Source: Flavobacterium sp. GSB-24 (GTDB lineage: Bacteria; Bacteroidota; Bacteroidia; Flavobacteriales; Flavobacteriaceae). From it: DNA of 64,000 nt. The stretch covers positions 186,001-250,000 of the forward strand of contig NZ_AP027043.1 in the NCBI RefSeq assembly GCF_027924665.1. Reading direction: 5' to 3'. Under the pieces are notes generated by a model. That model ran no database searches. It had not been told where the DNA came from and worked only from the letters and a program-made list of their open reading frames with translations. Positions 1-64,000 of this stretch are shown here, piece after piece. A program made the translations under genes and the position numbers. Numbering within the stretch: the stretch's first letter is position 1; each line of letters opens with the position of its first letter.

Positions 1-415
1 CAATAGTCAATCCGGCAAACATGATAGAAATTGCCTGCGCTTCTTTTCCTTTATCTGCCAAACGGCTTGCGACTACCGCTCCTACTCCAAAAAATGCTCC
101 GTGCGGCAGACCAGAAAGAAATCGAGAGGCAAATAGAAAATTATAATCTGGAGCAATAATAGACAAAGCATTAAAAACAGCCAGCATTAAAGCTAATATT
201 AAAAGCATTTTTTTAGGCGCATAATTTCTTCCGGCGATTACTAATAAGGGAGCACCAATAACAACTCCAAGAGCGTAAGAGGAAATTAGATATCCTGCCA
301 CCGGAATTGAAACCTTCATATCCGAAGCAATATCAGGCAGCAAGCCCATCATTACAAATTCTGTGATTCCAATAGTTAACCCTCCTAAAGAGAGTGCAAT
401 AAGACTTTTCTTCAT
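1..415 (-). CDS. MFS transporter, AraJ/DHA1-like (partial, C-terminus outside window)
   Basis: Reading the minus strand from an ATG at 415 gives 138 residues of a polytopic membrane protein that runs off the left edge. It begins MKKSLIALSLGGLTIGITEF and holds about four hydrophobic helices. A loop after the second helix (GRNYAPKKML) is in the position of MFS motif A, and helix 4 carries RFLSGLPHGAFFGVGAVVA, typical of the AraJ/YdhP-like DHA1 efflux branch. The substrate cannot be told; relatives are proton-driven exporters of drugs, sugars or arabinose-like compounds. It is divergent from an AraC regulator at 518, which probably controls it through the direct repeats at 472-512. An upstream in-frame ATG hits a stop after two codons, so 415 is the likely start. 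Confidence 0.85.
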   Translation of the reverse strand, partial: MKKSLIALSLGGLTIGITEFVMMGLLPDIASDMKVSIPVAGYLISSYALGVVIGAPLLVIAGRNYAPKKMLLILALMLAVFNALSIIAPDYNFLFASRFLSGLPHGAFFGVGAVVASRLADKGKEAQAISIMFAGLTI

Positions 416-451
416 TTCATTAAAAGTAGAAAGGAATAAATTTCTACGTTG

Positions 452-459
452 CAAAATTA
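452..459 (-). promoter_or_regulatory. Candidate -7 box for the MFS gene
   Basis: The minus strand reads TAATTTTG, matching the Bacteroidota -7 consensus TAnnTTTG, about 37 bp upstream of the MFS start. No TTG -33 element lies 17-23 bp further upstream; that position is taken up by the direct repeats at 472-512, as expected of an activator-dependent promoter. This is inference from sequence only. Confidence 0.4.
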
Positions 460-471
460 ACATCATTAGCA

Positions 472-512
472 GTGATAGAAATTGTATATTTGTGATATAA
501 AATTGTATATTT
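472..512. promoter_or_regulatory. Tandem direct repeat, candidate AraC-family operator
   Basis: Two almost adjacent copies, GTGATAGAAATTGTATATTT (472-491) and GTGATATAAAATTGTATATTT (492-512), sit between the divergent MFS and AraC genes. The roughly 20-21-bp period is two helical turns, the spacing at which AraC-type proteins bind same-face direct half-sites. The first copy also contains a TATATTTG -7-like box (485-492) facing the regulator gene, so the site could give both activation of the transporter and autoregulation. Confidence 0.55.
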
Positions 513-517
513 AAGTT

Positions 518-1351
518 ATGCCAAAATTAAATCAATTTAAAACCCTTGTTCTGGATGAATTTGAGGAAGAAAAGTTTCATCTGCCTCCGCATACTCATAC
601 CTATTATGAGATTATTTACATCAAAAAAGGAAGCGGAATTCATCACCTAAATAACAACCTACTACCCTATAAAGCGGGAGATCTATTTGTAATTTCGCCA
701 GACGACAAACACTATTTTGATATTAAAAAGAGCACCAAATTTACTTTTATCAAATTCACAGATAATTATTTCAACTCCAAACAAAATCTAACCTGCGATG
801 AATTCCTCGTGAATACACCAGAAAGTTTTATGCGGGATAAAATTCTCAAAGAAACGGTTTTGAAGTTTGACGAACCCTGTAAAACTATCCTGAAAAATAC
901 TGTTGAAAACATCGTTACCTATGGTAAATATATAGATGTCACCTCTTCGCCGATTGTTTTTTACCAGATCCTTTCCATTTTTGGTTTGATTAAAGAAACG
1001 ATTCGCGGTATGAATCTGCAGATGAAATCGACGCATTTAGACAATGAACAGATTGCCAATTATATTCATCAAAATATTTACCAGCCCAAATTGGTGCAGA
1101 TAAAAGTTATTGCAGATCATTTTAATATTGCCCAGACTTATTTCAGTGCTTATTTTAAAAGGACTTTCAGTATCAGTTATCGCGAGTACATTCATAATCT
1201 GAGAACAACTTTAATCGAGAAAAGGTTCCATAACAATCAATTACCGATCAAACAAATTGCATATGAATTTGGTTTTACCGATGAAAGTCATCTAACTAAT
1301 TATTTTAAAAAACGCAAAAACATGAAACCAACTGATTTTAAAAAACTCTAG
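518..1351 (+). CDS. AraC family transcriptional regulator with cupin sensor
   Basis: A 277-residue regulator. Residues about 20-70 form an AraC-type cupin barrel (HTHTYYEIIYIKKG, followed by AGDLFVISPDDKH). Residues about 175-277 form the double helix-turn-helix, with IKVIADHFNIAQTYFSAYF as the first recognition unit and IKQIAYEFGFTDESHLTNYF plus a closing KPTDFKKL as the second. The cupin implies ligand-controlled DNA binding; the ligand is unknown. It is transcribed away from an MFS transporter, a common arrangement in which the regulator controls the exporter. The start ATG lies 6 bp after the second tandem repeat, so the gene is probably autoregulated. Confidence 0.93.
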   Translation: MPKLNQFKTLVLDEFEEEKFHLPPHTHTYYEIIYIKKGSGIHHLNNNLLPYKAGDLFVISPDDKHYFDIKKSTKFTFIKFTDNYFNSKQNLTCDEFLVNTPESFMRDKILKETVLKFDEPCKTILKNTVENIVTYGKYIDVTSSPIVFYQILSIFGLIKETIRGMNLQMKSTHLDNEQIANYIHQNIYQPKLVQIKVIADHFNIAQTYFSAYFKRTFSISYREYIHNLRTTLIEKRFHNNQLPIKQIAYEFGFTDESHLTNYFKKRKNMKPTDFKKL

Positions 1352-1393
1352 TTATCAAAATCTTAAAAAATGATTTACTCGAGTATTTTTAGT

Positions 1394-1401
1394 TAAATTT
1401 G
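1394..1401 (+). promoter_or_regulatory. Candidate -7 box upstream of the copper island
   Basis: TAAATTTG matches TAnnTTTG and lies 20 bp before the TTG start at 1422. A convincing TTG -33 element is not seen at the right spacing, so the call is tentative; it may need an activator such as the HMA-AraC protein at 2402. Confidence 0.35.
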
Positions 1402-1421
1402 TATTTCAAAAAATAATTTCC

Positions 1422-1781
1422 TTGCCTAGAAAAATCCACATATTCATGTTTTTAATGACACTCAGTTTCCTTTTAACTCCGAGTTTTAATTATGCATGCA
1501 ATAGTGGTCACAACATGGAAATGACTTCTAAAAAGGAAAACATCTGTTCTAAAAAATGCTGTGAAAACAAAAACACCAAAAAAGAAAAACACAATTGCAA
1601 CGGAAAATGCACTCACACAGGCTGCAATACCTCAGCATTACAATACATTATTTTAAATTCAAATGATTTTAATTTACCTAACGATGTATTTAATTTTTCT
1701 CTAAAAAATACTTTTTCATTTTATCCTGAAGTAACTATTTCTTCTGGCTTTACTTCTATTTGGCTGAAGCCGAAAATATAA
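1422..1781 (+). CDS. Small secreted Cys/His-rich protein of the copper island
   Basis: A 119-residue protein with a likely N-terminal signal peptide (PRK n-region, then a hydrophobic core, mature chain from about residue 26). The mature N-terminal half is packed with Cys, His, Met and Lys (NICSKKCCENKN, KHNCNGKCTHTGCN), a composition that suggests soft-metal binding such as copper. The C-terminal half is free of cysteine and ends SSGFTSIWLKPKI. The start is TTG at 1422; the next in-frame ATG (1446) would remove the positively charged n-region of the signal peptide, so TTG is preferred. It precedes a DUF3347 protein and copper-export genes on the same strand. No named family is recognised; the metal role is inferred from composition and neighbours. 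Confidence 0.7.
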   Translation: MPRKIHIFMFLMTLSFLLTPSFNYACNSGHNMEMTSKKENICSKKCCENKNTKKEKHNCNGKCTHTGCNTSALQYIILNSNDFNLPNDVFNFSLKNTFSFYPEVTISSGFTSIWLKPKI

Positions 1782-1872
1782 CTATTCTATTTTTGACAGC
1801 CCATATTGGGTCTTTTTTAAAACGAATTTTTAACAAATGGACATTCTTAATCCTTTTTAAAACATAACAACA

Positions 1873-2400
1873 ATGAAAAAATCTATCATAGCTATCACAG
1901 CAGCAGTCACTCTATTATTTTCTGCAAATAACATTCAAGCTAACACAGCTAAATCTGAAATAACAGCAATTGAAGCTGTAGATTCTCAATTGCAAAATGT
2001 GTATGACGCTTATTTTACCGTAAAGGATGCACTTATAAAAAGTGACAGCAAATTAACTTCGGCGAAAGCCAAAGATTTACTAAATGCCATTACTGCGGTA
2101 AAAATGGATAAATTAAAAAGTAATGAGCACACGGTTTGGATGAAAGTTGTAAAAAAACTTACTGCTGATGCCAAAAATATTTCGGCAACAACAGATCTTA
2201 AAAAACAACGTGAGACTTTTAAATCTTTATCTAAAAACACATATGACCTTATAAAAGTTTCTAGTCCAGAACAGCCAATTTACAAACAATACTGCCCAAT
2301 GGCAGATGCTGATTGGTTGAGCAAAGAAAAAGCAGTTAAAAACCCATATTATGGTTCTTCTATGCTGACTTGCGGAAATGTGGTAGAAACGATTAAATAA
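1873..2400 (+). CDS. DUF3347 domain-containing periplasmic protein
   Basis: 175 residues, with a signal peptide over about residues 1-23 ending near NIQA. The body matches the DUF3347 pattern: a helical stretch beginning LQNVYDAYFTVKDALIKSD, and a C-terminal segment with PIYKQYCPMADADWLSKEK and SSMLTCGNVVETI. The CPM motif and the second Cys resemble the metal-binding part of copper-efflux adaptor proteins, where this domain is found. It sits one base before the HMA-AraC regulator and upstream of a copper ATPase. It is probably a periplasmic copper-binding or copper-response protein; the exact function is unproven. Confidence 0.85.
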   Translation: MKKSIIAITAAVTLLFSANNIQANTAKSEITAIEAVDSQLQNVYDAYFTVKDALIKSDSKLTSAKAKDLLNAITAVKMDKLKSNEHTVWMKVVKKLTADAKNISATTDLKKQRETFKSLSKNTYDLIKVSSPEQPIYKQYCPMADADWLSKEKAVKNPYYGSSMLTCGNVVETIK

Positions 2401-2401
2401 T

Positions 2402-2962
2402 ATGAAGCTTTACATCAAAAATATGGTGTGCAGCCGATGCAAAATGGTTGTGAAGTCTGAGTTCGAAAAACTCGGACTTCAAACTATTGCTGTTGAATTG
2501 GGTGAAGTCGAACTGGAAAAAGAAATCAGCGACGAGCAAAAAGAAGTTCTATTAGAAAACCTTCAAGTTTTAGGTTTTGATTTAATTGACGATAAAAAAA
2601 CAAAAACCGTCGAAAGAATAAAAAATCTAATCATCGATTTGGTTCATCATAAAAACAATGATTTAAAAATCAACTTGTCCGATTATTTAGCCGAAAATCT
2701 AAATCAGGATTATAATTCGCTGAGCAACTTATTTTCGGAAATTGAAAATACGACGATTGAAAAGTATTTCATTAGTCAGAAAATCGAAAAAGTGAAAGAA
2801 TTGTTGATTTACAATGAGCTTTCTCTCAGTGAAATTGCTGATATTTTAAATTACAGTAATGTGGCACATTTGAGCAATCAATTCAAAAAAATTACGGGCT
2901 TTACTCCTACTTCGTTCAAACAATTGAAAGATAAAAAGCGTATCCAGATCGAGAACTTGTAG
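2402..2962 (+). CDS. AraC-type regulator with an N-terminal HMA-like metal-binding domain
   Basis: 186 residues. Residues 1-70 read as a heavy-metal-associated domain: MKLYIKNMVCSRCKMVV has the MxCxxC ligand motif, followed by the alternating strand/helix pattern and GFDLIDD. Residues about 80-186 are a shortened AraC helix-turn-helix region (ISQKIEKVKELLIYNELSLS; EIADILNYSNVAHLSNQFKK; TGFTPTSFKQLK). The protein thus joins a copper-chaperone-like sensor directly to a DNA-binding module, without the usual cupin. It starts one base after the DUF3347 gene and probably controls the island through Cu(I) binding. Fusions of this type occur in Bacteroidota; the binding site here is unknown. Confidence 0.85.
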   Translation: MKLYIKNMVCSRCKMVVKSEFEKLGLQTIAVELGEVELEKEISDEQKEVLLENLQVLGFDLIDDKKTKTVERIKNLIIDLVHHKNNDLKINLSDYLAENLNQDYNSLSNLFSEIENTTIEKYFISQKIEKVKELLIYNELSLSEIADILNYSNVAHLSNQFKKITGFTPTSFKQLKDKKRIQIENL

Positions 2963-2967
2963 TTATT

Positions 2968-3173
2968 TAACCGCAAAGAGCGCAAAGGTTTACACAAAGT
3001 TTATTAGCCACAGATTAAAAAGATTAAAAGGATTTTCAAATCTGTGTTAATCTTTTTAATCTGTGGCTAACTTTTATGCGCAAAGTTCATAAAGCTAAAG
3101 CTTTGAGAACTTTTAAATCTTAAAAAAATAACCCTTCGCGTGCTTTGCGTAAACCTTTGCGCTCTTTGCGTTA
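2968..3173. repeat. Nested intergenic inverted repeat
   Basis: The 315-bp gap between the regulator and the copper ATPase is filled by two nested inverted repeats. The outer arms are 2968-2992 and 3149-3173 (based on CCGCAAAGAGCGCAAAGG and its complement). The inner arms are 3004-3026 and 3048-3070 (based on TTAGCCACAGATTAAAAAGA, a perfect complement over 23 bp). It resembles the mobile-looking palindromes at 52131 and 61656. It could fold as an RNA hairpin between the two transcription units. Confidence 0.8.
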
Positions 3174-3277
3174 AAAAAACAGCATTTAGTAAATATTACA
3201 AATCATTCTCAAAATTTTACAAACCGAACTCGTCAATAGTTTGGAAATTTGCATTGTAATACTTAAAAACCAATACA

Positions 3278-5809
3278 ATGACTCATCAATATATAATTTC
3301 AGGAATGTCTTGCAATGGATGCCGAACCAAAGTCGAAAAAACTTTAAATGAAGTTGAAGGCGTTAAGGCAGAAGTAACTCTGAATCCACCAACTGCAACC
3401 ATAACAATGGACAAACATGTTCCAACCGAAAAATTCCAAAAAGTTTTAACTGCGGCGGGAAATTATACTATTGAAATGGATTCTCCTAAAAATCATGGCG
3501 AAGCTGCTAAATCTTGCTGTTCTGGTCACAAAAAAGAGAATCACAATCATCATAAAACAGAAACTAAAAAAGTACATCAGCACAGCGCAAATGGTATTTA
3601 TTACTGTCCCATGCATTGCGAAGGCGACAAAACATACAACAAACCCGGAGATTGTCCAGTCTGCGGAATGGATTTAGTACCACAAGTTGCTGTAACTGCA
3701 ACACAATTTACTTGTCCAATGCATCCAGAAATTGTTTCGAGCGAGCCAGGTGACTGTCCGATCTGCGGAATGGATTTAGTTCCGATGCAGGCTTCTGAAA
3801 GTGAAGAAAACAAAACTTATTCTGATTTATTGAAAAAAATGAAAATTGCGATTTTGTTTACGCTTCCAATTTTCATTATCTCTATGTCAGAAATGATTCC
3901 CAATAATCCACTTTACAATATAATGTCTATCGAAAAGTGGAATTGGGTTCAGCTTTTATTTTCGATTCCTGTTTTGTTTTATGCAGGATGGATGTTTTTC
4001 GTTCGCGCTTACAAATCTATTGTGACTTGGAACTTAAATATGTTTACTTTAATTGGAATAGGAACCAGCGTTGCTTTTCTCTTTAGTATTGTTGGAATGC
4101 TTTTCCCAGATATTTTTCCAGCAGAGTTCAAATCGCATCACGGAACGATTCATTTGTATTTTGAAGCTGCGACCGTAATTATCACTTTAGTTTTATTAGG
4201 ACAATTATTAGAAGCCAAAGCACACGGACAAACTAATGGAGCCATAAAAGAATTATTGAAATTAGCGCCGACAGAAGCGACTTTGGTCGAAAATGGAAAT
4301 GATAAAGTAATTTCTATTCACAATATTAAAAAAGGCGATTTACTGCGTGTAAAACCTGGAGAGAAAATTCCAGTCGACGGAAAAATTACTTCTGGAGAAA
4401 GCAGTATAGACGAATCGATGATTACTGGAGAACCAATTCCTGTAGATAAAAAAACAGGCGATGCGGTGATTTCTGGAACTATAAACGGTACAAAATCGTT
4501 TGTAATGCTTGCAGAAAAAGTTGGTTCAGAAACGATGTTGTCACAAATCATTCAAATGGTAAATGATGCCAGCAGATCTCGCGCTCCCATTCAGAAATTA
4601 GCCGATCGCGTTTCTAAATATTTTGTTCCTACAGTTGTTATTATTTCGATTGTAACCTTTTTTGCATGGGCAAAATTTGGTCCAGAACCCGCTTACGTTT
4701 ACGGTTTAATCAATGCTATTGCTGTTTTAATTATTGCCTGTCCTTGCGCACTTGGGTTAGCAACTCCAATGTCGGTAATGGTCGGTGTCGGGAAAGGTGC
4801 TCAAAACGGAATTTTAATCAAAAATGCCGAAGCCTTAGAAAACATGAACAAAATTGATGTTTTAATTACCGATAAAACAGGAACAATTACTGAAGGAAAA
4901 CCATCTGTAGAAAAAATATTTGCAATTCATAATGACGAAGATTTTCTGCTTGAAAATATAGCCTCTTTAAATCAACATAGCGAACATCCTTTGGCGCAGG
5001 CCGTAGTCTCTTTCGCGAAAGCAAAAAATAGTTCTCTGAAAGAAGTTCAGGGTTTTGAAACCATAGCGGGAAAAGGTGTTGTAGGAACGATAGAAAACAA
5101 AAAAGTCGCTTTAGGAAATAGAAAATTAATGGAAGAAATTGGAGTTTCTGTTGTTGATGATTTAGAACAAAAAGTTATTTCCGAACAGAATTTAGGAAAA
5201 ACCATTTCATATATTGCTATTGAAAAAGAAGTTTTAGGTTTTGTTGCAATTACCGATGCCATCAAAGAAAACAGTGCAAAAGCAATTAAAGAATTAATCG
5301 CTCAAGGTGTTGAAGTTATCATGATGACGGGCGATAATCACAATACAGCAAAAGCCGTTGCTGAACATTTGCATCTAAGTTCCTTCAAAGCCGATTGCCT
5401 TCCGGAAGATAAATTAAAAGAAATCGAACGCCTTCAAGCACAAGGAAAAATTGTGGCAATGGCAGGTGACGGAATCAATGATGCTCCTGCTTTGGCGCAA
5501 TCCAATATCGGAATTGCAATGGGAACTGGAACTGATGTTGCGATTGAAAGTGCAAAAATCACGTTGGTAAAAGGCGATTTAAACGGAATTGTAAAAGCAA
5601 AAAACCTCAGCCATGCTGTAATGTCAAACATCAAACAGAATTTATTTTTTGCTTTTATTTACAATACTTTAGGCGTACCAATTGCTGCTGGAATTTTATA
5701 TCCGTTTTTAGGGATTTTGCTTTCGCCGATGTTGGCCGCAGTTGCAATGAGTTTGAGTTCAGTATCGGTAATTGTAAATGCTTTGCGATTAAGAAATTTA
5801 AAATTATAA
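3278..5809 (+). CDS. copA: Copper-translocating P-type ATPase (P1B-1)
   Basis: An 843-residue membrane pump for export of Cu(I) (or Ag(I)) from the cytosol. In order: an HMA domain with GMSCNGC (Cys12, Cys15); a His-rich linker (about 86-112); two heavy-metal-binding modules with CPMH...CPVCGMDL and CPMHPE...CPICGMDL (about 119-178); TGEP actuator motif at 383; the CPC transport motif at 488-490 ([13 protein letters not shown]); phosphorylated Asp532 in DKTGT; SEHPLA with His570; [10 protein letters not shown] from 730. YN in helix 7 (FIYNTLGVP) and MSLSSVSV in helix 8 fit the Cu(I)-type P1B-1 group. The multicopper oxidase starts 3 bp after its stop, so the two are co-transcribed. Confidence 0.96.
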
Positions 5810-5812
5810 TTT

Positions 5813-8053
5813 ATGAGTAAGATCAAATATATACTTGTACTTTTTTTAATTGCTTTCCAGCTAAAGGCACAAAAAGTGGTGCGATACGATTTATACGTTC
5901 GCGATACAATTGTCAATTTTTCGGGTAAAGAAAAACGAGCGATTGCTGTTAACGGACAAATTCCGATGCCGACTTTGACTTTTACTGAAGGTGATATTGC
6001 CGAAATTTATGTTCATAACGAACTTAAGAAAGAAAGCACTTCGATGCACTGGCATGGATTATTTCTTCCCAATAAAGAAGATGGCGTTCCGTATTTAACT
6101 CAAATGCCGATTGAGCCTGGAACAACTCATAAATATTCTTTTCCGATTATTCAGAATGGAACCTATTGGTATCACAGTCATTCGGGATTACAGGAACAAA
6201 TTGGTTTATACGGACTTTTTATCATCAATAAGAAAAAAGACGATTCAACAATCAGAAAGGGAATCGACGATTTACCGACAATTCCAGTTATTTTAAGCGA
6301 GTGGTCGGATTTGAAACCTGAGAATATTCAGCGAATGCTGCACAATGCCAACGATTGGTTTGCTATCAAAAAAGGAACAACGCAAAGTTACGCCGAAGCG
6401 GTAAAACAAGGACATTTTTCAACCAAGGTTACCAACGAATGGAAGCGAATGAATGCCATGGATGTAAGTGATGTTTATTATGAAAAGTTTCTTCTAAATG
6501 GTAAAAACGAGCAACAACTTTCTAATTTTAAACCCGGCTCAAAAGTACGTTTACGAATTGCCAATGGCGGCGCTTCCAGTTATTTCTGGCTGACTTATGG
6601 TGGAGGAAAAATTACCGTTGTAGCTAGTGATGGAAATGATGTTGAACCTGTAGAAGTCGATCGTTTAATTATTGCCGTTTCTGAAACCTACGATGTTGTG
6701 GTTACAATTCCAGAAGATCATAAATCTTTTGCTTTTTTGGCTACAGCCGAAGATCGAACAGGATCTGCTTCTTTATTTTTAGGAAATGGAGAAAAACAGC
6801 CCATTCATCATCTTTCGAAACTTAAATATTTTGAAGGCATGAAAATGATGAACGACATGATGAAAATGAACGGCGAAATGAATGATATGGGTATGAATAT
6901 GTCATTGAATAAAATGGACATGAATGCCGTAATGTATCCCGAAATTTCGGGCGAAGACGAAAATTCTAAACCCATGAATCATTCTGGTCATAATATGGAA
7001 GGGATGGAAATGAAAAGTGACAGCACTGAAACCTCCGAAATTGTGACTTTGAATTACGGAATGCTGAAATCGCCTTTTAAAACCAATCTTCCAAAAGATG
7101 CACCTGTAAAAGAATTGCGCTTTACGCTCTCTGGAAATATGAATCGTTATGTGTGGAGTTTGGATAATAAAGTAGTTTCTGAAACCGATAAGATTTTAAT
7201 TAAAAAAGGAGAGAACGTTCGTATTGTTTTATACAATGGTTCGATGATGCGCCACCCGATGCATTTACACGGACATGATTTTAGAATATTAAACGAACAT
7301 GGCGATTATTCACCGCTAAAAAATGTCATCGATATTATGCCGATGGAAACCGACACAATCGAGTTTCAGGCAAATGCTAATGGTGACTGGTTTTTCCACT
7401 GTCATATTTTATATCATATGATGGCTGGAATGGGTAGAATTTTCAGTTACGAAAATTCAGCACCAAATCCGTTGATTCATCATCCTGAAATGGCTTTCAA
7501 AATGTTGAAAATGGACGATCGTATGTTTCATTTTATGGCAGAAAATGATTTTGCCAGTAACGGAAATGATGGTGAAGCGATGTTCAGTAACACACGTTGG
7601 AGCATCGGAACGGAATGGAGATTGGGTTACAACGACAAACACGGTTATGAAACCGAAACACATATTGGACGTTACATTGGAAAGAATCAATGGTTAATGC
7701 CTTTTATAGGTTTTGACTGGCGATACCGAAAAATGGGAATGGATGAACAGGAACAGAATATTTTTGGTCAAAAAAACACCAAAGACAATCGTTCGGTTTT
7801 TAGCGCCGGTCTTGAATATACACTGCCAATGCTTATAAAAGCACAAGTTGAAGTTTATACCGATGGAAATGTTCGTTTGCAATTTGAACGAAAAGATATT
7901 CCACTTTCGCAAAGACTGCGAATGAATTTAATGTGGAATACGGATAAAGAATATATGGCTGGGTTAAAATATATAGTTGCCCGAAATTTCGGAATTACAA
8001 CACATTATGACAGCGACATGGGAATTGGATTTGGGGTGAATTTGAATTATTAA
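5813..8053 (+). CDS. Multicopper oxidase (CopA-type) with C-terminal CopB-like beta-strand domain
   Basis: 746 residues with a signal peptide (about 1-19). The cupredoxin part carries all four copper-ligand motifs: HWHG (His79, His81), YHSHSG (His121, His123), HPMHLHGHDF (from His481) and HCHILYHMMAGM (His529, Cys530, His531, His535, Met540). A Met/His-rich insert (about 343-405) resembles the methionine-rich loops of CueO and PcoA. After the last cupredoxin, about residues 560-746 form an extra domain of alternating strands (WSIGTEWRLGYND, HIGRYIGKNQWLMPFIGFDW, ending GIGFGVNLNY) that looks like the outer-membrane CopB copper-resistance protein. The likely role is periplasmic Cu(I) oxidation or sequestration. 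The CopB resemblance is by pattern only. Confidence 0.9.
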   Translation: MSKIKYILVLFLIAFQLKAQKVVRYDLYVRDTIVNFSGKEKRAIAVNGQIPMPTLTFTEGDIAEIYVHNELKKESTSMHWHGLFLPNKEDGVPYLTQMPIEPGTTHKYSFPIIQNGTYWYHSHSGLQEQIGLYGLFIINKKKDDSTIRKGIDDLPTIPVILSEWSDLKPENIQRMLHNANDWFAIKKGTTQSYAEAVKQGHFSTKVTNEWKRMNAMDVSDVYYEKFLLNGKNEQQLSNFKPGSKVRLRIANGGASSYFWLTYGGGKITVVASDGNDVEPVEVDRLIIAVSETYDVVVTIPEDHKSFAFLATAEDRTGSASLFLGNGEKQPIHHLSKLKYFEGMKMMNDMMKMNGEMNDMGMNMSLNKMDMNAVMYPEISGEDENSKPMNHSGHNMEGMEMKSDSTETSEIVTLNYGMLKSPFKTNLPKDAPVKELRFTLSGNMNRYVWSLDNKVVSETDKILIKKGENVRIVLYNGSMMRHPMHLHGHDFRILNEHGDYSPLKNVIDIMPMETDTIEFQANANGDWFFHCHILYHMMAGMGRIFSYENSAPNPLIHHPEMAFKMLKMDDRMFHFMAENDFASNGNDGEAMFSNTRWSIGTEWRLGYNDKHGYETETHIGRYIGKNQWLMPFIGFDWRYRKMGMDEQEQNIFGQKNTKDNRSVFSAGLEYTLPMLIKAQVEVYTDGNVRLQFERKDIPLSQRLRMNLMWNTDKEYMAGLKYIVARNFGITTHYDSDMGIGFGVNLNY

Positions 8054-8122
8054 ATTTCACTTCGAAAGTGATTGAAAATTGTATATTTGAAACTAAAATT
8101 TAACCTCCTAATTAATAAAACT

Positions 8123-8677
8123 ATGACTTTAGAAGATTTCAAAAAGAATTTTAACAACCAAATTACAAACGAATTAGAACTGTTTTTCGAAATAAACGAC
8201 GAACTAGGATATGAAAATTATTCTCAAGGTTTCGGTCTTTATAAAGATGATAAATCTGGAATTTCAAGCTGGTCTGAAGATGAAGCTTTTTTAGATAAAC
8301 TTATGCCTTTTGCACAAGCAAACGGATCGGGTTCTATGTACGTTTTATGGAATAATGACTCGAACAAATCTTTAAACGAATTACCTGTAGTGGTTTTTGG
8401 TGACGAAGGCGGTTATCATATTGTTGCAAAAAACATTTTTGATTTTATGCAACTACTAACTTTTGATACTGAAATCAGCGTTGATCACGAAGAAGCTTAC
8501 TTTTATAAAGATGAAGATTATGAAGAAAGCGAAAATCTACAAGAGTATATTAGCTGGTTAAAAGAAAACTTTAATCTAGATCCAATAGACGAAACAGAAC
8601 CAATTCTGGAAAGCGCGCAAGAAAAATACAAAGCGGATTTTGATAATTGGGTTTCTCAGTTTTATTCTGAAGATTAG
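8123..8677 (+). CDS. SMI1/KNR4-like (SUKH) family protein, tentative
   Basis: About 184 residues, acidic and soluble, with no signal peptide. The middle section (GSGSMYVLWNN, then LPVVVFGDEGGYHIVAKNIF) resembles the SMI1/KNR4 pattern in which a polypeptide compares a displayed value with a GE motif and an LxxFL helix; the C-terminus is strongly acidic and helical. SUKH proteins are often immunity proteins to toxins or cell-regulation factors, but no toxin gene is adjacent here. The open frame extends upstream to a TTG at 8072; ATG 8123 is preferred because the extra residues (MKIVYLKLKFNLLINK) look like translated leader. It follows the copper operon by 69 bp and may be independent, with TATATTTG at 8082-8089. 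Confidence 0.6.
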   Translation: MTLEDFKKNFNNQITNELELFFEINDELGYENYSQGFGLYKDDKSGISSWSEDEAFLDKLMPFAQANGSGSMYVLWNNDSNKSLNELPVVVFGDEGGYHIVAKNIFDFMQLLTFDTEISVDHEEAYFYKDEDYEESENLQEYISWLKENFNLDPIDETEPILESAQEKYKADFDNWVSQFYSED

Positions 8678-8734
8678 TATTCATTTTACAAAAACATTAA
8701 CATTAAAACTATTCTTACAGGAAGAAAATCAATT

Positions 8735-8742
8735 TATATTTG
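8735..8742 (+). promoter_or_regulatory. Candidate -7 box for the 52-residue peptide gene
   Basis: TATATTTG is an exact match to TAnnTTTG and lies 43 bp before the ATG at 8786. A TTG at -33 is not evident, so this rests on the -7 match alone. Confidence 0.4.
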
Positions 8743-8785
8743 ACTTACCAATTATAATCTTTCTAACATAAACATTTTAAACAAA

Positions 8786-8944
8786 ATGACAAAAGTAATT
8801 ACAATTTTGACTGTTGCTTTATTTTCAATTGGAGTAACCGCTCAAGAAACAAAACCAGCAGCAAAAGAAAAAGCTAAAAAAGAATCGTGCTGTAAAAAAA
8901 CAACAGATAAAAAAGATAAAAAATCTTGTTGTGCGAAAAAATAA
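8786..8944 (+). CDS. Small secreted CCxK-rich peptide
   Basis: A 52-residue open frame starting MTKVITILTVALFSIGVTAQ, a clear signal peptide with a probable cut after TAQ or nearby. The mature part is about 32 residues, nearly half lysine, with two cysteine pairs (KKESCCKKTT and KKSCCAKK). A strong hairpin terminator follows 20 bp after the stop, supporting a real monocistronic gene. The twin CC pairs could bind Cu(I) or Zn(II); its position just after the copper island supports that, but no named family is recognised. Confidence 0.75.
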   Translation: MTKVITILTVALFSIGVTAQETKPAAKEKAKKESCCKKTTDKKDKKSCCAKK

Positions 8945-8963
8945 GTGAAACTCGATTTCAAAG

Positions 8964-8995
8964 AAAAAGGCCTCAAATGTTTGAGGCCTTTTTTT
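8964..8995 (+). terminator. Rho-independent terminator
   Basis: AAAAAGGCCTCAAA pairs with TTTGAGGCCTTTTT and is followed by a T run. It ends the 52-residue peptide gene. Confidence 0.9.
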
Positions 8996-9008
8996 ATGGT
9001 CTTCTTTC

Positions 9009-9084
9009 GCCACGAATTTCACTAATTTATACTAATTAGAAATTCTTAATGCATTTGTATAAGATAATTCGTGGAATTCGTGGC
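9009..9084. repeat. GCCACGAATT-type inverted repeat
   Basis: Arms GCCACGAATTTCAC (9009-9022) and GTGGAATTCGTGGC (9071-9084) are complementary with one wobble. Same family as the repeats at 32856 and 33704 and the middle arms at 61753/61888. Confidence 0.75.
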
Positions 9085-9098
9085 AAAATCTTAAAAAA

Positions 9099-9551
9099 CT
9101 ATTTCAATCTTACACTCCACTCAAAATCCATCTCAGAAACTTGAACTCCTTCTTCATTAGTTCCAATAGATTTCATCCAGAAAGTCTGCCCTTCTCCTGT
9201 TTCAATTGTTTTTTTAATGGCATCCGCAATTAAATGTCCGTCATTGCAGACAAATGTAATTCTGCCCGTTGCTTTTTTAGTAAAGTTTCCTTTGTTATTG
9301 GCTACTAACATTGAAATCTTTCTACCGCTTTCTTGAATTTGTGATATCACCAAAGCTCCAGTTGTCAATTCTGCCGCCATTGCCTGAACAGCAAAGTACA
9401 TAGAATTAAACGGATTCTGATTGATCCATCTGTGCTTAACACTAACCACACATTGGTCTTTGTCGATTGCTTTTACACGTACACCGCAAATGTATGCAGA
9501 TGGTAATTTGAATAATACAAATTTGTTGAGTTTGGAAACTGAAACTGCCAT
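9099..9551 (-). CDS. DUF4442 domain-containing protein (hotdog-fold thioesterase-like)
   Basis: 150 residues, soluble. The start MAVSVSKLNKFVLFKLPSAY, the central HRWINQNPFNSMYFAVQAMA with an Asn-Pro before a long helix, and the strand-rich C-terminus fit the DUF4442 family, which adopts the hotdog fold of acyl-CoA thioesterases. In that fold the helix after NPFNSMYF packs against the sheet; the residues here give no proven substrate. The gene is monocistronic on the minus strand, convergent with the peptide gene at 8786. A housekeeping acyl-thioester role is possible but unproven. Confidence 0.8.
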   Translation of the reverse strand: MAVSVSKLNKFVLFKLPSAYICGVRVKAIDKDQCVVSVKHRWINQNPFNSMYFAVQAMAAELTTGALVISQIQESGRKISMLVANNKGNFTKKATGRITFVCNDGHLIADAIKKTIETGEGQTFWMKSIGTNEEGVQVSEMDFEWSVRLK

Positions 9552-9745
9552 GTGATATATTTTTTATGTAAAAATACAAAAAAACTATGCACGCACAATA
9601 TATTCTTTAAATATGGAAAAAACCTCAATAAAATCAATACTTAGAAATGATTTTCAACAATTTAAACCGCATTTTAAAAGTTTATAATTGTTAATATTTT
9701 GTTAATATTTGGTACTATGTAAAACAAGATACTGTCTTTTAGACA

Positions 9746-9753
9746 TATATTTG
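9746..9753 (+). promoter_or_regulatory. Candidate -7 box for the DUF4870 gene
   Basis: TATATTTG, an exact TAnnTTTG match, lies 28 bp before the ATG at 9782. The nearest TTTG upstream (9708-9711) is 34 bp away, too far for a normal -33 element. Confidence 0.4.
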
Positions 9754-9781
9754 CATAAGAAATTACTATATACTTTTAATC

Positions 9782-10261
9782 ATGGAAACAACAACACCAC
9801 TCATCATGGAAAAAACATCAGAAAAGAACACAGCAACATTTACTCATTTGAGTACTTTAAGTCAATATATAATTCCGTTTGGGAACTATATTTTTCCGCT
9901 ATTAATTTGGACAAACTATAAAGATAAATCTGAATTTGTAGATCATCACGGAAAACAGACTTTGAACTTTCAGTTAAGCTTATTGCTTTATACTTTGATT
10001 TTAGCACTTATTGCTATACCAATTTTCTTAACTGTTTTCTTGCAGAATATTCCAGTGGAAGCTGTTTTCAATGACCACAATATTCACATCAGAAACTTTA
10101 ATTTCCAAGCCCATATTGGAATGCTAAGTGTAGGAATTACAGCTGTAGTGCTTTTTGGATTACTAAAATTTGTTGAATTCTTTTTAGTGATTTATGCTTC
10201 TATAAAAGCTTCAAACGGAGAATTATACAAATATCCGCTCACGATTCCTTTTATAAAGTGA
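9782..10261 (+). CDS. DUF4870 (Tic20-like) membrane protein
   Basis: 159 residues with about three or four membrane helices. The N-terminus is Thr-rich and polar. LSTLSQYIIPFGNYIFPLLI, then FVDHHGKQTLNFQLSLLLYT, is the DUF4870 signature (an H-x-K/R-Q-x-L/xNFQ segment before the second helix), and the C-terminal helix carries an ASIKASNGELYKYPLTIPFI tail, also typical. The family is found next to PspC and GIN genes in Bacteroidota, as here, where it precedes the PadR-PspC operon by 125 bp. Function unknown; probably part of an envelope-stress membrane module. Confidence 0.88.
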   Translation: METTTPLIMEKTSEKNTATFTHLSTLSQYIIPFGNYIFPLLIWTNYKDKSEFVDHHGKQTLNFQLSLLLYTLILALIAIPIFLTVFLQNIPVEAVFNDHNIHIRNFNFQAHIGMLSVGITAVVLFGLLKFVEFFLVIYASIKASNGELYKYPLTIPFIK

Positions 10262-10318
10262 CATTAAAAAATTAAAAGTTATAGTCGAAACATCAATCAA
10301 ATCATATAAGTTTCGAAA

Positions 10319-10346
10319 TCAATCATCAATCAATCATCATCAATCA
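10319..10346. repeat. Low-complexity ATC/AATC microsatellite in the PadR leader
   Basis: Irregular tandem copies of AATC and ATC fill the 5' leader of the PadR gene. Just upstream GAAAC (10287 region) and GTTTC (10309 region) are inverted and could be part of an operator. Slippage could change the leader length; no CRISPR-like spacer structure is present. Confidence 0.6.
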
Positions 10347-10386
10347 AAAAACGAATTGTTCAATCAAAAAAAAACAAAATGAAATT

Positions 10387-10719
10387 ATGAACATTGAAAA
10401 CACAAAAGCACAGATGCGCAAAGGTGTTCTTGAGTTTTGCATCTTATCTGTATTAAAAGAAAAAGACGCATATACATCTGAAATATTAGACACTTTAAAA
10501 AACGCAAAATTACTAGTTGTAGAAGGAACCGTTTATCCGTTGTTAACTAGATTAAAAAATGACGGTTTACTAAATTATCGCTGGGAAGAATCGACCTCTG
10601 GGCCACCACGAAAATATTATGGATTAACCGAAATAGGACAAACATTTTTAAACGAACTTAGCGGTACTTGGACAGAATTATCCGACGCTGTAAACTTAAT
10701 CACCAATCAAAATCAATAA
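10387..10719 (+). CDS. PadR family transcriptional regulator
   Basis: 110 residues, the usual size of the small PadR-s2 subfamily. The winged-helix starts at MRKGVLEFCILSVLKEKDAY and includes TSEILDTLKNAKLLVVEGTV, the wing GLLNYRWEESTSGPPRKYY, and a final helix ELSGTWTELSDAVNLI for dimerisation. The motif YPLLTRLKNDGLL is the family hallmark. It lies 3 bp before a PspC-domain gene, so the two are co-transcribed and the regulator probably represses its own operon. Confidence 0.95.
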   Translation: MNIENTKAQMRKGVLEFCILSVLKEKDAYTSEILDTLKNAKLLVVEGTVYPLLTRLKNDGLLNYRWEESTSGPPRKYYGLTEIGQTFLNELSGTWTELSDAVNLITNQNQ

Positions 10720-10722
10720 GTC

Positions 10723-12444
10723 ATGAACAAAACAGTAAATATTAACTTAGGCGGGATGTTTTTTCATATCGATGAAGACGCATACTTAAAATTAACACGC
10801 TATTTTGACGCAATAAAACGATCACTTAACAACTCTTCTGGACAAGATGAAATTATTAAAGATATCGAAATGCGTGTTTCTGAATTATTATCAGAAAAAC
10901 AAAAAAGCGAGAAACATGTTGTTGGACTGAAAGATGTTGACGAAGTGATTACGGTGATGGGACAACCTGAAGATTATAGAATTGAGGACGAAGAAAGCAC
11001 CAATCAATCTTACAATGATTTTGGGCAAAGAAAACACAAAAAATTATACCGCGATAAAGAAAAAGGTTTAATTGGAGGTGTCGCTACAGGGCTAGGACAT
11101 TATTTTGGAATTGATGCTGTTTGGATTAAAATTATATTCTTAATCTTCGTTTTTGCAGGTTTTGGAACTGGAATTTTAGCTTATTTTGTTCTTTGGATTG
11201 TAACGCCTGAAGCAGTTACAACTTCAGAAAAATTAGAAATGACTGGAGAGCCAGTAACTATTTCGAACATCGAAAAAAAAGTGCGTGAAGAAATTGATTC
11301 ATTATCTGAAAAATTCAAAAATGCAGATTATGACAAAATGGGAAACCAAGTAAAGTCGGGAGCTGGGAGAATAAGTAGTTCATTTGGAGACTTTATCATG
11401 ACGGTTTTTAAAATTTTTGCTAAGTTTTTAGGAGTTGTCCTAATCATAGCTGGAATTTCAACTTTAATCATGTTATTGATTGGTGTTTTTACTTTAGGAA
11501 CAAACATTTTTATTGATTTCCCTTGGCAAAACTTTGTAGAAGCTGGAAACTTTACAGAATATCCAATCTGGTCATTTGGTTTATTGATGCTTTTTGCTGT
11601 CGGAATTCCGTTTTTCTTCTTAACACTTTTAGGTTTCAAATTGTTATCTCCGAATTTAAAATCAATTGGAAATATTACAAAGTATACTCTTTTAGCTGTT
11701 TGGATTATTGCAATTGCAATTGTAATTAGTATCGGAATTAAACAAGCAACTGAAATTTCTTATGATAACAAAGTCGTAGAGAAAAAGCTTTTTGGAATCA
11801 AAGCCGCTGACACATTATATATTAAGTTTAAATACAGTGACTATTACACAAAAAGTCTAAATAATTACAGAGATTTTGAATTTGTACAAGACTCGGCAAA
11901 CAATGAATTAATTTATTCAAATGATGTTCGCTTACATATCTTACATACAGATGAAACTACTCCTTTTATTCAAATAGAAAAAAGTGCAAGAGGAAATTCT
12001 TTTACAAACGCTAAAAAAAGAGCAGAAAAAATTAATTATAAGTTTCAAATTAGCGGAAATCAATTAATTTTGGATAATTATTTTCTGACAGATGTTAAAA
12101 ACAAATTTAGAGGACAAGAAGTAGATGTTTATTTGTACGTTCCAGACGGACAATTAATTAAACCAGATTCTTCAATAAGAGATTACTATAATTCTGACGA
12201 TGATTTCTTCAATCTAAATTATGATGGAGATTACAATTATAAAGTTGAAGGATCAAAAGTGAGATGTTTAAATTGTCCTGCAGACGATAATGATGACAAT
12301 GATTCTGACGAAGTAAATACTATTGAAAACGACACAATAAATGAAGTTTCGGTTAAAATTAATGGAAAAGAAGTTTTAAACGGAAAAAAAACTAAAGGAA
12401 AGCTAACCACTGACAAAAACGGAGTTATAATCAAAATAAACTAA
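10723..12444 (+). CDS. PspC domain-containing membrane protein
   Basis: 573 residues. Residues about 105-165 are the PspC domain: RDKEKGLIGGVATGLGHYFG followed by a helix ending YFVLWIVTPEA. Further membrane helices lie near 225-255, 285-310 and 325-345. The rest, to residue 573, is a long extracytoplasmic region with an adhesin-like strand pattern and an Asp/Asn-rich stretch (DDNDDNDSDE). The N-terminal 100 residues include an INLGGMFFHIDEDAYLKL segment common to Bacteroidota PspC fusions. The gene sits between PadR and two GIN-domain genes; the group is an envelope-stress or phage-shock-type module. Stress signal unknown. Confidence 0.92.
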   Translation: MNKTVNINLGGMFFHIDEDAYLKLTRYFDAIKRSLNNSSGQDEIIKDIEMRVSELLSEKQKSEKHVVGLKDVDEVITVMGQPEDYRIEDEESTNQSYNDFGQRKHKKLYRDKEKGLIGGVATGLGHYFGIDAVWIKIIFLIFVFAGFGTGILAYFVLWIVTPEAVTTSEKLEMTGEPVTISNIEKKVREEIDSLSEKFKNADYDKMGNQVKSGAGRISSSFGDFIMTVFKIFAKFLGVVLIIAGISTLIMLLIGVFTLGTNIFIDFPWQNFVEAGNFTEYPIWSFGLLMLFAVGIPFFFLTLLGFKLLSPNLKSIGNITKYTLLAVWIIAIAIVISIGIKQATEISYDNKVVEKKLFGIKAADTLYIKFKYSDYYTKSLNNYRDFEFVQDSANNELIYSNDVRLHILHTDETTPFIQIEKSARGNSFTNAKKRAEKINYKFQISGNQLILDNYFLTDVKNKFRGQEVDVYLYVPDGQLIKPDSSIRDYYNSDDDFFNLNYDGDYNYKVEGSKVRCLNCPADDNDDNDSDEVNTIENDTINEVSVKINGKEVLNGKKTKGKLTTDKNGVIIKIN

Positions 12445-12448
12445 AGCC

Positions 12449-13183
12449 ATGATAAAAATAATCATTCATATTACGAAATTTATAATTGCTGCTGTTACTG
12501 CCTTATTATTTGCTTCTTGCAATTTTAATATGAACACAATCGAAGGAAGCGGGAATGTTACAACCGAAAAAAGAACTGTTCAAGGTGATTTTAAGAATAT
12601 AAGAGTCAGTAATGCTATTGACGTAGTAATCGAACAATCTGATTCTAGAGAAATTACGGTTGAAGCCGATGATAATCTTCAAAAAGAAATTGAAACTAAA
12701 GTAGAAAACGGAACATTGGTAATTAGTTGCAAATACAATTCTTTCCGCAACATTACAATGAAAAAAGTAACCGTAAAAATGCCGGTTGTTGACAAAATAG
12801 AGGCTTCAAGTGCATCATCTGTTCAAAGTAAAAATGTTATTGAAGGGCAAGATATAATTTTAGAAGCTTCAAGCGCAGCATCGATGCAAGTAAACATTGA
12901 ATCAGATAAGATCTCTGTAGATTCTGGAAGCGGAAGTTCTGTAACTATTGAAGGCAAAGCTTTAAATCTTAACACTTCGGTTTCAAGCGGCGGAAGTATT
13001 GATGCGGCTAAATTAATGGCAAACGATATTCATGCAGAGGCTTCAAGCGGCGGTACTGTTTCTATACATCCGATAGTAAGTTTAAAAGCAGAAGCTTCAA
13101 GCGGAGGAAACATCGATTATAGCGGTTCTCCAAAAACAGTTGAAAAATCAGCAAGCTCTGGAGGAAACATTAACAAAAGCTAA
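12449..13183 (+). CDS. Head GIN (DUF2807) domain lipoprotein
   Basis: 244 residues. A type II signal peptide is likely: hydrophobic core then LLFASC, with lipidated Cys26 or nearby. The mature protein is a beta-helix of the GIN/DUF2807 family: VQGDFKNIRVSNAIDVVIEQ and VEADDNLQKEI are the head motifs. The C-terminal third has repeated ASSGG turns (five copies), giving the appearance of a beta-solenoid stack. It is four bases after the PspC gene and followed by a second GIN gene, so it is the third gene of the PadR operon. Probably an outer-membrane-anchored protein exposed to the periplasm. Confidence 0.9.
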   Translation: MIKIIIHITKFIIAAVTALLFASCNFNMNTIEGSGNVTTEKRTVQGDFKNIRVSNAIDVVIEQSDSREITVEADDNLQKEIETKVENGTLVISCKYNSFRNITMKKVTVKMPVVDKIEASSASSVQSKNVIEGQDIILEASSAASMQVNIESDKISVDSGSGSSVTIEGKALNLNTSVSSGGSIDAAKLMANDIHAEASSGGTVSIHPIVSLKAEASSGGNIDYSGSPKTVEKSASSGGNINKS

Positions 13184-13205
13184 AAAGTAGTAACTGTTAA
13201 ATATA

Positions 13206-13240
13206 AAAGAAATCATTCATCAAAAGTGGATGATTTTTTT
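13206..13240 (+). terminator. Rho-independent terminator of the PadR-PspC-GIN operon
   Basis: AATCATTCA (13211-13219) pairs with TGGATGATT (13227-13235) with one wobble, loop of seven, then a T run. It ends the three-gene operon; the T run overlaps the TATATTTG box at 13240-13247 that probably serves the next gene. Confidence 0.7.
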
Positions 13241-13247
13241 ATATTTG
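13240..13247 (+). promoter_or_regulatory. Candidate -7 box for the second GIN gene
   Basis: TATATTTG lies 21 bp before the ATG at 13269, at a good distance for a start site with a short leader. No TTG at -33 is seen. Confidence 0.4.
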
Positions 13248-13268
13248 TCAAAATCAAATCTAGAATTA

Positions 13269-14102
13269 ATGAAAAAAAGTACAGCGCTGCTCCTATTATT
13301 ATTGGTTACAACATTAACTTTTGCACAAAAAAGAGAAAAAATTAAAGGTTCTAAAGTTGTAACGACTTCGATAAAAGAAGTTGGTAGTTTTGACGCCATT
13401 GAAGTCGATGATAATTTGGAAGTTTATTTGGAACGCGGAGAGAAAAATGAAATTAAAATTGAAGCCGATGATAATCTACATGATATTGTTGGAATGGATT
13501 TAAGAGAAAAAACGCTTCGACTATACACTAACAAAGAATCGTCTATTTTTAAAAAATTATCTGTTCGAGTTACTTATACTAGTTCATTGAATAAAGTTAT
13601 TACTAAAAATGAAGCTATCGTTTATGCTATTCAAGAATTACAATTAGACGACATCACGATGAATTGTCTTGACTTTTCTAAATTGTTTTTGAATGTTAAT
13701 GCTAAGAAATTCGCTTTAATTGCAGATGACAAATCTAAAACAGAATTAAATTTAAAAGCAGATGATGGAAGTTTACAACTAAGTAAAAATGCATCTGTTA
13801 AAACTTTGGTTTCGGCTATAAAATTCAAATGTGATTTGTACCAAAAAGCAAATGCTGCGATTGAAGGTATTGCTGAAAAAGCTACAATTAGATTAGACAA
13901 TAATTCTGTATTTACAGGAACAAAATTCACACTGAAAGATGCAAATGTTACTGCAGAAAATTATGCTGTAGGAACTATTTTTGCCGAAACAACACTTTCA
14001 TTGGCTATCGGAGATAAGGCAGAACTTTCTCTTTTTGGAAATCCAAAAATCGAATTGACTCGTTTTTCTGAAGAAGCGAAATTGTTCAAAAAGGTTAAAT
14101 AA
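13269..14102 (+). CDS. GIN domain-containing (DUF2807) secreted protein
   Basis: 277 residues starting MKKSTALLLLLLVTTLTFAQ, a clear signal peptide with a cut after FAQ. The mature part has the DUF2807 head: VVTTSIKEVGSFDAIEVDDN and NEIKIEADDNLHDIV, close to the same positions in the preceding lipoprotein (ADDNLQKEI), so the two are paralogues. The remaining chain is a run of short strands typical of a solenoid. The open frame extends 13 codons upstream of this ATG, but that stretch overlaps the promoter-like TATATTTG box, so ATG 13269 is chosen. Unlike its neighbour it lacks a lipobox. Role unknown. Confidence 0.88.
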   Translation: MKKSTALLLLLLVTTLTFAQKREKIKGSKVVTTSIKEVGSFDAIEVDDNLEVYLERGEKNEIKIEADDNLHDIVGMDLREKTLRLYTNKESSIFKKLSVRVTYTSSLNKVITKNEAIVYAIQELQLDDITMNCLDFSKLFLNVNAKKFALIADDKSKTELNLKADDGSLQLSKNASVKTLVSAIKFKCDLYQKANAAIEGIAEKATIRLDNNSVFTGTKFTLKDANVTAENYAVGTIFAETTLSLAIGDKAELSLFGNPKIELTRFSEEAKLFKKVK

Positions 14103-14125
14103 ACTTATTGTTTCAAGTCTTTCTT

Positions 14126-14262
14126 GTTTCAAGTTTCAAGTTGAAATTAAGACATTAATATAAAGAAGAAAATCCCAGTCTAAATTAGGCTGGGATTTTT
14201 TTTATTGTAAAGATTTCAGCGCTCCAATAACCTGAAACAAAAGAAAACTTGAAACTTGAAAC
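14126..14262. repeat. TTTCAAG inverted repeat around a terminator
   Basis: GTTTCAAGTTTCAAGTT (14126-14142) and its perfect complement (14246-14262) enclose the terminator at 14169. The same unit, slightly longer, forms the repeat at 23610-23663, so this is a dispersed family. Confidence 0.75.
14169..14203. terminator. Bidirectional terminator between GIN gene and trxB
   Basis: AAATCCCAG and CTGGGATTT pair, extended inward by CTA/TAG, with A run on the left and T run on the right. It can end both the GIN gene (plus) and trxB (minus). Confidence 0.9.
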
Positions 14263-14270
14263 TAAAAAAT

Positions 14271-15218
14271 TTATTCTTTAGAAGCCAAATATCTCTCAGC
14301 GTCCAAAGCTGCCATACATCCTGTTCCTGCAGCAGTAATAGCTTGACGGTATACTTGATCTGCAGCATCACCAGCTACAAAAACACCTGAAACATTTGTT
14401 CTTGATGTTCCTGGAGTATTTACGATATATCCAGTTTCGTCTAGTGTAATGTAATCTTTAAAAATGTCTGTATTTGGTTTGTGTCCAATTGCTACGAAGA
14501 AACCAGTTGCTGGAATTTCGATCGTTTCACCAGTTGTTTTGTTTAATGCTTTAATAGCGTGTACTACATTATTATCACCAAGAACTTCAACAGTATCATG
14601 ATTCATTAAAATCTCAATGTTTTCTGTTTTACGTACTCTTTCTTCCATGATTTTAGAAGCTCTGAATTTTTCACTTCTAACCAGCATTGTTACTTTTTTA
14701 CAAAGTTTAGATAAGTAATGGGCTTCCTCACAAGCTGAGTCACCTGCTCCAACAATTACTACTTCTTGATTTCTGTAGAAGAAACCATCACACACAGCAC
14801 AAGCAGAAACTCCGCCGCCCATATTTAAATAGTGTTGTTCTGATGGTAATCCTAAATATTTAGCTGAAGCACCCGTAGAAATAATAACAGTTTCACAGTG
14901 TAATTCGATTGAATCATTAATCCAAACTTTATGAATATCGCCAGAAAAATCAACTTTTGTTGCCCAGCCGTCACGGATATCTGCGCCAAAACGTTTTGCT
15001 TGTTCTTGTAACTGAACCATCATTTCTGGTCCTGTAACTCCATCAACATACCCTGGAAAATTTTCTACTTCATTAGTTGTAGTCAACTGACCTCCAGGCT
15101 GCATTCCTTGATATAAAACCGGATTCATGTTTGCTCTGGCTGCATAAATAGCTGCAGTATAACCTGCAGGGCCAGAACCTATAATAAGGCATTTAATTTT
15201 TTCTATTGTATCTGACAT
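14271..15218 (-). CDS. trxB: Thioredoxin-disulfide reductase
   Basis: A 315-residue flavoprotein that uses NADPH to reduce thioredoxin. Motifs in order: FAD-binding GSGPAGYTAAIYAARA near the N-terminus; redox CAVC in GGVSACAVCDGFFY; NADPH-binding GAGDSACEEAHYLSK; ATGFFVAIGHKPNT; and the FAD-closing GVFVAGDAADQ near the C-terminus. The length is that of the low-molecular-weight bacterial type. ATG at 15218 (MSDTIEK) is preferred over a start nine codons earlier because it matches the usual family N-terminus. Divergent from tRNA-Pro. Confidence 0.97.
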   Translation of the reverse strand: MSDTIEKIKCLIIGSGPAGYTAAIYAARANMNPVLYQGMQPGGQLTTTNEVENFPGYVDGVTGPEMMVQLQEQAKRFGADIRDGWATKVDFSGDIHKVWINDSIELHCETVIISTGASAKYLGLPSEQHYLNMGGGVSACAVCDGFFYRNQEVVIVGAGDSACEEAHYLSKLCKKVTMLVRSEKFRASKIMEERVRKTENIEILMNHDTVEVLGDNNVVHAIKALNKTTGETIEIPATGFFVAIGHKPNTDIFKDYITLDETGYIVNTPGTSRTNVSGVFVAGDAADQVYRQAITAAGTGCMAALDAERYLASKE

Positions 15219-15332
15219 AACGTGTATAGTTTTTTTGTGATGCAAATGTAAACTTTATTATAAAAAATTAAGGCTAAAATAAATCCTAAATAACTATGTT
15301 CAAATAAGTTTTATTTATTTTCATTTTTTCCT

Positions 15333-15361
15333 TTTGTAAACAAAAATTATTTATATCTTTG
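15333..15361 (+). promoter_or_regulatory. Promoter of tRNA-Pro
   Basis: TTTG (15333-15336), a 17-bp spacer, and TATCTTTG (15354-15361) match the Bacteroidota -33/-7 consensus TTTG-N17/18-TAnnTTTG exactly. It lies 33 bp before the mature tRNA 5' end. Confidence 0.8.
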
Positions 15362-15394
15362 CATCCGCTTTCGGGCAGTACCACAATACATCAT

Positions 15395-15469
15395 CGGGGT
15401 GTAGCGTAGCCCGGTTATCGCGCCTGCTTTGGGAGCAGGAGGCCGCAGGTTCGAATCCTGCCACCCCGA
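15395..15469 (+). tRNA. tRNA-Pro (TGG anticodon)
   Basis: 75 nt fold into a full cloverleaf: acceptor CGGGGTG/CACCCCG, D arm GCG...CGC, anticodon arm CCTGC-TTTGGGA-GCAGG with anticodon TGG, five-base variable loop, T arm GCAGG-TTCGAAT-CCTGC and discriminator A. The 3' CCA is not encoded. It is the first and only complete copy of a tandem array in which its 3' two-thirds recur three more times. Confidence 0.96.
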
Positions 15470-15470
15470 C

Positions 15471-15508
15471 AAAAGTCTTTTCATTTATTTGGAAAGACTT
15501 TTTTTTTT
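15471..15508 (+). terminator. Terminator after tRNA-Pro
   Basis: AAAGTCTTT (15472-15480) pairs with AAAGACTTT (15493-15501), loop of 12, then a T run. It is part of the 128-bp unit and recurs, with small changes, at 15600-15637 and 15727-15764. Confidence 0.85.
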
Positions 15509-15533
15509 GCATCAATTTCAAATATAAATAACA

Positions 15534-15637
15534 CGCAACGGTTATCGCGTCCCGATTGAAAATCGGGAAGACCGCAGGTTAGAATCCTGCCACCTCGATG
15601 AAAATCTTTTCATTTATTTGGAAAGACTTTTTTTTTT
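15534..15637 (+). pseudogene. tRNA-derived degenerate copy 1 with terminator
   Basis: CGGTTATCGCG (from 15539) is the D-arm segment of tRNA-Pro, then an anticodon-like arm CCCGA-TTGAAAA-TCGGG (GAA in the anticodon position) and a T arm in which TTCGAAT has become TTAGAAT, followed by CACCTCG. The 5' acceptor strand is replaced by unrelated AT-rich bases, so no cloverleaf closes. A terminator follows at 15600-15637. Not a functional tRNA. Confidence 0.75.
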
Positions 15638-15663
15638 GCTTCCATCTCAATTATAAATACGCT

Positions 15664-15764
15664 AAAAGGTTATCGCGTCCCGATTGAAAATCGGGAAGAC
15701 CGCAGGTTCGAATCCTGCCACCCCGACAAAAGTCTTTTCATTTATTTGGAAAGACTTTTTTTTT
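15664..15764 (+). pseudogene. tRNA-derived degenerate copy 2 with terminator
   Basis: Starts with GGTTATCGCG at 15668, 128 bp after copy 1. The T arm (GCAGG-TTCGAAT-CCTGC) and 3' acceptor strand CACCCCG are perfectly kept, but the 5' acceptor strand is absent. The anticodon arm is again CCCGA-TTGAAAA-TCGGG. The terminator at 15727-15764 is identical in stem to that after the true tRNA. Confidence 0.75.
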
Positions 15765-15789
15765 GCATCAATCTCAAATATAAATAACA

Positions 15790-15857
15790 CGCAACGGTTA
15801 TTGCGTCCCGATTGAAAATCAGGAAGACCGCAGGTTCGAATCCTGCCAACCCTGACG
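15790..15857 (+). pseudogene. tRNA-derived degenerate copy 3
   Basis: Starts with CGGTTATTGCG at 15795, again 128 bp after copy 2. The anticodon stem has a mismatch (CCCGA/TCAGG), the T arm is intact, and the 3' acceptor strand has an inserted base (CAACCCTG). The unit's own terminator has been replaced by an unrelated one at 15858. Confidence 0.72.
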
Positions 15858-15892
15858 AAAAAAAGCTCTAACTTCTGTTAGAGCTTTTTTTT
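15858..15892. terminator. Terminator between tRNA array and beta-helix protein gene
   Basis: AAAAGCTCTAAC and GTTAGAGCTTTT pair around a TTCT loop, with A run left and T run right, so it can act for the array (plus) and for the beta-helix gene (minus). Confidence 0.88.
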
Positions 15893-15912
15893 ATTTAAGA
15901 ATATTTTTTCTT

Positions 15913-18093
15913 TTACTTCTCCATCACAATATAAGCAGGATAAGATTCCTCATTAGGCAAATTAAATTCTTCATCAAAAGGCTGTGTTCCTTCTCCATTA
16001 TTATATAATGCTACGCGTTTTGCACCAGTTGCGGTGCTGCCGCCAATTCCATTAATAACATTTTGAATATTACCCGGACCGGCAAAACGAGTGGTACACA
16101 TTTTTTCGAGTTTCACATTTGGACTATTAGGCACTTCAAAACCATTTTTCTTATTCACATTACCATCTGTTCCCGTAAAAACAGCATAAGATCCCATTCC
16201 AATACTTTGATGTTCTTTTACCGTATTAGATACTTTAAACGCTGCGTAACCAGCAACCCTTCCTCCTTGACTGCTCCAGGTTGCTTGATTCGGCGCATCA
16301 TAAGGCGGTTCGTTTTGAAAGAAAAAAGTTCTGCCGCGTTCTCCCAACCATAATACCTCATATTCTTGATAGTGTTCTGTAAACAAACCATAAAGTGTAA
16401 CATCATCTCCAGTAACAATAAGTCCGTTCTTGCATCGATCTCTTAACCAGCGTGCATCACCACCTTTCTGCGAACCATGATCGGCACGCCACAGCCAGAA
16501 ATGATCACCCACCACATTATTACTGTTAATTTGCATAGAAGCATGTATCTGAATATTCTTTGATTGAACACCACCTACTCTGCAAGTAATATCTGTAAGC
16601 AGGATTGGATCTGCAGAATGGTCTGCATTTGCTCCTTCGTTTCCAATTCGAATTTGATAAGTTGTACTATTAAAGGAATCCATAAGAAGTCCTGCAATGA
16701 TAATTCCATTTTTGTCATCAGCATAAATACATCCCCAAATATTTTTCTCAGTCGGTTCAAGTGTTACAGAAGCTATACCGGCACCTAAAAGTATAGCGTC
16801 TTTTCTGTTGACTTGGATAGGAGCATTCAGTGAGTAATGTCCTGGAGTGAAAAATATATTTTTACCAGCTTTTAGCGCATTATTAATTTCCAGATCAGTA
16901 TCACCTTCTTTGGCAACATACCAATTAGTAAGTAAATCTTGAATTTCGCCTTTACCCATATCTGCTGTAGACCAAGAAATTCCTACTCTATCTTTTTGCC
17001 ATGCAGGAACAAATACTTTGTACTCGCCGTCCTTATCTATAAATAGAAAAGGTTTTTCTCTAATAATAGGTGTAGCAGGAATTGGAGAATTAGCCTCATC
17101 TGCCTTTGGAGCATTAACACAGCCTTGCCAAACCATATTATACGAACCGCCCATAGCTCCCGAGCCAGAAGGAAAAATGGCATTTCTGGTATACCACTGT
17201 TGCTGTCCACCCCAATTTGGCCTGGATGATGTATAATGAGTATCGGCAATAAAACCGCCGCTGCCCCAAAAATTCGTGTCGCCAATATCTGAAATATATT
17301 TTGAAGTACTTTCAATCAGCATTCTTCGTGCACTGGTTGATTGAGAGACTGTCCAAGCAAAATCTCGCATTACTTCAACATTTTCTACAGAACGCCAAAA
17401 AGTACAAGTAGCATTTGCTCCACCCGAAAGATGAGGTTTCGTAAAGATAGACCCTAGTTTAACATCTGACGGAACTTTTCCTAAACCTCCAATGTGAGAG
17501 TAAAACCCTAATTCTATCGAGTTAGCTTCTGCCGATGACGCAGAACCCGATCCGCCAGAATCGTAAGTTTGTCCATTGACATTTGTTTTGAAATAATATG
17601 CCTGACGTTTTGTTGTCCATTCGCCATTTGATCCGCCTAGACCAATAGATCCAAAATGTGAATTAATATCTTTTCGTGCTGTTTCTGCCTTTTCGTATTT
17701 TCTATCATAGAAATACATATTATCACCAAACATTTGATTTTCTAATGAAATTATGACTGTTATCGAATTACGAGTAACCTTATAATAGTTCTCGTATTTA
17801 TCAGTATTGGGTTTATTGTCTATAAATGTCAGTTTAGAAGTTGAACCCACAGTCACAAAATCAGATGCTAAACGACTTCCTCCTCTTGTAATGATATAAT
17901 TTCCAGAAGAACCAAAAGCCGACCATGATAAACTTATATTATGTTTCTTTTTGTTGTAAACAATTTTACGTTCGATTTTTTTATTCCCTTCTATTTTGTA
18001 ATTATCTGAATAAGATGAAAAACTGCATAACAGCAGCATAAATGTAAATAGTGTAAATAATGAGATTACTTTTTTACTCATAAGAATATTCAT
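15913..18093 (-). CDS. Secreted right-handed beta-helix protein, probable polysaccharide-active enzyme
   Basis: About 726 residues with a signal peptide (MNILMSKKVISLFTLFTF, cut near FSSYS). After an N-terminal fibronectin-like stretch (about 50-115), residues about 380-700 show a beta-helix pattern: NNALKAGKNIFFTPGHYSLN is the usual start of pectate-lyase-like folds, followed by LGAGIASVTLEP, NIWGCIYADDKNG, DHFWLWRADHGS, NGLIVTGDDVTLYGLFTEHY and RTFFFQNEPPYDAPNQATW. These resemble large secreted proteins annotated as coagulation-factor-5/8-domain or GH55/GH87-like. Asp-rich motifs (RADHG, GDDV) could be catalytic. The starting frame opens at 18141; ATG 18093 gives the better signal peptide. 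No SusC/SusD genes are adjacent, so substrate is unknown. Confidence 0.72.
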   Translation of the reverse strand: MNILMSKKVISLFTLFTFMLLLCSFSSYSDNYKIEGNKKIERKIVYNKKKHNISLSWSAFGSSGNYIITRGGSRLASDFVTVGSTSKLTFIDNKPNTDKYENYYKVTRNSITVIISLENQMFGDNMYFYDRKYEKAETARKDINSHFGSIGLGGSNGEWTTKRQAYYFKTNVNGQTYDSGGSGSASSAEANSIELGFYSHIGGLGKVPSDVKLGSIFTKPHLSGGANATCTFWRSVENVEVMRDFAWTVSQSTSARRMLIESTSKYISDIGDTNFWGSGGFIADTHYTSSRPNWGGQQQWYTRNAIFPSGSGAMGGSYNMVWQGCVNAPKADEANSPIPATPIIREKPFLFIDKDGEYKVFVPAWQKDRVGISWSTADMGKGEIQDLLTNWYVAKEGDTDLEINNALKAGKNIFFTPGHYSLNAPIQVNRKDAILLGAGIASVTLEPTEKNIWGCIYADDKNGIIIAGLLMDSFNSTTYQIRIGNEGANADHSADPILLTDITCRVGGVQSKNIQIHASMQINSNNVVGDHFWLWRADHGSQKGGDARWLRDRCKNGLIVTGDDVTLYGLFTEHYQEYEVLWLGERGRTFFFQNEPPYDAPNQATWSSQGGRVAGYAAFKVSNTVKEHQSIGMGSYAVFTGTDGNVNKKNGFEVPNSPNVKLEKMCTTRFAGPGNIQNVINGIGGSTATGAKRVALYNNGEGTQPFDEEFNLPNEESYPAYIVMEK

Positions 18094-18308
18094 TTTTGTG
18101 GTTTGATAGATTGTAATAGTGATAGTTTTTATAAAGCCCAAAATAGCAATAATCCTAAAGCTTTCTGTTCATTCCTATTCTAAATTTTCTCATCAAAAAC
18201 ACTACAAAATCTAAAAAATTTGTCTTTTTCTGACATAAATAAACCTTCTAGAACATATCTGTTTTTCTTTAATAGCTTTTTTTTGCCGGCAATGAAAAAG
18301 AAAATGAA

Positions 18309-18716
18309 ATGAAAAAGATTATATTATGTATTGCCTTAATTTTTTCTATAGTTGGAATCGCACAGCAAAAAAACATCATTCCAATTGATTCCTGCTTATT
18401 ATCAACAAAAAGCGTATTATATAAGACAAATGCTCACGCTTCTTACTATCATGATAAATTTAATGGGCGAAAAACAGCGAGCGGTAGAAAATTCAACAAT
18501 AATGATTTTACCGCAGCGCACAAAACATTTCCTTTTGGAACAAAACTAAAAATCACAAACGAAAAAAATAAAAAGTTTGTCTTAGTTGAAGTTATAGATC
18601 GGGGACCTTTTGTGAAAGGAAGAGAAATTGACCTCAGTAAAAGAGCTTTTATGGATATTGCTTCCAATAAAAAGAGCGGTGTAGTTTATGTAACAATCGA
18701 GATTTTAAAAAATTAG
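18309..18716 (+). CDS. RlpA-like septal ring protein with double-psi beta-barrel
   Basis: 135 residues with a signal peptide (MKKIILCIALIFSIVGIAQQ). The mature protein is little more than the RlpA-like double-psi beta-barrel: HASYYHDKFNGRKTASGRKF, AAHKTFPFGTKLKI with the family His, and VIDRGPFVKGREIDLSKRAF with the conserved Asp. RlpA of Pseudomonas is a lytic transglycosylase acting on naked glycan strands; this protein keeps the barrel's His and Asp but lacks the C-terminal SPOR domain. No lipobox is seen. Probably periplasmic; monocistronic. Confidence 0.9.
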   Translation: MKKIILCIALIFSIVGIAQQKNIIPIDSCLLSTKSVLYKTNAHASYYHDKFNGRKTASGRKFNNNDFTAAHKTFPFGTKLKITNEKNKKFVLVEVIDRGPFVKGREIDLSKRAFMDIASNKKSGVVYVTIEILKN

Positions 18717-18989
18717 CCGACTCATTATTTCAAAACTATATTTAAAACCAAAATCTTAAATATAAAAAGATATAGGTTTTGTTTAGAATTAAATGATTTC
18801 AAAGCTTTAATCACAAAAAAGAGAATTAAATAAATAAGAAACATCTTTAATAACTCTTTTGAAAACTAAAATTAATTTCTGCAAACACCCACCAAACAAC
18901 GGTTAAACAAACTTTCATAAATGTTAACAAAATAGATTTTCAAAAACCATAAATAATTGTATTTTTACGGTTCAAAATTCAGAAAATAA

Positions 18990-19757
18990 ATGGGCAAAAT
19001 CATTGCTATTGCTAATCAAAAAGGAGGCGTTGGAAAGACTACTACATCAGTAAATCTTGCTGCCTCATTAGGTGTTTTAGAAAAAAAAGTATTGTTGATC
19101 GATGCTGATCCTCAAGCCAATGCTACATCTGGTCTCGGAATTGACGTAGAAACAGTTGAAGCTGGAACTTATCAAATTCTGGAACACAGTATAACACCGA
19201 AAGAAGCCGTTTTAAAATGTACAGCCCCAAACGTAGATGTGATCCCTGCTCATATTGACCTTGTGGCTATCGAAATTGAATTGGTTGACAAAGAAAACCG
19301 TGAATATATGCTTAAAAAAGCATTAGAAAGCGTGAAAGATGAATATGATTATATCATTATCGACTGTGCGCCTTCTTTAGGTTTGTTAACCTTGAATGCT
19401 TTAACAGCTGCAGATTCTGTAGTTATTCCTATTCAATGTGAGTATTTTGCTCTTGAGGGATTAGGAAAATTATTGAACACTATTAAAAGTATTCAAAAAA
19501 TACACAATCCTGATCTTGACATCGAAGGTTTATTGCTAACTATGTACGATTCAAGACTACGTTTATCTAATCAGGTTGTAGAAGAGGTTCAAAAACACTT
19601 TAACGATATGGTTTTTGATACCGTAATTCAGCGAAATGTAAAATTAAGTGAAGCGCCTAGTTTTGGTGAAAGCATCATTAATTATGACGCTACCAGTAAA
19701 GGTGCCGTAAACTACATTCATTTAGCTCAAGAAATTATAAAGAAAAACAGCAAATAG
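18990..19757 (+). CDS. parA: Chromosome-partitioning ATPase ParA (Soj)
   Basis: 255 residues, no N-terminal DNA-binding extension, so the chromosomal Soj type. Deviant Walker A KGGVGKTTTSVNLAA at residues about 11-25 includes the signature Lys; LLIDADPQANATSGLG is the switch I region; DYIIIDCAPSLGLLTLNAL is Walker B. It starts 5 bp before parB ends up downstream and forms the parAB operon. No parS-like 16-mer (TGTTNCACGTGAAACA) was noticed in this region. Confidence 0.97.
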   Translation: MGKIIAIANQKGGVGKTTTSVNLAASLGVLEKKVLLIDADPQANATSGLGIDVETVEAGTYQILEHSITPKEAVLKCTAPNVDVIPAHIDLVAIEIELVDKENREYMLKKALESVKDEYDYIIIDCAPSLGLLTLNALTAADSVVIPIQCEYFALEGLGKLLNTIKSIQKIHNPDLDIEGLLLTMYDSRLRLSNQVVEEVQKHFNDMVFDTVIQRNVKLSEAPSFGESIINYDATSKGAVNYIHLAQEIIKKNSK

Positions 19758-19762
19758 TTTTT

Positions 19763-20665
19763 ATGACAAAAGCAATTAAAAAACAAGCCTTAGGAAGAGG
19801 ATTATCAGCATTATTAAAAGATCCGGAAAACGACATTACATCAGTAGAAGACAAAAATGCTGACAAAGTTGTTGGAAATATTATTGAGCTTGAAATAAGT
19901 GCTATCGAAATAAATCCGTTTCAGCCTAGAAGCAATTTTAATGAAGAATCTTTACGCGAATTAGCCACTTCTATTAAAGAACTTGGTGTAATTCAACCTA
20001 TTACTGTTCGTAAATTAGATTTCAATAAATATCAGTTAATCTCAGGAGAACGCCGTCTTCGTGCTTCTACCTTAATAGGATTAACTCATGTTCCAGCATA
20101 TATTCGTATTGCAAACGACAACGAATCGTTGGTTATGGCTTTGGTTGAAAATATTCAGCGTCATGACTTAGATCCAATTGAGATTGCATTATCATACCAG
20201 CGTTTGATCGATGAAATTCAATTAACTCAAGAACAAATGAGTGAAAGAGTTGGAAAAAAACGTTCGACAATTGCCAACTATTTACGTCTTTTAAAATTAG
20301 ATCCGATTATCCAAACTGGTATTCGTGACGGTTTTATAAGCATGGGACACGGTAGAGCAATTATCAACATTGAAGACCTTGATGTTCAAACAGATATCTA
20401 CCAAAAAATTGTAAGCCAGAATTTATCTGTTCGTGAAACAGAAGCTCTGGTAAAAAATTATCACGAGGGGCAGCAGCCAAAAGCAGAAGGAAAACCTAAA
20501 ACAGATTCTGCGTTTGTGGTAAGAGAAACTCAAAAAAATACTTTTAACGATTATTTTGGTTCGAAAGTTGATATTAAAGTCGCTGGCAACGGAAAAGGAA
20601 AAATCACAATTCCATTCAATTCTGAAGCAGACTTTAACAGAATTATAAAATTAATAAACGGATAG
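19763..20665 (+). CDS. parB: Chromosome-partitioning protein ParB
   Basis: 300 residues. N-terminal ParB/Srx CTPase domain at about 37-125 with NPFQPRSNF, GVIQPITVRK and GERRLRAS (the CTP-binding box, usually GERRYRA). ENIQRHDLDPIEIA starts the middle region, followed by the helix-turn-helix TQEQMSERVGKKRSTIANYL at about 152-172 that binds parS. The C-terminal 40 residues (GNGKGKITIPFNSEADFNRI) are the dimerisation part. The stop overlaps the GTG start of the next gene by one base. Confidence 0.97.
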   Translation: MTKAIKKQALGRGLSALLKDPENDITSVEDKNADKVVGNIIELEISAIEINPFQPRSNFNEESLRELATSIKELGVIQPITVRKLDFNKYQLISGERRLRASTLIGLTHVPAYIRIANDNESLVMALVENIQRHDLDPIEIALSYQRLIDEIQLTQEQMSERVGKKRSTIANYLRLLKLDPIIQTGIRDGFISMGHGRAIINIEDLDVQTDIYQKIVSQNLSVRETEALVKNYHEGQQPKAEGKPKTDSAFVVRETQKNTFNDYFGSKVDIKVAGNGKGKITIPFNSEADFNRIIKLING

Positions 20666-21225
20666 TGAATAAAATTGTCCCCATCGGTCTATTGTTCTTT
20701 CTAACAGGAACCGTTTCTCTTTTTGCCCAGGTAAAAAAAGACACGGTTTTGGTCGTAAAAGACACTACTGCATTAGAAGAAATAGATCCGCTAACACCCG
20801 CAAAAGCAGCCTTTTATTCTGCAATTTTACCAGGCTTAGGGCAGGCTTACAATAAAAAATACTGGAAAATTCCATTGGTTTACGGAGCAATCGGAACAAG
20901 TTTGTACTTTTACATAGACAACAATAAAAAATACCACGATTATCGTGACGCCTACAAACGAAGATTAGAAGGCTATAACGATGATAATTATCAATTTTTG
21001 GACGACAACCGACTAATTGCCGGGCAAAAGTTTTATCAAAGAAACAGAGACTTATCTGCCTTATTTGTTGTTGGTTTTTATGTACTAAACATAATTGATG
21101 CCAATGTCGATGCCGCTTTGATTCAGTTTAACGTAAACGAAAGACTATCAATGCGTCCAGAAATTTATCCCGACGATGTAACATTTAAACCAAACGTTGG
21201 ACTAACCTTTAACTACAAGTTTTAA
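20665..21225 (+). CDS. DUF5683 domain-containing protein
   Basis: 186 residues with a probable signal peptide (MNKIVPIGLLFFLTGTVSLF, then AQ). The conserved core is AAFYSAILPGLGQAYNKKYW, KIPLVYGAIGTSLYFY and KKYHDYRDAYKRRLEG, which defines DUF5683. One or two hydrophobic helices lie in this core. The GTG start overlaps parB's last base, giving translational coupling. Always near parB and dapB in Bacteroidota, but its role is not known. Confidence 0.9.
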   Translation: MNKIVPIGLLFFLTGTVSLFAQVKKDTVLVVKDTTALEEIDPLTPAKAAFYSAILPGLGQAYNKKYWKIPLVYGAIGTSLYFYIDNNKKYHDYRDAYKRRLEGYNDDNYQFLDDNRLIAGQKFYQRNRDLSALFVVGFYVLNIIDANVDAALIQFNVNERLSMRPEIYPDDVTFKPNVGLTFNYKF

Positions 21226-21267
21226 TAGAGTAACGTCTATTTAAAAATCAATAAAAAAATAATTATA

Positions 21268-21969
21268 ATGAAAATTGCGCTTTTAGGATACGGAAAAATG
21301 GGGAAAGTAATCGAAAGAATTGCTTTAGAAAGAGGTCATGAAATAGTTTTAAAGAAAGATGAATTTAATAGCTATGACGGACTTTCAACAGCGGATGTTG
21401 CCATAGATTTTAGTGTTCCATCAGCAGCAGTTAATAATATCTCAGCATCTTTTAATGCTAATGTTCCTGTAGTTTCTGGAACAACTGGATGGCTGGAACA
21501 TTACGACGAAATGATTGCTCTTTGCAATGAGAAAAAAGGCGGTTTTATTTCGAGTTCAAACTTTAGTTTAGGTGTAAATATTTTCTTTGGATTAAATGAA
21601 TATTTAGCCAAAATCATGAATCAGTTTGATTCTTATAAAGTTTCAATGGAAGAAATTCACCACATCCACAAACTTGATGCTCCGAGCGGTACTGCAATTT
21701 CTCTAGCAAAAGGCGTAATTGAAAACAGTAATTATGCTAATTGGACTTTAGAAGAAGCTCAATCAAATGAAATTCATATAGAAGCAAAAAGAATTGGAGA
21801 AGTTCCTGGCACACACACCGTAAACTACGATTCTGTTATTGATAGTATCGAAATAAAACATACTGCTCACAATCGTGAAGGTTTTGCTCTTGGCGCTGTT
21901 ATTGCAGCAGAATGGCTTGCAGGCAAACAAGGAATTTTCACTATGAAAGATGTACTAAACTTACAATAA
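21268..21969 (+). CDS. dapB: 4-Hydroxy-tetrahydrodipicolinate reductase
   Basis: 233 residues, shorter than the 273 of E. coli DapB, as is usual in this phylum. It makes tetrahydrodipicolinate for lysine and meso-diaminopimelate synthesis. N-terminal nucleotide binding GYGKMGK; SGTTGW at the dinucleotide pocket; EEIHHIHKLDAPSGTAISL with the catalytic His pair and Lys; C-terminal HTVNYDSVIDSIEIKHTAHN binds the substrate and closes the tetramer. The gene lies between DUF5683 and lepB on the same strand, 43 bp after the former. Confidence 0.96.
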   Translation: MKIALLGYGKMGKVIERIALERGHEIVLKKDEFNSYDGLSTADVAIDFSVPSAAVNNISASFNANVPVVSGTTGWLEHYDEMIALCNEKKGGFISSSNFSLGVNIFFGLNEYLAKIMNQFDSYKVSMEEIHHIHKLDAPSGTAISLAKGVIENSNYANWTLEEAQSNEIHIEAKRIGEVPGTHTVNYDSVIDSIEIKHTAHNREGFALGAVIAAEWLAGKQGIFTMKDVLNLQ

Positions 21970-22036
21970 ATCGAATAAAGTTTTGGATTAATTAAAAACA
22001 TTCAATCCTGAATTTGAAACTTAAAAATACAATATT

Positions 22037-23590
22037 ATGACACTTTACTCTTGGTTCGTATTTTTCTTAGCTGTTCAAATAATTCATTTTCTTGGTACAT
22101 GGAAACTGTATCAGGCAGCAGGAAGAAAAAGCTGGGAAGCAGCAATTCCGGTATACAATTCTATCGTTTTAATGAAAATTATCGGACGCCCGACTTGGTG
22201 GACACTATTACTTTTTATCCCAATCATCAACTTAATTATGTTTCCTGTTGTATGGGTAGAAACTTTAAGAACATTTGGTAAAAGATCTACTTTGGATACT
22301 TTTCTAGGCCTTTTCACTCTAGGTTTTTATATTTATTATGTAAATTATACTCAAAAATTAGAGTATCGTGCAGATCGTAAATTAACTCCTGAAAACAAAA
22401 CTGGAGACACAATTAGTTCTTTACTTTTTGCAATTATCGTAGCAACTTTAGTACATACCTATGTTGTACAACCTTATACAATTCCGACATCATCTTTAGA
22501 GAAATCTTTATTAATTGGTGATTTCTTATTTGTGAGTAAATTAAATTACGGGCCAAGAGTACCAATGACTACGGTAGCATTACCAATGGTTCATGACTCT
22601 ATTCCTTTAACTAAAAGTAAATCGTATTTAAGCTGGCCGCAATTACCATATTTCAGACTTCCAGCTATCCAAAAAATAAAACGATGCGATATAGTTGTCT
22701 TTAACTGGCCGGTAGATACCGTTCATTATTTCTTTGAACCAAAAGGAAGACCAGGGGTTATCAAACCCATTGACAAGAAATCAAATTACGTGAAAAGATG
22801 TGTTGGTATTCCTGGAGACAGTTTATCAATAAAAGATGGTTTTGTTTTTATTAATGGAAAAAAATTGGTTTTACCAGAAAGAGCTAAACCACAATATTCT
22901 TATTCTGTAGCCTTAGATGGAAAAACTCCAATTGATTTCGAATCATTATTTAAAGAATTAGACATCACTGATCCTGCTGGTTTTACAACAGAAAAAAGAG
23001 ATACGCTTTACTTAGGATCATTAACAGAAGCTGGAGCTGAGCGATTCAAAAATACTCCTGGCGTTACTGCGGTGATACGTAAAATTGACAAAACAGACGA
23101 TAACAGAATTTTTCCTCATATTAATAAGTGGAGTCAAGATAACATGGGACCAATTTACATTCCTGAAGCAGGAAAAACGGTTGCGTTAAACAATGAATCA
23201 CTTCCTTTTTACAAAGAAATTATCACGAATTACGAAGGAAATAAATTAGAATTACAAGGTTCTAAATTTTTAATTAACGGAAAACCAGCAACGACATATA
23301 CCTTCAAACAGAATTATTACTGGATGATGGGAGACAATCGTCATAATTCTGAAGACAGCCGTTATTGGGGCTACGTTCCAGAAAATCACATCGTAGGAAA
23401 ACCAGTATTCATCTGGATGAGCTGGGATACGAACGGAAAAGGCATCAATAAAATTAGATGGAATAGAGTTTTCACTACCGTTGATGGTGAAGGACAGCCA
23501 CAATCTTACTTCAAATATTTCTTAATAGCTCTTGCATTATACTTCGTTGGAGATTTTGTATGGAGAAAAAGAAGAGAGAATAAAGCATAA
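22037..23590 (+). CDS. lepB: Signal peptidase I, long Bacteroidota type
   Basis: 517 residues against 324 in E. coli. The N-terminal 110 residues hold about three membrane helices with a GRPTWWTLLLFIPIINLI motif (DUF5684-like), a domain fused to signal peptidase in this phylum. A further helix (LLFAIIVATLVHTYVV) precedes the catalytic Ser153 in YTIPTSSLEKSLLIGD and catalytic Lys253 in YVKRCVGIPGD. Box D-like GDNRHNSEDSRYWGYVP lies near 432. The last helix (KYFLIALALYFVGDFVW) anchors the C-terminus. It removes signal peptides at the outer face of the inner membrane. Confidence 0.96.
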   Translation: MTLYSWFVFFLAVQIIHFLGTWKLYQAAGRKSWEAAIPVYNSIVLMKIIGRPTWWTLLLFIPIINLIMFPVVWVETLRTFGKRSTLDTFLGLFTLGFYIYYVNYTQKLEYRADRKLTPENKTGDTISSLLFAIIVATLVHTYVVQPYTIPTSSLEKSLLIGDFLFVSKLNYGPRVPMTTVALPMVHDSIPLTKSKSYLSWPQLPYFRLPAIQKIKRCDIVVFNWPVDTVHYFFEPKGRPGVIKPIDKKSNYVKRCVGIPGDSLSIKDGFVFINGKKLVLPERAKPQYSYSVALDGKTPIDFESLFKELDITDPAGFTTEKRDTLYLGSLTEAGAERFKNTPGVTAVIRKIDKTDDNRIFPHINKWSQDNMGPIYIPEAGKTVALNNESLPFYKEIITNYEGNKLELQGSKFLINGKPATTYTFKQNYYWMMGDNRHNSEDSRYWGYVPENHIVGKPVFIWMSWDTNGKGINKIRWNRVFTTVDGEGQPQSYFKYFLIALALYFVGDFVWRKRRENKA

Positions 23591-23609
23591 TTAAAAAAAA
23601 GTTGTTTTT

Positions 23610-23663
23610 GTTTCAGGTTTCAAGTTTCAAGTTCGACAACACTTGAAACTTGAAACCTGAAAC
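23610..23663. repeat. TTTCAAG-type inverted repeat
   Basis: GTTTCAGGTTTCAAGTTTCAAGT (23610-23632, 23 bp) is the perfect complement of 23641-23663 with an eight-base loop. Same family as 14126-14262; could act as an RNA hairpin after lepB. Confidence 0.8.
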
Positions 23664-23689
23664 ATTTAAAAAAATAAAAACATTAAATC

Positions 23690-23754
23690 GTTAAACTGGT
23701 AAATCGTTTAATCGTTTCTCAAAAAAGTACGATTAAGCGATTTACCGATTAAAC
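23690..23754. repeat. AATCGTTTAATCG-type inverted repeat
   Basis: Arms 23690-23715 and 23729-23754 are complementary over about 26 bp with a few mismatches. The same TTTAATCG family recurs at 45299-45334. Together with the previous repeat it fills the 174-bp gap between lepB and wbqC. Confidence 0.7.
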
Positions 23755-23764
23755 TAAAATCACA

Positions 23765-24385
23765 ATGAATTCCTTAATACTTCCGACTTATTTTCCATCT
23801 ATTAGTCATTTTGCAGTAATAGCGCAATCTGAAAAAATCACATTTGAAATGGAGGATAATTTTCAGAAACAAACTAATAGAAATAGAACTTACATCTATA
23901 GTCCAAACGGAATTCAATTATTAAATATTCCTGTTAAACATTCCAAAGAAGCACATCAAAAGACAAAAGACATTTTGATTGAAAATGAATTTGACTGGCA
24001 GAAACAGCATTTTAAATCGCTGGAAGCAGCTTATAGAAGCTCGCCCTTCTTCGAATACTTCGAGGATGACATCGTGCCTATATTCGAAAAAAAACATACT
24101 TTTTTAATGGATCTGAATTTTGAAGTTTTGGACATTGTAACAAAATGTCTTCGAATGAAATTTGAATTTGGGAAAACAACAGAATATTTTCATGAAACAC
24201 CAGATTTCGCTGATTTTAGATATTTAGCGAACGGAAAAAAAGACACAAACTCTTTCGAAAAATACAGTCAGGTATTTGACGACAAACATGGTTTCATAAA
24301 CAACTTAAGTGTTTTAGACTTACTTTTTAATGAAGGTAAATTTGCAATGGATTATTTGAAAACTCAGAAACTAGATATCAAATAG
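23765..24385 (+). CDS. WbqC family protein
   Basis: 206 residues, soluble. The start SLILPTYFPSISHFAVIAQS, then NRNRTYIYSPNGIQLLNIPV, KSLEAAYRSSPFFEYFEDDI and KCLRMKFEFGKTTEYF, match the WbqC-like family. The family is linked to glycan biosynthesis in some O-antigen loci, but here the gene lies next to lepB, which is its usual Bacteroidota position. A catalytic role has not been established; no obvious active-site residues stand out. Confidence 0.88.
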   Translation: MNSLILPTYFPSISHFAVIAQSEKITFEMEDNFQKQTNRNRTYIYSPNGIQLLNIPVKHSKEAHQKTKDILIENEFDWQKQHFKSLEAAYRSSPFFEYFEDDIVPIFEKKHTFLMDLNFEVLDIVTKCLRMKFEFGKTTEYFHETPDFADFRYLANGKKDTNSFEKYSQVFDDKHGFINNLSVLDLLFNEGKFAMDYLKTQKLDIK

Positions 24386-24419
24386 AAAATCCAATTTTCA
24401 TCTTTGAAATTTGGGTTTT
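24386..24419. terminator. Weak terminator between convergent genes
   Basis: AAAATCCAA and TTGGGTTTT pair (one wobble) around a 16-base loop. T run is only four, so efficiency is doubtful; it sits between wbqC (plus) and the EEP hydrolase (minus). Confidence 0.45.
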
Positions 24420-24442
24420 AAAAAATTGGAAATTCATCTATT

Positions 24443-25489
24443 TTATTCCATCGAAAGCCTCGTCATAATAGGATAATGATCTGAGTTTTCAAAATCTGAG
24501 AAGCTTTCAAATTGTTTTACTTTCATTTTACTGTCTGTAAAAATGTAGTCAATCCTAGCAGGGTAATAACGGAATTTATAGGTAGCTCCAAAACCTTTTC
24601 CTGCTTCTTCGAAGGCGTCTTTTTGCTTTCCCTTAATACTTCGATATACATAAGAAAAAGGACTGTTATTCATATCGCCGCAGATAATAAACGGAGTTTT
24701 GCACTGCTTAATATTCTCTTTAAAAATCTCTGCCTGTTCCTGCTGCTGCGTAAAACCTTTACTTATTCTGGCATAAATACGTTGTGATTTCTTCTGATTT
24801 ACATTATCAATATCATCTGAAATTTCACTTACATCTGGAGAAATTTTAATAGATTGTAAGTGCATATTATAAACACGAATCACATCTTTTCCGCGCTTAA
24901 TATCAGCATAAACCACATTATTATCTGATTTAGGAAAGATAATATTTCCTTCGTTTATAATAGGAAATTTTGAAAAGATAGCCTGACCTGTTTTAATCTG
25001 TTTTCCATCTATAAAAATATAACGATGCGGATACACCTTTAAATCAATATGCGCCGAGTTTGAGTACTCTTGAATACAAAGAATATCTGGATCTTTTTCA
25101 TCTATAAAAGCTTTAATATTTGATGGAATATCATCTCGATCCAGCCATTTAAAAACATTAAAAAGGCGGACATTATAGCTCATCACAGAAAAGTCTTTTT
25201 CGTCTTGAACATATTCTTTTGCAGAAAATTTATAAAATTTATTAATGAAGGTAATTCCAGTCAGCAATACCAAACCAGACAAAATAAGACGCTTTTTAAA
25301 TTGAATTGCCCAATAAACGAAGAATAACCCATTTGCAACAAAAAAGGCCGGCATAAACAAAGTAAGCACCGATAAAAGCGGAAAGCTCTTAGGTGCTAAA
25401 AAAGGTAAAATATAGACACTAAACGTAAGCACAGTCAGGACTATATTCAAAAAGAACATTATCTTATTAAACCAAGAAAGGTTTTTCAT
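24443..25489 (-). CDS. Endonuclease/exonuclease/phosphatase family membrane protein
   Basis: 348 residues. The first 95 hold three membrane helices (ending near GLVLLTGITFINKFY), then an EEP fold: DFSVMSYNVRLFNVF starts the domain, DPDILCIQEYSN gives the metal-binding Glu, VYNMHLQSIKI, ICGDMNNSPFSYVYRSI with the catalytic Asp and Asn, and the closing FENSDHYPIMTRL with the Asp-His pair. All key residues are present, so it is probably an active phosphodiesterase facing the periplasm or cytosol. It lies in a minus-strand run with two rhomboids and mutL. Confidence 0.9.
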   Translation of the reverse strand: MKNLSWFNKIMFFLNIVLTVLTFSVYILPFLAPKSFPLLSVLTLFMPAFFVANGLFFVYWAIQFKKRLILSGLVLLTGITFINKFYKFSAKEYVQDEKDFSVMSYNVRLFNVFKWLDRDDIPSNIKAFIDEKDPDILCIQEYSNSAHIDLKVYPHRYIFIDGKQIKTGQAIFSKFPIINEGNIIFPKSDNNVVYADIKRGKDVIRVYNMHLQSIKISPDVSEISDDIDNVNQKKSQRIYARISKGFTQQQEQAEIFKENIKQCKTPFIICGDMNNSPFSYVYRSIKGKQKDAFEEAGKGFGATYKFRYYPARIDYIFTDSKMKVKQFESFSDFENSDHYPIMTRLSME

Positions 25490-25507
25490 ATTTTTTCTTC
25501 CTACAAG

Positions 25508-26371
25508 TTATTTTCCAGCTTTAAATAAAAACTCTTTTTCTTCTTTTGTCAGGCAGTCATAACCAGATTGGCTGATCTTGTCTAAAATCTCATCAATTTG
25601 TTGCTGCGTCTTATCTTTCGTAACAATTCTTGATGTTGATCTTTCTGTAGGTTTTTTGTAATTTTTATGAACTTTTGTAAATGGGGTCGAAGGAGATTTT
25701 CTAAAAAGATTTGCAAAGAAATCTAATGTTTTAGAAACAATGATACTTAAATCTGTACCATTTTGGAGTAATTTAATATAGATAAATCCAAAAAAAGCAC
25801 CTGCAAGATGCGATATATGCCCACCCATATTCCCTAAACGAAACTGCATTAAATCTAAAACTAAAATTACAGCCGTAATATGCCATAACTTAACGTTTCC
25901 GAACAAAAACAAACGGACATTCATTAGCGGAGAATAAGTTGTTGCCGCAACTAAAATTGCCATTATGGCTGCAGATGCACCAACAATAGAACCGCTGATA
26001 TTTGACAAATAAAAACTTAATGCAAAAGCAACTCCCGCAAAAAGAGCACTCAGAATATACAATCCTAAATATTGTTTTTGAGTAAAATAAGTTAAGAACA
26101 ATGAACTTGCAAAGTTCAAAACCATCATATTAAACAACAAATGGAAAAACCCATCGTGAAAAAATGCATAGGTTAAAAAAGTCCAAGGTTTGAACATGAA
26201 AACCTGAGGATCTGACGATAACGCAATCCAGCTTGGAAAATCAAATTGACCAATTGAAAATTGATAGAAAAATATTAATGAGATTATAAAACATGCGATA
26301 TTCCAATAAATAACGCGCATGGCTATGCCTCCCAATCTATATTGTAATTTCAAATCGTCTAGAATATTCAT
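25508..26371 (-). CDS. Rhomboid family intramembrane serine protease with C-terminal DUF6576-like tail
   Basis: 287 residues with six membrane helices. The catalytic Ser lies in GSIVGASAAIMAI (GxSx, here GASA) and the His in GGHISHLAGAFFGF. TFLTYAFFHDGFFHLLFNMM is the usual L1/helix 2 segment. The last 70 residues are cytosolic: a basic linker followed by QQIDEILDKISQSGYDCLTK and EEKEFLF, a module found at the end of many Bacteroidota rhomboids. It cleaves membrane proteins inside the bilayer; substrate unknown. It lies 42 bp after the other rhomboid. Confidence 0.93.
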   Translation of the reverse strand: MNILDDLKLQYRLGGIAMRVIYWNIACFIISLIFFYQFSIGQFDFPSWIALSSDPQVFMFKPWTFLTYAFFHDGFFHLLFNMMVLNFASSLFLTYFTQKQYLGLYILSALFAGVAFALSFYLSNISGSIVGASAAIMAILVAATTYSPLMNVRLFLFGNVKLWHITAVILVLDLMQFRLGNMGGHISHLAGAFFGFIYIKLLQNGTDLSIIVSKTLDFFANLFRKSPSTPFTKVHKNYKKPTERSTSRIVTKDKTQQQIDEILDKISQSGYDCLTKEEKEFLFKAGK

Positions 26372-26413
26372 AAAAACTTCTTTTGGTTTAGAATTTAAAC
26401 TTAAAGTTAAAAA

Positions 26414-27163
26414 TTAATTCCAACGATTACTGTTAAACTGATTTTTTTTCCAGTACCACATCATTAAAAAACCAGTAATAGCACCACCAACGTGTGCAAA
26501 GTGCGCTATTCCAGTACCTCCACCGCCAAACAAGGAAGTCCCCTTAACGCCTAAAAACAAGTCAATCAACAAAAGCCCCGGAACAAAGTATTTTGCTTTA
26601 ATTGGAATAGGGATAAACATTAGTGCTAGTTCAGCATTAGGAAACATAAATGCAAAAGCCGTTAGTAAACCGTAAATAGCGCCTGATGCTCCCACAACTG
26701 TTCCTATATAAGCACTCGTAAATCCTTCAAATTGAGCCACACTTACCAAACTCTGCCATCTAGTATCAATTTTTCCTTCACTTAAAAGTTGTAAAATCTG
26801 CGTTTTATTAAAACCATTTGCTGTCAAAGTACTCATTGTATCCTGAAAAAAATAATAGTTCACAAGAGTATGAAGTAAAGCTGAGCCTAAACCACAAGAA
26901 ATATAAAAGAAGATGAATTTTTTTCCTCCCCAAAAATGCTCCAAAGCAGATCCAAAAGAAACCAATGCAAACATATTAAATGCAATATGCATAATACCAC
27001 CATGCATAAACATATGTGTTATTGGCTGCCAAACTTTAAAATTAGGATTTTCAGGAAAAAACATTGCCAGATACTCATAAGAAACCGGCACTAACTGAGA
27101 ACCAATAAAAAATATAATATTAATAATTAGCAGTTGTTTAACCACTGGAGTCATGTTCATCAT
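26414..27163 (-). CDS. Rhomboid family intramembrane serine protease
   Basis: 249 residues with six membrane helices and no tail. Catalytic Ser in VVGASGAIYGLLTAF and His in IAHFAHVGGAITGF; ITHMFMHGGIMHIAFNMFAL is the L1 segment with the HxxxN of helix 2. The ATG overlaps the stop of mutL by four bases (ATGA), so the two are translationally coupled. Together with the next gene it makes a rhomboid pair; the sequences are diverged enough to suggest separate substrates rather than recent duplication. Confidence 0.94.
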   Translation of the reverse strand: MMNMTPVVKQLLIINIIFFIGSQLVPVSYEYLAMFFPENPNFKVWQPITHMFMHGGIMHIAFNMFALVSFGSALEHFWGGKKFIFFYISCGLGSALLHTLVNYYFFQDTMSTLTANGFNKTQILQLLSEGKIDTRWQSLVSVAQFEGFTSAYIGTVVGASGAIYGLLTAFAFMFPNAELALMFIPIPIKAKYFVPGLLLIDLFLGVKGTSLFGGGGTGIAHFAHVGGAITGFLMMWYWKKNQFNSNRWN

Positions 27164-29097
27164 AAGGCAAACTTTTTATCTATATCTTCAACACGCATGG
27201 TGATAAAGGTCGGTTTTTGAAAAGGTGAAATATTTGGATCTTTACAAGCAAACAAACCGTTTACTAAATTATCTTGTTCTTTTTCGGTTAAATAAGATCC
27301 AGTTTTAACCGCTAAACTTTTTGCCATTGATTTGGCAATTGTATCATTTTGACTGTAACTATTTGCTGGGATTCCGTCCTGTAAATCGCTCAATAACTGC
27401 TCGATTACAAGAGAAACTTCGCTTTCGGTAATATTTACTGGAATTCCAGAAATTACAATATGATCTGATTTTGTCTGATCGAAAACAAATCCTGTTGTTT
27501 CTAATGAAGGTTTTAATTCTTCAATTAATTCCATTTCAGAAGCTGAATAAAACAAATCAAGCGGAAAAAGCAATTGCTGACTTGATGCTTGATTTACAGT
27601 CATATTCAACAAAAATTGTTCATACAAAATACGTTGATGCGCTCGCTGTTGATCAACAATAACCATTCCTGATTTTATTGGCGAAACAATGTATTTTTTA
27701 TGAATTTGATATGTTTTGTGTGTTGCCTGCTCTACCTCATCATCATTAAATAAAGAAGAAGTTACTTCTTCGTTCTCAAATGTAAAAGGCGAACTCTCTA
27801 TCGTTTCAGGATTTTCTGTATCTAAACCCACATATAAACTTTCCCAGCTTGCCGTTGGCTCTACTCTTTTTGAATAACCCGAGTAGGAAGAGCCTGAATA
27901 GGAAGAACCAGAAGACGATGACGAAGAAGAACCTGAACTATAATTAGATCCAGAACTAGCTTTACTATAATGCTGATTGGTTTTATCATCTGTAAACGGA
28001 TTAAAAGTTCCGTCAACCTGAATAGTAGGCACTTCTGCTTCAACATCTTTGTAATGATATGGCGTATCTAAATTAGAATCTCTGTCAAAATCTAAAACTG
28101 GAGCCACATTAAACTGTCCTAAACTATGTTTGATCGAAGCTCTTAAAATAGCATACAAAGCCTGCTCATCATCAAATTTAATTTCAGTTTTAGTGGGATG
28201 TATATTGATATCAATTGTATTTGGCGGTACTTGCAGGTACAAAAAGTAACTAGGCTGCGCACCATCTTTCAATAATCCGTCATAAGCAGACATTACTGCG
28301 TGATGCAGATAACCACTTTTTATAAAACGATCGTTTACAAAAAAGAACTGCTCTCCCCTATTTTTCTTAGCAAATTCAGGTTTACAAACAAAACCCTGCA
28401 CATTTATAATTTCGGTATCTTCATTTACTGGAACCAATTTTTCGTTGGTTTTACCAGACATTATACCTACAATTCGCTGGCGATATCCCGCAGCAGGAAG
28501 ATTGTACATCTCACTTCCATTGTGGTAAAAACTAAAATGAATATTTGGATGCGCTAAAGCCACACGCTGAAATTCGTCCATTACATGGCGAAACTCAACT
28601 GTATCTGATTTTAAGAAATTACGACGAGCCGGAATATTAAAAAACAGGTTTTTAACTGCAAATGAAGTTCCTTTTGGAAGAACTGCCACTTCTTGCGAGA
28701 CAAATTTACTTCCTTCGATTACAATATGAGTTCCAAGTTCATCTTGATCTTGTTTGGTTTTCATTTCCATGTGCGCAATCGCAGCGATAGAAGCCAAAGC
28801 TTCTCCACGAAAACCTTTGGTGCCAAGCGAAAATAAATCTTCGGCCTGGCGTATTTTGGAAGTTGCATGGCGCGCAAAACACAAACGCGCATCTGTAACC
28901 GTCATTCCAATACCATTATCGATAACTTGTACTAGTGATTTACCAGCATCTTTTATTATCAATTTAATATCAGTTGCTTTGGCATCAACAGCATTTTCTA
29001 ACAATTCTTTTACAACTGAAGCGGGTCTTTGAACCACTTCTCCAGCAGCAATTTGGTTAGCAACGTGATCAGGAAGCAATTGAATAATACTCGACAT
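27160..29097 (-). CDS. mutL: DNA mismatch repair protein MutL
   Basis: 645 residues. The N-terminal GHKL ATPase has all motifs: IAAGEVVQRPASVVKELLEN with the catalytic Glu, IDNGIGM, KGFRGEALASI and ATSK. A Ser/Gly-rich linker (about 385-415, SSGSSSSSSSGSSYSGSSYS) separates it from the dimerisation domain. There the metal-dependent nuclease motif DQHA(X)2E(X)4E is changed to DQQRAHQRILYE (Glu replaced by Gln), and the C-terminal CPHGRP motif reads SPFQKP. Both changes suggest that the intrinsic nicking activity is lost or altered. It couples mismatch recognition by MutS to repair. Confidence 0.95.
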   Translation of the reverse strand: MSSIIQLLPDHVANQIAAGEVVQRPASVVKELLENAVDAKATDIKLIIKDAGKSLVQVIDNGIGMTVTDARLCFARHATSKIRQAEDLFSLGTKGFRGEALASIAAIAHMEMKTKQDQDELGTHIVIEGSKFVSQEVAVLPKGTSFAVKNLFFNIPARRNFLKSDTVEFRHVMDEFQRVALAHPNIHFSFYHNGSEMYNLPAAGYRQRIVGIMSGKTNEKLVPVNEDTEIINVQGFVCKPEFAKKNRGEQFFFVNDRFIKSGYLHHAVMSAYDGLLKDGAQPSYFLYLQVPPNTIDINIHPTKTEIKFDDEQALYAILRASIKHSLGQFNVAPVLDFDRDSNLDTPYHYKDVEAEVPTIQVDGTFNPFTDDKTNQHYSKASSGSNYSSGSSSSSSSGSSYSGSSYSGYSKRVEPTASWESLYVGLDTENPETIESSPFTFENEEVTSSLFNDDEVEQATHKTYQIHKKYIVSPIKSGMVIVDQQRAHQRILYEQFLLNMTVNQASSQQLLFPLDLFYSASEMELIEELKPSLETTGFVFDQTKSDHIVISGIPVNITESEVSLVIEQLLSDLQDGIPANSYSQNDTIAKSMAKSLAVKTGSYLTEKEQDNLVNGLFACKDPNISPFQKPTFITMRVEDIDKKFAL

Positions 29098-29255
29098 TAA
29101 GCAAAAATAATTTTAAAGTTTAGATTAGTTTCTATAAACCAAGAAGTACAAATTTAGTGAATTTTGATTGGGTTTTAGAATAAGAATAATCATAAAAAAA
29201 ACAAAAACTACAACAGTCTATAAAACAGAATGATTGCGCGTTAGACACAAAAGAA

Positions 29256-29936
29256 CTAGTTCATTTTCTTTATTTCATCCAAGGTATAAACCTTGTATTC
29301 CATTCCCATTTCTTTTGCATTTTCCTCAACTGTAGTTGTAAAACCCGCTTTCCTTCTTCGATCGTTAACTCTAGTAGGGTTTTCAATTGGCGAGACGTAA
29401 TTAAAAAACTCTTTTTTTCCTGTTTCTTTATTCGTTATTTGTTTCATCTGACCTTGCGTTCCATAAATCTGTTCTTTTCCTTGTTGCGTTAAAAAACGAT
29501 CTTGCATTTTAGCAAAGTAGGTAAAAGGTATCTCTTTCTTTTTCGCTTCTTTCTCAATCATTGACAAATATTCTCCAATTTTAGAACTGTGTTGAATAAC
29601 ATACCACGCAGCAATATTGGTTGGTTCGCCAACTAAGCTTTTTCCTGGATAACCATATAGTTTTATAAGTTCTTCAACCTTAATCAAATTAAGAGAATCT
29701 CGTTTTTTCATCTCTAGCCAAATGCCCTTTCTAAAATTCGGATCATTTTCACGACTAAGGTCTTTTACGATTTCTTTTTTTCGATCCTCAGAAGTATCAA
29801 AATTGATATATTCCCTAAGAATTTGATCTGATTTCATAATTGAATCAAGTTCTCTTTTCAAATTTTCATTGATTTTATTTTGAGCATAACTTAGACTGAA
29901 GCATAAAATAAAAACGTAAAGTAGATATTTTTTCAT
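29256..29936 (-). CDS. DUF6624-like secreted protein
   Basis: 226 residues starting MKKYLLYVFILCFSLSYAQN, a clear signal peptide. The middle LNLIKVEELIKLYGYPGKSL and VGEPTNIAAWYVIQHS, then a long helix and KMQDRFLTQQGKEQIYGTQG, match the DUF6624 pattern. The closing GFTTTVEENAKEMGMEY is conserved too. The frame opens seven codons earlier (MIFNLFS), but ATG 29936 gives the usual signal peptide. Function unknown; the QxxHx helix could contact a ligand. Monocistronic, flanked by a terminator at 30005. Confidence 0.8.
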   Translation of the reverse strand: MKKYLLYVFILCFSLSYAQNKINENLKRELDSIMKSDQILREYINFDTSEDRKKEIVKDLSRENDPNFRKGIWLEMKKRDSLNLIKVEELIKLYGYPGKSLVGEPTNIAAWYVIQHSSKIGEYLSMIEKEAKKKEIPFTYFAKMQDRFLTQQGKEQIYGTQGQMKQITNKETGKKEFFNYVSPIENPTRVNDRRRKAGFTTTVEENAKEMGMEYKVYTLDEIKKMN

Positions 29937-30004
29937 AGAAAATAAATTAAAAATCAACTCAAATGTAATATAATTCCGAATTCGATGCGACTTAACACAA
30001 TCAC

Positions 30005-30061
30005 AAAAAAAGCATAAAAAAACCTACACTTTTAGCAGTATAGGTTTTTTTATGCTTTTTT
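30005..30061. terminator. Strong bidirectional terminator
   Basis: AAAAAAGCATAAAAAAACCTA pairs with TAGGTTTTTTTATGCTTTTTT, about 21 bp, with a short loop. It serves ribH on the minus strand. Confidence 0.88.
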
Positions 30062-30075
30062 AAAACAAATGTGTT

Positions 30076-30648
30076 TTATTCCTTCTCTATTTTTCTTGGC
30101 GTATCTTCGATTTGAATTGCACCAGAAGACAGCAAAGGCTGGTTATAAGCATGAGCTATTGACGCCTGCTGACGAATATACGCCATTTTTATTGCGGCAA
30201 TTGCAGCTTCTGTTCCTTTATTTCCGTGAGCTCCTCCGCTTCTGTCAATTGACTGCTGCATATTATTATCTGTTAAAACACAGAAAATAACCGGAATATC
30301 AGTTTGAACATTCAAATCTTTAATTCCTTGAGTAACTCCTTCGCAAACGAAATCAAAATGCTTGGTTTCTCCTTGAATTACACATCCAATTACGATAACG
30401 GCATCAACATTTTGTGTTTGAAGCATTTTTTTTGCTCCGTAAATTAATTCAAAACTTCCTGGAACATTCCAGCGGATAATTTGCTGGGCAGGAACATCAC
30501 AATCAATTAACGCATCAAAAGCACCATTATAAAGTCCTTCTGTTATAGTATCATTCCATTCAGAAACAACAATCCCAAACCGAAAGTCTTTCGCGTTTGG
30601 GATTGTGTTTTTATCGTATTCTGATAGATTTTTATTTTCAGTAGCCAT
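30076..30648 (-). CDS. ribH: 6,7-Dimethyl-8-ribityllumazine synthase
   Basis: 190 residues. It condenses 5-amino-6-ribitylaminouracil with dihydroxybutanone phosphate in riboflavin synthesis. Motifs: GIVVSEWNDTITEGLYNGAF for the pyrimidine site; WNVPGSFELIYGAKKML; GCVIQGETKHFDFVCEGVTQ with the catalytic His; GAHGNKGTEAAIAAIKMA at the C-terminus for phosphate binding. The C-terminus is longer than usual by about 20 residues. No FMN riboswitch is visible upstream; the leader contains a TCCCGA/TCGGGA hairpin (30677-30692). Confidence 0.96.
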   Translation of the reverse strand: MATENKNLSEYDKNTIPNAKDFRFGIVVSEWNDTITEGLYNGAFDALIDCDVPAQQIIRWNVPGSFELIYGAKKMLQTQNVDAVIVIGCVIQGETKHFDFVCEGVTQGIKDLNVQTDIPVIFCVLTDNNMQQSIDRSGGAHGNKGTEAAIAAIKMAYIRQQASIAHAYNQPLLSSGAIQIEDTPRKIEKE

Positions 30649-30741
30649 CTGTTATATTTTAGATTTTTTAATTTAGTCCCGAAGCCTCGGGATAGATTTG
30701 TAACTACAAATCTACAATCTAAAATCTAAAGTCTAAAATTT

Positions 30742-31521
30742 TTATTGCGCTAATCCAATTAAGGCATCAACAGATGCTGCTTCTGGAGCACTGTCGTAAT
30801 TATCTTTAATATCATTAAAATACTTCAATGCATCTTCTTTTTGACCTAAAGCTAGAGCAGTTTTTCCAGCTTTTAATAAGAAACGAGGCGTTGTAAAATC
30901 ATTTTTGTTAGACTCAGCAGCTTTTACATAAAAATCAAGCGCTTCTTTTTGCTGATTTTTTTGAGAATAAGCATCTCCAGTTGCACCTTTAGCCAAAGCA
31001 TTTAAGATTACATCTTCAGATTTAAATTCACCTAAATATTTAATTGCCTCATCAAATTTACCAGTATTTAAGTAAGCCATACCAGCATAGTAGTTTGCTA
31101 AATTTCCAGCATCAGTTCCAGAATATTCGTCAGCGATTTTAATAAATCCGAATTTACCTTCTGAACCGTTTAATGATAATTTGTATAATGAATCGCTAGA
31201 AACACCATTTACTGCTTTTTCAAAATTTTGCTGTGCAACAAACATTTCACTAGCCGCTTCTTCTTGTTTAGGAGTAGCAATAAATTTTTGGTAAGCCAAG
31301 TATCCAATTGTAGCAACAGCAATACCTGCAACTAAACCAATAATGATTTTTTGATTTTTAGCCACCCAATCCTCAGTTTTTGAAGCTGTCTCATCTAATT
31401 TTGAGAAAACGCCAGCTGTAGTGCTGTCTTTTTCGTCAATAACTACCTGTGCTTCTTCATTAACTTCTTTAACTTCCTTCTCTTTTGGTGTCTTATATCC
31501 TCTTTTATTGTAAGTTGCCAT
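30742..31521 (-). CDS. Tetratricopeptide repeat membrane protein, YfgM/AncA-like
   Basis: 259 residues. A basic cytosolic N-terminus of about 55 residues, one membrane helix (KIIIGLVAGIAVATIGYLAY, about 60-80), and a periplasmic part with at least four TPR-like repeats (NLANYYAGMAYLNTGKFDEA, KYLGEFKSEDVILNALAKG, ATGDAYSQKNQQKEALDFYV, LKAGKTALALGQKEDALKYF). This is the topology of YfgM, which associates with the Sec translocon and periplasmic chaperones. It lies upstream of ribH on the same strand, separated by 93 bp. A role in envelope protein handling is likely. Confidence 0.85.
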   Translation of the reverse strand: MATYNKRGYKTPKEKEVKEVNEEAQVVIDEKDSTTAGVFSKLDETASKTEDWVAKNQKIIIGLVAGIAVATIGYLAYQKFIATPKQEEAASEMFVAQQNFEKAVNGVSSDSLYKLSLNGSEGKFGFIKIADEYSGTDAGNLANYYAGMAYLNTGKFDEAIKYLGEFKSEDVILNALAKGATGDAYSQKNQQKEALDFYVKAAESNKNDFTTPRFLLKAGKTALALGQKEDALKYFNDIKDNYDSAPEAASVDALIGLAQ

Positions 31522-31657
31522 TTAAAAATTATTTAGTGAACGGCAAAAATAAAATTTTTATTGAAACCGACGTAAAAAATTTCAATTTTATCACTATTTT
31601 AAAAAAAATATTTTTGTTATGAACTTGCCCTTTCGCGGAAGCAATAAAATAAATCCG

Positions 31658-31688
31658 TTTGAAACAGCGCTAAAGTCTATTATATTGA
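31658..31688 (+). promoter_or_regulatory. Candidate recF promoter
   Basis: TTTG (31658-31661), 19-bp spacer, TATATTGA (31681-31688) resembles -33/-7 with one mismatch from TAnnTTTG. It lies 75 bp before the recF start, leaving a long leader. Confidence 0.4.
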
Positions 31689-31763
31689 TATTTTTCGGTA
31701 ATTTGCACCCTCAAATTTTTACTGCTCAAAAACAGTAATATTTATCGACTGAGTCCCTAAAAA

Positions 31764-32843
31764 ATGCATTTAAACAAAATCTCTTTATTTAATTATAAAA
31801 ACTTTTCTGAAGCCAGTTTTGATTTCGATATCAAGATCAATTGTTTCGTGGGAAAAAATGGTATTGGAAAAACCAATGTACTCGACGCTATTTATCATTT
31901 AGCATACGGAAAAAGTTACTTTAATCCGTTGGCTGTTCAAAATATCAAGCATGGCGAGGAGTTTTTTGTGATTGATGCCGAACTGGAAAAGAACGAAAGA
32001 ACAGAACAGATTGTCTGCAGTTTAAAAAAGGGACAGAAAAAAGTTTTAAAGCGAAATGGAAAAGCCTATGATAAATTTTCAGATCATATTGGTTTTATTC
32101 CGTTAGTAATTATTTCGCCCGCCGACCGAGATTTGATTATTGAAGGAAGCGAAACGCGCCGTAAATTTATGGACAGCGTTATTTCGCAGTTAGATTCAAC
32201 ATACCTTCATCAGCTTATTCAGTATCAAAAAGTAATTGTACAGCGAAATGCGCTTTTAAAGTATTTTGCCCTTAATCACACTTTTGATAATGATACTTTA
32301 TCTATATATAATGAACAGCTTAATGAATATGGAAAATCGATCTTTGAGAAACGAAAAGATTTCTTAGAACAATTTATACCTATATTTAATATACATCATC
32401 AAGCCATAACTGGATCTGAAGAAAGTGTACAATTGGTTTATGAAAGTCATTTGTTCGAAAAAGATTTATTAACGCTTTTACAGGAAAATATCAATAAAGA
32501 TCGTGCGCTTCATTATACGACTGTTGGAATTCACAAAGACGATTTATCTTTTGAAATTGATTCACATCCGATAAAAAAATTTGGTTCGCAGGGACAGCAG
32601 AAATCTTTTTTGATTGCTTTGAAACTGGCTCAATTTGAATTTCTAAAAAAGCAAAGCGGTGTAAAACCCATTCTTCTGTTTGATGATATTTTTGACAAAC
32701 TAGACGAAACTCGTGTGGCTAAAATTGTAGAAATGGTAAACAGCGAAACATTTGGCCAGCTTTTTATTTCTGATACACACCCAGAACGAACAGAAGCTAT
32801 TGTAAAATCTACGCATCAAACTTATAAGATATTTAATTTGTAA
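31764..32843 (+). CDS. recF: DNA replication and repair protein RecF
   Basis: 359 residues. It helps load RecA on gapped DNA with RecO and RecR. Walker [19 protein letters not shown] near residue 30; ABC signature [19 protein letters not shown] at about 280; Walker [16 protein letters not shown] at about 308, with the catalytic Glu replaced by Asp-Asp as is normal for RecF; D-loop and H-loop [11 protein letters not shown]. Not next to dnaN or gyrB as in proteobacteria. Divergent from the TPR gene, with a 242-bp gap. Confidence 0.96.
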
Positions 32844-32855
32844 TTTTTTTGGTTT

Positions 32856-32965
32856 GCCACGAATTACACGAATTTTCACGAATTAAGTTTTGAAAAGGTT
32901 TTGCACTTTGTCAAAGCTGAGTCATAAATAATTAAAAATTAGCGTAAATTCGTGTAATTCGCGGC
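32856..32965. repeat. GCCACGAATT-type inverted repeat
   Basis: GCCACGAATTACACGAATTT (32856-32875) and its complement with one mismatch (32946-32965). It lies between recF and the DUF2461 gene. Confidence 0.8.
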
Positions 32966-33018
32966 GAACTAAAATCAGTAAATTAGCCACAACATCAACT
33001 GCAATAAAAACATCAAAT

Positions 33019-33693
33019 ATGCTTACAAAAGAATCATTGCAATTTTTAGACGATTTAAAAAGAAACAATAACAGAGAATGGTTTCAGGAAAATAAAAAAC
33101 GATATGAAGTTTTCAAGAAAGATTATCATCAATTGGTAAGTGATTTTCTTGATGTTATGAAACCACTTGATCCTTCATTAAAATTTTTAGAAGTTAAAAA
33201 TTGTACTTTTAGAATCAACCGCGATATTCGTTTTTCTAAAGACAAATCTCCTTATAAATCACATTTAGGCGTTTGGATGTCTGCTGGAGCAAAAGGCGCA
33301 AACCGTTCTGGATATTATGTCCACATCGAAAAAGGTGCAAGTTTTATTGCAGGCGGATTTTATTCTCCAGACGCAGAAGATTTGAAGAAAGTCCGAAAAG
33401 AAATTGCTTTTTTCTATGATGATTTACACGAAATTTTAAACAATAAAGATTTCAAAAAAGAATTCGGAAGTTTGGATATAAATGAAAATAATTCGCTTAA
33501 AAGTATGCCTCGCGGTTACGAAAAAGATCATCCTGCAATAGAATTTTTAAAATTGAAAAGTTTTACAGCAACTCAAGTTTATGATATTTCTGAAGTAACT
33601 CAAAAAGATTTTGTTTCTAAAATGAGCAAAAAACTAATTGCTTTAAAACCTTTAAACGAATTTATCAATCGCGCCTTAGAGACTGAAGAATAA
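33019..33693 (+). CDS. DUF2461 domain-containing protein
   Basis: 224 residues, soluble. The family pattern is complete: LDDLKRNNNREWFQENKKRY at the start, then NCTFRINRDIRFSKDKSPYK, KGASFIAGGFYSPDAEDLKK, LKSMPRGYEKDHPAIEFLKL and a final LIALKPLNEFINRAL. The basic RxxxDxRFxxDKSPYK segment could contact phosphate or nucleic acid. Function is not established; flanked on both sides by GCCACGAATT palindromes. Confidence 0.9.
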   Translation: MLTKESLQFLDDLKRNNNREWFQENKKRYEVFKKDYHQLVSDFLDVMKPLDPSLKFLEVKNCTFRINRDIRFSKDKSPYKSHLGVWMSAGAKGANRSGYYVHIEKGASFIAGGFYSPDAEDLKKVRKEIAFFYDDLHEILNNKDFKKEFGSLDINENNSLKSMPRGYEKDHPAIEFLKLKSFTATQVYDISEVTQKDFVSKMSKKLIALKPLNEFINRALETEE

Positions 33694-33703
33694 AACAGAT
33701 AAA

Positions 33704-33765
33704 TCGCCACGAATTTCACGAATTGACACGAATTAATTTGTGAAAATTTGTGAAATTCGTGGCGA
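33704..33765. repeat. GCCACGAATT-type inverted repeat
   Basis: TCGCCACGAATTTCAC (33704-33719) is perfectly complementary to 33750-33765. It separates DUF2461 from a glycosyltransferase gene. Confidence 0.8.
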
Positions 33766-33783
33766 AAAAAATTCATTTACCGA

Positions 33784-34842
33784 ATGAAAAGAAAAATACT
33801 TTTTCTTGGAGAATCTTACCGCGCCGATGCTATAACCTGGATGAAAGGTTTGAAACAATTTGGCGATTTTGAAATTATAACTTGGGAACTTCAAACACCA
33901 AATAATTCCAAAGTCAACAGATTCAAACGTATCTTAGAATATTTCTTCTCTCCTATTTCAATTCGGAAAATCATCAAAAAAGAAAAACCAGACATGGTTA
34001 TTGCCGAGAGAACCACCAGTTATGGATTTCTTGCAGCAATTTCAGGATCTAAAACTATCGCCATCGCGCAGCAAGGCCGAACTGATTTATGGCCGGAAGA
34101 ATCTGTTTTGTATCCATTAAAAAAATTCATTCAGAAATATGCTTTTAAGAAAGCGCATTTAATTCACGCGTGGGGACCTGTCATGGCAATTCACATGAAA
34201 GCATCTGGAGTTGACATGAATAAAGTTTTAGTTCTCCCAAAAGGAATTGATTTGTCGATTTTCACTCCTTCCATCAATAATTCAAACAAAATTGAAGCGA
34301 TCGTAACACGCTCTTTAATGCCAGAATATCGACACGATTCTATTTTAAAAGCATTTGGAATTTTGAATCAAAAAGGAATTGATTTTTCGCTTACTATTGT
34401 TGGCGACGGAACAAGATTGCAATTTTTAAAAGATTTAGCGAAAGAATTACAAATCAAAAATAAAGTAATTTTTACAGGAAGAATTCCGAATACTGAACTC
34501 CCACAATTATTACAGCGATCTAATATTTATATCAGTATGCCCATTACTGAAGGCGTTTCGGCCTCTTTATTTGAAGCAATGGCTTGTAATTGTTATCCCG
34601 TAGTTTCTGATATTCCCGGAAATCAAAGCTGGATTACGCATCGAGAAAATGGACAATTAGTTGAAATTGATAACATCGAAATGCTAGCCGAAGAATTAAT
34701 TTGGTCTTTTGAAAATCCTGAATCTCGAAATGAAGCTGTTATTCGAAATAGAAAATTTGTAGAAGAAAATGCGAATTATGATATTAACATGAAGATTATT
34801 TCTGAGAAATATCATGAGCTGCTGTATGCTAGATTCAAATAA
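33784..34842 (+). CDS. Glycosyltransferase family 4 protein
   Basis: 352 residues, GT-B fold. N-terminal Rossmann half carries KPDMVIAERTTSYGFLAAIS and HAWGPVMAIHMKASGV; the C-terminal donor half carries VTRSLMPEYRHDSILKAFGI, LTIVGDGTRLQFLKDLAKEL, KNKVIFTGRIPNTELPQLLQ and the nucleotide-sugar motif SMPITEGVSASLFEAMACNC with the E(x7)E spacing of GT4. It uses a nucleotide-sugar donor; the acceptor is unknown. It stands alone, not in a polysaccharide cluster. Confidence 0.92.
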   Translation: MKRKILFLGESYRADAITWMKGLKQFGDFEIITWELQTPNNSKVNRFKRILEYFFSPISIRKIIKKEKPDMVIAERTTSYGFLAAISGSKTIAIAQQGRTDLWPEESVLYPLKKFIQKYAFKKAHLIHAWGPVMAIHMKASGVDMNKVLVLPKGIDLSIFTPSINNSNKIEAIVTRSLMPEYRHDSILKAFGILNQKGIDFSLTIVGDGTRLQFLKDLAKELQIKNKVIFTGRIPNTELPQLLQRSNIYISMPITEGVSASLFEAMACNCYPVVSDIPGNQSWITHRENGQLVEIDNIEMLAEELIWSFENPESRNEAVIRNRKFVEENANYDINMKIISEKYHELLYARFK

Positions 34843-34915
34843 TCACATCTAACATCATATTAAAAACCACACGTCTTTTAATTTTAATTTAACAAGAAAT
34901 AATTTATATTTTATT

Positions 34916-34923
34916 TAAATTTG
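34916..34923 (+). promoter_or_regulatory. Candidate -7 box for the DUF6934 gene
   Basis: TAAATTTG matches TAnnTTTG, 17 bp before the ATG at 34941. No -33 TTG seen at proper spacing. Confidence 0.4.
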
Positions 34924-34940
34924 CCATTTTTATTACCGTA

Positions 34941-35504
34941 ATGGAAGAATTAATAAATGGATCATACGAATTTGAAGAAGTTGATGCTAACCCTATGCAC
35001 ACAAAATATGATTTCGTAAGCATGGGTTTGAGGCAAATCCCGAAAAGAATTGCGATCCTAAAATATCCACAGCCCGGATTAGAAAAATATTATAATTTAG
35101 GCTTTGGAAATATCATAATTGATAAAAATGGGATCGAATCAATTTCTGACATGTCCAGAAATAACAACAAAAATGATAAAGACAAAGTACTAAAAACGGT
35201 TTTTACATGCGCTTTAGATTTCTTATCAACCCATCCTAATTCAATTTTGACCTTTTTTGGAAATACTTCTGCAAAACACAGATTATACAAAATAGGCGTA
35301 AGTAATAATTTAGACGCAATTGAAAGCTGCTTCATTATAAAAGGAGGAATAATTCGTGACCTACGAATTAAAGAAAATAGTAAGAGTGGGAAACGACCGG
35401 ATTCAATAATCAATATTGAGAAGATTGAATATGAAATTTATAATCCTGCTAAAAGTAATTTATATAATTTTATAACATTTGAATTAAGAAGCCACCTAAA
35501 ATAA
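34941..35504 (+). CDS. DUF6934 family protein
   Basis: 187 residues, soluble. The pattern YNLGFGNIIIDKNGIESISD, then NKNDKDKVLKTVFTCALDFL, PNSILTFFGNTSAKHRLYKI and a variable C-terminus matches DUF6934. The domain is common in Bacteroidota as a small gene pair with a short partner encoded just downstream, as here (35540). Pairing, patchy distribution and AT-rich composition suggest an accessory function, possibly toxin-antitoxin-like, but this is unproven. Confidence 0.8.
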   Translation: MEELINGSYEFEEVDANPMHTKYDFVSMGLRQIPKRIAILKYPQPGLEKYYNLGFGNIIIDKNGIESISDMSRNNNKNDKDKVLKTVFTCALDFLSTHPNSILTFFGNTSAKHRLYKIGVSNNLDAIESCFIIKGGIIRDLRIKENSKSGKRPDSIINIEKIEYEIYNPAKSNLYNFITFELRSHLK

Positions 35505-35511
35505 ATTTTTA

Positions 35512-35519
35512 TACTTTTG
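35512..35519 (+). promoter_or_regulatory. Candidate -7 box for the small partner gene
   Basis: TACTTTTG matches TAnnTTTG and lies 20 bp before the ATG at 35540, so the small gene may have its own promoter in addition to readthrough. Confidence 0.35.
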
Positions 35520-35539
35520 TAACATTAAAATGTATTGCT

Positions 35540-35719
35540 ATGAAAAATACAATTAAAACTATTTTAGACAAATCTAAAAAAAAGACTACTGTTACTTATA
35601 TAGACAAGGAAAACAGAACCTCATTTGACGAAACTTTTGGAAAACAGAAAATGGAAATAGCTTCTAAATTGATTGGTGACAATTCCATCACTATTTCTGA
35701 AAAGTTATCTACAAAATAA
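35540..35719 (+). CDS. Small protein downstream of DUF6934, 59 residues
   Basis: MKNTIKTILDKSKKKTTVTY, then an acidic/basic stretch and a C-terminus ending SEKLSTK. No signal peptide or membrane segment. It is 35 bp after the DUF6934 stop on the same strand and is followed by a clear terminator at 35745, which supports a real gene. It could be the partner of DUF6934; no known family is recognised. Confidence 0.65.
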   Translation: MKNTIKTILDKSKKKTTVTYIDKENRTSFDETFGKQKMEIASKLIGDNSITISEKLSTK

Positions 35720-35744
35720 AACTTAAAAAGAACTTAGAATATTT

Positions 35745-35773
35745 ATAGCCTTCAAATCTGGAGGCTTTTTTAT
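35745..35773 (+). terminator. Rho-independent terminator
   Basis: AGCCTTC and GGAGGCT pair (one wobble) with loop AAATCT and a T run. It ends the DUF6934 pair. Confidence 0.8.
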
Positions 35774-35841
35774 TTAACAAAAAAACACTTTTAAAGTATC
35801 TGATTTTAATACAAAAAACAATTCAAACAAATTATAATCCT

Positions 35842-35849
35842 TACTTTTG
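35842..35849 (+). promoter_or_regulatory. Candidate -7 box for murB
   Basis: TACTTTTG matches TAnnTTTG, 26 bp before the murB ATG. No TTG at -33. Confidence 0.4.
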
Positions 35850-35875
35850 AACTCAGTAAAAAAAGCCTTTTATTT

Positions 35876-36889
35876 ATGGAAATCCAATCCAATTTTTCTT
35901 TAAAAAACTACAATACTTTTGGCATTGAAGCCAGTGCTAAAAAATTCGTTGCTGTTCATTCTATTGCTGAGTTAAAAACAGTTTTACAGGAAAACAAAAA
36001 CGAAAAAAAATTCATTTTAGGTGGTGGCAGTAATATGCTTTTGACTAAGGATATTGATGCTCTTGTGATTCACATCGACTTAAAAGGCAAAAAAACAATT
36101 AAAGAAGATGAAGATTTTGTCTGGGTCGAAAGTCAGGCTGGTGAAACCTGGCATGATTTCGTTATTTATACTATCGATAATAATTTTGGAGGATTAGAAA
36201 ACATGTCTCTAATTCCAGGAAATGTAGGCACGACTCCAGTACAAAATATTGGCGCTTATGGAACTGAGATTAAAGACACTTTTGTCTCTTGCGAAGCGAT
36301 GAATATGGAAACTCAGGAAATGAAAACATTCACTAATGATGAATGTAATTTCGGCTACCGTGAAAGTATTTTTAAACACGAAGTAAAAGACCAGTTCATT
36401 ATTACTTCTGTTGTCTTTAAATTGACTAAACGCAATCATAAAATCAATACTTCTTACGGAGATATTTTGGCAGAATTGTCAAAAAACAATATTACTGAGC
36501 CAACTTTAAAAGATGTCAGTAATGCTGTAATTGCTATTAGACAAAGCAAGTTACCAGACCCAAAAGAACTTGGAAACAGCGGCAGTTTCTTTAAAAATCC
36601 GATTTTATTGAAATCTGATTTCGAGAAAATCCATCAGAAATTTCCTGAAATGAAGTTTTATGAAGTCTCCGAAAATGAAGTAAAAGTTCCTGCAGGCTGG
36701 CTTATAGAACAGGCTGGTTTTAAAGGAAAACGTTTTGGCGATGCTGGGGTCCATAAAAATCAGGCATTGGTTTTAGTAAATTATGGCAATGCAACTGGAC
36801 AAGAAATTTTAGCGGTTTCTAAAGAGGTACAAAAGACAGTTTTTGACACTTTTGGAATTCATATTGAAGCTGAAGTGAATGTGATATAA
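35876..36889 (+). CDS. murB: UDP-N-acetylenolpyruvoylglucosamine reductase
   Basis: 337 residues, type I MurB. It reduces enolpyruvyl-UDP-GlcNAc to UDP-MurNAc in peptidoglycan synthesis, with FAD and NADPH. FAD-binding ILGGGSNMLLTKDIDALVIH; NMSLIPGNVGTTPVQNIGAY; the Tyr insert CNFGYRESIFKHE typical of type I; SKLPDPKELGNSGSFFKNP with the catalytic Ser; C-terminal AGWLIEQAGFKGKRFGDAGV with the catalytic Glu nearby. The gene stands alone, not in the dcw cluster. Confidence 0.96.
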   Translation: MEIQSNFSLKNYNTFGIEASAKKFVAVHSIAELKTVLQENKNEKKFILGGGSNMLLTKDIDALVIHIDLKGKKTIKEDEDFVWVESQAGETWHDFVIYTIDNNFGGLENMSLIPGNVGTTPVQNIGAYGTEIKDTFVSCEAMNMETQEMKTFTNDECNFGYRESIFKHEVKDQFIITSVVFKLTKRNHKINTSYGDILAELSKNNITEPTLKDVSNAVIAIRQSKLPDPKELGNSGSFFKNPILLKSDFEKIHQKFPEMKFYEVSENEVKVPAGWLIEQAGFKGKRFGDAGVHKNQALVLVNYGNATGQEILAVSKEVQKTVFDTFGIHIEAEVNVI

Positions 36890-36926
36890 AACACAAATTT
36901 CACAAATTTGCACTAATTATTATTTC

Positions 36927-36989
36927 TGTCAGACTGAGCGAAGTCGTAGTCCTTTTACTGATAAAATCTCGACTCCGCTCGATGTGACA
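36927..36989. repeat. TGTCA...GAGCG-AAGTCG inverted repeat
   Basis: TGTCAGACTGAGCGAAGTCG (36927-36946) and CGACTCCGCTCGATGTGACA (36970-36989) are nearly complementary. This unit is the widespread flavobacterial palindrome with GAGCGAAGTCG cores. It lies between murB and a GNAT gene. Confidence 0.8.
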
Positions 36990-37016
36990 AAAAATGGATC
37001 GCACTTATAAATAAAA

Positions 37017-37475
37017 ATGAACGAAAATATTCTGATTAAAACAGCTGATCCAAACGACGAGAAAGTTCAAAAGATTATTGATGAATTGTCTGCTAATCTA
37101 TTTGTACGTTTTGGAAGTGATGGGAAGAATTCTTTTACAGACTGGCAGATTGACAATCCAAAATTTGTATTTGTTGTTGCGGAAATAGATAATGAAATTG
37201 TTGGGTGCGGCGCCATTAGACCTATTGAAGAAAACATAGGCGAAGTTAAACGAATGTATTCTAAATTTAGCGGAAAGAAAATTGGCCAGAATATTTTAGA
37301 ATTTTTAGAAGAAAAAGCTAAAACGATTGGTTTTAAAGAGTTAGTTTTAGAAACACGAGTAAAAAACAACCAAGCAACTCAATTTTATCAAAAACAAGGA
37401 TATAAAGTAACTCCGAATTACGGAAAATATATTGATCGACCAGAGGCAATTTGTTTTAGAAAGTCTTTGATATAA
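37017..37475 (+). CDS. GNAT family N-acetyltransferase
   Basis: 152 residues, one GNAT domain. The acetyl-CoA loop is EVKRMYSKFSGKKIGQNILE (motif A, Q/RxxGx G/A in relaxed form), followed by KTIGFKELVLETRVKNNQAT and FYQKQGYKVTPNYGKY (motif B). WQIDNPKFVFVVAEIDNEIV and GCGAIRPI form strands 2-4. Acyl acceptor unknown. It lies 11 bp before a PaiB-like gene, so it could be co-transcribed, a link also seen in the PaiA/PaiB pair of Bacillus. Confidence 0.9.
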   Translation: MNENILIKTADPNDEKVQKIIDELSANLFVRFGSDGKNSFTDWQIDNPKFVFVVAEIDNEIVGCGAIRPIEENIGEVKRMYSKFSGKKIGQNILEFLEEKAKTIGFKELVLETRVKNNQATQFYQKQGYKVTPNYGKYIDRPEAICFRKSLI

Positions 37476-37486
37476 AATCACATAAA

Positions 37487-38101
37487 ATGTATACACCCGA
37501 TTTATACAAAAATGAGAATCCAGAAGAAATCAGAACTTTTCTGAAAGACAATAGTTTTGGCATTCTTATTAATCAGACTCACGGAAAATTATGCGCAACG
37601 CATATTCCGATAGAACTTGAAATCAATGCCGATGGAAAAGAAATTTTACAGGGTCATATTTCAAAACTGAATCCACAGTCCGAAGGTTTTGCAGAAAACG
37701 ATCAGGTTTTAGCAGTTTTTACAGGTCCGCACAGTTACATTTCATCTTCCTGGTACGATCACGAAAATGTTCCAACTTGGAATTACATAGCCGTACATGT
37801 TTACGGAAAAATCAAAATTGTAGATTACGAAACTTCTGTAGAGCAGCTTAAAAAACTAGTTGATAAATACGAAGCAAACTCAGAAAATCCTGTTCGCGTT
37901 GAAGATTTATCTGCAAAAACAATGCGCGAAGCACGAGGAATTTTTGGTTTTGAAATAGAAATTGAGGAAATTCAAGCCACAAAAAAACTTTCTCAAAATC
38001 GCGACGATCATAATTATAAAAATATTATTACTGAATTAGAAAAAACTGAAAACCCTCAGTCTATTGCTGTTGCAAAAGAAATGTCAAAATGCCGAAAGTA
38101 A
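37487..38101 (+). CDS. FMN-binding negative transcriptional regulator, PaiB-like
   Basis: 204 residues. The start MYTPDLYKNENPEEIRTFLK, the core GILINQTHGKLCATHIPIEL, EGFAENDQVLAVFTGPHSYI, and VPTWNYIAVHVYGKIKI with the FMN-contacting W-N-Y match PaiB. The family has a split-barrel flavin-binding fold and in Bacillus represses sporulation and protease genes with the acetyltransferase PaiA. The preceding GNAT gene fits that pair, although spacing is the only evidence. The DNA-binding role in Bacteroidota is not shown. Confidence 0.9.
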   Translation: MYTPDLYKNENPEEIRTFLKDNSFGILINQTHGKLCATHIPIELEINADGKEILQGHISKLNPQSEGFAENDQVLAVFTGPHSYISSSWYDHENVPTWNYIAVHVYGKIKIVDYETSVEQLKKLVDKYEANSENPVRVEDLSAKTMREARGIFGFEIEIEEIQATKKLSQNRDDHNYKNIITELEKTENPQSIAVAKEMSKCRK

Positions 38102-38184
38102 ATTGGCTTTAATCATTGAAAATTACTAATTCATAACTACCTTTGTTCTCGCAAATTTCAGCTATTAACAGACATTAAAACTAT

Positions 38185-39291
38185 ATGCTTATAACTTTAT
38201 TTTACTTTTTTATTGCTATTGTTTTTATTCAACTTTTCTACTATTTAGGAATTTTTGGAAAATTTGCTTTTGCTAAACCCCAGCAGATTACACCAAAAAA
38301 ACTTCCCGTTTCTGTAGTTGTCTGCGCTAAAAATGAAGAAGAGAATGTAAAAAAATATATTCCGCTTTTAGCACAGCAAGATTATCCTGATTTTGAAATT
38401 GTTTTAATTGACGACGCATCAAGCGATGAAACTTTAGAAGTATTTGAAGAATTTGAAAAGGAATTCCCCAATATTCGTTTAGTAAAAGTAGAAAACAATG
38501 AAGCTTTTTGGGGAAATAAAAAATATGCTTTAACACTTGGAATTAAAGCCACAAAAAAAGATTATTTACTGTTTACTGATGCTGATTGTTTCCCAACTTC
38601 TAAAGATTGGATTACATCTATGACTTCGCATTTTACCCTGAACAAAACGATTGTTTTGGGTTATGGGGGTTACGAAAAAGTAGAGCGTTCGTTTTTAAAC
38701 AAAGTTATTCGTTTTGAAACTATCCTCACAGCTGTTCAATATTTTTCATGGGCAAAATTAGGACTTCCGTACATGGGTGTGGGACGAAATTTAGCTTACA
38801 AAAAAGAAGAGTTTTTTAATGTAAATGGTTTTATCGATCACATTCAGATTCGTTCTGGTGATGATGATTTATTTATTAATCAAGCCGCAAACAAAACCAA
38901 CACAACTATTTCTTATACACCTGAAAGTTTTACATATTCAAAACCTAAAAAAACGTACAAAGAATGGTTTACTCAGAAAAGAAGACATATTTCTACAGCA
39001 GAGCATTATAAGTTTTTTGACAAAATGCAGCTGGGATTATTCTTCATCTCACAATTATTCTTCTTTTTATTAGTTGTAATTCTGCTGGCTTTTCAATTTC
39101 AATGGATTGCCGTATTAGCAATTTTAGCAACACGCTACACCGTTGTTTGGACAGTAATTGGGTGTTCGGCAGGAAAACTCAAAGAAAATGATCTTAAAAT
39201 TTGGTTTCCAGTTGTTGAGATAGCGCTTATATTAACGCAAATTAATATCTTTATAACTAATATCTTTTCAAAACCGGTATATTGGAAATAA
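38185..39291 (+). CDS. Glycosyltransferase family 2 membrane protein
   Basis: 368 residues. An N-terminal membrane helix (1-24), a GT-A domain, and two or three C-terminal helices (from LGLFFISQLFFFLLVVILLA). Motifs: VVVCAKNEEENVKKYIPLLA; IVLIDDASSDETLEVF; the DxD TDADCF; RSGDDDLFINQAANK (ED-like acid pair); and QKRRHISTAEHYKF in place of the processive QxxRW. It probably elongates or transfers a sugar at the membrane. The stop overlaps the next gene by ten bases. Confidence 0.92.
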   Translation: MLITLFYFFIAIVFIQLFYYLGIFGKFAFAKPQQITPKKLPVSVVVCAKNEEENVKKYIPLLAQQDYPDFEIVLIDDASSDETLEVFEEFEKEFPNIRLVKVENNEAFWGNKKYALTLGIKATKKDYLLFTDADCFPTSKDWITSMTSHFTLNKTIVLGYGGYEKVERSFLNKVIRFETILTAVQYFSWAKLGLPYMGVGRNLAYKKEEFFNVNGFIDHIQIRSGDDDLFINQAANKTNTTISYTPESFTYSKPKKTYKEWFTQKRRHISTAEHYKFFDKMQLGLFFISQLFFFLLVVILLAFQFQWIAVLAILATRYTVVWTVIGCSAGKLKENDLKIWFPVVEIALILTQINIFITNIFSKPVYWK

Positions 39292-39833
39292 ATTCTAAAA
39301 TAGAAAAAGCAAAAAAAGGCGATCAAATCGCCTTTACTTTTTTATTAGATCATTATTGGAATGAGGTGTATGCTTTTATGCTTAAGCGAACAGAAAACGA
39401 AACCACGGCAGAAGATATTACTATAGAAACTTTTTCTAAAGCTTTTGATAAAATTGCTTCTTATAATTCTGAATTTCAATTCAACACCTGGCTCATTGCC
39501 ATTGCTAAAAATGTTTATATTGATTTGTTACGAAAAAAGAAAACTAATCTTTTTATCGAAATAACAGACAACGAAGATCAGCAGGCTTATAATATAGCCG
39601 ACCCTACTCCCTCTGCCGAAGATGCTTTAATTAAAGAACAGAATCTTTCTCGTCTGCTCTTATGCATTAAAGAACTCAAACCTCACTACCAAGAAGTAAT
39701 TCAGCTTCGTTATTTTCAAGAAATGTCTTATCAGGAAATTGCTGTTAAGATAGACGAACCTTTAAGCAGTGTAAAAGTTAAACTTTTACGTGCTAAAAAA
39801 TTATTGGCAGAAATTATCGAACGTAATAGATAA
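39282..39833 (+). CDS. RNA polymerase sigma factor, ECF type
   Basis: 183 residues. Sigma region 2: DQIAFTFLLDHYWNEVYAFM, then TAEDITIETFSKAFDKIASY and FNTWLIAIAKNVYIDLLRKK (region 2.2-2.4). Region 4: KPHYQEVIQLRYFQEMSYQE and IAVKIDEPLSSVKVKLLRAK. The start is TTG at 39282 within the preceding gene's last four codons; no later ATG keeps the whole of region 2. No adjacent anti-sigma gene is present, so how it is controlled is unclear. A TonB gene follows 159 bp downstream. Confidence 0.9.
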   Translation: MEINSKIEKAKKGDQIAFTFLLDHYWNEVYAFMLKRTENETTAEDITIETFSKAFDKIASYNSEFQFNTWLIAIAKNVYIDLLRKKKTNLFIEITDNEDQQAYNIADPTPSAEDALIKEQNLSRLLLCIKELKPHYQEVIQLRYFQEMSYQEIAVKIDEPLSSVKVKLLRAKKLLAEIIERNR

Positions 39834-39992
39834 TTTATTATCTTTAGGTAAATATAAATATACTATTCGTATATTTATTCTTAAAAAAATAATTTTACCA
39901 CACATTAAAACTACAACTTTTGCGTTGTTAGCTCAAACCTAAACCTTTTCTGCGTATGATTTAAAGTTACTTAACCTTAAAACCCAAAAATT

Positions 39993-40829
39993 ATGTCTAA
40001 ATTAAGTATCTATGAAAACAAGTGGACAGATCTTGTTTTCGAAAACAAAAACAAAGAGTACGGCGCATATCAATTACGTCAGGAGAATTCTAAAAATTCT
40101 GTTACAGCTCTATTTATGGGTTTACTGTTATTAACGGCTTTAGGAAGTGCATCTGTAGTCATTAACAAATTTAGGACACCAGCAGACCATAATTCGGCTC
40201 AAACAGATCCTATTTACAAAGATCCATTGGTTGTTGTAAAAATTGACCCAATAATTGCACCTCCACCACCAGCACCACCAGCACCGGTAGTAGAGCAAAC
40301 TGCAGCGAGCAAAACAGACGCATCGCAATTAATCAATCCAGTGGTAACTAAAACACAAGATGCGGTCGAAAAAATTGCACCAAACACTGAGAATGTTCCA
40401 GTTGTAGAAAACCTTAACGGAAGTGGTACTTCTGTTAACCCAATTCCAGTTAGTGGAGGCGGTGGCGGGAATGGTGATGCTGCTTCTGTAACACCTAAAA
40501 GCGATGGGCCAGTTTCAACTGCTATTCTGGACAAACAACCTGAATTTCCAGGTGGAATCGCCCAGTTCTACAAATATGTAGGAAACAATTTCCGCAGACC
40601 AGAATTGGATATGGAAAAAACATTAAAAGTATATGTTTCTTTCGTAGTGGAAAAAGACGGATCTCTTACTGATATTATTGTGAGAAATGATCCTGGGTAC
40701 GGAGTAGGTAAAGAAGCTATTAGAGTTTTAAAATCATTAAAAACAAAATGGAAACCAGGTATTCTAGATGGAGAACCTGTGAGAACAGCATACAATCTTC
40801 CAATTACGGTACAAACGGTAGTGGAATAA
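39993..40829 (+). CDS. tonB: Energy transducer TonB
   Basis: 278 residues. N-terminal MSKLSIYENKWTDLVFENKN and the Bacteroidota motif KEYGAYQLRQENSKN precede the single membrane helix (ALFMGLLLLTALGSASVV, about 42-60). A Pro-rich periplasmic linker follows (IIAPPPPAPPAPVVEQ) and a Gly-rich stretch (SGGGGGNGDAAS). The C-terminal TonB domain (about 180-278) includes FPGGIAQFYKYVGNNFRRPE, YVSFVVEKDGSLTDIIV, RVLKSLKTKWKPGILDGEPV. It transmits proton-motive force to outer-membrane receptors. ExbBD is not in the window. Confidence 0.94.
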   Translation: MSKLSIYENKWTDLVFENKNKEYGAYQLRQENSKNSVTALFMGLLLLTALGSASVVINKFRTPADHNSAQTDPIYKDPLVVVKIDPIIAPPPPAPPAPVVEQTAASKTDASQLINPVVTKTQDAVEKIAPNTENVPVVENLNGSGTSVNPIPVSGGGGGNGDAASVTPKSDGPVSTAILDKQPEFPGGIAQFYKYVGNNFRRPELDMEKTLKVYVSFVVEKDGSLTDIIVRNDPGYGVGKEAIRVLKSLKTKWKPGILDGEPVRTAYNLPITVQTVVE

Positions 40830-40836
40830 CAAACAG

Positions 40837-40867
40837 AAAAAAGCAGAACTTAGGTTCTGCTTTTTTA
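40837..40867 (+). terminator. Rho-independent terminator after tonB
   Basis: AAAAGCAGAAC and GTTCTGCTTTT pair around a TTAG loop, followed by a T run. Confidence 0.9.
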
Positions 40868-40944
40868 TTTATCTTTAATTTCGAATTATCAGAAGAAAGT
40901 TTACAGGTCTTTTTGAATAATTTCTAAATTAAAAATTTGATTTA

Positions 40945-41681
40945 ATGCCTTTTACCTTTTCTCATCCCGCAATTATTCTTCCTTTAAGGTATTTACCAAA
41001 AACATGGTTTCTCTAACCGCTTTAATTATTGGAAGTTTAACTCCAGATTTTGAATATTTTTTACGAATGAAAGTCAGAAGCCTGTACAGTCATACTCTAG
41101 CAGGTATTTTTTGGTTTGATTTACCACTTGCCATATTACTTGCTTTTATCTTTCATAATCTTACGAGAAATCTCTTATTTCAAAATCTTCCATCGTTTAT
41201 CAAAAGCAGAATATTAATTTATACCGATTTTAATTGGAATATCTACTTTAAAAAAAATTGGCATGTCGTTTTAATTTCTTCATTGATTGGTATAATCTCT
41301 CATATTTTTTGGGATGCTTTTACACACAATCACGGTTATTTTGTAAATCAAATTGATACTCTCAGAAATACAATCTCGTTTTTTGGAACAGAAATTCCTT
41401 TTTGGAAACTAGCACAACATGCTAGCACTTTTATCGGATGTATAATAATTATTGCCGCCTTGTTTAATCTTCCACAAAATGATAACCTAAAAAGCTGTAC
41501 TAACAAATTATATTGGATTACTGTAATTTTATTTACTGCATCAATCTTATTCATTAGATTTATCATAAATCTAAAGGCTTTAAATATTGGGAATTTTGTC
41601 GTGTCTTTTATTGCTTCATTTCTAATTGCAATTATATTAACGCCACTGATAATTAAATTTAAATCAAACATAAAAAATTAG
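40945..41681 (+). pseudogene. DUF4184 family membrane protein, frameshifted near the N-terminus
   Basis: From ATG 40945 the frame reads MPFTFSHPAIILPLRYLPKT, then WFL and a stop at about 41014. The downstream open frame (from ATG 41004, 225 residues) continues with SLTALIIGSLTPDFEYFLRM, the classic second segment of DUF4184 proteins, whose N-terminus is normally MPFTFSHPA...LPxxWFSLTALxxGS. Adding one T in TGGTTTCTC (41005-41013) would restore a single 245-residue protein. The rest has about five membrane helices and HTHGYF-like residues (DAFTHNHGYFVNQ). The gene is either recently broken, a sequencing error, or translated from 41004 without its first 20 residues. Confidence 0.75.
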
Positions 41682-41742
41682 CAAAATCAATTACTTTTAC
41701 TACTTCTAAAGACAATTGATTTAACTAATAAAAGAACAAATA

Positions 41743-42123
41743 ATGGGAATATTTTCTGCTATTCTTGGAAATGCAGGTGCTGTAAGCCAAGAAGATTTAA
41801 TTAAAAAATACGGACAGCTTTTAACTACTAATGAAGAAATCGAAATGGGTTTTAAACTTATTCGTGATACTTTCATCTTTACCAACAAAAGACTGATTTT
41901 AGTTGATGTGCAAGGAATTACTGGAAGCAAAACCGAATATAAATCTATTGCCTACAAAAACATCACAAGATTTAGCGTAGAAACTGCAGGAACTTTTGAC
42001 CTTGATGCCGAATTAAAAATTTGGATTTCAAGCGAACAACAGCCAAGTATAGTAAAACAATTTAACAAATCGGTTAATGTTTACGAAGTACAAAAAATCC
42101 TTGCTTTTCACGTATTGGGATAA
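41743..42123 (+). CDS. PH domain-containing protein (bacterial bPH_1 type)
   Basis: 126 residues, one small domain. MGIFSAILGNAGAVSQEDLI is followed by GQLLTTNEEIEMGFKLIRDT, FIFTNKRLILVDVQGITGSK, TEYKSIAYKNITRFSVETAG and WISSEQQPSIVKQF, the strand pattern of bacterial PH-like domains (bPH_1). The terminal helix VYEVQKILAFHVLG completes the fold. Soluble; ligand and role unknown. Monocistronic with a terminator at 42128 shared with the convergent M48 gene. Confidence 0.88.
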   Translation: MGIFSAILGNAGAVSQEDLIKKYGQLLTTNEEIEMGFKLIRDTFIFTNKRLILVDVQGITGSKTEYKSIAYKNITRFSVETAGTFDLDAELKIWISSEQQPSIVKQFNKSVNVYEVQKILAFHVLG

Positions 42124-42127
42124 AACA

Positions 42128-42158
42128 AAACCCGGCAAATTTAAAATCTGCCGGGTTT
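42128..42158. terminator. Bidirectional terminator (PH gene / M48 gene)
   Basis: AAACCCGGCA and TGCCGGGTTT pair with T-rich flanks on both strands. It resembles the terminator at 43196 (same CCGGCA core), suggesting it was duplicated with the M48 gene. Confidence 0.88.
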
Positions 42159-42179
42159 ATTATTTTTTAAGAAGAAATA

Positions 42180-43046
42180 TTATTTCTTTTTAGTTGTTGT
42201 CTTCTTTGTTGTAGCTGCCTTTTTAGTTGCGACTGGAACTGTATTTACAATTTTCTGCTGCACATAAGGCTTGTATAAACCATCTTTTTCTGCTCTCTTC
42301 TTTGCATCTTCTGCTCTTTGTTTAGCATCAGGGTGCGAGCTCATCATTCGGTCGATAAAAGAAGCCTCAGATCCTTCGCTCATTTTGGCTAAAATTCTGA
42401 ATGCAGATTCTTCAGCATTTACATTGTAACCGTTTTTCTTTAAGAAGTTATATGCAAACAAATCTGCCTCAGATTCTTGTTTTCTACTGTGTTTGCTATC
42501 AATTAAAGCACTTCCAATTTTCCCTAACTGACTATCTGTTATTGCTGTAATTTTTGCAGATTGAGAAGAAACACCATCAATTAATGCTTCTTTTTGATAT
42601 GCTGCTCGCATTGCATCTCTTGAATCATTATTGGCTACGTGGCCAATTTCGTGACCAATAACTGCCAATAATTCATTATCATCCATAATATCCATTAATC
42701 CAGAAAATACACGTACACTTCCGTCGGCAGTAGCAAAAGCATTCACGTCTTTAACTTTATATACTTTATAGTTTAATGTATACCCATCACCAGCTGCGTG
42801 TTTTCCAAAAATCCTGTTTAATCTTAAAGTGTAACCATCGTTTGGACCCGCAACTTCATTTTCAGTATCCATTTTTGCAACTGCTTCTTTAGATAAAGCC
42901 GCAGCATCTGCATTTGTTAAGGTAAAAGCGGTTACTCCTTTTTGAACTGCTCCTATTGCTTTATCTCCAAAATTAATTTGTGCTGTCGTTTTTGTTAAAC
43001 CACATACAGCAAATAAAAGTCCTGCTATTATAGATTTTTTTTTCAT
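42180..43046 (-). CDS. M48 family metallopeptidase, copy B
   Basis: 288 residues with a signal peptide (MKKKSIIAGLLFAVCGLTKT). Zinc site VIGHEIGHVANND has the HExxH, with the third ligand Glu in SRKQESEADLFAYNFLKKNG. SGLMDIMDDNELLAVIGHEI precedes it. The last 20 residues are Lys/Thr-rich (KKAATTKKTTTKKK). It is the second of a tandem pair about 75 percent alike by eye. These periplasmic M48 proteases act in protein quality control (BepA/LoiP-like). Confidence 0.93.
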   Translation of the reverse strand: MKKKSIIAGLLFAVCGLTKTTAQINFGDKAIGAVQKGVTAFTLTNADAAALSKEAVAKMDTENEVAGPNDGYTLRLNRIFGKHAAGDGYTLNYKVYKVKDVNAFATADGSVRVFSGLMDIMDDNELLAVIGHEIGHVANNDSRDAMRAAYQKEALIDGVSSQSAKITAITDSQLGKIGSALIDSKHSRKQESEADLFAYNFLKKNGYNVNAEESAFRILAKMSEGSEASFIDRMMSSHPDAKQRAEDAKKRAEKDGLYKPYVQQKIVNTVPVATKKAATTKKTTTKKK

Positions 43047-43195
43047 GTTTTTAAAAATTACAATTTAACAACAAATGTAAATAACAAAATGCTATTTCAT
43101 TTCACACAAAAATTTGTTTTTTCAATAAATAAATATATGAATTTTTAATGAGTTTAAAATGTCATAAATCCATTTATTCTTAACGCTATAAACAA

Positions 43196-43227
43196 AAACC
43201 GGCAAATTCTATAGAATCTGCCGGTTT
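43196..43227. terminator. Terminator after M48 copy A
   Basis: AAACCGGCA and TGCCGGTTT pair around AAATTCTATAGAATC; minus strand has the T run TTTTTGTTT. It serves the gene at 43248. Confidence 0.85.
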
Positions 43228-43247
43228 GTAAATTAATTATATTAAAA

Positions 43248-44120
43248 TTACTTCTTTTTTGTTGTTGTCTTCTTTGCAGTTGTTTTTGTTGTTGCTTTTG
43301 TAGCTGTTACAGGTGCAGTATTTACAATTTTCTGCTGTACATAAGGTTGATATAAACCATCTTTTACTGCTCTTTTTTTAGCATCATCTGCCCTTTTGCC
43401 AGCGTCTGGATGAGAGCTAACCATCTTGGTAAGAAAAGATGCCTCTGATCCTTCACTTAAATTTTGGAGAATTCTAAATGCTGATTCCACCGCATTAACA
43501 TCGTAACCATGTTTTTTCATGAAATCATATGAGAATGTATCTGCTTCAGATTCTTGTTTTCTACTATGCTTGCTATCAATCATTGCGCTTCCTAATTTTC
43601 CTAATTGAGATGCCGTAATAGTCTCAATTTTTCCTGACTGGGATGAAGCTGCATCTAATAAAGCCTCTTTTTTATATGCTGCTTTAATTGCATCTCTAGT
43701 ATCATGATTCACAACATGCCCAATCTCATGGCCGATAACAGCTAGTAATTCGTTATCATCCATAATATTCATTAAACCTGCAAATACACGAACGCTTCCA
43801 TCTGCACAAGCAAAAGCATTAATATCTTTTACTAAATAAACTTTATAATTTAAATTAACACCTTCACTGGAAGTATGTTTTCCAAATAAACGGTTTAATC
43901 GAAGTGTATAACCATCTGTTGGTCCTGCAACAGGGTTATTTGCATCCATTTCAGCAATAGATCTTGCGGCTAAAGCTGCCGCGTCAGCATCACTAAAAGT
44001 AAAGCCTGAAACACCTTTGCCTAAAGCTCCCATAGCCTTATCTGAAAGAATTTGGGCATCCATTTTAGCAAAGCCAAACACTGTCAATAAAATTCCTAAT
44101 ACAATAAATCCCTTTTTCAT
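43248..44120 (-). CDS. M48 family metallopeptidase, copy A
   Basis: 290 residues with a signal peptide (MKKGFIVLGILLTVFGFAKM). HExxH in VIGHEIGHVVNHD and the Glu ligand in SRKQESEADTFSYDFMKKHG, as in its neighbour; the two align almost without gaps, so the pair is a tandem duplication. C-terminal Lys/Thr tail (TTKTTAKKTTTKKK) is also shared. A strong terminator lies between the copies, so each is expressed on its own. Divergent from lipA. Confidence 0.93.
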   Translation of the reverse strand: MKKGFIVLGILLTVFGFAKMDAQILSDKAMGALGKGVSGFTFSDADAAALAARSIAEMDANNPVAGPTDGYTLRLNRLFGKHTSSEGVNLNYKVYLVKDINAFACADGSVRVFAGLMNIMDDNELLAVIGHEIGHVVNHDTRDAIKAAYKKEALLDAASSQSGKIETITASQLGKLGSAMIDSKHSRKQESEADTFSYDFMKKHGYDVNAVESAFRILQNLSEGSEASFLTKMVSSHPDAGKRADDAKKRAVKDGLYQPYVQQKIVNTAPVTATKATTKTTAKKTTTKKK

Positions 44121-44392
44121 ATTTTTAAAACTATTAAATTAACAACAAAAATAGTACAGCATAAATCCTGAGTTATCCCAAGAAGCCAAATTTGTAATAG
44201 ATTAAGGTGGAATTTTAAAATTCATAAAGTTTAGCCAAACATCAAAATCTTGAGCAGGATTAAAAATATAAACCTAAAAATCTATTTTAAAAACAGACTT
44301 TTTACATTTAAACTTCATATTATGAAATACTAGCAGAAGACACGAAAAGTAAACGAAAACAAAATTAGCATCATCAAATAAACTACATTCCG

Positions 44393-44400
44393 TATCTTTG
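44393..44400 (+). promoter_or_regulatory. Candidate -7 box for lipA
   Basis: TATCTTTG matches TAnnTTTG, 18 bp before the ATG at 44419; the same core as the tRNA-Pro promoter. A -33 TTG is not clear (TTAG at 44365-44368). The rest of the 298-bp gap 44121-44418 shows nothing else. Confidence 0.5.
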
Positions 44401-44418
44401 TGCTTTGAAAATTGATAT

Positions 44419-45285
44419 ATGGAAACAGTCTCTGCAAATATACCTACGGCAAAACCTAAGTGGTTAAAAGTAAAACTGCCAATTGGACAAAAATATACTG
44501 AACTTAGAGGTTTGGTCGATAAATATAGCTTAAACACAATTTGTACCTCGGGAAGCTGCCCAAATATGGGCGAATGCTGGGGTGAGGGAACTGCAACTTT
44601 CATGATTTTAGGAAATGTTTGTACTCGTTCTTGTGGATTTTGCGGCGTAAAAACCGGTAGACCAGAAACGGTAGACTGGGATGAACCTGAAAAAGTAGCT
44701 CGATCTATTAAAATCATGAATATCAAACACGCTGTAATTACAAGTGTGGATAGAGATGATTTAAAAGATGGAGGTTCTATCATTTGGATGGAAACCGTTA
44801 GAGCCATTCGAAGAATGAATCCAAACACAACTCTTGAAACTTTAATCCCAGATTTTCAAGGAATTGAAAGAAACATCGATCGTATCGTTGAGGCAAATCC
44901 TGAGGTAGTTTCTCATAATATGGAAACAGTAAGACGTTTGACCCGTGAAGTTCGTATCCAAGCAAAATATGATAGAAGTTTAGAAGTGCTTCGTTATTTA
45001 AAAGAAAAAGGCATTAACAGAACTAAATCTGGAATTATGCTTGGTCTTGGAGAAACTGAAGAAGAAGTTTTTCAAACGATGACTGACTTACGAAATGCAA
45101 ATGTTGATGTGGTAACTATTGGACAATATTTACAACCAAGTAAAAAACATCTTCCGGTAAAAGAATTTATTACACCTGAGCAATTTGAACGATATGAAAA
45201 ATTCGGTCTTGCGTTAGGTTTCAGACATGTAGAAAGCGGACCACTGGTACGTTCTTCTTACAAAGCACAAAAACATATTTTATAA
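44419..45285 (+). CDS. lipA: Lipoyl synthase
   Basis: 288 residues, radical SAM enzyme inserting two sulfurs into octanoyl domains. The auxiliary cluster motif [13 protein letters not shown] gives three Cys; the radical SAM motif CTRSCGFC gives the other three. [20 protein letters not shown] and [14 protein letters not shown] are conserved further on, and the closing [15 protein letters not shown] supplies the Ser ligand (RSSY). All iron-sulfur ligands are present. LipB is not in the window. Confidence 0.97.
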
Positions 45286-45298
45286 AAAGTTTAATTGT

Positions 45299-45334
45299 TT
45301 AATCGTTTAATTGTAAAACCGATTAAACGATTAA
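45299..45334. repeat. TTTAATCGTTTAAT inverted repeat
   Basis: TTAATCGTTTAATT and GATTAAACGATTAA are inverted around a short loop between lipA and gap. Same family as 23690-23754. Confidence 0.65.
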
Positions 45335-45337
45335 TCA

Positions 45338-46357
45338 ATGAAACGAATAAACAAAAAATTGAAAACAAGAATTGCCATTAATGGATTTGGAAGAATCGGC
45401 AGAAATTTATTTCGCCTGCTTTTAAATCATCCTGAAATTGAAGTCGTTGCCATAAATGATATTGCAGATAACAAAACCATGTCACATTTAATTAAATATG
45501 ACAGTATTCATGGTGTTCTGCCTTTTGATGTAAGTCATGATGAAAATAGTATTATTGTAGATGGCAGACATTTTTTCTTTTTTCACGAAAAGAAAATTTC
45601 AAATTTAGATTGGAAATCGCATTCAATTGATATTGTAATTGAATCAACAGGAAAATATAAAACGCACGAAGAATTAAATGCGCATTTAGAAGCAGGTGCC
45701 AAAAAAGTAATTCTTTCTGCGCCATCTGAAGTAGACACTATAAAAACTGTAGTTCTTGGTGTAAATGAATCTATTTTGGATGGAGACGAAGACATAGTTT
45801 CTAATGCAAGCTGTACCACGAATAATGCCGCTCCAATGATTAAAATTATTGAAGAATTATGCGGAATCGAGCAGGCTTACATTACAACTATACATTCTTA
45901 CACTACAGATCAAAGTCTTCATGACCAGCCCCATAAGGATTTACGACGTGCAAGAGGTGCTAGTCAGTCGATTGTTCCAACAACTACTGGCGCAGCTAAG
46001 GCATTAACAAAAATTTTTCCTAAATTGCACAACAAAATGGGAGGATGCGGTATTCGAGTACCAGTTCCCGACGGTTCATTAACAGATATAACCTTCAATG
46101 TAAAACGTGCCGTAAGCATTGAAGAAATAAATAAAGCATTTAAAGAAGCCTCAAAAACAAATTTAAAAGGAATATTAGATTACACCGAGGATCCTATTGT
46201 CTCGGTCGATGTAATTGGCAACACACATTCTTGTTTATTTGATGCACAGTTGACTTCGGTTATCGATAAAATGGTAAAAGTAGTAGGCTGGTATGATAAC
46301 GAGATTGGCTATTCATCAAGATTGATAGATTTAATTTTACTAATAAGAAAAAAATAA
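45338..46357 (+). CDS. gap: Glyceraldehyde-3-phosphate dehydrogenase, type I
   Basis: 339 residues. NAD(P)-binding INGFGRIGRNLFRLLLNHPE near the N-terminus; catalytic Cys in SNASCTTNNAAPM; catalytic His in TIHSYTTDQSLHD. The C-terminal GWYDNEIGYSSRLIDLI is conserved. The substrate-binding segment reads GCGIRVPVPDGSLTDITF rather than the common AFRVPTPxxSVVDL of glycolytic GapA, so it may be a second, more specialised GAPDH. The start has a basic extension (MKRINKKLKTRIAIN). It converts glyceraldehyde-3-phosphate and 1,3-bisphosphoglycerate. Confidence 0.93.
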   Translation: MKRINKKLKTRIAINGFGRIGRNLFRLLLNHPEIEVVAINDIADNKTMSHLIKYDSIHGVLPFDVSHDENSIIVDGRHFFFFHEKKISNLDWKSHSIDIVIESTGKYKTHEELNAHLEAGAKKVILSAPSEVDTIKTVVLGVNESILDGDEDIVSNASCTTNNAAPMIKIIEELCGIEQAYITTIHSYTTDQSLHDQPHKDLRRARGASQSIVPTTTGAAKALTKIFPKLHNKMGGCGIRVPVPDGSLTDITFNVKRAVSIEEINKAFKEASKTNLKGILDYTEDPIVSVDVIGNTHSCLFDAQLTSVIDKMVKVVGWYDNEIGYSSRLIDLILLIRKK

Positions 46358-46383
46358 GGTTCATTGTAAAAGCATTGCCATAC

Positions 46384-48555
46384 ATGAAATACTGTCTTTT
46401 TATTGTTGTTTGTTTTCTTAATTCGTTTTTGTATTCTCAAGCCAAAAAGAATACGGATAGCGTTACCTATTACAACAAGCTTGCTAACAGTAATCTTAAC
46501 AATAAAAAGTACAATCAGGCTGTTATTTACACTCAAAAATCTATTAATTATTGTGAAGTAAATGGCAAAAAAGAAAATCTAGCCAATCAGACTTTTAAGC
46601 TTGGTAAAATCTTTTACAATAAAGGTAAATTTGAAGATGCTTTAAAGAATTTTCACAAGACTGTTTCTTTATTCGACACCCTAAAACCGAGCTGCCTAAA
46701 AGTTTTAGCATTAAATTATATTGGAGCAGCTAATAGCGCAAAAGGCGATTACAAAACCGCAGCTGTTTATTACGCAAAAGCCGAAGATTTATTAAAAAAA
46801 CTTAATATTGCAGATCATGCGCATGCTTTAGACTATCAAAGAGCGCTGGCTTTAAAGACCAACAAAGATTTTGTTACGGCAGCAAATAATTTTAAAAGAA
46901 TCACAAAACAGCCGGATAATCCTTCAATTATTAAAACCAAGGTAGATTCTTATTATCAGCTTGGTTTGATAGAAACACAGCTGCAAAGGAATGATTCTGC
47001 GATAATATATTTTGACAAAGCTTTAGACTACAATGCTAAAATCAATGATTTTCAAAAAAAATCTAAAATTGTTTTAGCAATTAGTCAATACTACAAGCAA
47101 AAGAAAAATTATGATTTGGCGTATTCGTATTTAGACGAGCACTATCAGCTGGAAAATTATATCTTAAAATTAAAAAATGCGAAAGTTGATTTAAATGAAT
47201 TTGAAAAATTTAAAAAAAATCAATCTTTAAATAATACCATAAAAAGAGAGAGCGAAGAAAAAATTCAGATGAAAACCTATCGGTATTCTAAGTTAGTCAG
47301 CATTTTGGCAATAGCACTGATTTCGATTTTGTCACTTTTGAGTTTGGCTTTATACAAAAATAATATCATTAGAAATCAGAATAATTTACTGCTTCGCGAA
47401 AAAAACAAAGAATTGATTTTAGCTAAAAACAAAGCTGAAAAAGCTTCGAAAGCACGATCTGAATTTTTGTCGACAGTAAGCCACGAATTAAGAACTCCAC
47501 TGAACGCTATTAACGGAATTACACATCTATTGCTAGAAGATAATCCCAAGAAAAACCAGTTGAAATATTTAGAATCTTTGAAATTTTCAGGTAATTATTT
47601 AACCACTTTTATCAATGAAATTTTAGAGGTAAATAAAATTGATTCGACTAAAGTTGAAATTGAAAATATCAGTTTCAATCTAAAAGAGCTTCTTTTTAAT
47701 ATTCAAAGTTCATTAAAAGAGTTAGCTACTGCCAACAAAAATTATTTCAATTTAGAAATAGACAAATCGATTCCTGATAATTTAATGGGAGATCCTACCA
47801 AATTATCTCAAATCATATTAAACTTAATCAATAATGCTTTAAAATTTACCCAAAATGGACATGTAAATGTTATTGCAAAATTATATTCCCAAGAAGAAGA
47901 AAATGCAACTGTCTACTTTGAAATTGTTGACACTGGAATTGGAATTCCTGAAGACAAACTTCAAAGTGTTTTCGAAAGTTTCTCTCAAGGATCTATCGAG
48001 GTTAACAGGAAATACGGAGGAACTGGTCTTGGTCTTACAATCGTAAAAAAACTGATTGAACTACTCGGAGGAGAAATAAAATTAAAAAGCGAAGTGGGTA
48101 AAGGTTCTACTTTTACTTTCAAATTAAATTTTAAAATTAACAACGAACCATTGGAAGTAATTGAAGAAGCGAAACCTTATAGCGATAAACAATTGAAACA
48201 CAAATCTATTTTATTGATTGAAGACAACAAAATCAATCAGATGATTACCAGAAAAATGCTTGAAAACAAAAACATTAGCTGCGAAATTGTAGATAATGGC
48301 GAAGAGGCTGTTGAACTTCTAAAAATCAAACGTTTTGACATGGTTTTAATGGATGTACATCTTCCTGGAATTAATGGCACAACGGCAACCAAATTGATTC
48401 GTGAATTTGACAAAACAACTCCAATTATTGCATTGACGGCAATTTCGCTTGACGAAAATCGTGACATGCTTCTTTCTTTTGGGATGAATGACGTAATTAC
48501 TAAACCTTTTGTTCCAGACGAATTTTATACCACTATTGCTAAGTTTTTTGATTAG
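46384..48555 (+). CDS. TPR-containing hybrid sensor histidine kinase/response regulator
   Basis: 723 residues. A signal-like N-terminus (MKYCLFIVVCFLNSFLYSQA), a periplasmic TPR solenoid to about 290 (AVIYTQKSINYC, FEDALKNFHKTVS, DSAIIYFDKALDY), one membrane helix (about 302-323), a HisKA domain with the phosphorylated His367 in STVSHELRTPLNA, HATPase with LINNALKFTQNGHV, DTGIGIPEDKL and YGGTGLGLTIVKKLIELLGG, then a receiver with phosphorylated Asp657 in LMDVHLPGING. No DNA-binding part, so it passes phosphate on to another protein. The TTG at 46375 is possible, but ATG 46384 is chosen. Signal unknown. Confidence 0.93.
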   Translation: MKYCLFIVVCFLNSFLYSQAKKNTDSVTYYNKLANSNLNNKKYNQAVIYTQKSINYCEVNGKKENLANQTFKLGKIFYNKGKFEDALKNFHKTVSLFDTLKPSCLKVLALNYIGAANSAKGDYKTAAVYYAKAEDLLKKLNIADHAHALDYQRALALKTNKDFVTAANNFKRITKQPDNPSIIKTKVDSYYQLGLIETQLQRNDSAIIYFDKALDYNAKINDFQKKSKIVLAISQYYKQKKNYDLAYSYLDEHYQLENYILKLKNAKVDLNEFEKFKKNQSLNNTIKRESEEKIQMKTYRYSKLVSILAIALISILSLLSLALYKNNIIRNQNNLLLREKNKELILAKNKAEKASKARSEFLSTVSHELRTPLNAINGITHLLLEDNPKKNQLKYLESLKFSGNYLTTFINEILEVNKIDSTKVEIENISFNLKELLFNIQSSLKELATANKNYFNLEIDKSIPDNLMGDPTKLSQIILNLINNALKFTQNGHVNVIAKLYSQEEENATVYFEIVDTGIGIPEDKLQSVFESFSQGSIEVNRKYGGTGLGLTIVKKLIELLGGEIKLKSEVGKGSTFTFKLNFKINNEPLEVIEEAKPYSDKQLKHKSILLIEDNKINQMITRKMLENKNISCEIVDNGEEAVELLKIKRFDMVLMDVHLPGINGTTATKLIREFDKTTPIIALTAISLDENRDMLLSFGMNDVITKPFVPDEFYTTIAKFFD

Positions 48556-48571
48556 CTAAAATAGTGAGGTG

Positions 48572-49594
48572 TTAAGATTCTAAGTTTTCTTTCACATAGT
48601 CTAAAATGGCAGCATCAAAATTTTGCTGGTGATTTATGAAAGTACTTTTTATGGGCAGATAATACAATTGAGAAACTATTTTAGAATCTTTTAAACGAAC
48701 GTAATCTTTCTCGGTTGTAATTATTTTTCTTCCATTTGCTTTAGACTGAATCGACTCTAAATCGGCATCAGCAAAATGATGATGGTCTGGAAAAGTTAGG
48801 CATTCATCATTTTCATTCTTTAAAAAGTCAAAAAATGGTTTTGGTTTTGCAATTCCAGCCAAAAGCAATTTAGATTCAGCTTTGACTTCACTAACTGCAA
48901 TTCTTTCATTTTTACTATAAATCTCTTCATCATAATCTATAAAAGTAAAAAAGACTTGCTGTGAAGAGCTTAATTTTAGTTTTAACCTAATCGCATTTTG
49001 TTCTTCTTCAGATAAATTTTTAGGGCATTTTGTAACCACAACAATGCTGGCTCTTTCTGATCTGCTCCTGCTTTCTCGAAGATTTCCTGTTGGCAGCATA
49101 AAATCATCTGCATATAAATCTCCATAAGCAGTTAGCAGAATATAAAAACCTGCTTTTACTTTTCGGTGTTGATAAGCATCGTCAAGCAAAATAATTTCTG
49201 GTTTTTCCTTTTGTGAGAGTAATTGCTGAATTCCGTTTGTACGATTGGCATCGACAGCAACCTGAACATTTGGAAATTTTTGATAAAACTGAAAAGGTTC
49301 GTCGCCCAATATTTCAGCATTTGAATTTTCATCAGCCAAAACAAAACCTTCCGACTTTCTTTTATAACCACGGCTTAAAGTCGCAACTTTATATTTATCT
49401 GATAACAAACGAATCAAATACTCAATTTGCGGCGTTTTACCAGTTCCGCCCACACTTAAATTTCCAACTGCAATTACAGGAAGATCAAAGAAAGTTGCTT
49501 TTAGAATTCCTTTATCAAATAGAAAATTACGAATGCTGGTAATAAAACCATACAAAATAGCGAAAGGGAAAAGTATTTTTCGAAGTAAGTTCAT
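48572..49594 (-). CDS. lpxK: Tetraacyldisaccharide 4'-kinase
   Basis: 340 residues. It phosphorylates the 4'-position of tetraacyl-disaccharide-1-phosphate in lipid A synthesis. N-terminal membrane-associated helix (RKILFPFAILYGFITSIRNF), Walker A VGNLSVGGTGKTPQIEYLIR, SRGYKRKSEGFVLAD, ILLDDAYQHRKVK with the catalytic Asp, and FPDHHHFADADLESI typical of LpxK. Confirms a lipid-A-containing outer membrane. It lies next to the TA pair, four bases after the toxin stop. Confidence 0.96.
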   Translation of the reverse strand: MNLLRKILFPFAILYGFITSIRNFLFDKGILKATFFDLPVIAVGNLSVGGTGKTPQIEYLIRLLSDKYKVATLSRGYKRKSEGFVLADENSNAEILGDEPFQFYQKFPNVQVAVDANRTNGIQQLLSQKEKPEIILLDDAYQHRKVKAGFYILLTAYGDLYADDFMLPTGNLRESRSRSERASIVVVTKCPKNLSEEEQNAIRLKLKLSSSQQVFFTFIDYDEEIYSKNERIAVSEVKAESKLLLAGIAKPKPFFDFLKNENDECLTFPDHHHFADADLESIQSKANGRKIITTEKDYVRLKDSKIVSQLYYLPIKSTFINHQQNFDAAILDYVKENLES

Positions 49595-49598
49595 AGAA

Positions 49599-49880
49599 TT
49601 ATTTATCTGAGTAATGACCCATTGCAGAAACTATAATAACGGTGACAATCTCTTCTTCTACACGATAAATCATTCTATCTTTTTGATTAATTCTTCTAGA
49701 CCAATATCCATTAAGGTTATACTTCAACTCCTCTGGTTGTCCTTCTCCCAAAAAAGGGGTTTCAGTTAGTTCTAAAAGTATTTTTTCAATCTTTTTTATG
49801 GTAGCTTTATTTCCTGATTTATAGTGATTTTTCAAATCTTTACGAGCAATATCGTCAAATTCTACAAAATACTTCCCCAT
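49599..49880 (-). CDS. Txe/YoeB-type toxin of a type II toxin-antitoxin system
   Basis: 93 residues, RelE fold. FDDIARKDLKNHYKSGNKAT, KKIEKILLELTETPFLGEGQ, EELKYNLNGYWSRRINQKDR, MIYRVEEEIVTVIIVSAMGH and the final YSDK match YoeB/Txe. Catalytic residues would be Glu, Arg and C-terminal His/Tyr (RRIN...MGHYSDK). YoeB cleaves mRNA at the ribosome. It overlaps its antitoxin gene by 19 bases and sits immediately after lpxK, so it may share transcription with that gene. Confidence 0.9.
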   Translation of the reverse strand: MGKYFVEFDDIARKDLKNHYKSGNKATIKKIEKILLELTETPFLGEGQPEELKYNLNGYWSRRINQKDRMIYRVEEEIVTVIIVSAMGHYSDK

Positions 49881-50107
49881 ATATCATCTGGATTTAATCT
49901 TGTCGTTTTTCCTTGTTTAATATTCTCTTCTGCTTTTTTAACTTTTTCAATAAATTCGGCACTATAAATACTTTCCTCCTCTTTAACTTGTCCATAATTA
50001 TCTGTTTCAACAACTTCAATGCCCTCAACGCCTTTAAAAAAAGCTTCGAACATTGCCATAAATGCTTTTCCTGTCTTTGTATGTTCGTTAATTTTTATTG
50101 TTGTCAT
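49862..50107 (-). CDS. Type II antitoxin, DUF2683-like
   Basis: 81 residues, acidic in the C-terminal half. MTTIKINEHTKTGKAFMAMF at the start and AEENIKQGKTTRLNPDDIWG at the end match small antitoxins paired with YoeB/RelE toxins in Bacteroidota. The N-terminal strand/helix could give the DNA-binding ribbon, and the C-terminus wraps the toxin. The ATG is 20 bp after a minus-strand TACATTTG box (50128-50135). The antitoxin comes first and overlaps the toxin, which fits coupled synthesis and autoregulation. Confidence 0.82.
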   Translation of the reverse strand: MTTIKINEHTKTGKAFMAMFEAFFKGVEGIEVVETDNYGQVKEEESIYSAEFIEKVKKAEENIKQGKTTRLNPDDIWGSIL

Positions 50108-50127
50108 GACTTACAAATTTTATATTA

Positions 50128-50144
50128 CAAATGTAGTAATTTTG
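50128..50144. promoter_or_regulatory. Overlapping -7 boxes for the TA pair and the Nif3-like gene
   Basis: The minus strand has TACATTTG (50128-50135) for the antitoxin and the plus strand TAATTTTG (50137-50144) for the Nif3-like gene. Both match TAnnTTTG. No TTG -33 is obvious for either. Confidence 0.4.
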
Positions 50145-50211
50145 TACAAGTATAAATTTATTGCCTCATACTATAATTGTTTATAGTTAAATCAAAATTT
50201 GAAATCACAAA

Positions 50212-51306
50212 ATGAAAATATCAAACATAATATCAGTTCTAGAAGAAATGGCGCCTCTCGCCTATGCAGAAGATTTTGACAACGTTGGACTTTTAGTCGG
50301 AAATTCAGAAACTGAATGCACAGGGGTTTTAGTTTGTCACGACGCTTTAGAAAATGTCATTGAAGAAGCTGTTACTAAAAATTGTAATCTTGTAGTTTGT
50401 TTTCATCCGATTTTATTTTCTGGAATTAAAAAAATTACTGGTAAAAATTATGTTGAGCGCGCAATCTTAAAAGCTATAAAAAATGATATTGCCATTTATG
50501 CAATTCACACTGCACTAGATAATCACTCTCAAGGTGTAAATAAAATTTTCTGCGACGCATTAGGATTAGCAAACACAAAAATATTAGTTCCAAAAAACAA
50601 TTTCATTCAAAAATTAGTCACTTTTACTGTTCCGGATAATGCTGACAAAGTTCGAAATGCATTATTTGAAGCTGGAGCGGGCAATATCGGAAATTATGAC
50701 AATTGCAGTTTTAATACTCAAGGTTTTTTTACTTTTCAAGGAAATGAGCAAAGCAATCCTGTAATTGGAGAAAAAGGAAAACTGCATACGGGAGAAGAAA
50801 TTAAAATCGAAGTCGTTTTTGAAAAACATCTTCAATCTAGAATTTTAAAAGCACTTTTTGCCAATCATATTTATGAAGAAGTCGCTTATGAAATTTATGA
50901 TCTGCAAAATTCACATCAAAATATAGGTTTAGGAATGGTTGGTGAATTTGAAAATGAACTGGACGAAAAAGATTTTCTTCTTTTAGTAAAAGAAAAAATG
51001 ATTGCCGACGGAATTCGTCATTCTGCTTTTTTAGGAAAAAAAATTAAAAAAGTTGCCGTGCTGGGAGGTTCTGGAAGTTTTGCCATAAAAAATGCAATTC
51101 AGGCTGGAGCTGATGCTTTTTTGACCGCCGATTTAAAATACCATCAATTTTATGAGGCCGAAAACAAGTTACTTTTAGCCGATATTGGTCATTTTGAGAG
51201 CGAACGCTATACAAAAAATTATATTGTTGATTATCTTCGAAAAAAAATTCTTAATTTTGCGATCATTTTATCGGAAGAAAATACAAATCCAGTTAAGTAC
51301 TTATAG
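50212..51306 (+). CDS. Nif3-like dinuclear metal center protein
   Basis: 364 residues. The Nif3 fold is split by an inserted PII-like domain (about 120-225), as in the YqfO group. Metal ligands: VVCFHPILFSGIKKI with the first His, IAIYAIHTALDNHSQG with the second, DIGHFESE with the last His and Glu. VLGGSGSFAIKNAIQAGADA is the glycine loop. It forms a hexameric ring in relatives; sometimes annotated as GTP cyclohydrolase I type 2, a doubtful name. It starts 3 bp before the next gene's start and is co-transcribed with it. Confidence 0.94.
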   Translation: MKISNIISVLEEMAPLAYAEDFDNVGLLVGNSETECTGVLVCHDALENVIEEAVTKNCNLVVCFHPILFSGIKKITGKNYVERAILKAIKNDIAIYAIHTALDNHSQGVNKIFCDALGLANTKILVPKNNFIQKLVTFTVPDNADKVRNALFEAGAGNIGNYDNCSFNTQGFFTFQGNEQSNPVIGEKGKLHTGEEIKIEVVFEKHLQSRILKALFANHIYEEVAYEIYDLQNSHQNIGLGMVGEFENELDEKDFLLLVKEKMIADGIRHSAFLGKKIKKVAVLGGSGSFAIKNAIQAGADAFLTADLKYHQFYEAENKLLLADIGHFESERYTKNYIVDYLRKKILNFAIILSEENTNPVKYL

Positions 51307-51309
51307 AAT

Positions 51310-52089
51310 ATGACGAATACGAAAGAATTAAGTGTTGAGGACAAGTTAAGAGCAATATATGATTTACAGCTTATTGACTCTAGAATTGACGAAATCAGAA
51401 ACGTTAGAGGAGAACTTCCTTTAGAGGTTGAAGATTTGGAAGATGAAGTTGCGGGCTTAAGCACACGTTCAGAGAAACTGAAAGGTGAACTTGAAGTAAT
51501 TGAAGAGCAAATCAAAGCAAAGAAAATTGCTATTGAAGAGCATAAAGAGGTTATCAAAAAATACACTAAACAACAAGAAACTGTTCGTAACAACAGAGAG
51601 TTTAATTCTTTGACAAAAGAGGTTGAATTTCAAGAATTAGAAATTCAATTGGCTGAAAAGCAAATAAAAGAAATGAAAGCTTCTATTGAGCACAAAAAAG
51701 AGGTTATTTCTAATTTAAAAGAAAAACTTGATGCTAAAAGCTCTCATTTAAAACATAAAAAATCTGAATTGGACGCAATTATGGCTGAGACTCAAAAAGA
51801 AGAAATTTTCTTGACTGAGAAATCTGCTGAATTTGCTGGACAAATTGAAGATAGATTATTAGCTGCTTACAACAGAATCAGAAGCAGTGTACGTAATGGT
51901 TTAGCTGTAGTTTCTATCGAAAGAGGAGCTTCTGCTGGATCTTTCTTTACAATTCCACCTCAAACACAGGTAGAAATTGCTTCAAGAAAGAAAATCATCA
52001 CAGATGAGCACTCTGGAAGAATTTTAGTTGACAGCGCTTTAGCTGAAGAAGAAAAAGAAAAAATGGAACAATTGTTCTCAAAATTCTAA
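51310..52089 (+). CDS. Zinc-ribbon/coiled-coil family protein (CT398-like) with degenerate ribbon
   Basis: 259 residues. Residues about 10-190 are a long coiled-coil hairpin (LEDEVAGLSTRSEKLKGELE and LEIQLAEKQIKEMKASIEHK). The C-terminal domain normally carries four zinc-binding Cys (CGGC...CEYCGRILV). Here the sites read GASAGSFFTIPPQTQVEIAS and DEHSGRILVDSAL, with all cysteines gone. The IPPQ and GRILV framework is kept, so the fold may persist without zinc. It is 3 bp after the Nif3-like gene, the usual pairing. Function is not known in Bacteroidota. Confidence 0.88.
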   Translation: MTNTKELSVEDKLRAIYDLQLIDSRIDEIRNVRGELPLEVEDLEDEVAGLSTRSEKLKGELEVIEEQIKAKKIAIEEHKEVIKKYTKQQETVRNNREFNSLTKEVEFQELEIQLAEKQIKEMKASIEHKKEVISNLKEKLDAKSSHLKHKKSELDAIMAETQKEEIFLTEKSAEFAGQIEDRLLAAYNRIRSSVRNGLAVVSIERGASAGSFFTIPPQTQVEIASRKKIITDEHSGRILVDSALAEEEKEKMEQLFSKF

Positions 52090-52095
52090 ATAAAC

Positions 52096-52123
52096 GGTCC
52101 CGATTCAATCGGGACTTTTTTTT
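52096..52123 (+). terminator. Rho-independent terminator
   Basis: GTCCCGAT and ATCGGGAC pair with a TCA loop, followed by eight T. It ends the Nif3/zinc-ribbon operon. Confidence 0.92.
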
Positions 52124-52130
52124 ATATTTA

Positions 52131-52219
52131 TTTGCCACAGATTAAAATGATTTACACAGATTTAAAATATCTCGATATTTTGAGATTAAATCTTTAAAAT
52201 CATTTTAATCTGTGGCAAA
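52131..52219. repeat. TTTGCCACAGATTAAAATGATTT inverted repeat
   Basis: 23-bp arms 52131-52153 and 52197-52219 are perfectly complementary. Same GCCACAGATTAAA family as the inner arms at 3004/3048. Confidence 0.85.
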
Positions 52220-52275
52220 ACTTTTTTTAGCAGGCGTACAGTCATATTTTTTTACCTTTACTAAAAATTTAAGTT

Positions 52276-53139
52276 TTGAAAATTAAAAAAGGAATTCGTT
52301 TTATTACATTAAAATCTGTTGGATCATACATTAACTTTTTGAGTTATGTGCGTCCGCAAAGAGCCACCGAACTTTCTTATGCACTTTTTAGCCAGCCGAG
52401 AGTTGGCAGACTACAAAAAGAAACACTTCCGAAAATTCTACGAAATACCGAAACAGAAATTTTTCATCATAACGAACATCATTTTCAAACCTATATCTGG
52501 AAAGGAAATGAAACCAAAATTTTATTAGTTCACGGCTGGGAAAGTAATGCTTCGCGCTGGAAAAAAACTTTACCGCATCTCCAAAAATCTGGAAGCACTA
52601 TTATTGCAATTGATGCACCAGCACACGGACAAAGCAGTGGAAAAGAATTTAATGTGCCGCTTTATGCGGAGTTTATTAATAAAGCGGTTGAAAAATACCA
52701 GCCCACAATTATTATCGGGCATTCTATCGGCGGCGCAGCTTGCATATATCATCAGTATTTATTTCCGAATACGAGTATTAATAAAATGGTAATTCTTGGT
52801 GCCCCGTCAGATCTCAAAACTTTGATTGATAATTATATTTCAATGCTGAGTCTGAACTCTAAAATGCTGTCTCTTTTAGAAGGCAAATTCATAAATCGAT
52901 TCAACTTTAAATTTGAAGATTTTTCCGGACAAAAATTTGCATCCCAATTTACTATTCCAGGTTTTATTGCTCATGATACTTCAGATAAAATTGTTGCTTT
53001 TGAAGAAGGAAAAAAAATAGCCAGTAATTGGAAAAACAGTCAGTTCATCGAAACAAGCGGTTTAGGCCACGGAATGCATGATGATGAATTGTATGAGAAA
53101 GTTATTGAGTTTTTGTTTTCTTCTGAAGGGTCAAAGTAA
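52276..53139 (+). CDS. Alpha/beta hydrolase
   Basis: 287 residues. Starts at TTG 52276 (no earlier ATG in frame; the next would remove the first strand). Oxyanion and core strand ILLVHGWESNASRWKKTLPH; nucleophile elbow IIIGHSIGGAACIYHQ with Ser in GHSIGG; acid DTSDKIVAFEEG; catalytic His in SGLGHGMHDDEL. All triad members are visible, so it is probably an active esterase or lipase-like enzyme. Substrate unknown; it may be followed in transcription by the monooxygenase. Confidence 0.92.
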   Translation: MKIKKGIRFITLKSVGSYINFLSYVRPQRATELSYALFSQPRVGRLQKETLPKILRNTETEIFHHNEHHFQTYIWKGNETKILLVHGWESNASRWKKTLPHLQKSGSTIIAIDAPAHGQSSGKEFNVPLYAEFINKAVEKYQPTIIIGHSIGGAACIYHQYLFPNTSINKMVILGAPSDLKTLIDNYISMLSLNSKMLSLLEGKFINRFNFKFEDFSGQKFASQFTIPGFIAHDTSDKIVAFEEGKKIASNWKNSQFIETSGLGHGMHDDELYEKVIEFLFSSEGSK

Positions 53140-53229
53140 CAAAGACACAAAGTAGCAAAGGTTTTCTTCACATTTCACATATAACGCATAACCAATAACT
53201 TACAACCAATAACTTATAACTCCAAAAAA

Positions 53230-53574
53230 ATGATCGCCGTAATTTTTGAAGTCATTCCCAACGAAGGAAAAAAAGAAGAATATCTAGATATTGCTGCGAG
53301 TCTGCGTCCTGAATTGAATACTATTGATGGCTTTATTTCTATAGAAAGATTTCAAAGCTTGAATGATCCTGGAAAAATTTTGTCTTTATCTTTTTGGAGA
53401 GATGAAGAAAGTATTCAGCAATGGCGAAATCTCGAAATGCATCGTCTAGCGCAATCAAAAGGAAGAAATGGAATTTTTAAAGATTATCATTTACGAATTG
53501 CAGCTGTAGTTCGCGATTATGGAATGTTTGAAAGAAAAGAAACTCCTGACGATAGTTCCATTTTTCATGACTGA
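53230..53574 (+). CDS. Antibiotic biosynthesis monooxygenase (ABM) family protein
   Basis: 114 residues, ferredoxin-like fold. MIAVIFEVIPNEGKKEEYLD, DGFISIERFQSLNDPGKILS, LSFWRDEESIQQWRNLEMHR and KDYHLRIAAVVRDYGMFERK match the ABM family, which includes cofactor-free oxygenases and heme-degrading IsdG-like proteins. The WRNLEMHR helix is where the conserved His falls. The function here is undefined; 90 bp after the hydrolase, which might share transcription. A half-site of the CACAAAG repeat lies in between. Confidence 0.85.
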   Translation: MIAVIFEVIPNEGKKEEYLDIAASLRPELNTIDGFISIERFQSLNDPGKILSLSFWRDEESIQQWRNLEMHRLAQSKGRNGIFKDYHLRIAAVVRDYGMFERKETPDDSSIFHD

Positions 53575-53708
53575 GAAAATGCACAAAGATGCAAAGGTTC
53601 ATAGGAACAAAGTTTTTTTAGATTCTGAGTTGCTAGGATTCTAAGTTTTGCTTAACAAAATCTAAAATTCTAAGAAGTCTAACAATCTAAGAAGTCCTAA
53701 ATTTTAGC

Positions 53709-53716
53709 TACTTTTG
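53709..53716 (+). promoter_or_regulatory. TACTTTTG box just before rluF
   Basis: TACTTTTG matches TAnnTTTG but ends only four bases before the ATG at 53721. If it is a real -7 box the transcript would start at or inside the ATG, which would make a leaderless mRNA. Confidence 0.3.
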
Positions 53717-53720
53717 CATT

Positions 53721-54569
53721 ATGGAAGAAAATCTAAAACGTCTTAATAAATTTATTGGCGAAACGGGCTATTGTTCTCGTCGTGAAGCCGATAAATTAAT
53801 CGAAGAAGGACGCGTAACAATAAATGGCGCTGTGCCAGAAATGGGGACTAAAGTTTCTCCAAATGACGAAGTACGTATTGACGGCAAACTAATTGTCGAA
53901 AAACATGAAAAATTGGTTTATCTGGCATTTAATAAACCTGTTGGAATTGAGTGTACAACCAATCTTGAAGTTAAAAATAATATCGTAGACTATATTAATT
54001 ACCCGAAACGTATTTTTCCAATCGGGAGATTGGATAAAGCCAGTGAGGGATTAATTTTTATGACCAATGATGGTGATATCGTCAACAAAATTCTACGCGC
54101 CAGAAACAATCACGAAAAGGAATATACCGTTACTGTCGACAGACCTATTACAGATCGTTTTATTCAGCGTATGGGAAATGGTGTTCCGATTCTAGATACG
54201 GTTACCAAAAAATGTAAAGTAGAACAGATTAGCAAGTATACCTTTAAAATCATTTTAACGCAGGGATTAAACCGTCAAATTAGAAGAATGGCAGAATATC
54301 TCGGTTACGAAGTAACGGCGCTTAAACGTATCCGAATTATCAATATTTCTTTAGATGTTCCTGTCGGGCGTTACCGCGATTTAACTGATGAGGAAATAAA
54401 AGAATTAAATCAGTTAATCGAGCCTTCCAGTAAAACTGAAGAAGCAAGTTTTCCTAAAGTGGAAAACCTGAATAAAAATTTAAATCAAAGTTCAAATCAA
54501 AATTCAAGTCGAAGAACAACGTTTATTTCTAAGCATGATCCTCGATTTAAAAAAAGAGGAGATAATTAA
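53721..54569 (+). CDS. rluF: 23S rRNA pseudouridine synthase, RluF type
   Basis: 282 residues. The S4 RNA-binding domain ([20 protein letters not shown] at about 5-25) is followed by the RsuA/RluB/E/F catalytic domain: [35 protein letters not shown] with catalytic Asp, [33 protein letters not shown]. RluF modifies U2604 of 23S rRNA. The C-terminal 45 residues are Ser/Asn-rich and of low complexity ([20 protein letters not shown]), probably disordered. Nearest neighbour is the ABM gene, 146 bp away. Confidence 0.94.
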
Positions 54570-54573
54570 ATAT

Positions 54574-54608
54574 CAAAAGTCCCATTCTTTGCTAGAATGG
54601 GACTTTTG
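54574..54608. terminator. Bidirectional terminator after rluF
   Basis: CAAAAGTCCCATTCT and AGAATGGGACTTTTG pair around a short loop; perfect 15-bp stem, serves rluF (plus) and the minus-strand gene at 54612. Confidence 0.85.
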
Positions 54609-54611
54609 GGC

Positions 54612-55310
54612 TTATTGGCTTATAATTTTATCAATCTTATCATGAATATTTTTCTTTATCCAAATATTCATTTCTGCTTTATTCTTAGAATCACTTGCGT
54701 GCATAGGAGATTCTTCATTAATTAAAACCTTATCATGATCTAGATCAATCAAAGAATGATAAAGCCCTCCTCTTTGCATTATTAGATAATGATTTTTTAT
54801 AAAAATCTTAACTCCATCTACATTTTTTGGACCTTCATCATAATTGAAACACACAAAATTAAAATTAGCATTTTCACCTCTTTTATTTCTAGCATTTTCC
54901 ACTACCTGCTTGTCAATTTTTTCTAAATTTTTCCATTTTCCTCTTTGCCATTTTAGAATACACCATTCCGTATCATCGAAACCAGCCATAGAAAAATATA
55001 AAACATATGTTTCATTTTTATAATTTACATCTTGCTGATACAAATAATCTTTAAAATATGACTTTAAAAGATTCACTTTAATATCTAAATATAAATTTTG
55101 CCCAGCTTCGTTTAATTTGTTTTCTCCATTCTTTTTATATTTTTTACTAAGTTTTAAATTCTGGTCTAAAAGCCCTTTTTCTTGACTTTTTTTAATTTCA
55201 GCTTTTTCAAAAAGAGAAAAGTAATAATCAACACTTCGATATCTTAAATTCTGAGAATTTGTAACAAATGAAACAATAAACAATATTGAAAAAATAGAAA
55301 CCCTCCTCAT
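54612..55310 (-). CDS. Secreted hypothetical protein of the 54.6-57.7-kb operon
   Basis: 232 residues. MRRVSIFSILFIVSFVTNSQ is a signal peptide. The rest is a soluble domain rich in Asp, Lys and Tyr (YYFSLFEKAEIKKSQEKGLL; YVLYFSMAGFDDTEWCILKW; VCFNYDEGPKNVDGVKIFIK). No family recognised; not a lipoprotein. It starts one base before the stop of the DUF4173-like gene, so the two are co-transcribed. It is the last gene of the minus-strand operon. Confidence 0.7.
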   Translation of the reverse strand: MRRVSIFSILFIVSFVTNSQNLRYRSVDYYFSLFEKAEIKKSQEKGLLDQNLKLSKKYKKNGENKLNEAGQNLYLDIKVNLLKSYFKDYLYQQDVNYKNETYVLYFSMAGFDDTEWCILKWQRGKWKNLEKIDKQVVENARNKRGENANFNFVCFNYDEGPKNVDGVKIFIKNHYLIMQRGGLYHSLIDLDHDKVLINEESPMHASDSKNKAEMNIWIKKNIHDKIDKIISQ

Positions 55311-56702
55311 TTACTTATTCTTTTCATTCAAAAACTCATAATACAAAGCTTTAGATAAAAAGTTTGCATTTTGATAATTTGAAATCAATTCTTCTCTTAC
55401 TGCTTCTGCATATTTTCCATCTAAATTATTTTTTCTAAGATATTCGCGTCGCGCATCGTCATTAAAATTTAATCCGCTTAAAAAAACGGGCTCTACTCCT
55501 TTGTTTACAGAAATATTATAGTTTGTAATGAGACTTCCCCAATTTACATAACTGCATAACAGAATTGTTCCATAGAAATACCAAATCATTTGATTGAAAA
55601 GGTAAGCATTCGTTTTCTGATTGCGAATTTTTTGAAGTGAAACAACTAATCCAATAATTGCCAAAATTAGAAAAGCATAAACTCCCAGTCTCTTATAAGT
55701 TAGGCCATAGAAAGAAACGTATTCTGAGTTTTTGATAATGGCACTTATAATTAAAATCACATTTAAGGTAATCCAAAATTTTGCTAATTTTTTCAGAGAA
55801 GAGGCTTTCTCATCAAAGTTAAAACCACCCTTAAAGTAAAACAAAATTACGCCAACAGCCATAAGAATTGAAAAGATCACTGCATTTACACGCTCATGTA
55901 TATCTGAACTTAAATTTGTCTTTTCCACCACTTCAAAAAATTGCTCATAATTGTAAGTTCCAATAAAAACCAAAAGCATGATATTCAATAAAACCAATGT
56001 GATTTCACCGCTTTTTCTCTCAAAATCAAGATCTAGAAACGAAAATGTGCTTTGATTTTTTACTTCAGAAATATTGGTAAAATCATTATTTAATTTTGGA
56101 TTGTACTCGTAACAAACATCGGGCACCCAATAATTCCAAAAACTGAACGAGATATAAAATCCCAAAATGCACATTGCAATTAATTGTGGTAAATTAATGT
56201 CTAATTCATAATCTGTAAATAATGAAGAGAAATGATCACTTCCAAAAGAATAAACAATAAAAAACAATCCTAAGAAGATCACTGGAATAAGAACAAAGGC
56301 AACTAGTTTTTTAGCAAAATCATTATGGATTTTTCTTTCTGGAAGCCATTGCTTAAAGATAAAAATTCGGCCAATAGAAGTAAATCCGTTTAAGACTATT
56401 AGAGGGAAAACCTGAATCATTTTAAGTTCTCCATCTTGGGTTTTGAATTGTAAAAAGAGGATTGATAAAGCTAAAGCAAAAAATGACGCTACATCCCCGT
56501 ACCATGCAAAGGCGAAACAAGACAAGATAGACGTCATTACAAGAACTAAATGTGATCTGTCGACAAACTTTTCCTGAAAGAAATAACTAATCAAGAGCGT
56601 AAGAACTACACCGAAAATAGAAATATTGATTCCAACAGATTCGTTGTAAAAAAGCAGTATAAAAACTGCTGTACAAGCTAAGATAATTTGATGTTTTTTC
56701 AT
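55311..56702 (-). CDS. Multi-pass membrane protein, DUF4173/DUF4153-like
   Basis: 463 residues, with at least ten membrane helices and a small soluble C-terminus. The start MKKHQIILACTAVFILLFYN, the mid-section ISFSFWNYWVPDVCYEYNPK, and the end VEPVFLSGLNFNDDARREYL and NYQNANFLSKALYYEFLNEK match the DUF4173/DUF4153 group. The family is linked with winged-helix regulators in Bacteroidota, as here. An earlier start 11 codons upstream overlaps the ACTTTG-N5-CAAAGT palindrome, so ATG 56702 is taken. Function unknown. Confidence 0.8.
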   Translation of the reverse strand: MKKHQIILACTAVFILLFYNESVGINISIFGVVLTLLISYFFQEKFVDRSHLVLVMTSILSCFAFAWYGDVASFFALALSILFLQFKTQDGELKMIQVFPLIVLNGFTSIGRIFIFKQWLPERKIHNDFAKKLVAFVLIPVIFLGLFFIVYSFGSDHFSSLFTDYELDINLPQLIAMCILGFYISFSFWNYWVPDVCYEYNPKLNNDFTNISEVKNQSTFSFLDLDFERKSGEITLVLLNIMLLVFIGTYNYEQFFEVVEKTNLSSDIHERVNAVIFSILMAVGVILFYFKGGFNFDEKASSLKKLAKFWITLNVILIISAIIKNSEYVSFYGLTYKRLGVYAFLILAIIGLVVSLQKIRNQKTNAYLFNQMIWYFYGTILLCSYVNWGSLITNYNISVNKGVEPVFLSGLNFNDDARREYLRKNNLDGKYAEAVREELISNYQNANFLSKALYYEFLNEKNK

Positions 56703-56721
56703 GATTGATAAATTTAAAAGT

Positions 56722-56738
56722 ACTTTGTAATTCAAAGT
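56722..56738. promoter_or_regulatory. Palindromic operator copy 1 (ACTTTG-N5-CAAAGT)
   Basis: ACTTTG-TAATT-CAAAGT, 6-5-6 palindrome, 19 bp before the DUF4173-like start. Identical flanks (AAGT before, TT after) recur at 57681. Probable binding site for the winged-helix protein encoded between the two sites. Confidence 0.6.
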
Positions 56739-56761
56739 TTTTAGATAAAAAAATAGAGTTA

Positions 56762-57052
56762 TTATGATTTCATTAATTTTTCAAGGTAAGATAAATGCTC
56801 TTTAAAGGCAGCGCGCCCTAAATCTGTCACTTGATAGGATGTTTTGGGCTTTTTGCCAACAAATTCTTTTTTTACTTCTATATAACCCGCTTTTTCAAGA
56901 GCAGAGGAATGACTCGCTAAATTACCATCAGTGATATTTAAAAGTGTCTTCATCTCGGTAAAATCTACCCAGTCGTTAACCATCAAAACGGACATAATAC
57001 CCAGTCTGACACGGCTTTCAAAATCTTTATTTAGTTTATCAATAATTCCCAT
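56762..57052 (-). CDS. Winged-helix transcriptional regulator
   Basis: 96 residues, single winged-helix domain. ESRVRLGIMSVLMVNDWVDF starts it; TEMKTLLNITDGNLASHSSA is the recognition helix; LEKAGYIEVKKEFVGKKPKT gives the wing; SYQVTDLGRAAFKEHLSYLE is the last helix. This HTH_34/ArsR-like form occurs upstream of DUF4153/DUF4173 genes. No Cys or metal-binding ligands are visible. It is co-transcribed with the 5-TM gene upstream (five-base gap) and probably binds the repeated palindrome. Confidence 0.9.
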   Translation of the reverse strand: MGIIDKLNKDFESRVRLGIMSVLMVNDWVDFTEMKTLLNITDGNLASHSSALEKAGYIEVKKEFVGKKPKTSYQVTDLGRAAFKEHLSYLEKLMKS

Positions 57053-57056
57053 TGGG

Positions 57057-57671
57057 TTATTTGTATTTTTTGAACATCACTAATCCGTATACAATATGCA
57101 GGATTCCGAATCCTAAAATCCAGAAAATCAAACCATATCCTATATAAAAAAGTGAAATACATCCTAAAATCAGTTCCGAAAAACCTAGATATTTAATATC
57201 TGAAAATGTATATTTTTCTGCGTTTATAACGGCTAATCCGTAAAATATTAATGTCGATGGTGCCACTAAACCAAAGTAACCGTGGTACATCATTGCCAAG
57301 CAAAACACTCCCCCAGCTAAAAGCGGAACAGCTAGATTGAACAACATCTTTTTTGTTGCTGAAGTCCAGATTGGCAAATTGTATTTTCGGCTTTTTCGAA
57401 TGGTGAAAAAGATTCCAAATGCAAATGCAAATACTAAAATTGTAATTCCGATCCAGAACAACTCTGAAACAAGATTAGCTGAATATAATCTATGTTCATC
57501 ATTTAGATAATCCATTCCATTTGATTTGAACAACTGGTAAACATAGATTCCGCCAATTAAAGCCGAGAGACCAGCGAAAACTCCTGAAAGTCCGCTTAAT
57601 GATATAAATCTTGAAGAGCGCTCCATCATGGAACGAATATGTGCTAAATCTTCTTGGTGCTTTTGATTCAT
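57057..57671 (-). CDS. Membrane protein of the winged-helix operon
   Basis: 204 residues. A soluble N-terminal helix (MNQKHQEDLAHIRSMMERSS) and about five membrane helices (LSGVFAGLSALIGGIYVYQL; SELFWIGITILVFAFAFGIF; MLFNLAVPLLAGGVFCLAMM; LGCISLFYIGYGLIFWILGF). No family name. First gene of the operon: a full promoter at 57692-57721 lies just before it. Possibly part of a membrane-stress circuit with the regulator and DUF4173-like protein. Confidence 0.75.
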   Translation of the reverse strand: MNQKHQEDLAHIRSMMERSSRFISLSGLSGVFAGLSALIGGIYVYQLFKSNGMDYLNDEHRLYSANLVSELFWIGITILVFAFAFGIFFTIRKSRKYNLPIWTSATKKMLFNLAVPLLAGGVFCLAMMYHGYFGLVAPSTLIFYGLAVINAEKYTFSDIKYLGFSELILGCISLFYIGYGLIFWILGFGILHIVYGLVMFKKYK

Positions 57672-57680
57672 AATTAAAGT

Positions 57681-57697
57681 ACTTTGCGATACAAAGT
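57681..57697. promoter_or_regulatory. Palindromic operator copy 2 (ACTTTG-N5-CAAAGT)
   Basis: ACTTTG-CGATA-CAAAGT overlaps the -7 box of the operon promoter, a position that fits repression. Shares AAGT...TT flanks with copy 1. Confidence 0.65.
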
Positions 57698-57721
57698 TAT
57701 TATTTATTTTGAATTGACAAA
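57692..57721 (-). promoter_or_regulatory. Promoter of the winged-helix operon
   Basis: On the minus strand, TTTG (57718-57721), 18-bp spacer, TAACTTTG (57692-57699) matches the phylum -33/-7 consensus exactly, 21 bp before the first ATG. Confidence 0.75.
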
Positions 57722-57784
57722 TGAAAAAATGATTTTTTTTATTTCAACAAGACTTAACAGGGTTTAAAACTTGTTAGGTCTATT

Positions 57785-57904
57785 ATTCGCAAAGCTGCGT
57801 GAGGGATAGGAGCAAGCTACCAAAGTAGCGCGGATAGCCCGACCGGGTTTGCAGAAAGGCGCACATACGCACAAAGATTGGTGCGCCTTTTTGCAAACGT
57901 GGTC
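57785..57904. ncRNA. GC-rich structured intergenic element
   Basis: The stretch reads CTGCGTGAGGGATAGGAGC...GCGGATAGCCCGACC and ends in a long hairpin: 57841-57864 pairs with 57881-57904 (GACC/GGTC, TTTGC/GCAAA, AAAGGCGCAC/GTGCGCCTTT). GC content is far above its surroundings. The GTGAGGGATAG...GATAGCCCGACC frame resembles an intergenic element seen in other flavobacteria. Whether it is transcribed is unknown. With the terminator at 57926 it fills the 301-bp gap 57672-57972. Confidence 0.5.
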
Positions 57905-57925
57905 ACGCCCAAATTATAAAAACGA

Positions 57926-57954
57926 AAAAGCCCATTCTTAACGAACAGACTTTT
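57926..57954 (-). terminator. Terminator of corA
   Basis: On the minus strand AAAAGTCTGTTC pairs with GAATGGGCTTTT (some G-T pairs) around GTTAA, then a T run. Confidence 0.6.
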
Positions 57955-57972
57955 ACTATTTTGAATTTTAAA

Positions 57973-58899
57973 TTAAAACCATCTTCTTCTTTTGAATAAA
58001 AACACTCCGAAAGAAGATAAAATAATGGAAACTAAAAGCAGAATCCAGATTCCGTATTTGCTTTCTTCTAATCCGTTTGGCACGTTCATTCCGTACAAAC
58101 TGGCGATTAGGGTTGGAATCATTAATATGATCGAAATGGAGGTCATCTGCTTCATGATATTGTTCATGTTATTTGAAATAACCGAAGCATAAGCGTCCAT
58201 CATTCCAGTTAGGATGTTGTTGTAAATATTGGCCGTATCCTGCGCCTGATTTAATTCGATTTCGACATCTTCTAGTAATTCAGGATCGTAATTGGCTTTG
58301 TGGGCTTTTAGATTTTTAATTCTTTGAAATAAAACGTCATTTGCTTTTAAAGAGGTTATAAAGAATACAAAACATTTTTCGATTTGAAGCAGGGCCTGTA
58401 ATTCTTCGTTTTTAATAGATTTCTCTAAATTATCTTCTGCCAATTTTATTTTTTGATTGATTTGTTTCAGATATTTTAAGTACCAAACGCTTGATGATAA
58501 AAGTAATCTTAGCACCAAATTGAAATTATCTTCGATTTCGATGTTTTTACGTTGCGAATAAGCAACGAAATCTTTTATTATTTCTGTTTTATAAAAGCTG
58601 ATTGTGACACAGATATCGTCTTTAAAAATTATTCCGAGAGGCACTGTATGAAAAGGTATTTTGATATCACCACTTTTAATGGGGATTCGCATGATTATCA
58701 ATGTCCAGCCATCTTCGACTTCTATACGAGGTCTTTCGTCGATATCTTCAATATCATTATAAAATGCTTCGGGAATTTGAAGTTCTTCTAGTAAGTAGTT
58801 TTTTTCTGTTTCTGTTGGAGATTCGATATGAATCCAGCAATTAGAAGTCCATTTTGGGATTTCGATCAATCCGTTGTTGTTTGTGTAAAAGGCTTTCAT
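57973..58899 (-). CDS. corA: CorA family magnesium/divalent cation transporter
   Basis: 308 residues. Large cytosolic N-terminal domain (EIPKWTSNCWIHIESPTETE; PEAFYNDIEDIDERPRIEVE), a long stalk helix (SVWYLKYLKQINQKIKLAED), and two C-terminal membrane helices. The pore signature GMN occurs in SLYGMNVPNG between them, followed by the last helix and basic end (FKRRRWF). It takes up Mg2+, or Co2+/Ni2+. ATG 58899 (MKAFYTNNNG) is preferred to the earlier ATG at 58941, whose extra residues are not typical. Monocistronic. Confidence 0.94.
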   Translation of the reverse strand: MKAFYTNNNGLIEIPKWTSNCWIHIESPTETEKNYLLEELQIPEAFYNDIEDIDERPRIEVEDGWTLIIMRIPIKSGDIKIPFHTVPLGIIFKDDICVTISFYKTEIIKDFVAYSQRKNIEIEDNFNLVLRLLLSSSVWYLKYLKQINQKIKLAEDNLEKSIKNEELQALLQIEKCFVFFITSLKANDVLFQRIKNLKAHKANYDPELLEDVEIELNQAQDTANIYNNILTGMMDAYASVISNNMNNIMKQMTSISIILMIPTLIASLYGMNVPNGLEESKYGIWILLLVSIILSSFGVFLFKRRRWF

Positions 58900-59182
58900 T
58901 TCAAAATACAGGATTTTATCGCAACATTTTGAAATTTTCAAAAGCTGCTTAATTTAATACTAACGAATAATAATAATCGTCCATTTGGAGAAGTGTTTTT
59001 TAAGTGGTGCAAAAGTATCCTTTATTTTTAAGAACCGAAACTTTAAAGTATTAATAATATATTAAAATGGTGCTTTTAAGTGGTTTTTAAACACATAGAA
59101 TCATAGATATGCTAGTTTTGAAAAGGCATTTCATTTGTATCAATTCACATAACTATGGTGTTAGAAAGCTTATCACAAAAAA

Positions 59183-59204
59183 AGCCTGTTCAATTGAACA
59201 GGCT
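59183..59204. terminator. Terminator of folD
   Basis: A perfect 11-bp palindrome (AGCCTGTTCAA/TTGAACAGGCT), with T run on the minus strand, 21 bp after folD. The rest of the 58900-59182 gap is AT-rich without a visible feature. Confidence 0.85.
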
Positions 59205-59225
59205 CTTTATTATTTTGAAACAAAA

Positions 59226-60113
59226 TTACTTATTTTTTGCGCTTCTCATTTTTCTTGCTAATAGTGTATTTTTAAGTAACATAGCAATTGTCATTGGTCC
59301 TACTCCACCTGGAACTGGCGTAATAAACGACGCTTTTTTGCTTACGCCGTCAAAATCAACATCGCCTTTGATAACGTATCCTTTTGCGTTTGAAGCATCT
59401 TCTACGCGTGTAATTCCAACATCAATAACTGTTACTCCTTCTTTTACCATATCGGCTTTTAAAAATTCTGGAACACCTAAAGCTGTAATAATGATATCGG
59501 CGTTTTTAGTGAATTCGGCTAAGTCTTTTGTACGGCTGTGAGTTAACGTAACTGTAGAATCACCTGGATTTCCTTTGCGGCTCATTAAAATACTCATAGG
59601 ACGTCCTACGATATGACTTCTTCCAATTACAACGGTATGTTTTCCTGCAGTTTCTACTTTGTAACGCTCTAGCAATTCCATAATGCCGAATGGTGTTGCT
59701 GGAATAAAACTTTCCATTTCAAGTGCCATTCTTCCAAAATTCGTTGGGTGAAATCCGTCAACGTCTTTATCTGGATCGATTGCTAATAAGATTTTTTGCT
59801 CATCAATATGTTTTGGCAACGGTAGCTGAACGATATATCCGTCTAGATTATCATCTTCGTTTAACTCTTTTATTTTTTCCAGCAGTTCTTCTTCGGTAAT
59901 GGTTTCTGGCAGACTTACTAAAGTTGAATCAAATCCGATTTCCTGACATGATTTTACTTTACTTCCTACGTAAGTTAAACTTGCGCCATTATTTCCAACT
60001 AAAACTGCCGCTAAATGAGGCACTTTTCCTCCAGCTGCTTTTATAGATTGAACTTCGGCTGCAATTTCGTTTTTAATGTCGTTAGATGTTTTTTTACCGT
60101 CTAGTAGCTGCAT
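59226..60113 (-). CDS. folD: Bifunctional methylenetetrahydrofolate dehydrogenase/cyclohydrolase
   Basis: 295 residues. It interconverts methylene-THF, methenyl-THF and formyl-[23 protein letters not shown] holds the catalytic Lys in the YxxxK motif; [44 protein letters not shown]-binding [14 protein letters not shown]; closing [20 protein letters not shown]. All family motifs are present. It is upstream-separated from ffh by 127 bp of AT-rich spacer. Confidence 0.97.
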
Positions 60114-60240
60114 TGTTTTCTAAAAGTTAAATGTTCTAAGTTAAAAGTGAGAAGTTAATCTCTTATATTAATTCAATTATAAAATTTAAGGTCTAAAATT
60201 CCAGCGTATAACTTGAAACTTTAAACCTTAAACTTTTATT

Positions 60241-61593
60241 TTATCTCGGCATACCACCAGGCATTCCTTTCATGCCTCCCATCATTTTCATCAGATTTTT
60301 TCCGCCTGGCCCCTGCATCATCTTCATCATCTTGCTCATTTGGTCAAACTGCTTCATTAACTGATTTACTTGCTCGACTTTAGTCCCCGAACCTTTTGCG
60401 ATTCTGGCTTTTCTTTTTACGTCGATTAAAGCTGGTCTGCTTCTTTCGGCTGGCGTCATCGAGTAGATAATTGCTTCAATATGTTTGAAAGCATCATCTT
60501 CGATCTCAACATCTTTCATGGCTTTTGAAGCACCTGGTATCATTCCTACCAAGTCTTTCATGTTACCCATTTTTTTAACTTGCTGGATCTGCGTTAAGAA
60601 GTCGTCAAAACCGAATTCGTTTTTAGCGATTTTCTTTTGAAGTTTTCTAGCTTCTTCTTCATCAAATTGTTCCTGAGCTCTTTCTACAAGAGACACAACA
60701 TCTCCCATACCAAGGATACGCTCAGCCATACGATCTGGGTAGAAAATGTCAATTGCTTCCATTTTCTCGCCGGTACCTACGAATTTGATTGGTTTATTTA
60801 CAACAGATTTAATAGAAAGTGCTGCTCCACCTCGAGTATCTCCATCTAATTTCGTTAAAATAACTCCATCAAAATTCAAGATATCGTTGAATGCTTTCGC
60901 TGTATTTACAGCATCTTGTCCTGTCATAGAATCGACAACGAACAATGTTTCTTGCGGCTGAATTGCTTTGTGAACACGTGCAATTTCATCCATCATTTCC
61001 TGATCTACTGCCAAACGTCCTGCTGTATCGACAATAACAACATTGAATCCGTTTGCTTTGGCATGCTTAATTGCGTTTTGAGCAATTTCTACAGGATTTT
61101 TATTTTCTGGTTCTGAGTAAACCTCAACACCTATTTGATCTCCAACAACATGCAACTGATTAATCGCCGCCGGACGGTAGATATCACACGCTACAAGAAG
61201 TGGTTTTTTATTTTTCTTTGTTTTTAAGAAGTTGGCTAATTTTCCTGAGAAAGTCGTTTTACCAGAACCTTGAAGTCCTGACATTAAAATAACAGTTGGA
61301 GTTCCAGATAAGTTAATACCAGCAACATCTCCACCCATTAATTCTGTCAACTCGTCTTTTACCAGTTTAACTAATAATTGTCCTGGCTGTAAGGTTGTAA
61401 GTACGTCCTGACCAATTGCTTTTTCTTTTACTTTAGCCGTAAAATCTTTAGCGATTTTAAAGTTAACATCGGCATCAAGTAAAGCACGACGAACTTCTTT
61501 TAAGGTATCGGCAACGTTTACTTCTGTAATTTTACCGTGTCCTTTTAATATATGGAACGCTTTATCTAACTTATCACTTAAATTATCAAACAT
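60241..61593 (-). CDS. ffh: Signal recognition particle protein
   Basis: 450 residues. N domain (about 1-90, starting MFDNLSDKLDKAFHILKGHG); G domain with GLQGSGKTTFSGKLA (G1), DTAGRLAVDQEMMDE (G3), TKLDGDTRGGAALS (G4 and insertion), GTGEKMEAIDIFYPDRMA; M domain rich in Met, with RIAKGSGTKVEQVNQLMKQF for SRP RNA binding and a terminal MMKMMQGPGGKNLMKMMGG. It targets signal sequences to FtsY and the Sec translocon. No SRP RNA gene is seen close by. Confidence 0.97.
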   Translation of the reverse strand: MFDNLSDKLDKAFHILKGHGKITEVNVADTLKEVRRALLDADVNFKIAKDFTAKVKEKAIGQDVLTTLQPGQLLVKLVKDELTELMGGDVAGINLSGTPTVILMSGLQGSGKTTFSGKLANFLKTKKNKKPLLVACDIYRPAAINQLHVVGDQIGVEVYSEPENKNPVEIAQNAIKHAKANGFNVVIVDTAGRLAVDQEMMDEIARVHKAIQPQETLFVVDSMTGQDAVNTAKAFNDILNFDGVILTKLDGDTRGGAALSIKSVVNKPIKFVGTGEKMEAIDIFYPDRMAERILGMGDVVSLVERAQEQFDEEEARKLQKKIAKNEFGFDDFLTQIQQVKKMGNMKDLVGMIPGASKAMKDVEIEDDAFKHIEAIIYSMTPAERSRPALIDVKRKARIAKGSGTKVEQVNQLMKQFDQMSKMMKMMQGPGGKNLMKMMGGMKGMPGGMPR

Positions 61594-61655
61594 ATCATTT
61601 TCTTTATTTGAAGTGCAAAGATAATCTAATTAGATATTTCAGGCAATTTATTTTT

Positions 61656-61957
61656 AAGGTTCATAGCCACAAAGACACAAAGGCGCAAAGTTTTTCTTTT
61701 AAAGATTTAATTAAGATAAAAATCTTGCAGATACCTAAGGCGGAAAGTTATTTTCGCCACGAATTGCACTACTTTCCCGAATTATTTTTCTCTCTCGCAG
61801 ATTTAGCAGATTGTAATGATTTCTATTTAACAAAAACTGCCAAAATCTGCTAAATCTGCGTGAAAAAAAACTTCGTGCTTCAGCATCTTCGTGGCAAACA
61901 AAAAAAGCGCAAAGATTAAAACCTCTGCGCCTTTGTAACTATGTCCCTTTGAACCTT
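61656..61957. repeat. Three-level nested inverted repeat
   Basis: The 369-bp gap before ffh is filled with palindromes inside one another: outer arms 61656-61690 and 61923-61957 (AAGGTTC...CACAAAGGCGCAAAG), middle arms 61753-61763 and 61888-61897 (TTCGCCACGAA/TTCGTGGCAA), inner arms 61796-61812 and 61844-61860 (CGCAGATTTAGCAGATT, perfect). Each layer belongs to a different dispersed repeat family. Confidence 0.85.
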
Positions 61958-61962
61958 TAAAA

Positions 61963-63645
61963 TTAAAATTGAAAGTAAATAAACGGCTGTGATCCTGCTA
62001 CCGCTGTTGCGTAAACAATCCAGTAAACAAATCCCAGAATTATTGCTTTTACTAACAATGGAGTTTTATCAAAAATAGATTTCATTCCGTTAGTAAAAGA
62101 TTCTGGCAAGAAGTGCCATACGTAACCAAACAGCATTAATCCGAATACATTTTTATAACCTAAAATAATTGTTTTCCAAAGTTCTGGTTCAAATGTTAAT
62201 TGGCCAATATTATTAATCACCTGTAAAGCTGTTTCGAAATCTCTGGCGCGGAAAAAGATCCAGCAGAAAACCACAAAATGAAAGGTGATTAGAATAGAGA
62301 AAAATCTCCACAAGAAATTTGGGCTTTTGTCTTTTTTCGAAGGAAAGAATTCCATGAAAATTTTATGAACTGCCAAAGCTAATCCGTGAAGTGCTCCCCA
62401 AACTATAAACTGCGCTCCTGCTCCATGCCACAAACCTCCCAAAAGCATTGTAGTAAACAAATTAAAATTGGTTACTAAGGTTTGTTTTATTTTGCTTGAA
62501 AGTAAAAATGATAAACAGAAAATCAAAATACTGCTTCCTGCAATTATCAGCGGAATTATACTTTCATTATAATTTGAAATTCCCCAAAGCAACAATCCAA
62601 AGAAAAATAAACTTGGGAATAAATATCCTGCGAAAGAACCTTGTCTGTTTCCTCCAATAGAAATGTATAAAAAGTCTTTTAACCAAGTCGAAAGTGAGAT
62701 ATGCCATCTTCTCCAGAAATCGGTAATCGAAGTTGACTTATACGGCGTTCTAAAGTTGACTGGTAATTTAAATCCAAGTAATAGCGCAATACCAATTGCC
62801 ATATCTGAATATCCAGAGAAATCACAATAAATCTGAATGGCGTATCCATAAGAAGCCATTAAATTTTCAAATGATGTATAAGTCATCGGCGTATCAAAAA
62901 CACGATCGACAAAGTTTACCGAAATATAATTTGATATTACTGTTTTCTTAATTAAACCTCCAATAATCAAAAACAAAGCATTGTTTACATCTTGTTTTGT
63001 TAGGTTTAATTTTTGGTAAATCTGAGGTAAAAAATCTTTTGCACGCACAATAGGTCCAGCAACTAACTGCGGGAAAAACGACACGAAGAATAAATATTCG
63101 ATATAATTTTTTGTAGGCTTGATTTCTTCTCTATAAATCTCGATTATATAACTCATCGATTGAAAAGTGTAGAACGAAATTCCGACAGGAAGAAAAACAT
63201 TATGAAGTGCAAAATTACCATGAAACATATCATTGTATGTCACAATTAAAAAGTTCATGTATTTGAAATAGCCTAAAAGTGCTAAATTTAAAATCACACT
63301 AATAACCAAATAAAGTTTCTTTACGCCATCTCTGCTTTCCTTGTAAATTATCTGGCTCAAACCATAATCTACAACAGATGAAAGCAATAATAGCAGAAAA
63401 TAAATACCGCTTGATTTGTAATAAAAGAATAATGAGAAGAGAATAACATAAGTTAATCTCAAATAAAATGTTTTGCGTAAAAAACCATACACAAAATAGA
63501 AAACTAAAAATAGGCCTAGGAATAAACCGGTATTAAATAAAAGTTTTTCGTCTGGATTGTAAACAAACCAGCTTTTAACTTGTTCTGTTGTAATTGCACC
63601 AAAATTTTGAATGAACCAATTATTAATGCTATCTATTGTTGTCAA
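61963..63645 (-). CDS. MBOAT family O-acyltransferase, AlgI-like
   Basis: 560 residues with about 11 membrane helices. Typical segments: NVFLPVGISFYTFQSMSYII, FFPQLVAGPIVRAKDFLPQI, QIYCDFSGYSDMAIGIALLL, PYKSTSITDFWRRWHISLST, WLKDFLYISIGGN and the catalytic His in LLGGLWHGAGAQFIVWGALH. It takes acyl groups across the inner membrane and transfers them to exported polysaccharide, like AlgI or PatA. The SGNH gene just upstream is its likely periplasmic partner. No alginate or other polysaccharide synthesis gene is in the window. Confidence 0.94.
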   Translation of the reverse strand: MTTIDSINNWFIQNFGAITTEQVKSWFVYNPDEKLLFNTGLFLGLFLVFYFVYGFLRKTFYLRLTYVILFSLFFYYKSSGIYFLLLLLSSVVDYGLSQIIYKESRDGVKKLYLVISVILNLALLGYFKYMNFLIVTYNDMFHGNFALHNVFLPVGISFYTFQSMSYIIEIYREEIKPTKNYIEYLFFVSFFPQLVAGPIVRAKDFLPQIYQKLNLTKQDVNNALFLIIGGLIKKTVISNYISVNFVDRVFDTPMTYTSFENLMASYGYAIQIYCDFSGYSDMAIGIALLLGFKLPVNFRTPYKSTSITDFWRRWHISLSTWLKDFLYISIGGNRQGSFAGYLFPSLFFFGLLLWGISNYNESIIPLIIAGSSILIFCLSFLLSSKIKQTLVTNFNLFTTMLLGGLWHGAGAQFIVWGALHGLALAVHKIFMEFFPSKKDKSPNFLWRFFSILITFHFVVFCWIFFRARDFETALQVINNIGQLTFEPELWKTIILGYKNVFGLMLFGYVWHFLPESFTNGMKSIFDKTPLLVKAIILGFVYWIVYATAVAGSQPFIYFQF

Positions 63646-63646
63646 C

Positions 63647-64000
63647 TTAATTCTTTAATTTAAAATTATCGTATGTTTTTAAAAACGCCTGCGTAAACAA
63701 ATTCCCTTGTTTCTCATATCCTTTTTTGGAATAATGAACCCAATCCGGTCCAATTAACCCTTGCACTTTTAGCTGTTTGATGCCACTCATTCCACCAAAT
63801 TCATCGTACAAATCCCAAACTGCAAAACCATCTTTTTGAGCTATCTCAATAATTTGTCTGGTGTAATCATCAATATAGGTATTAGGCTTTCTTCTTAGCA
63901 AAGATGGCGGCGGTGTCATAATTATTATCGGTGCATCTATTTTCTGCGCTTTGATATTATTTATAAACTCTCGCAATTCTTTAATGTAATTTCCTGAATC
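63647..64000 (-). CDS. SGNH/GDSL hydrolase, partial (N-terminus outside window)
   Basis: The last 117 residues of a protein that starts beyond the right edge; in the visible part the frame is open to base 64000. DAPIIIMTPPPSLLRRKPNT and the closing GPDWVHYSKKGYEKQG show the C-terminal half of an SGNH domain with the catalytic Asp-x-x-His pair (DWVH). The stop is two bases from the MBOAT start, so the two genes are co-transcribed. With an MBOAT partner it is probably a polysaccharide O-acetyltransferase of the AlgJ/PatB kind rather than a simple esterase. Confidence 0.82.
   Translation of the reverse strand, partial: DSGNYIKELREFINNIKAQKIDAPIIIMTPPPSLLRRKPNTYIDDYTRQIIEIAQKDGFAVWDLYDEFGGMSGIKQLKVQGLIGPDWVHYSKKGYEKQGNLFTQAFLKTYDNFKLKN

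Follow-up and report, generated by a model that had tools for sequence, protein, structure and literature searches.

The array of truncated tRNA copies behind the tRNA-Pro(TGG) gene of Flavobacterium sp. GSB-24 is probably an ORF-less relic of a selfish, homing-type unit that parasitises tRNA genes. Complete units pair two parts: a gene beside a tRNA gene, encoding a GIY-YIG nuclease of ~80 aa from the branch that includes UPF0213 and SLX1, and a broken version of the neighboring tRNA, with a GC-rich hairpin substituted for one arm. The window analyzed here is a 64-kb stretch of a 5.35-Mb, two-contig genome, and tRNA-Pro(TGG) is the one tRNA gene called in it (Table 1).

Table 1. Features of the tRNA-Pro(TGG) array, in window coordinates
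Feature	Position	Strand	Basis
Putative Bacteroidetes-type promoter of tRNA-Pro, TTTG-N17-TATCTTTG	15333–15361	+	pattern match
Intact tRNA-Pro(TGG)	15395–15470	+	ARAGORN; Rfam tRNA, 69.2 bits
Terminator after intact tRNA-Pro	15471–15508	+	terminator scan, sequence
Copy 1 (tRNA-Pro D-arm 3' half, hairpin replacing the anticodon arm, T-arm and 3' end)	15540–15599	+	sequence
Copy 1, hairpin	15550–15568	+	sequence
Copy 1, T-arm and 3' end	15573–15599	+	sequence
Terminator after copy 1	15605–15636	+	sequence
Copy 2	15668–15727	+	sequence
Copy 2, hairpin	15678–15696	+	sequence
Terminator after copy 2	15728–15763	+	terminator scan, sequence
Copy 3 (decayed 3' end)	15796–15856	+	sequence
Copy 3, hairpin with one C·A mismatch	15806–15824	+	sequence
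Array-closing terminator, unlike the others	15860–15892	+	sequence

ARAGORN, Rfam, TRF and the sequence itself together bear out the array described in the original prediction, with an intact gene followed by three 5'-truncated tRNA-Pro copies at a spacing of 127–128 bp; TRF reports it at 15443–15861 (period 128, 3.2 copies, score 694, the top of 15 rows for the window). The D-arm 3' half recurs at 15413, 15540, 15668 and 15796, so that the predicted period holds and the unit starts given earlier (15412, 15539, 15667 and 15795) are each one base off. Every copy keeps the D-arm 3' half, the T-arm and the 3' acceptor strand, and alignment leaves tRNA positions 1–7 and most of the D-arm 5' side unrecognisable, which agrees with the predicted loss of the 5' acceptor strand. 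The anticodon arm is swapped for TCCCGATTGAAAATC[G/A]GGA in all three copies, as proposed, but the stem is not uniform, the third carrying the mismatch. The GAA that had been read as occupying the anticodon position does not represent an anticodon of tRNA-Phe; it belongs to a hairpin loop of 3–7 nt whose sequence is variable in relatives. We likewise rejected a swapped-in tRNA-Phe anticodon arm as the source of the hairpin, since loop length and sequence vary in relatives and the stem of the tRNA-Phe of this genome differs. The copies do not score as functional tRNA genes, the first unit alone being called by ARAGORN and Rfam, their decay is visible in the alignment, and no ORF of at least 60 aa lies within the array.

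TTTG/TAnnTTTG is the Bacteroidetes promoter consensus. The predicted promoter pattern is present upstream of the tRNA and carries no weight alone, a flexible-spacer version occurring 10 times in the window against 12.4 expected by chance. A near-identical terminator follows three of the four units, as stated in the original prediction, namely the tRNA and copies 1 and 2; the matching stretches are 15476–15503, 15605–15632 and 15733–15760, and the terminator scan flags two of the three. The terminator behind the intact gene resembles those at many tRNA-Pro sites of the genus that have no extra copies.

Comparison of one unit with 199 genomes of the same genus, a check that had been proposed with the array, revealed two kinds of tRNA-Pro array. 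ORF-less arrays resembling that of the window occur, for example, in G103, G159, G075 and G053. The other kind consists of units of 346–371 bp (526 bp in G036), each with a frame of ~80 aa that encodes a GIY-YIG nuclease (PF01541); G022 has five such units and G117 three, the middle one truncated, and further loci were found in G007, G110, G108, G183 and G088. In one listing of ORF-bearing Pro loci, the anticodon arm of every broken copy has given way to TCCCG-loop-CGGGA or TCACGC-loop-GCGTGA. The hairpin of the window matches, letter for letter, that of the ORF-bearing units of G005, whose protein falls in a second Pro-linked group near the Val group of the protein tree; the window terminator differs from that of the G005 units. 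Since hairpin, site and tRNA piece agree, we tie the window array to the nuclease family, although the array itself holds no nuclease gene. No empty tRNA-Pro site was found among the close relatives of the window that were checked (G006, G015 and G008): G006 (L236) has a hairpin-swapped 5' half ahead of its tRNA-Pro and, behind it, an ORF-less copy in which two arms bear hairpins, G015 has a single decayed copy at tRNA-Pro, and at the G008 locus the tRNA-Pro query string gave no match.

An empty and an occupied site could be compared in full for one pair of genomes. The tRNA-Pro of G049 is plain, and the corresponding site of G108 holds a unit. The left alignment between the two (1060 bp, 89.2%) ends at tRNA position 26 and the right one (1632 bp, 84.1%) begins at position 6; between them, G108 carries an intact tRNA-Pro, a different terminator and a GIY-YIG gene. 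In both outer tRNA parts of G108 the hairpin replaces the anticodon arm, and the displaced 3' piece is followed by the same 62 nt, without a difference, as the tRNA of G049. From the two alignments and the identical 62 nt, we conclude that the original tRNA was split around the anticodon arm and that a replacement was brought in. Target sequence on both sides of the insert, together with empty and occupied alleles, is what a homing element should leave; other candidate pairs are weaker, mostly short terminator matches. In classical homing sites the insert destroys the target. The intact tRNA-Pro of occupied G108, by contrast, has the same sequence as that of empty G049, so that a nuclease cutting it should cut its own host and resistance would have to come from elsewhere, for example from weak expression, from a particular state of the DNA or from the hairpin. 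For this reason we call the units homing-type, not proven members of the free-standing homing endonuclease elements.

Two layouts recur. In one, an intact tRNA is followed by a terminator, the GIY-YIG gene, a broken tRNA (from about position 6–46 to 76) and a second terminator; in the other, the tRNA promoter is followed by a broken tRNA (positions 1–28 or 1–51), the GIY-YIG gene and the intact tRNA, in some cases with a 3' piece after the intact tRNA (L095, L097, L098, L102 and L105). By parsimony, the side switched at most 10 times within the Pro clade, an upper figure because the script misread the side of L125, L149 and L150.

The genome of the window itself contains GIY-YIG genes intact behind tRNA-Ala(GGC) and tRNA-Phe. 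The tRNA-Ala(GGC) locus has one nuclease gene, with three hairpin-swapped tRNA-Ala copies upstream at 84–85 bp and one broken copy downstream, and the tRNA-Phe locus has four units at a period of 380–381 bp with the hairpin placed in the T-arm. A further tRNA locus carries hairpin-swapped tRNA-Pro and tRNA-Arg copies, and a protein search of the genome found no nuclease gene there. ARAGORN calls "tRNA-Lys(ttt)" at L052 (945–1021, G000:C1) and at L184, on tRNA-Arg-derived copies whose anticodon arm is a TCCCGATTTTTAATCGGGA hairpin; these are probably false tRNA calls. Elsewhere on G000:C1, L079 (158600–159300) and L080 (430200–430900) are MITE-like inverted repeats with GTCATTTC...GAAATGAC ends and TCCCGAGGCTTCGGGA on both arms, and L058 and L070 (G000:C1:21333 and 454560) both show TCCCGGCCGCAGCCGGGA within identical 60-nt flanks, which we presume may adjoin rRNA operons.

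To delimit the family, we took proteins matching at 59 bits or more. The loci comprised the best 80 of at least 445 named, 30 from a 61-genome sample of the genus, 40 further matches from that sample and stretches obtained earlier. Among the 165 distinct genes collected in this way (including the best 80 of at least 445), a called tRNA stands no more than 220 bp away in 115 cases. Another 25 genes are farther from one, and 24 of these have a neighboring unit at their locus; for the other 25, no tRNA was called in the stretch examined, and 14 of these genes are near a stretch end. In six tRNA-less stretches inspected by eye, tRNA pieces were present beside the gene in all six. L198, L203, L212 and L213 have a near-side tRNA 3' piece and no intact tRNA called within ~1.5 kb; these units may have lost their tRNA or moved off it. 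At 45–50 bits, just under the family threshold, 15 further GIY-YIG loci form a separate tree group (SH-aLRT 99), and no tRNA is called at any of them. Linkage of the nuclease gene to its presumed target gene, as expected of a homing element, was found in the family and at none of these 15 loci. Matches at E 1e-13 or better occur in 34 of 61 Flavobacterium genomes (hand count). In a sample of the phylum, 96 of 148 genomes match at E ≤ 1e-3, a figure that includes out-of-family GIY-YIG proteins; at 29 further phylum loci, 23 genes are within 120 bp of a tRNA, 4 are at 127–241 bp and 2 are near contig ends without one. We found no family relatives in viral contigs or plasmids, and one tblastn query gave no family match in phage records.

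The matches listed cover 12 tRNA isotypes: Pro, Ala, Phe, Val, Asn, Asp, Met(cat), Arg, Lys, Gly, Thr and Ser. On the protein tree, a quick tree of 82 columns with many weak forks, the isotype label requires 8 changes for 8 states; across all groups there are 23 label changes against a shuffled mean of 75.8, with none of 200 shuffles as low. Ala, Phe and Asp each form a single supported group, and Asn a single, weakly supported one. Labels were set by hand to Pro for L125, L149 and L150 and to Arg for L184, where the nearest called tRNA is a neighbor or a false call, and 21 rows without a tRNA were kept unlabelled. As judged from this tree, clades of the nuclease family are largely isotype-specific. 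With dN/dS at 0.035–0.21 in all pairs with computable dS (27 of 38), the family is, by this measure, under purifying selection.

The protein (83 residues; structure model pLDDT 90.4) matches PF01541 at 51.5–59.2 bits against a cut-off of 22.6, with Y5, Y16, G18, R26 and E62 invariant in A1 and A2; it thus has the domain with conserved Tyr, Arg and Glu that marks the GIY-YIG superfamily. Its nearest solved relatives by sequence are UPF0213 (1zg2, E 1.3e-10) and SLX1 (~3e-5), and matches to TIGR01453 are weak (24–26 bits against a cut-off of 56). Fold comparison also places UPF0213 and SLX1 nearest, with I-TevI at rank 9–11 (E 0.08–0.16), and at this size the protein, unlike I-TevI, has no separate DNA-binding domain. 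Because UPF0213 and SLX1 come ahead of I-TevI among solved structures, the comparison suggests that DNA structure may matter for the predicted nuclease.

The position of the hairpin follows the isotype lineage. It replaces the anticodon arm in Pro, Ala and Val units and the T-arm in Phe, Arg(tcg), marine Pro and Asn units (L191, an Asn unit, has it in the variable region), and in Met and Asp units it occupies the 3' anticodon stem and variable loop; it recurs in broken copies of other isotypes too, and a few copies have hairpins in two arms. Among Pro-type copies with a T-arm, perfect 6-bp stems were found in 29 of 30 distinct hairpins at ORF-bearing loci, after three false rows had been left out (L145 once, L208 twice), and in 14 of 17 at ORF-less loci, compared with 0.69% of random windows; because the search pattern prescribes the final A, pair 1 of these stems is in part preselected. 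Mismatches in the stems were few. Stem pairs 3 and 6 of the Pro-type copies vary on both sides.

The hairpin motif was also counted genome-wide. TCCCG...CGGGA occurs 109 times in the genome of the window against 3 for the reversed pattern. Of 61 genomes of the genus, 56 have more of it than of its control (hand count), as do 9 of 12 hosts outside that sample (not G201, G202 and G208). Within the window, such palindromes lie for example at 52098–52114 and 30677–30692; in the whole genome some are followed by T-runs and look terminator-like, and others sit inside inverted-repeat elements. The hairpin of the marine units, TCACG...CGTGA, was clearly above control in none of the same 12 host genomes, the highest ratios being 8 to 6 and 8 to 7; in the five of them whose units carry it, the counts against control were 12 and 13 (L111), 8 and 25 (L126), 12 and 18 (L131), 11 and 11 (L154) and 7 and 12 (L157). 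We therefore rejected the idea that the hairpin is a mere resident genome-wide repeat: units carry hairpins even where the hairpin is otherwise rare. A TCCCG hairpin lies within 200 bp of 117 of the 165 collected family genes and of 3 of the 15 out-of-family GIY-YIG loci, the latter counting against our reading of the hairpin. By eye, hairpin number was also compared with nuclease number per genome; G006 has 78 hairpins and no strong nuclease match.

These observations fit a homing-type cycle. The predicted nuclease would cut one arm of the tRNA gene in an allele without the unit: the anticodon arm in Pro, Ala and Val lineages, the T-arm in Phe, Asn and marine Pro lineages, and, in those of Met and Asp, the variable loop together with the 3' side of the anticodon stem. 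Repair of the break would draw on the occupied allele, in which tRNA 5' and 3' sequence flank the nuclease gene, and the recipient would acquire this gene and an intact replacement tRNA while the halves of its own tRNA remain as scars. Recombination would then produce tandem arrays, and in the window the nuclease gene would have been lost, leaving three scars. The hairpin might, at a guess, mark the cut site and protect the displaced copy from cutting or recombination. That the protein cuts the tRNA gene and that homing spreads the unit are what we infer from the linkage to the target, the flanking target parts, the replacement gene, the displaced native part, the isotype clades and the purifying selection; the window array would accordingly represent a nuclease-less relic with decaying copies. 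Several observations count against this reading: the unchanged intact tRNA-Pro in occupied G108, a protein that lacks a separate DNA-binding domain and resembles structure-selective SLX1, a window array that contains no nuclease gene and whose terminator is unlike that of the G005 units, and the frequency of TCCCG...CGGGA throughout the genome. A bolder version, which we put forward tentatively and consider somewhat less probable than its negation, is that the units form a class of selfish DNA found across the phylum Bacteroidota. Their mini-nucleases, SLX1-like and structure-selective, would home into essential tRNA genes, every lineage being tied to a single isotype. The actual mark would be a DNA hairpin, an arm able to form a cruciform, placed where the displaced half of the tRNA was cut and acting as a signal for recognition, immunity or amplification.

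The idea in the original prediction that lies closest to the evidence is that of an integration scar. tRNA 3' ends serve as integrase sites, and 3' pieces repeat downstream of the intact tRNA, as repeated ordinary integration there would predict. We nevertheless consider integrase-type scars very unlikely, given that 5' halves are also found upstream, that an internal arm is swapped for a hairpin and that the ~350-bp ORF-bearing units, as far as read, hold a lone GIY-YIG nuclease gene between the pieces. The scar part of the idea thus stands. On the sequences compared here, however, the scars were most likely left not by an integrase acting on the 3' end of the tRNA but by a unit with a GIY-YIG nuclease, which splits the tRNA in an internal arm and supplies a substitute. 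The copies could instead be inert tandem duplications of the tRNA 3' part that decayed by chance, with the nuclease genes as bystanders: the window copies are decayed, no nuclease gene is left among them, and ORF-less arrays are common. Chance decay would, however, hardly account for the perfect stems in ORF-less and ORF-bearing copies alike at frequencies far above random windows, or for the same replacement in unrelated isotypes, and inert duplication is unlikely as the origin of the array; it may describe its present state.

Two further explanations assign the copies a role as RNA. In a toxin–antitoxin or guard system, the GIY-YIG protein would cleave the cognate tRNA molecule and the swapped copies, as RNA, would serve as decoys or antitoxins, much as in type III systems. 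Isotype clades and adjacent tandem tRNA-like copies would be equally expected here, and the broken copies can fold hairpins as RNA; but a toxin need not adjoin the gene of its target, the nuclease gene is repeated in each unit too, the tRNA halves flank the insert on its outer sides as in homing, in the layout with the nuclease gene downstream a terminator stands between it and the tRNA, and the nearest solved relatives are UPF0213 proteins and DNA-processing SLX1. We give this explanation a small chance. Smaller still, to the point of being highly improbable, is that of a stable functional small RNA, whether rtT-like or a decoy for tRNA enzymes, both of which had been suggested. For copies 1 and 2, folding predictions retain both the hairpin and the T-arm (z about −1.8 for each copy), whereas the best predicted fold of copy 3 has lost the hairpin; a terminator stands directly behind the tRNA, the interior of the array has no TTTG/TAnnTTTG pattern, the copies have no 5' acceptor strand, and Rfam matches nothing in the array beyond the first unit. 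These suggestions are therefore unsupported, and the relic of a homing-type unit remains the reading that we prefer.

Among known systems, the E. coli tyrT/rtT repeats, in which the tRNA 3' end is repeated downstream of the tRNA, resemble the window array in that respect; we know of no nuclease gene or hairpin swap in them, and we found nothing relevant to this parallel in the open-licence literature. UPF0213 and SLX1 are nearest to the Bacteroidota nuclease by sequence and fold. SLX1 is described as a repair enzyme that partners SLX4, its relatives are structure-selective GIY-YIG nucleases, and to our knowledge no selfish linkage to tRNA genes is known for UPF0213 or SLX1. Enzymes of the I-TevI type share the catalytic fold, but the Bacteroidota units have neither the DNA-binding domain nor an intron.

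The closest parallels in logic come from other genomes. In the text available from PMC3630166, fungal mitochondrial mORFs with a replacement gene end are described in atp6, atp9, cox2 and nad3 of Glomus and in atp6 of Allomyces. Like the tRNA units, they combine an endonuclease gene inside a host gene with a new gene end, and the native end is displaced downstream, where it matches an uninvaded relative; they differ in residing in protein genes of fungal mitochondria, the enzyme of the atp6 case being a LAGLIDADG enzyme (PMC3630166). The Bacteroidota units, unlike mORFs, occupy bacterial chromosomal tRNA genes, on the 5' or the 3' side, swap a hairpin into the displaced part and form tandem arrays. 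SegB of T4/T6, a free-standing homing endonuclease of the GIY-YIG type encoded in the tRNA region of the phage, is similar in that its gene lies beside tRNA genes of many isotypes and that DNA cleavage and recombination drive tandem amplification of the tRNA-plus-nuclease segment; it is phage-encoded, and the text available from that source does not describe a hairpin-swapped or split tRNA (PMC13096335). In the corresponding text of a GIY-YIG survey (PMC1564403), tRNA appears only in connection with a methyltransferase fusion and in references. We found no description of tRNA-linked GIY-YIG units in Bacteroidota in the open-licence literature, and an earlier one may exist elsewhere.

tRNA genes are essential and strongly conserved, which makes them ideal yet dangerous targets of selfish DNA. 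The units would show how a minimal nuclease can split tRNA genes and persist by supplying a spare copy, and that it does so in each of 12 isotypes independently. They account for odd pieces of tRNA in Bacteroidota genomes and probably also for some false tRNA calls, in which hairpin loops are read as anticodons. They also raise the questions of whether tiny SLX1-like nucleases recognize DNA structure in vivo and how a homing-type element coexists with its own intact target. If the structure-selective reading were true, homing would here be guided by DNA structure, not by sequence.
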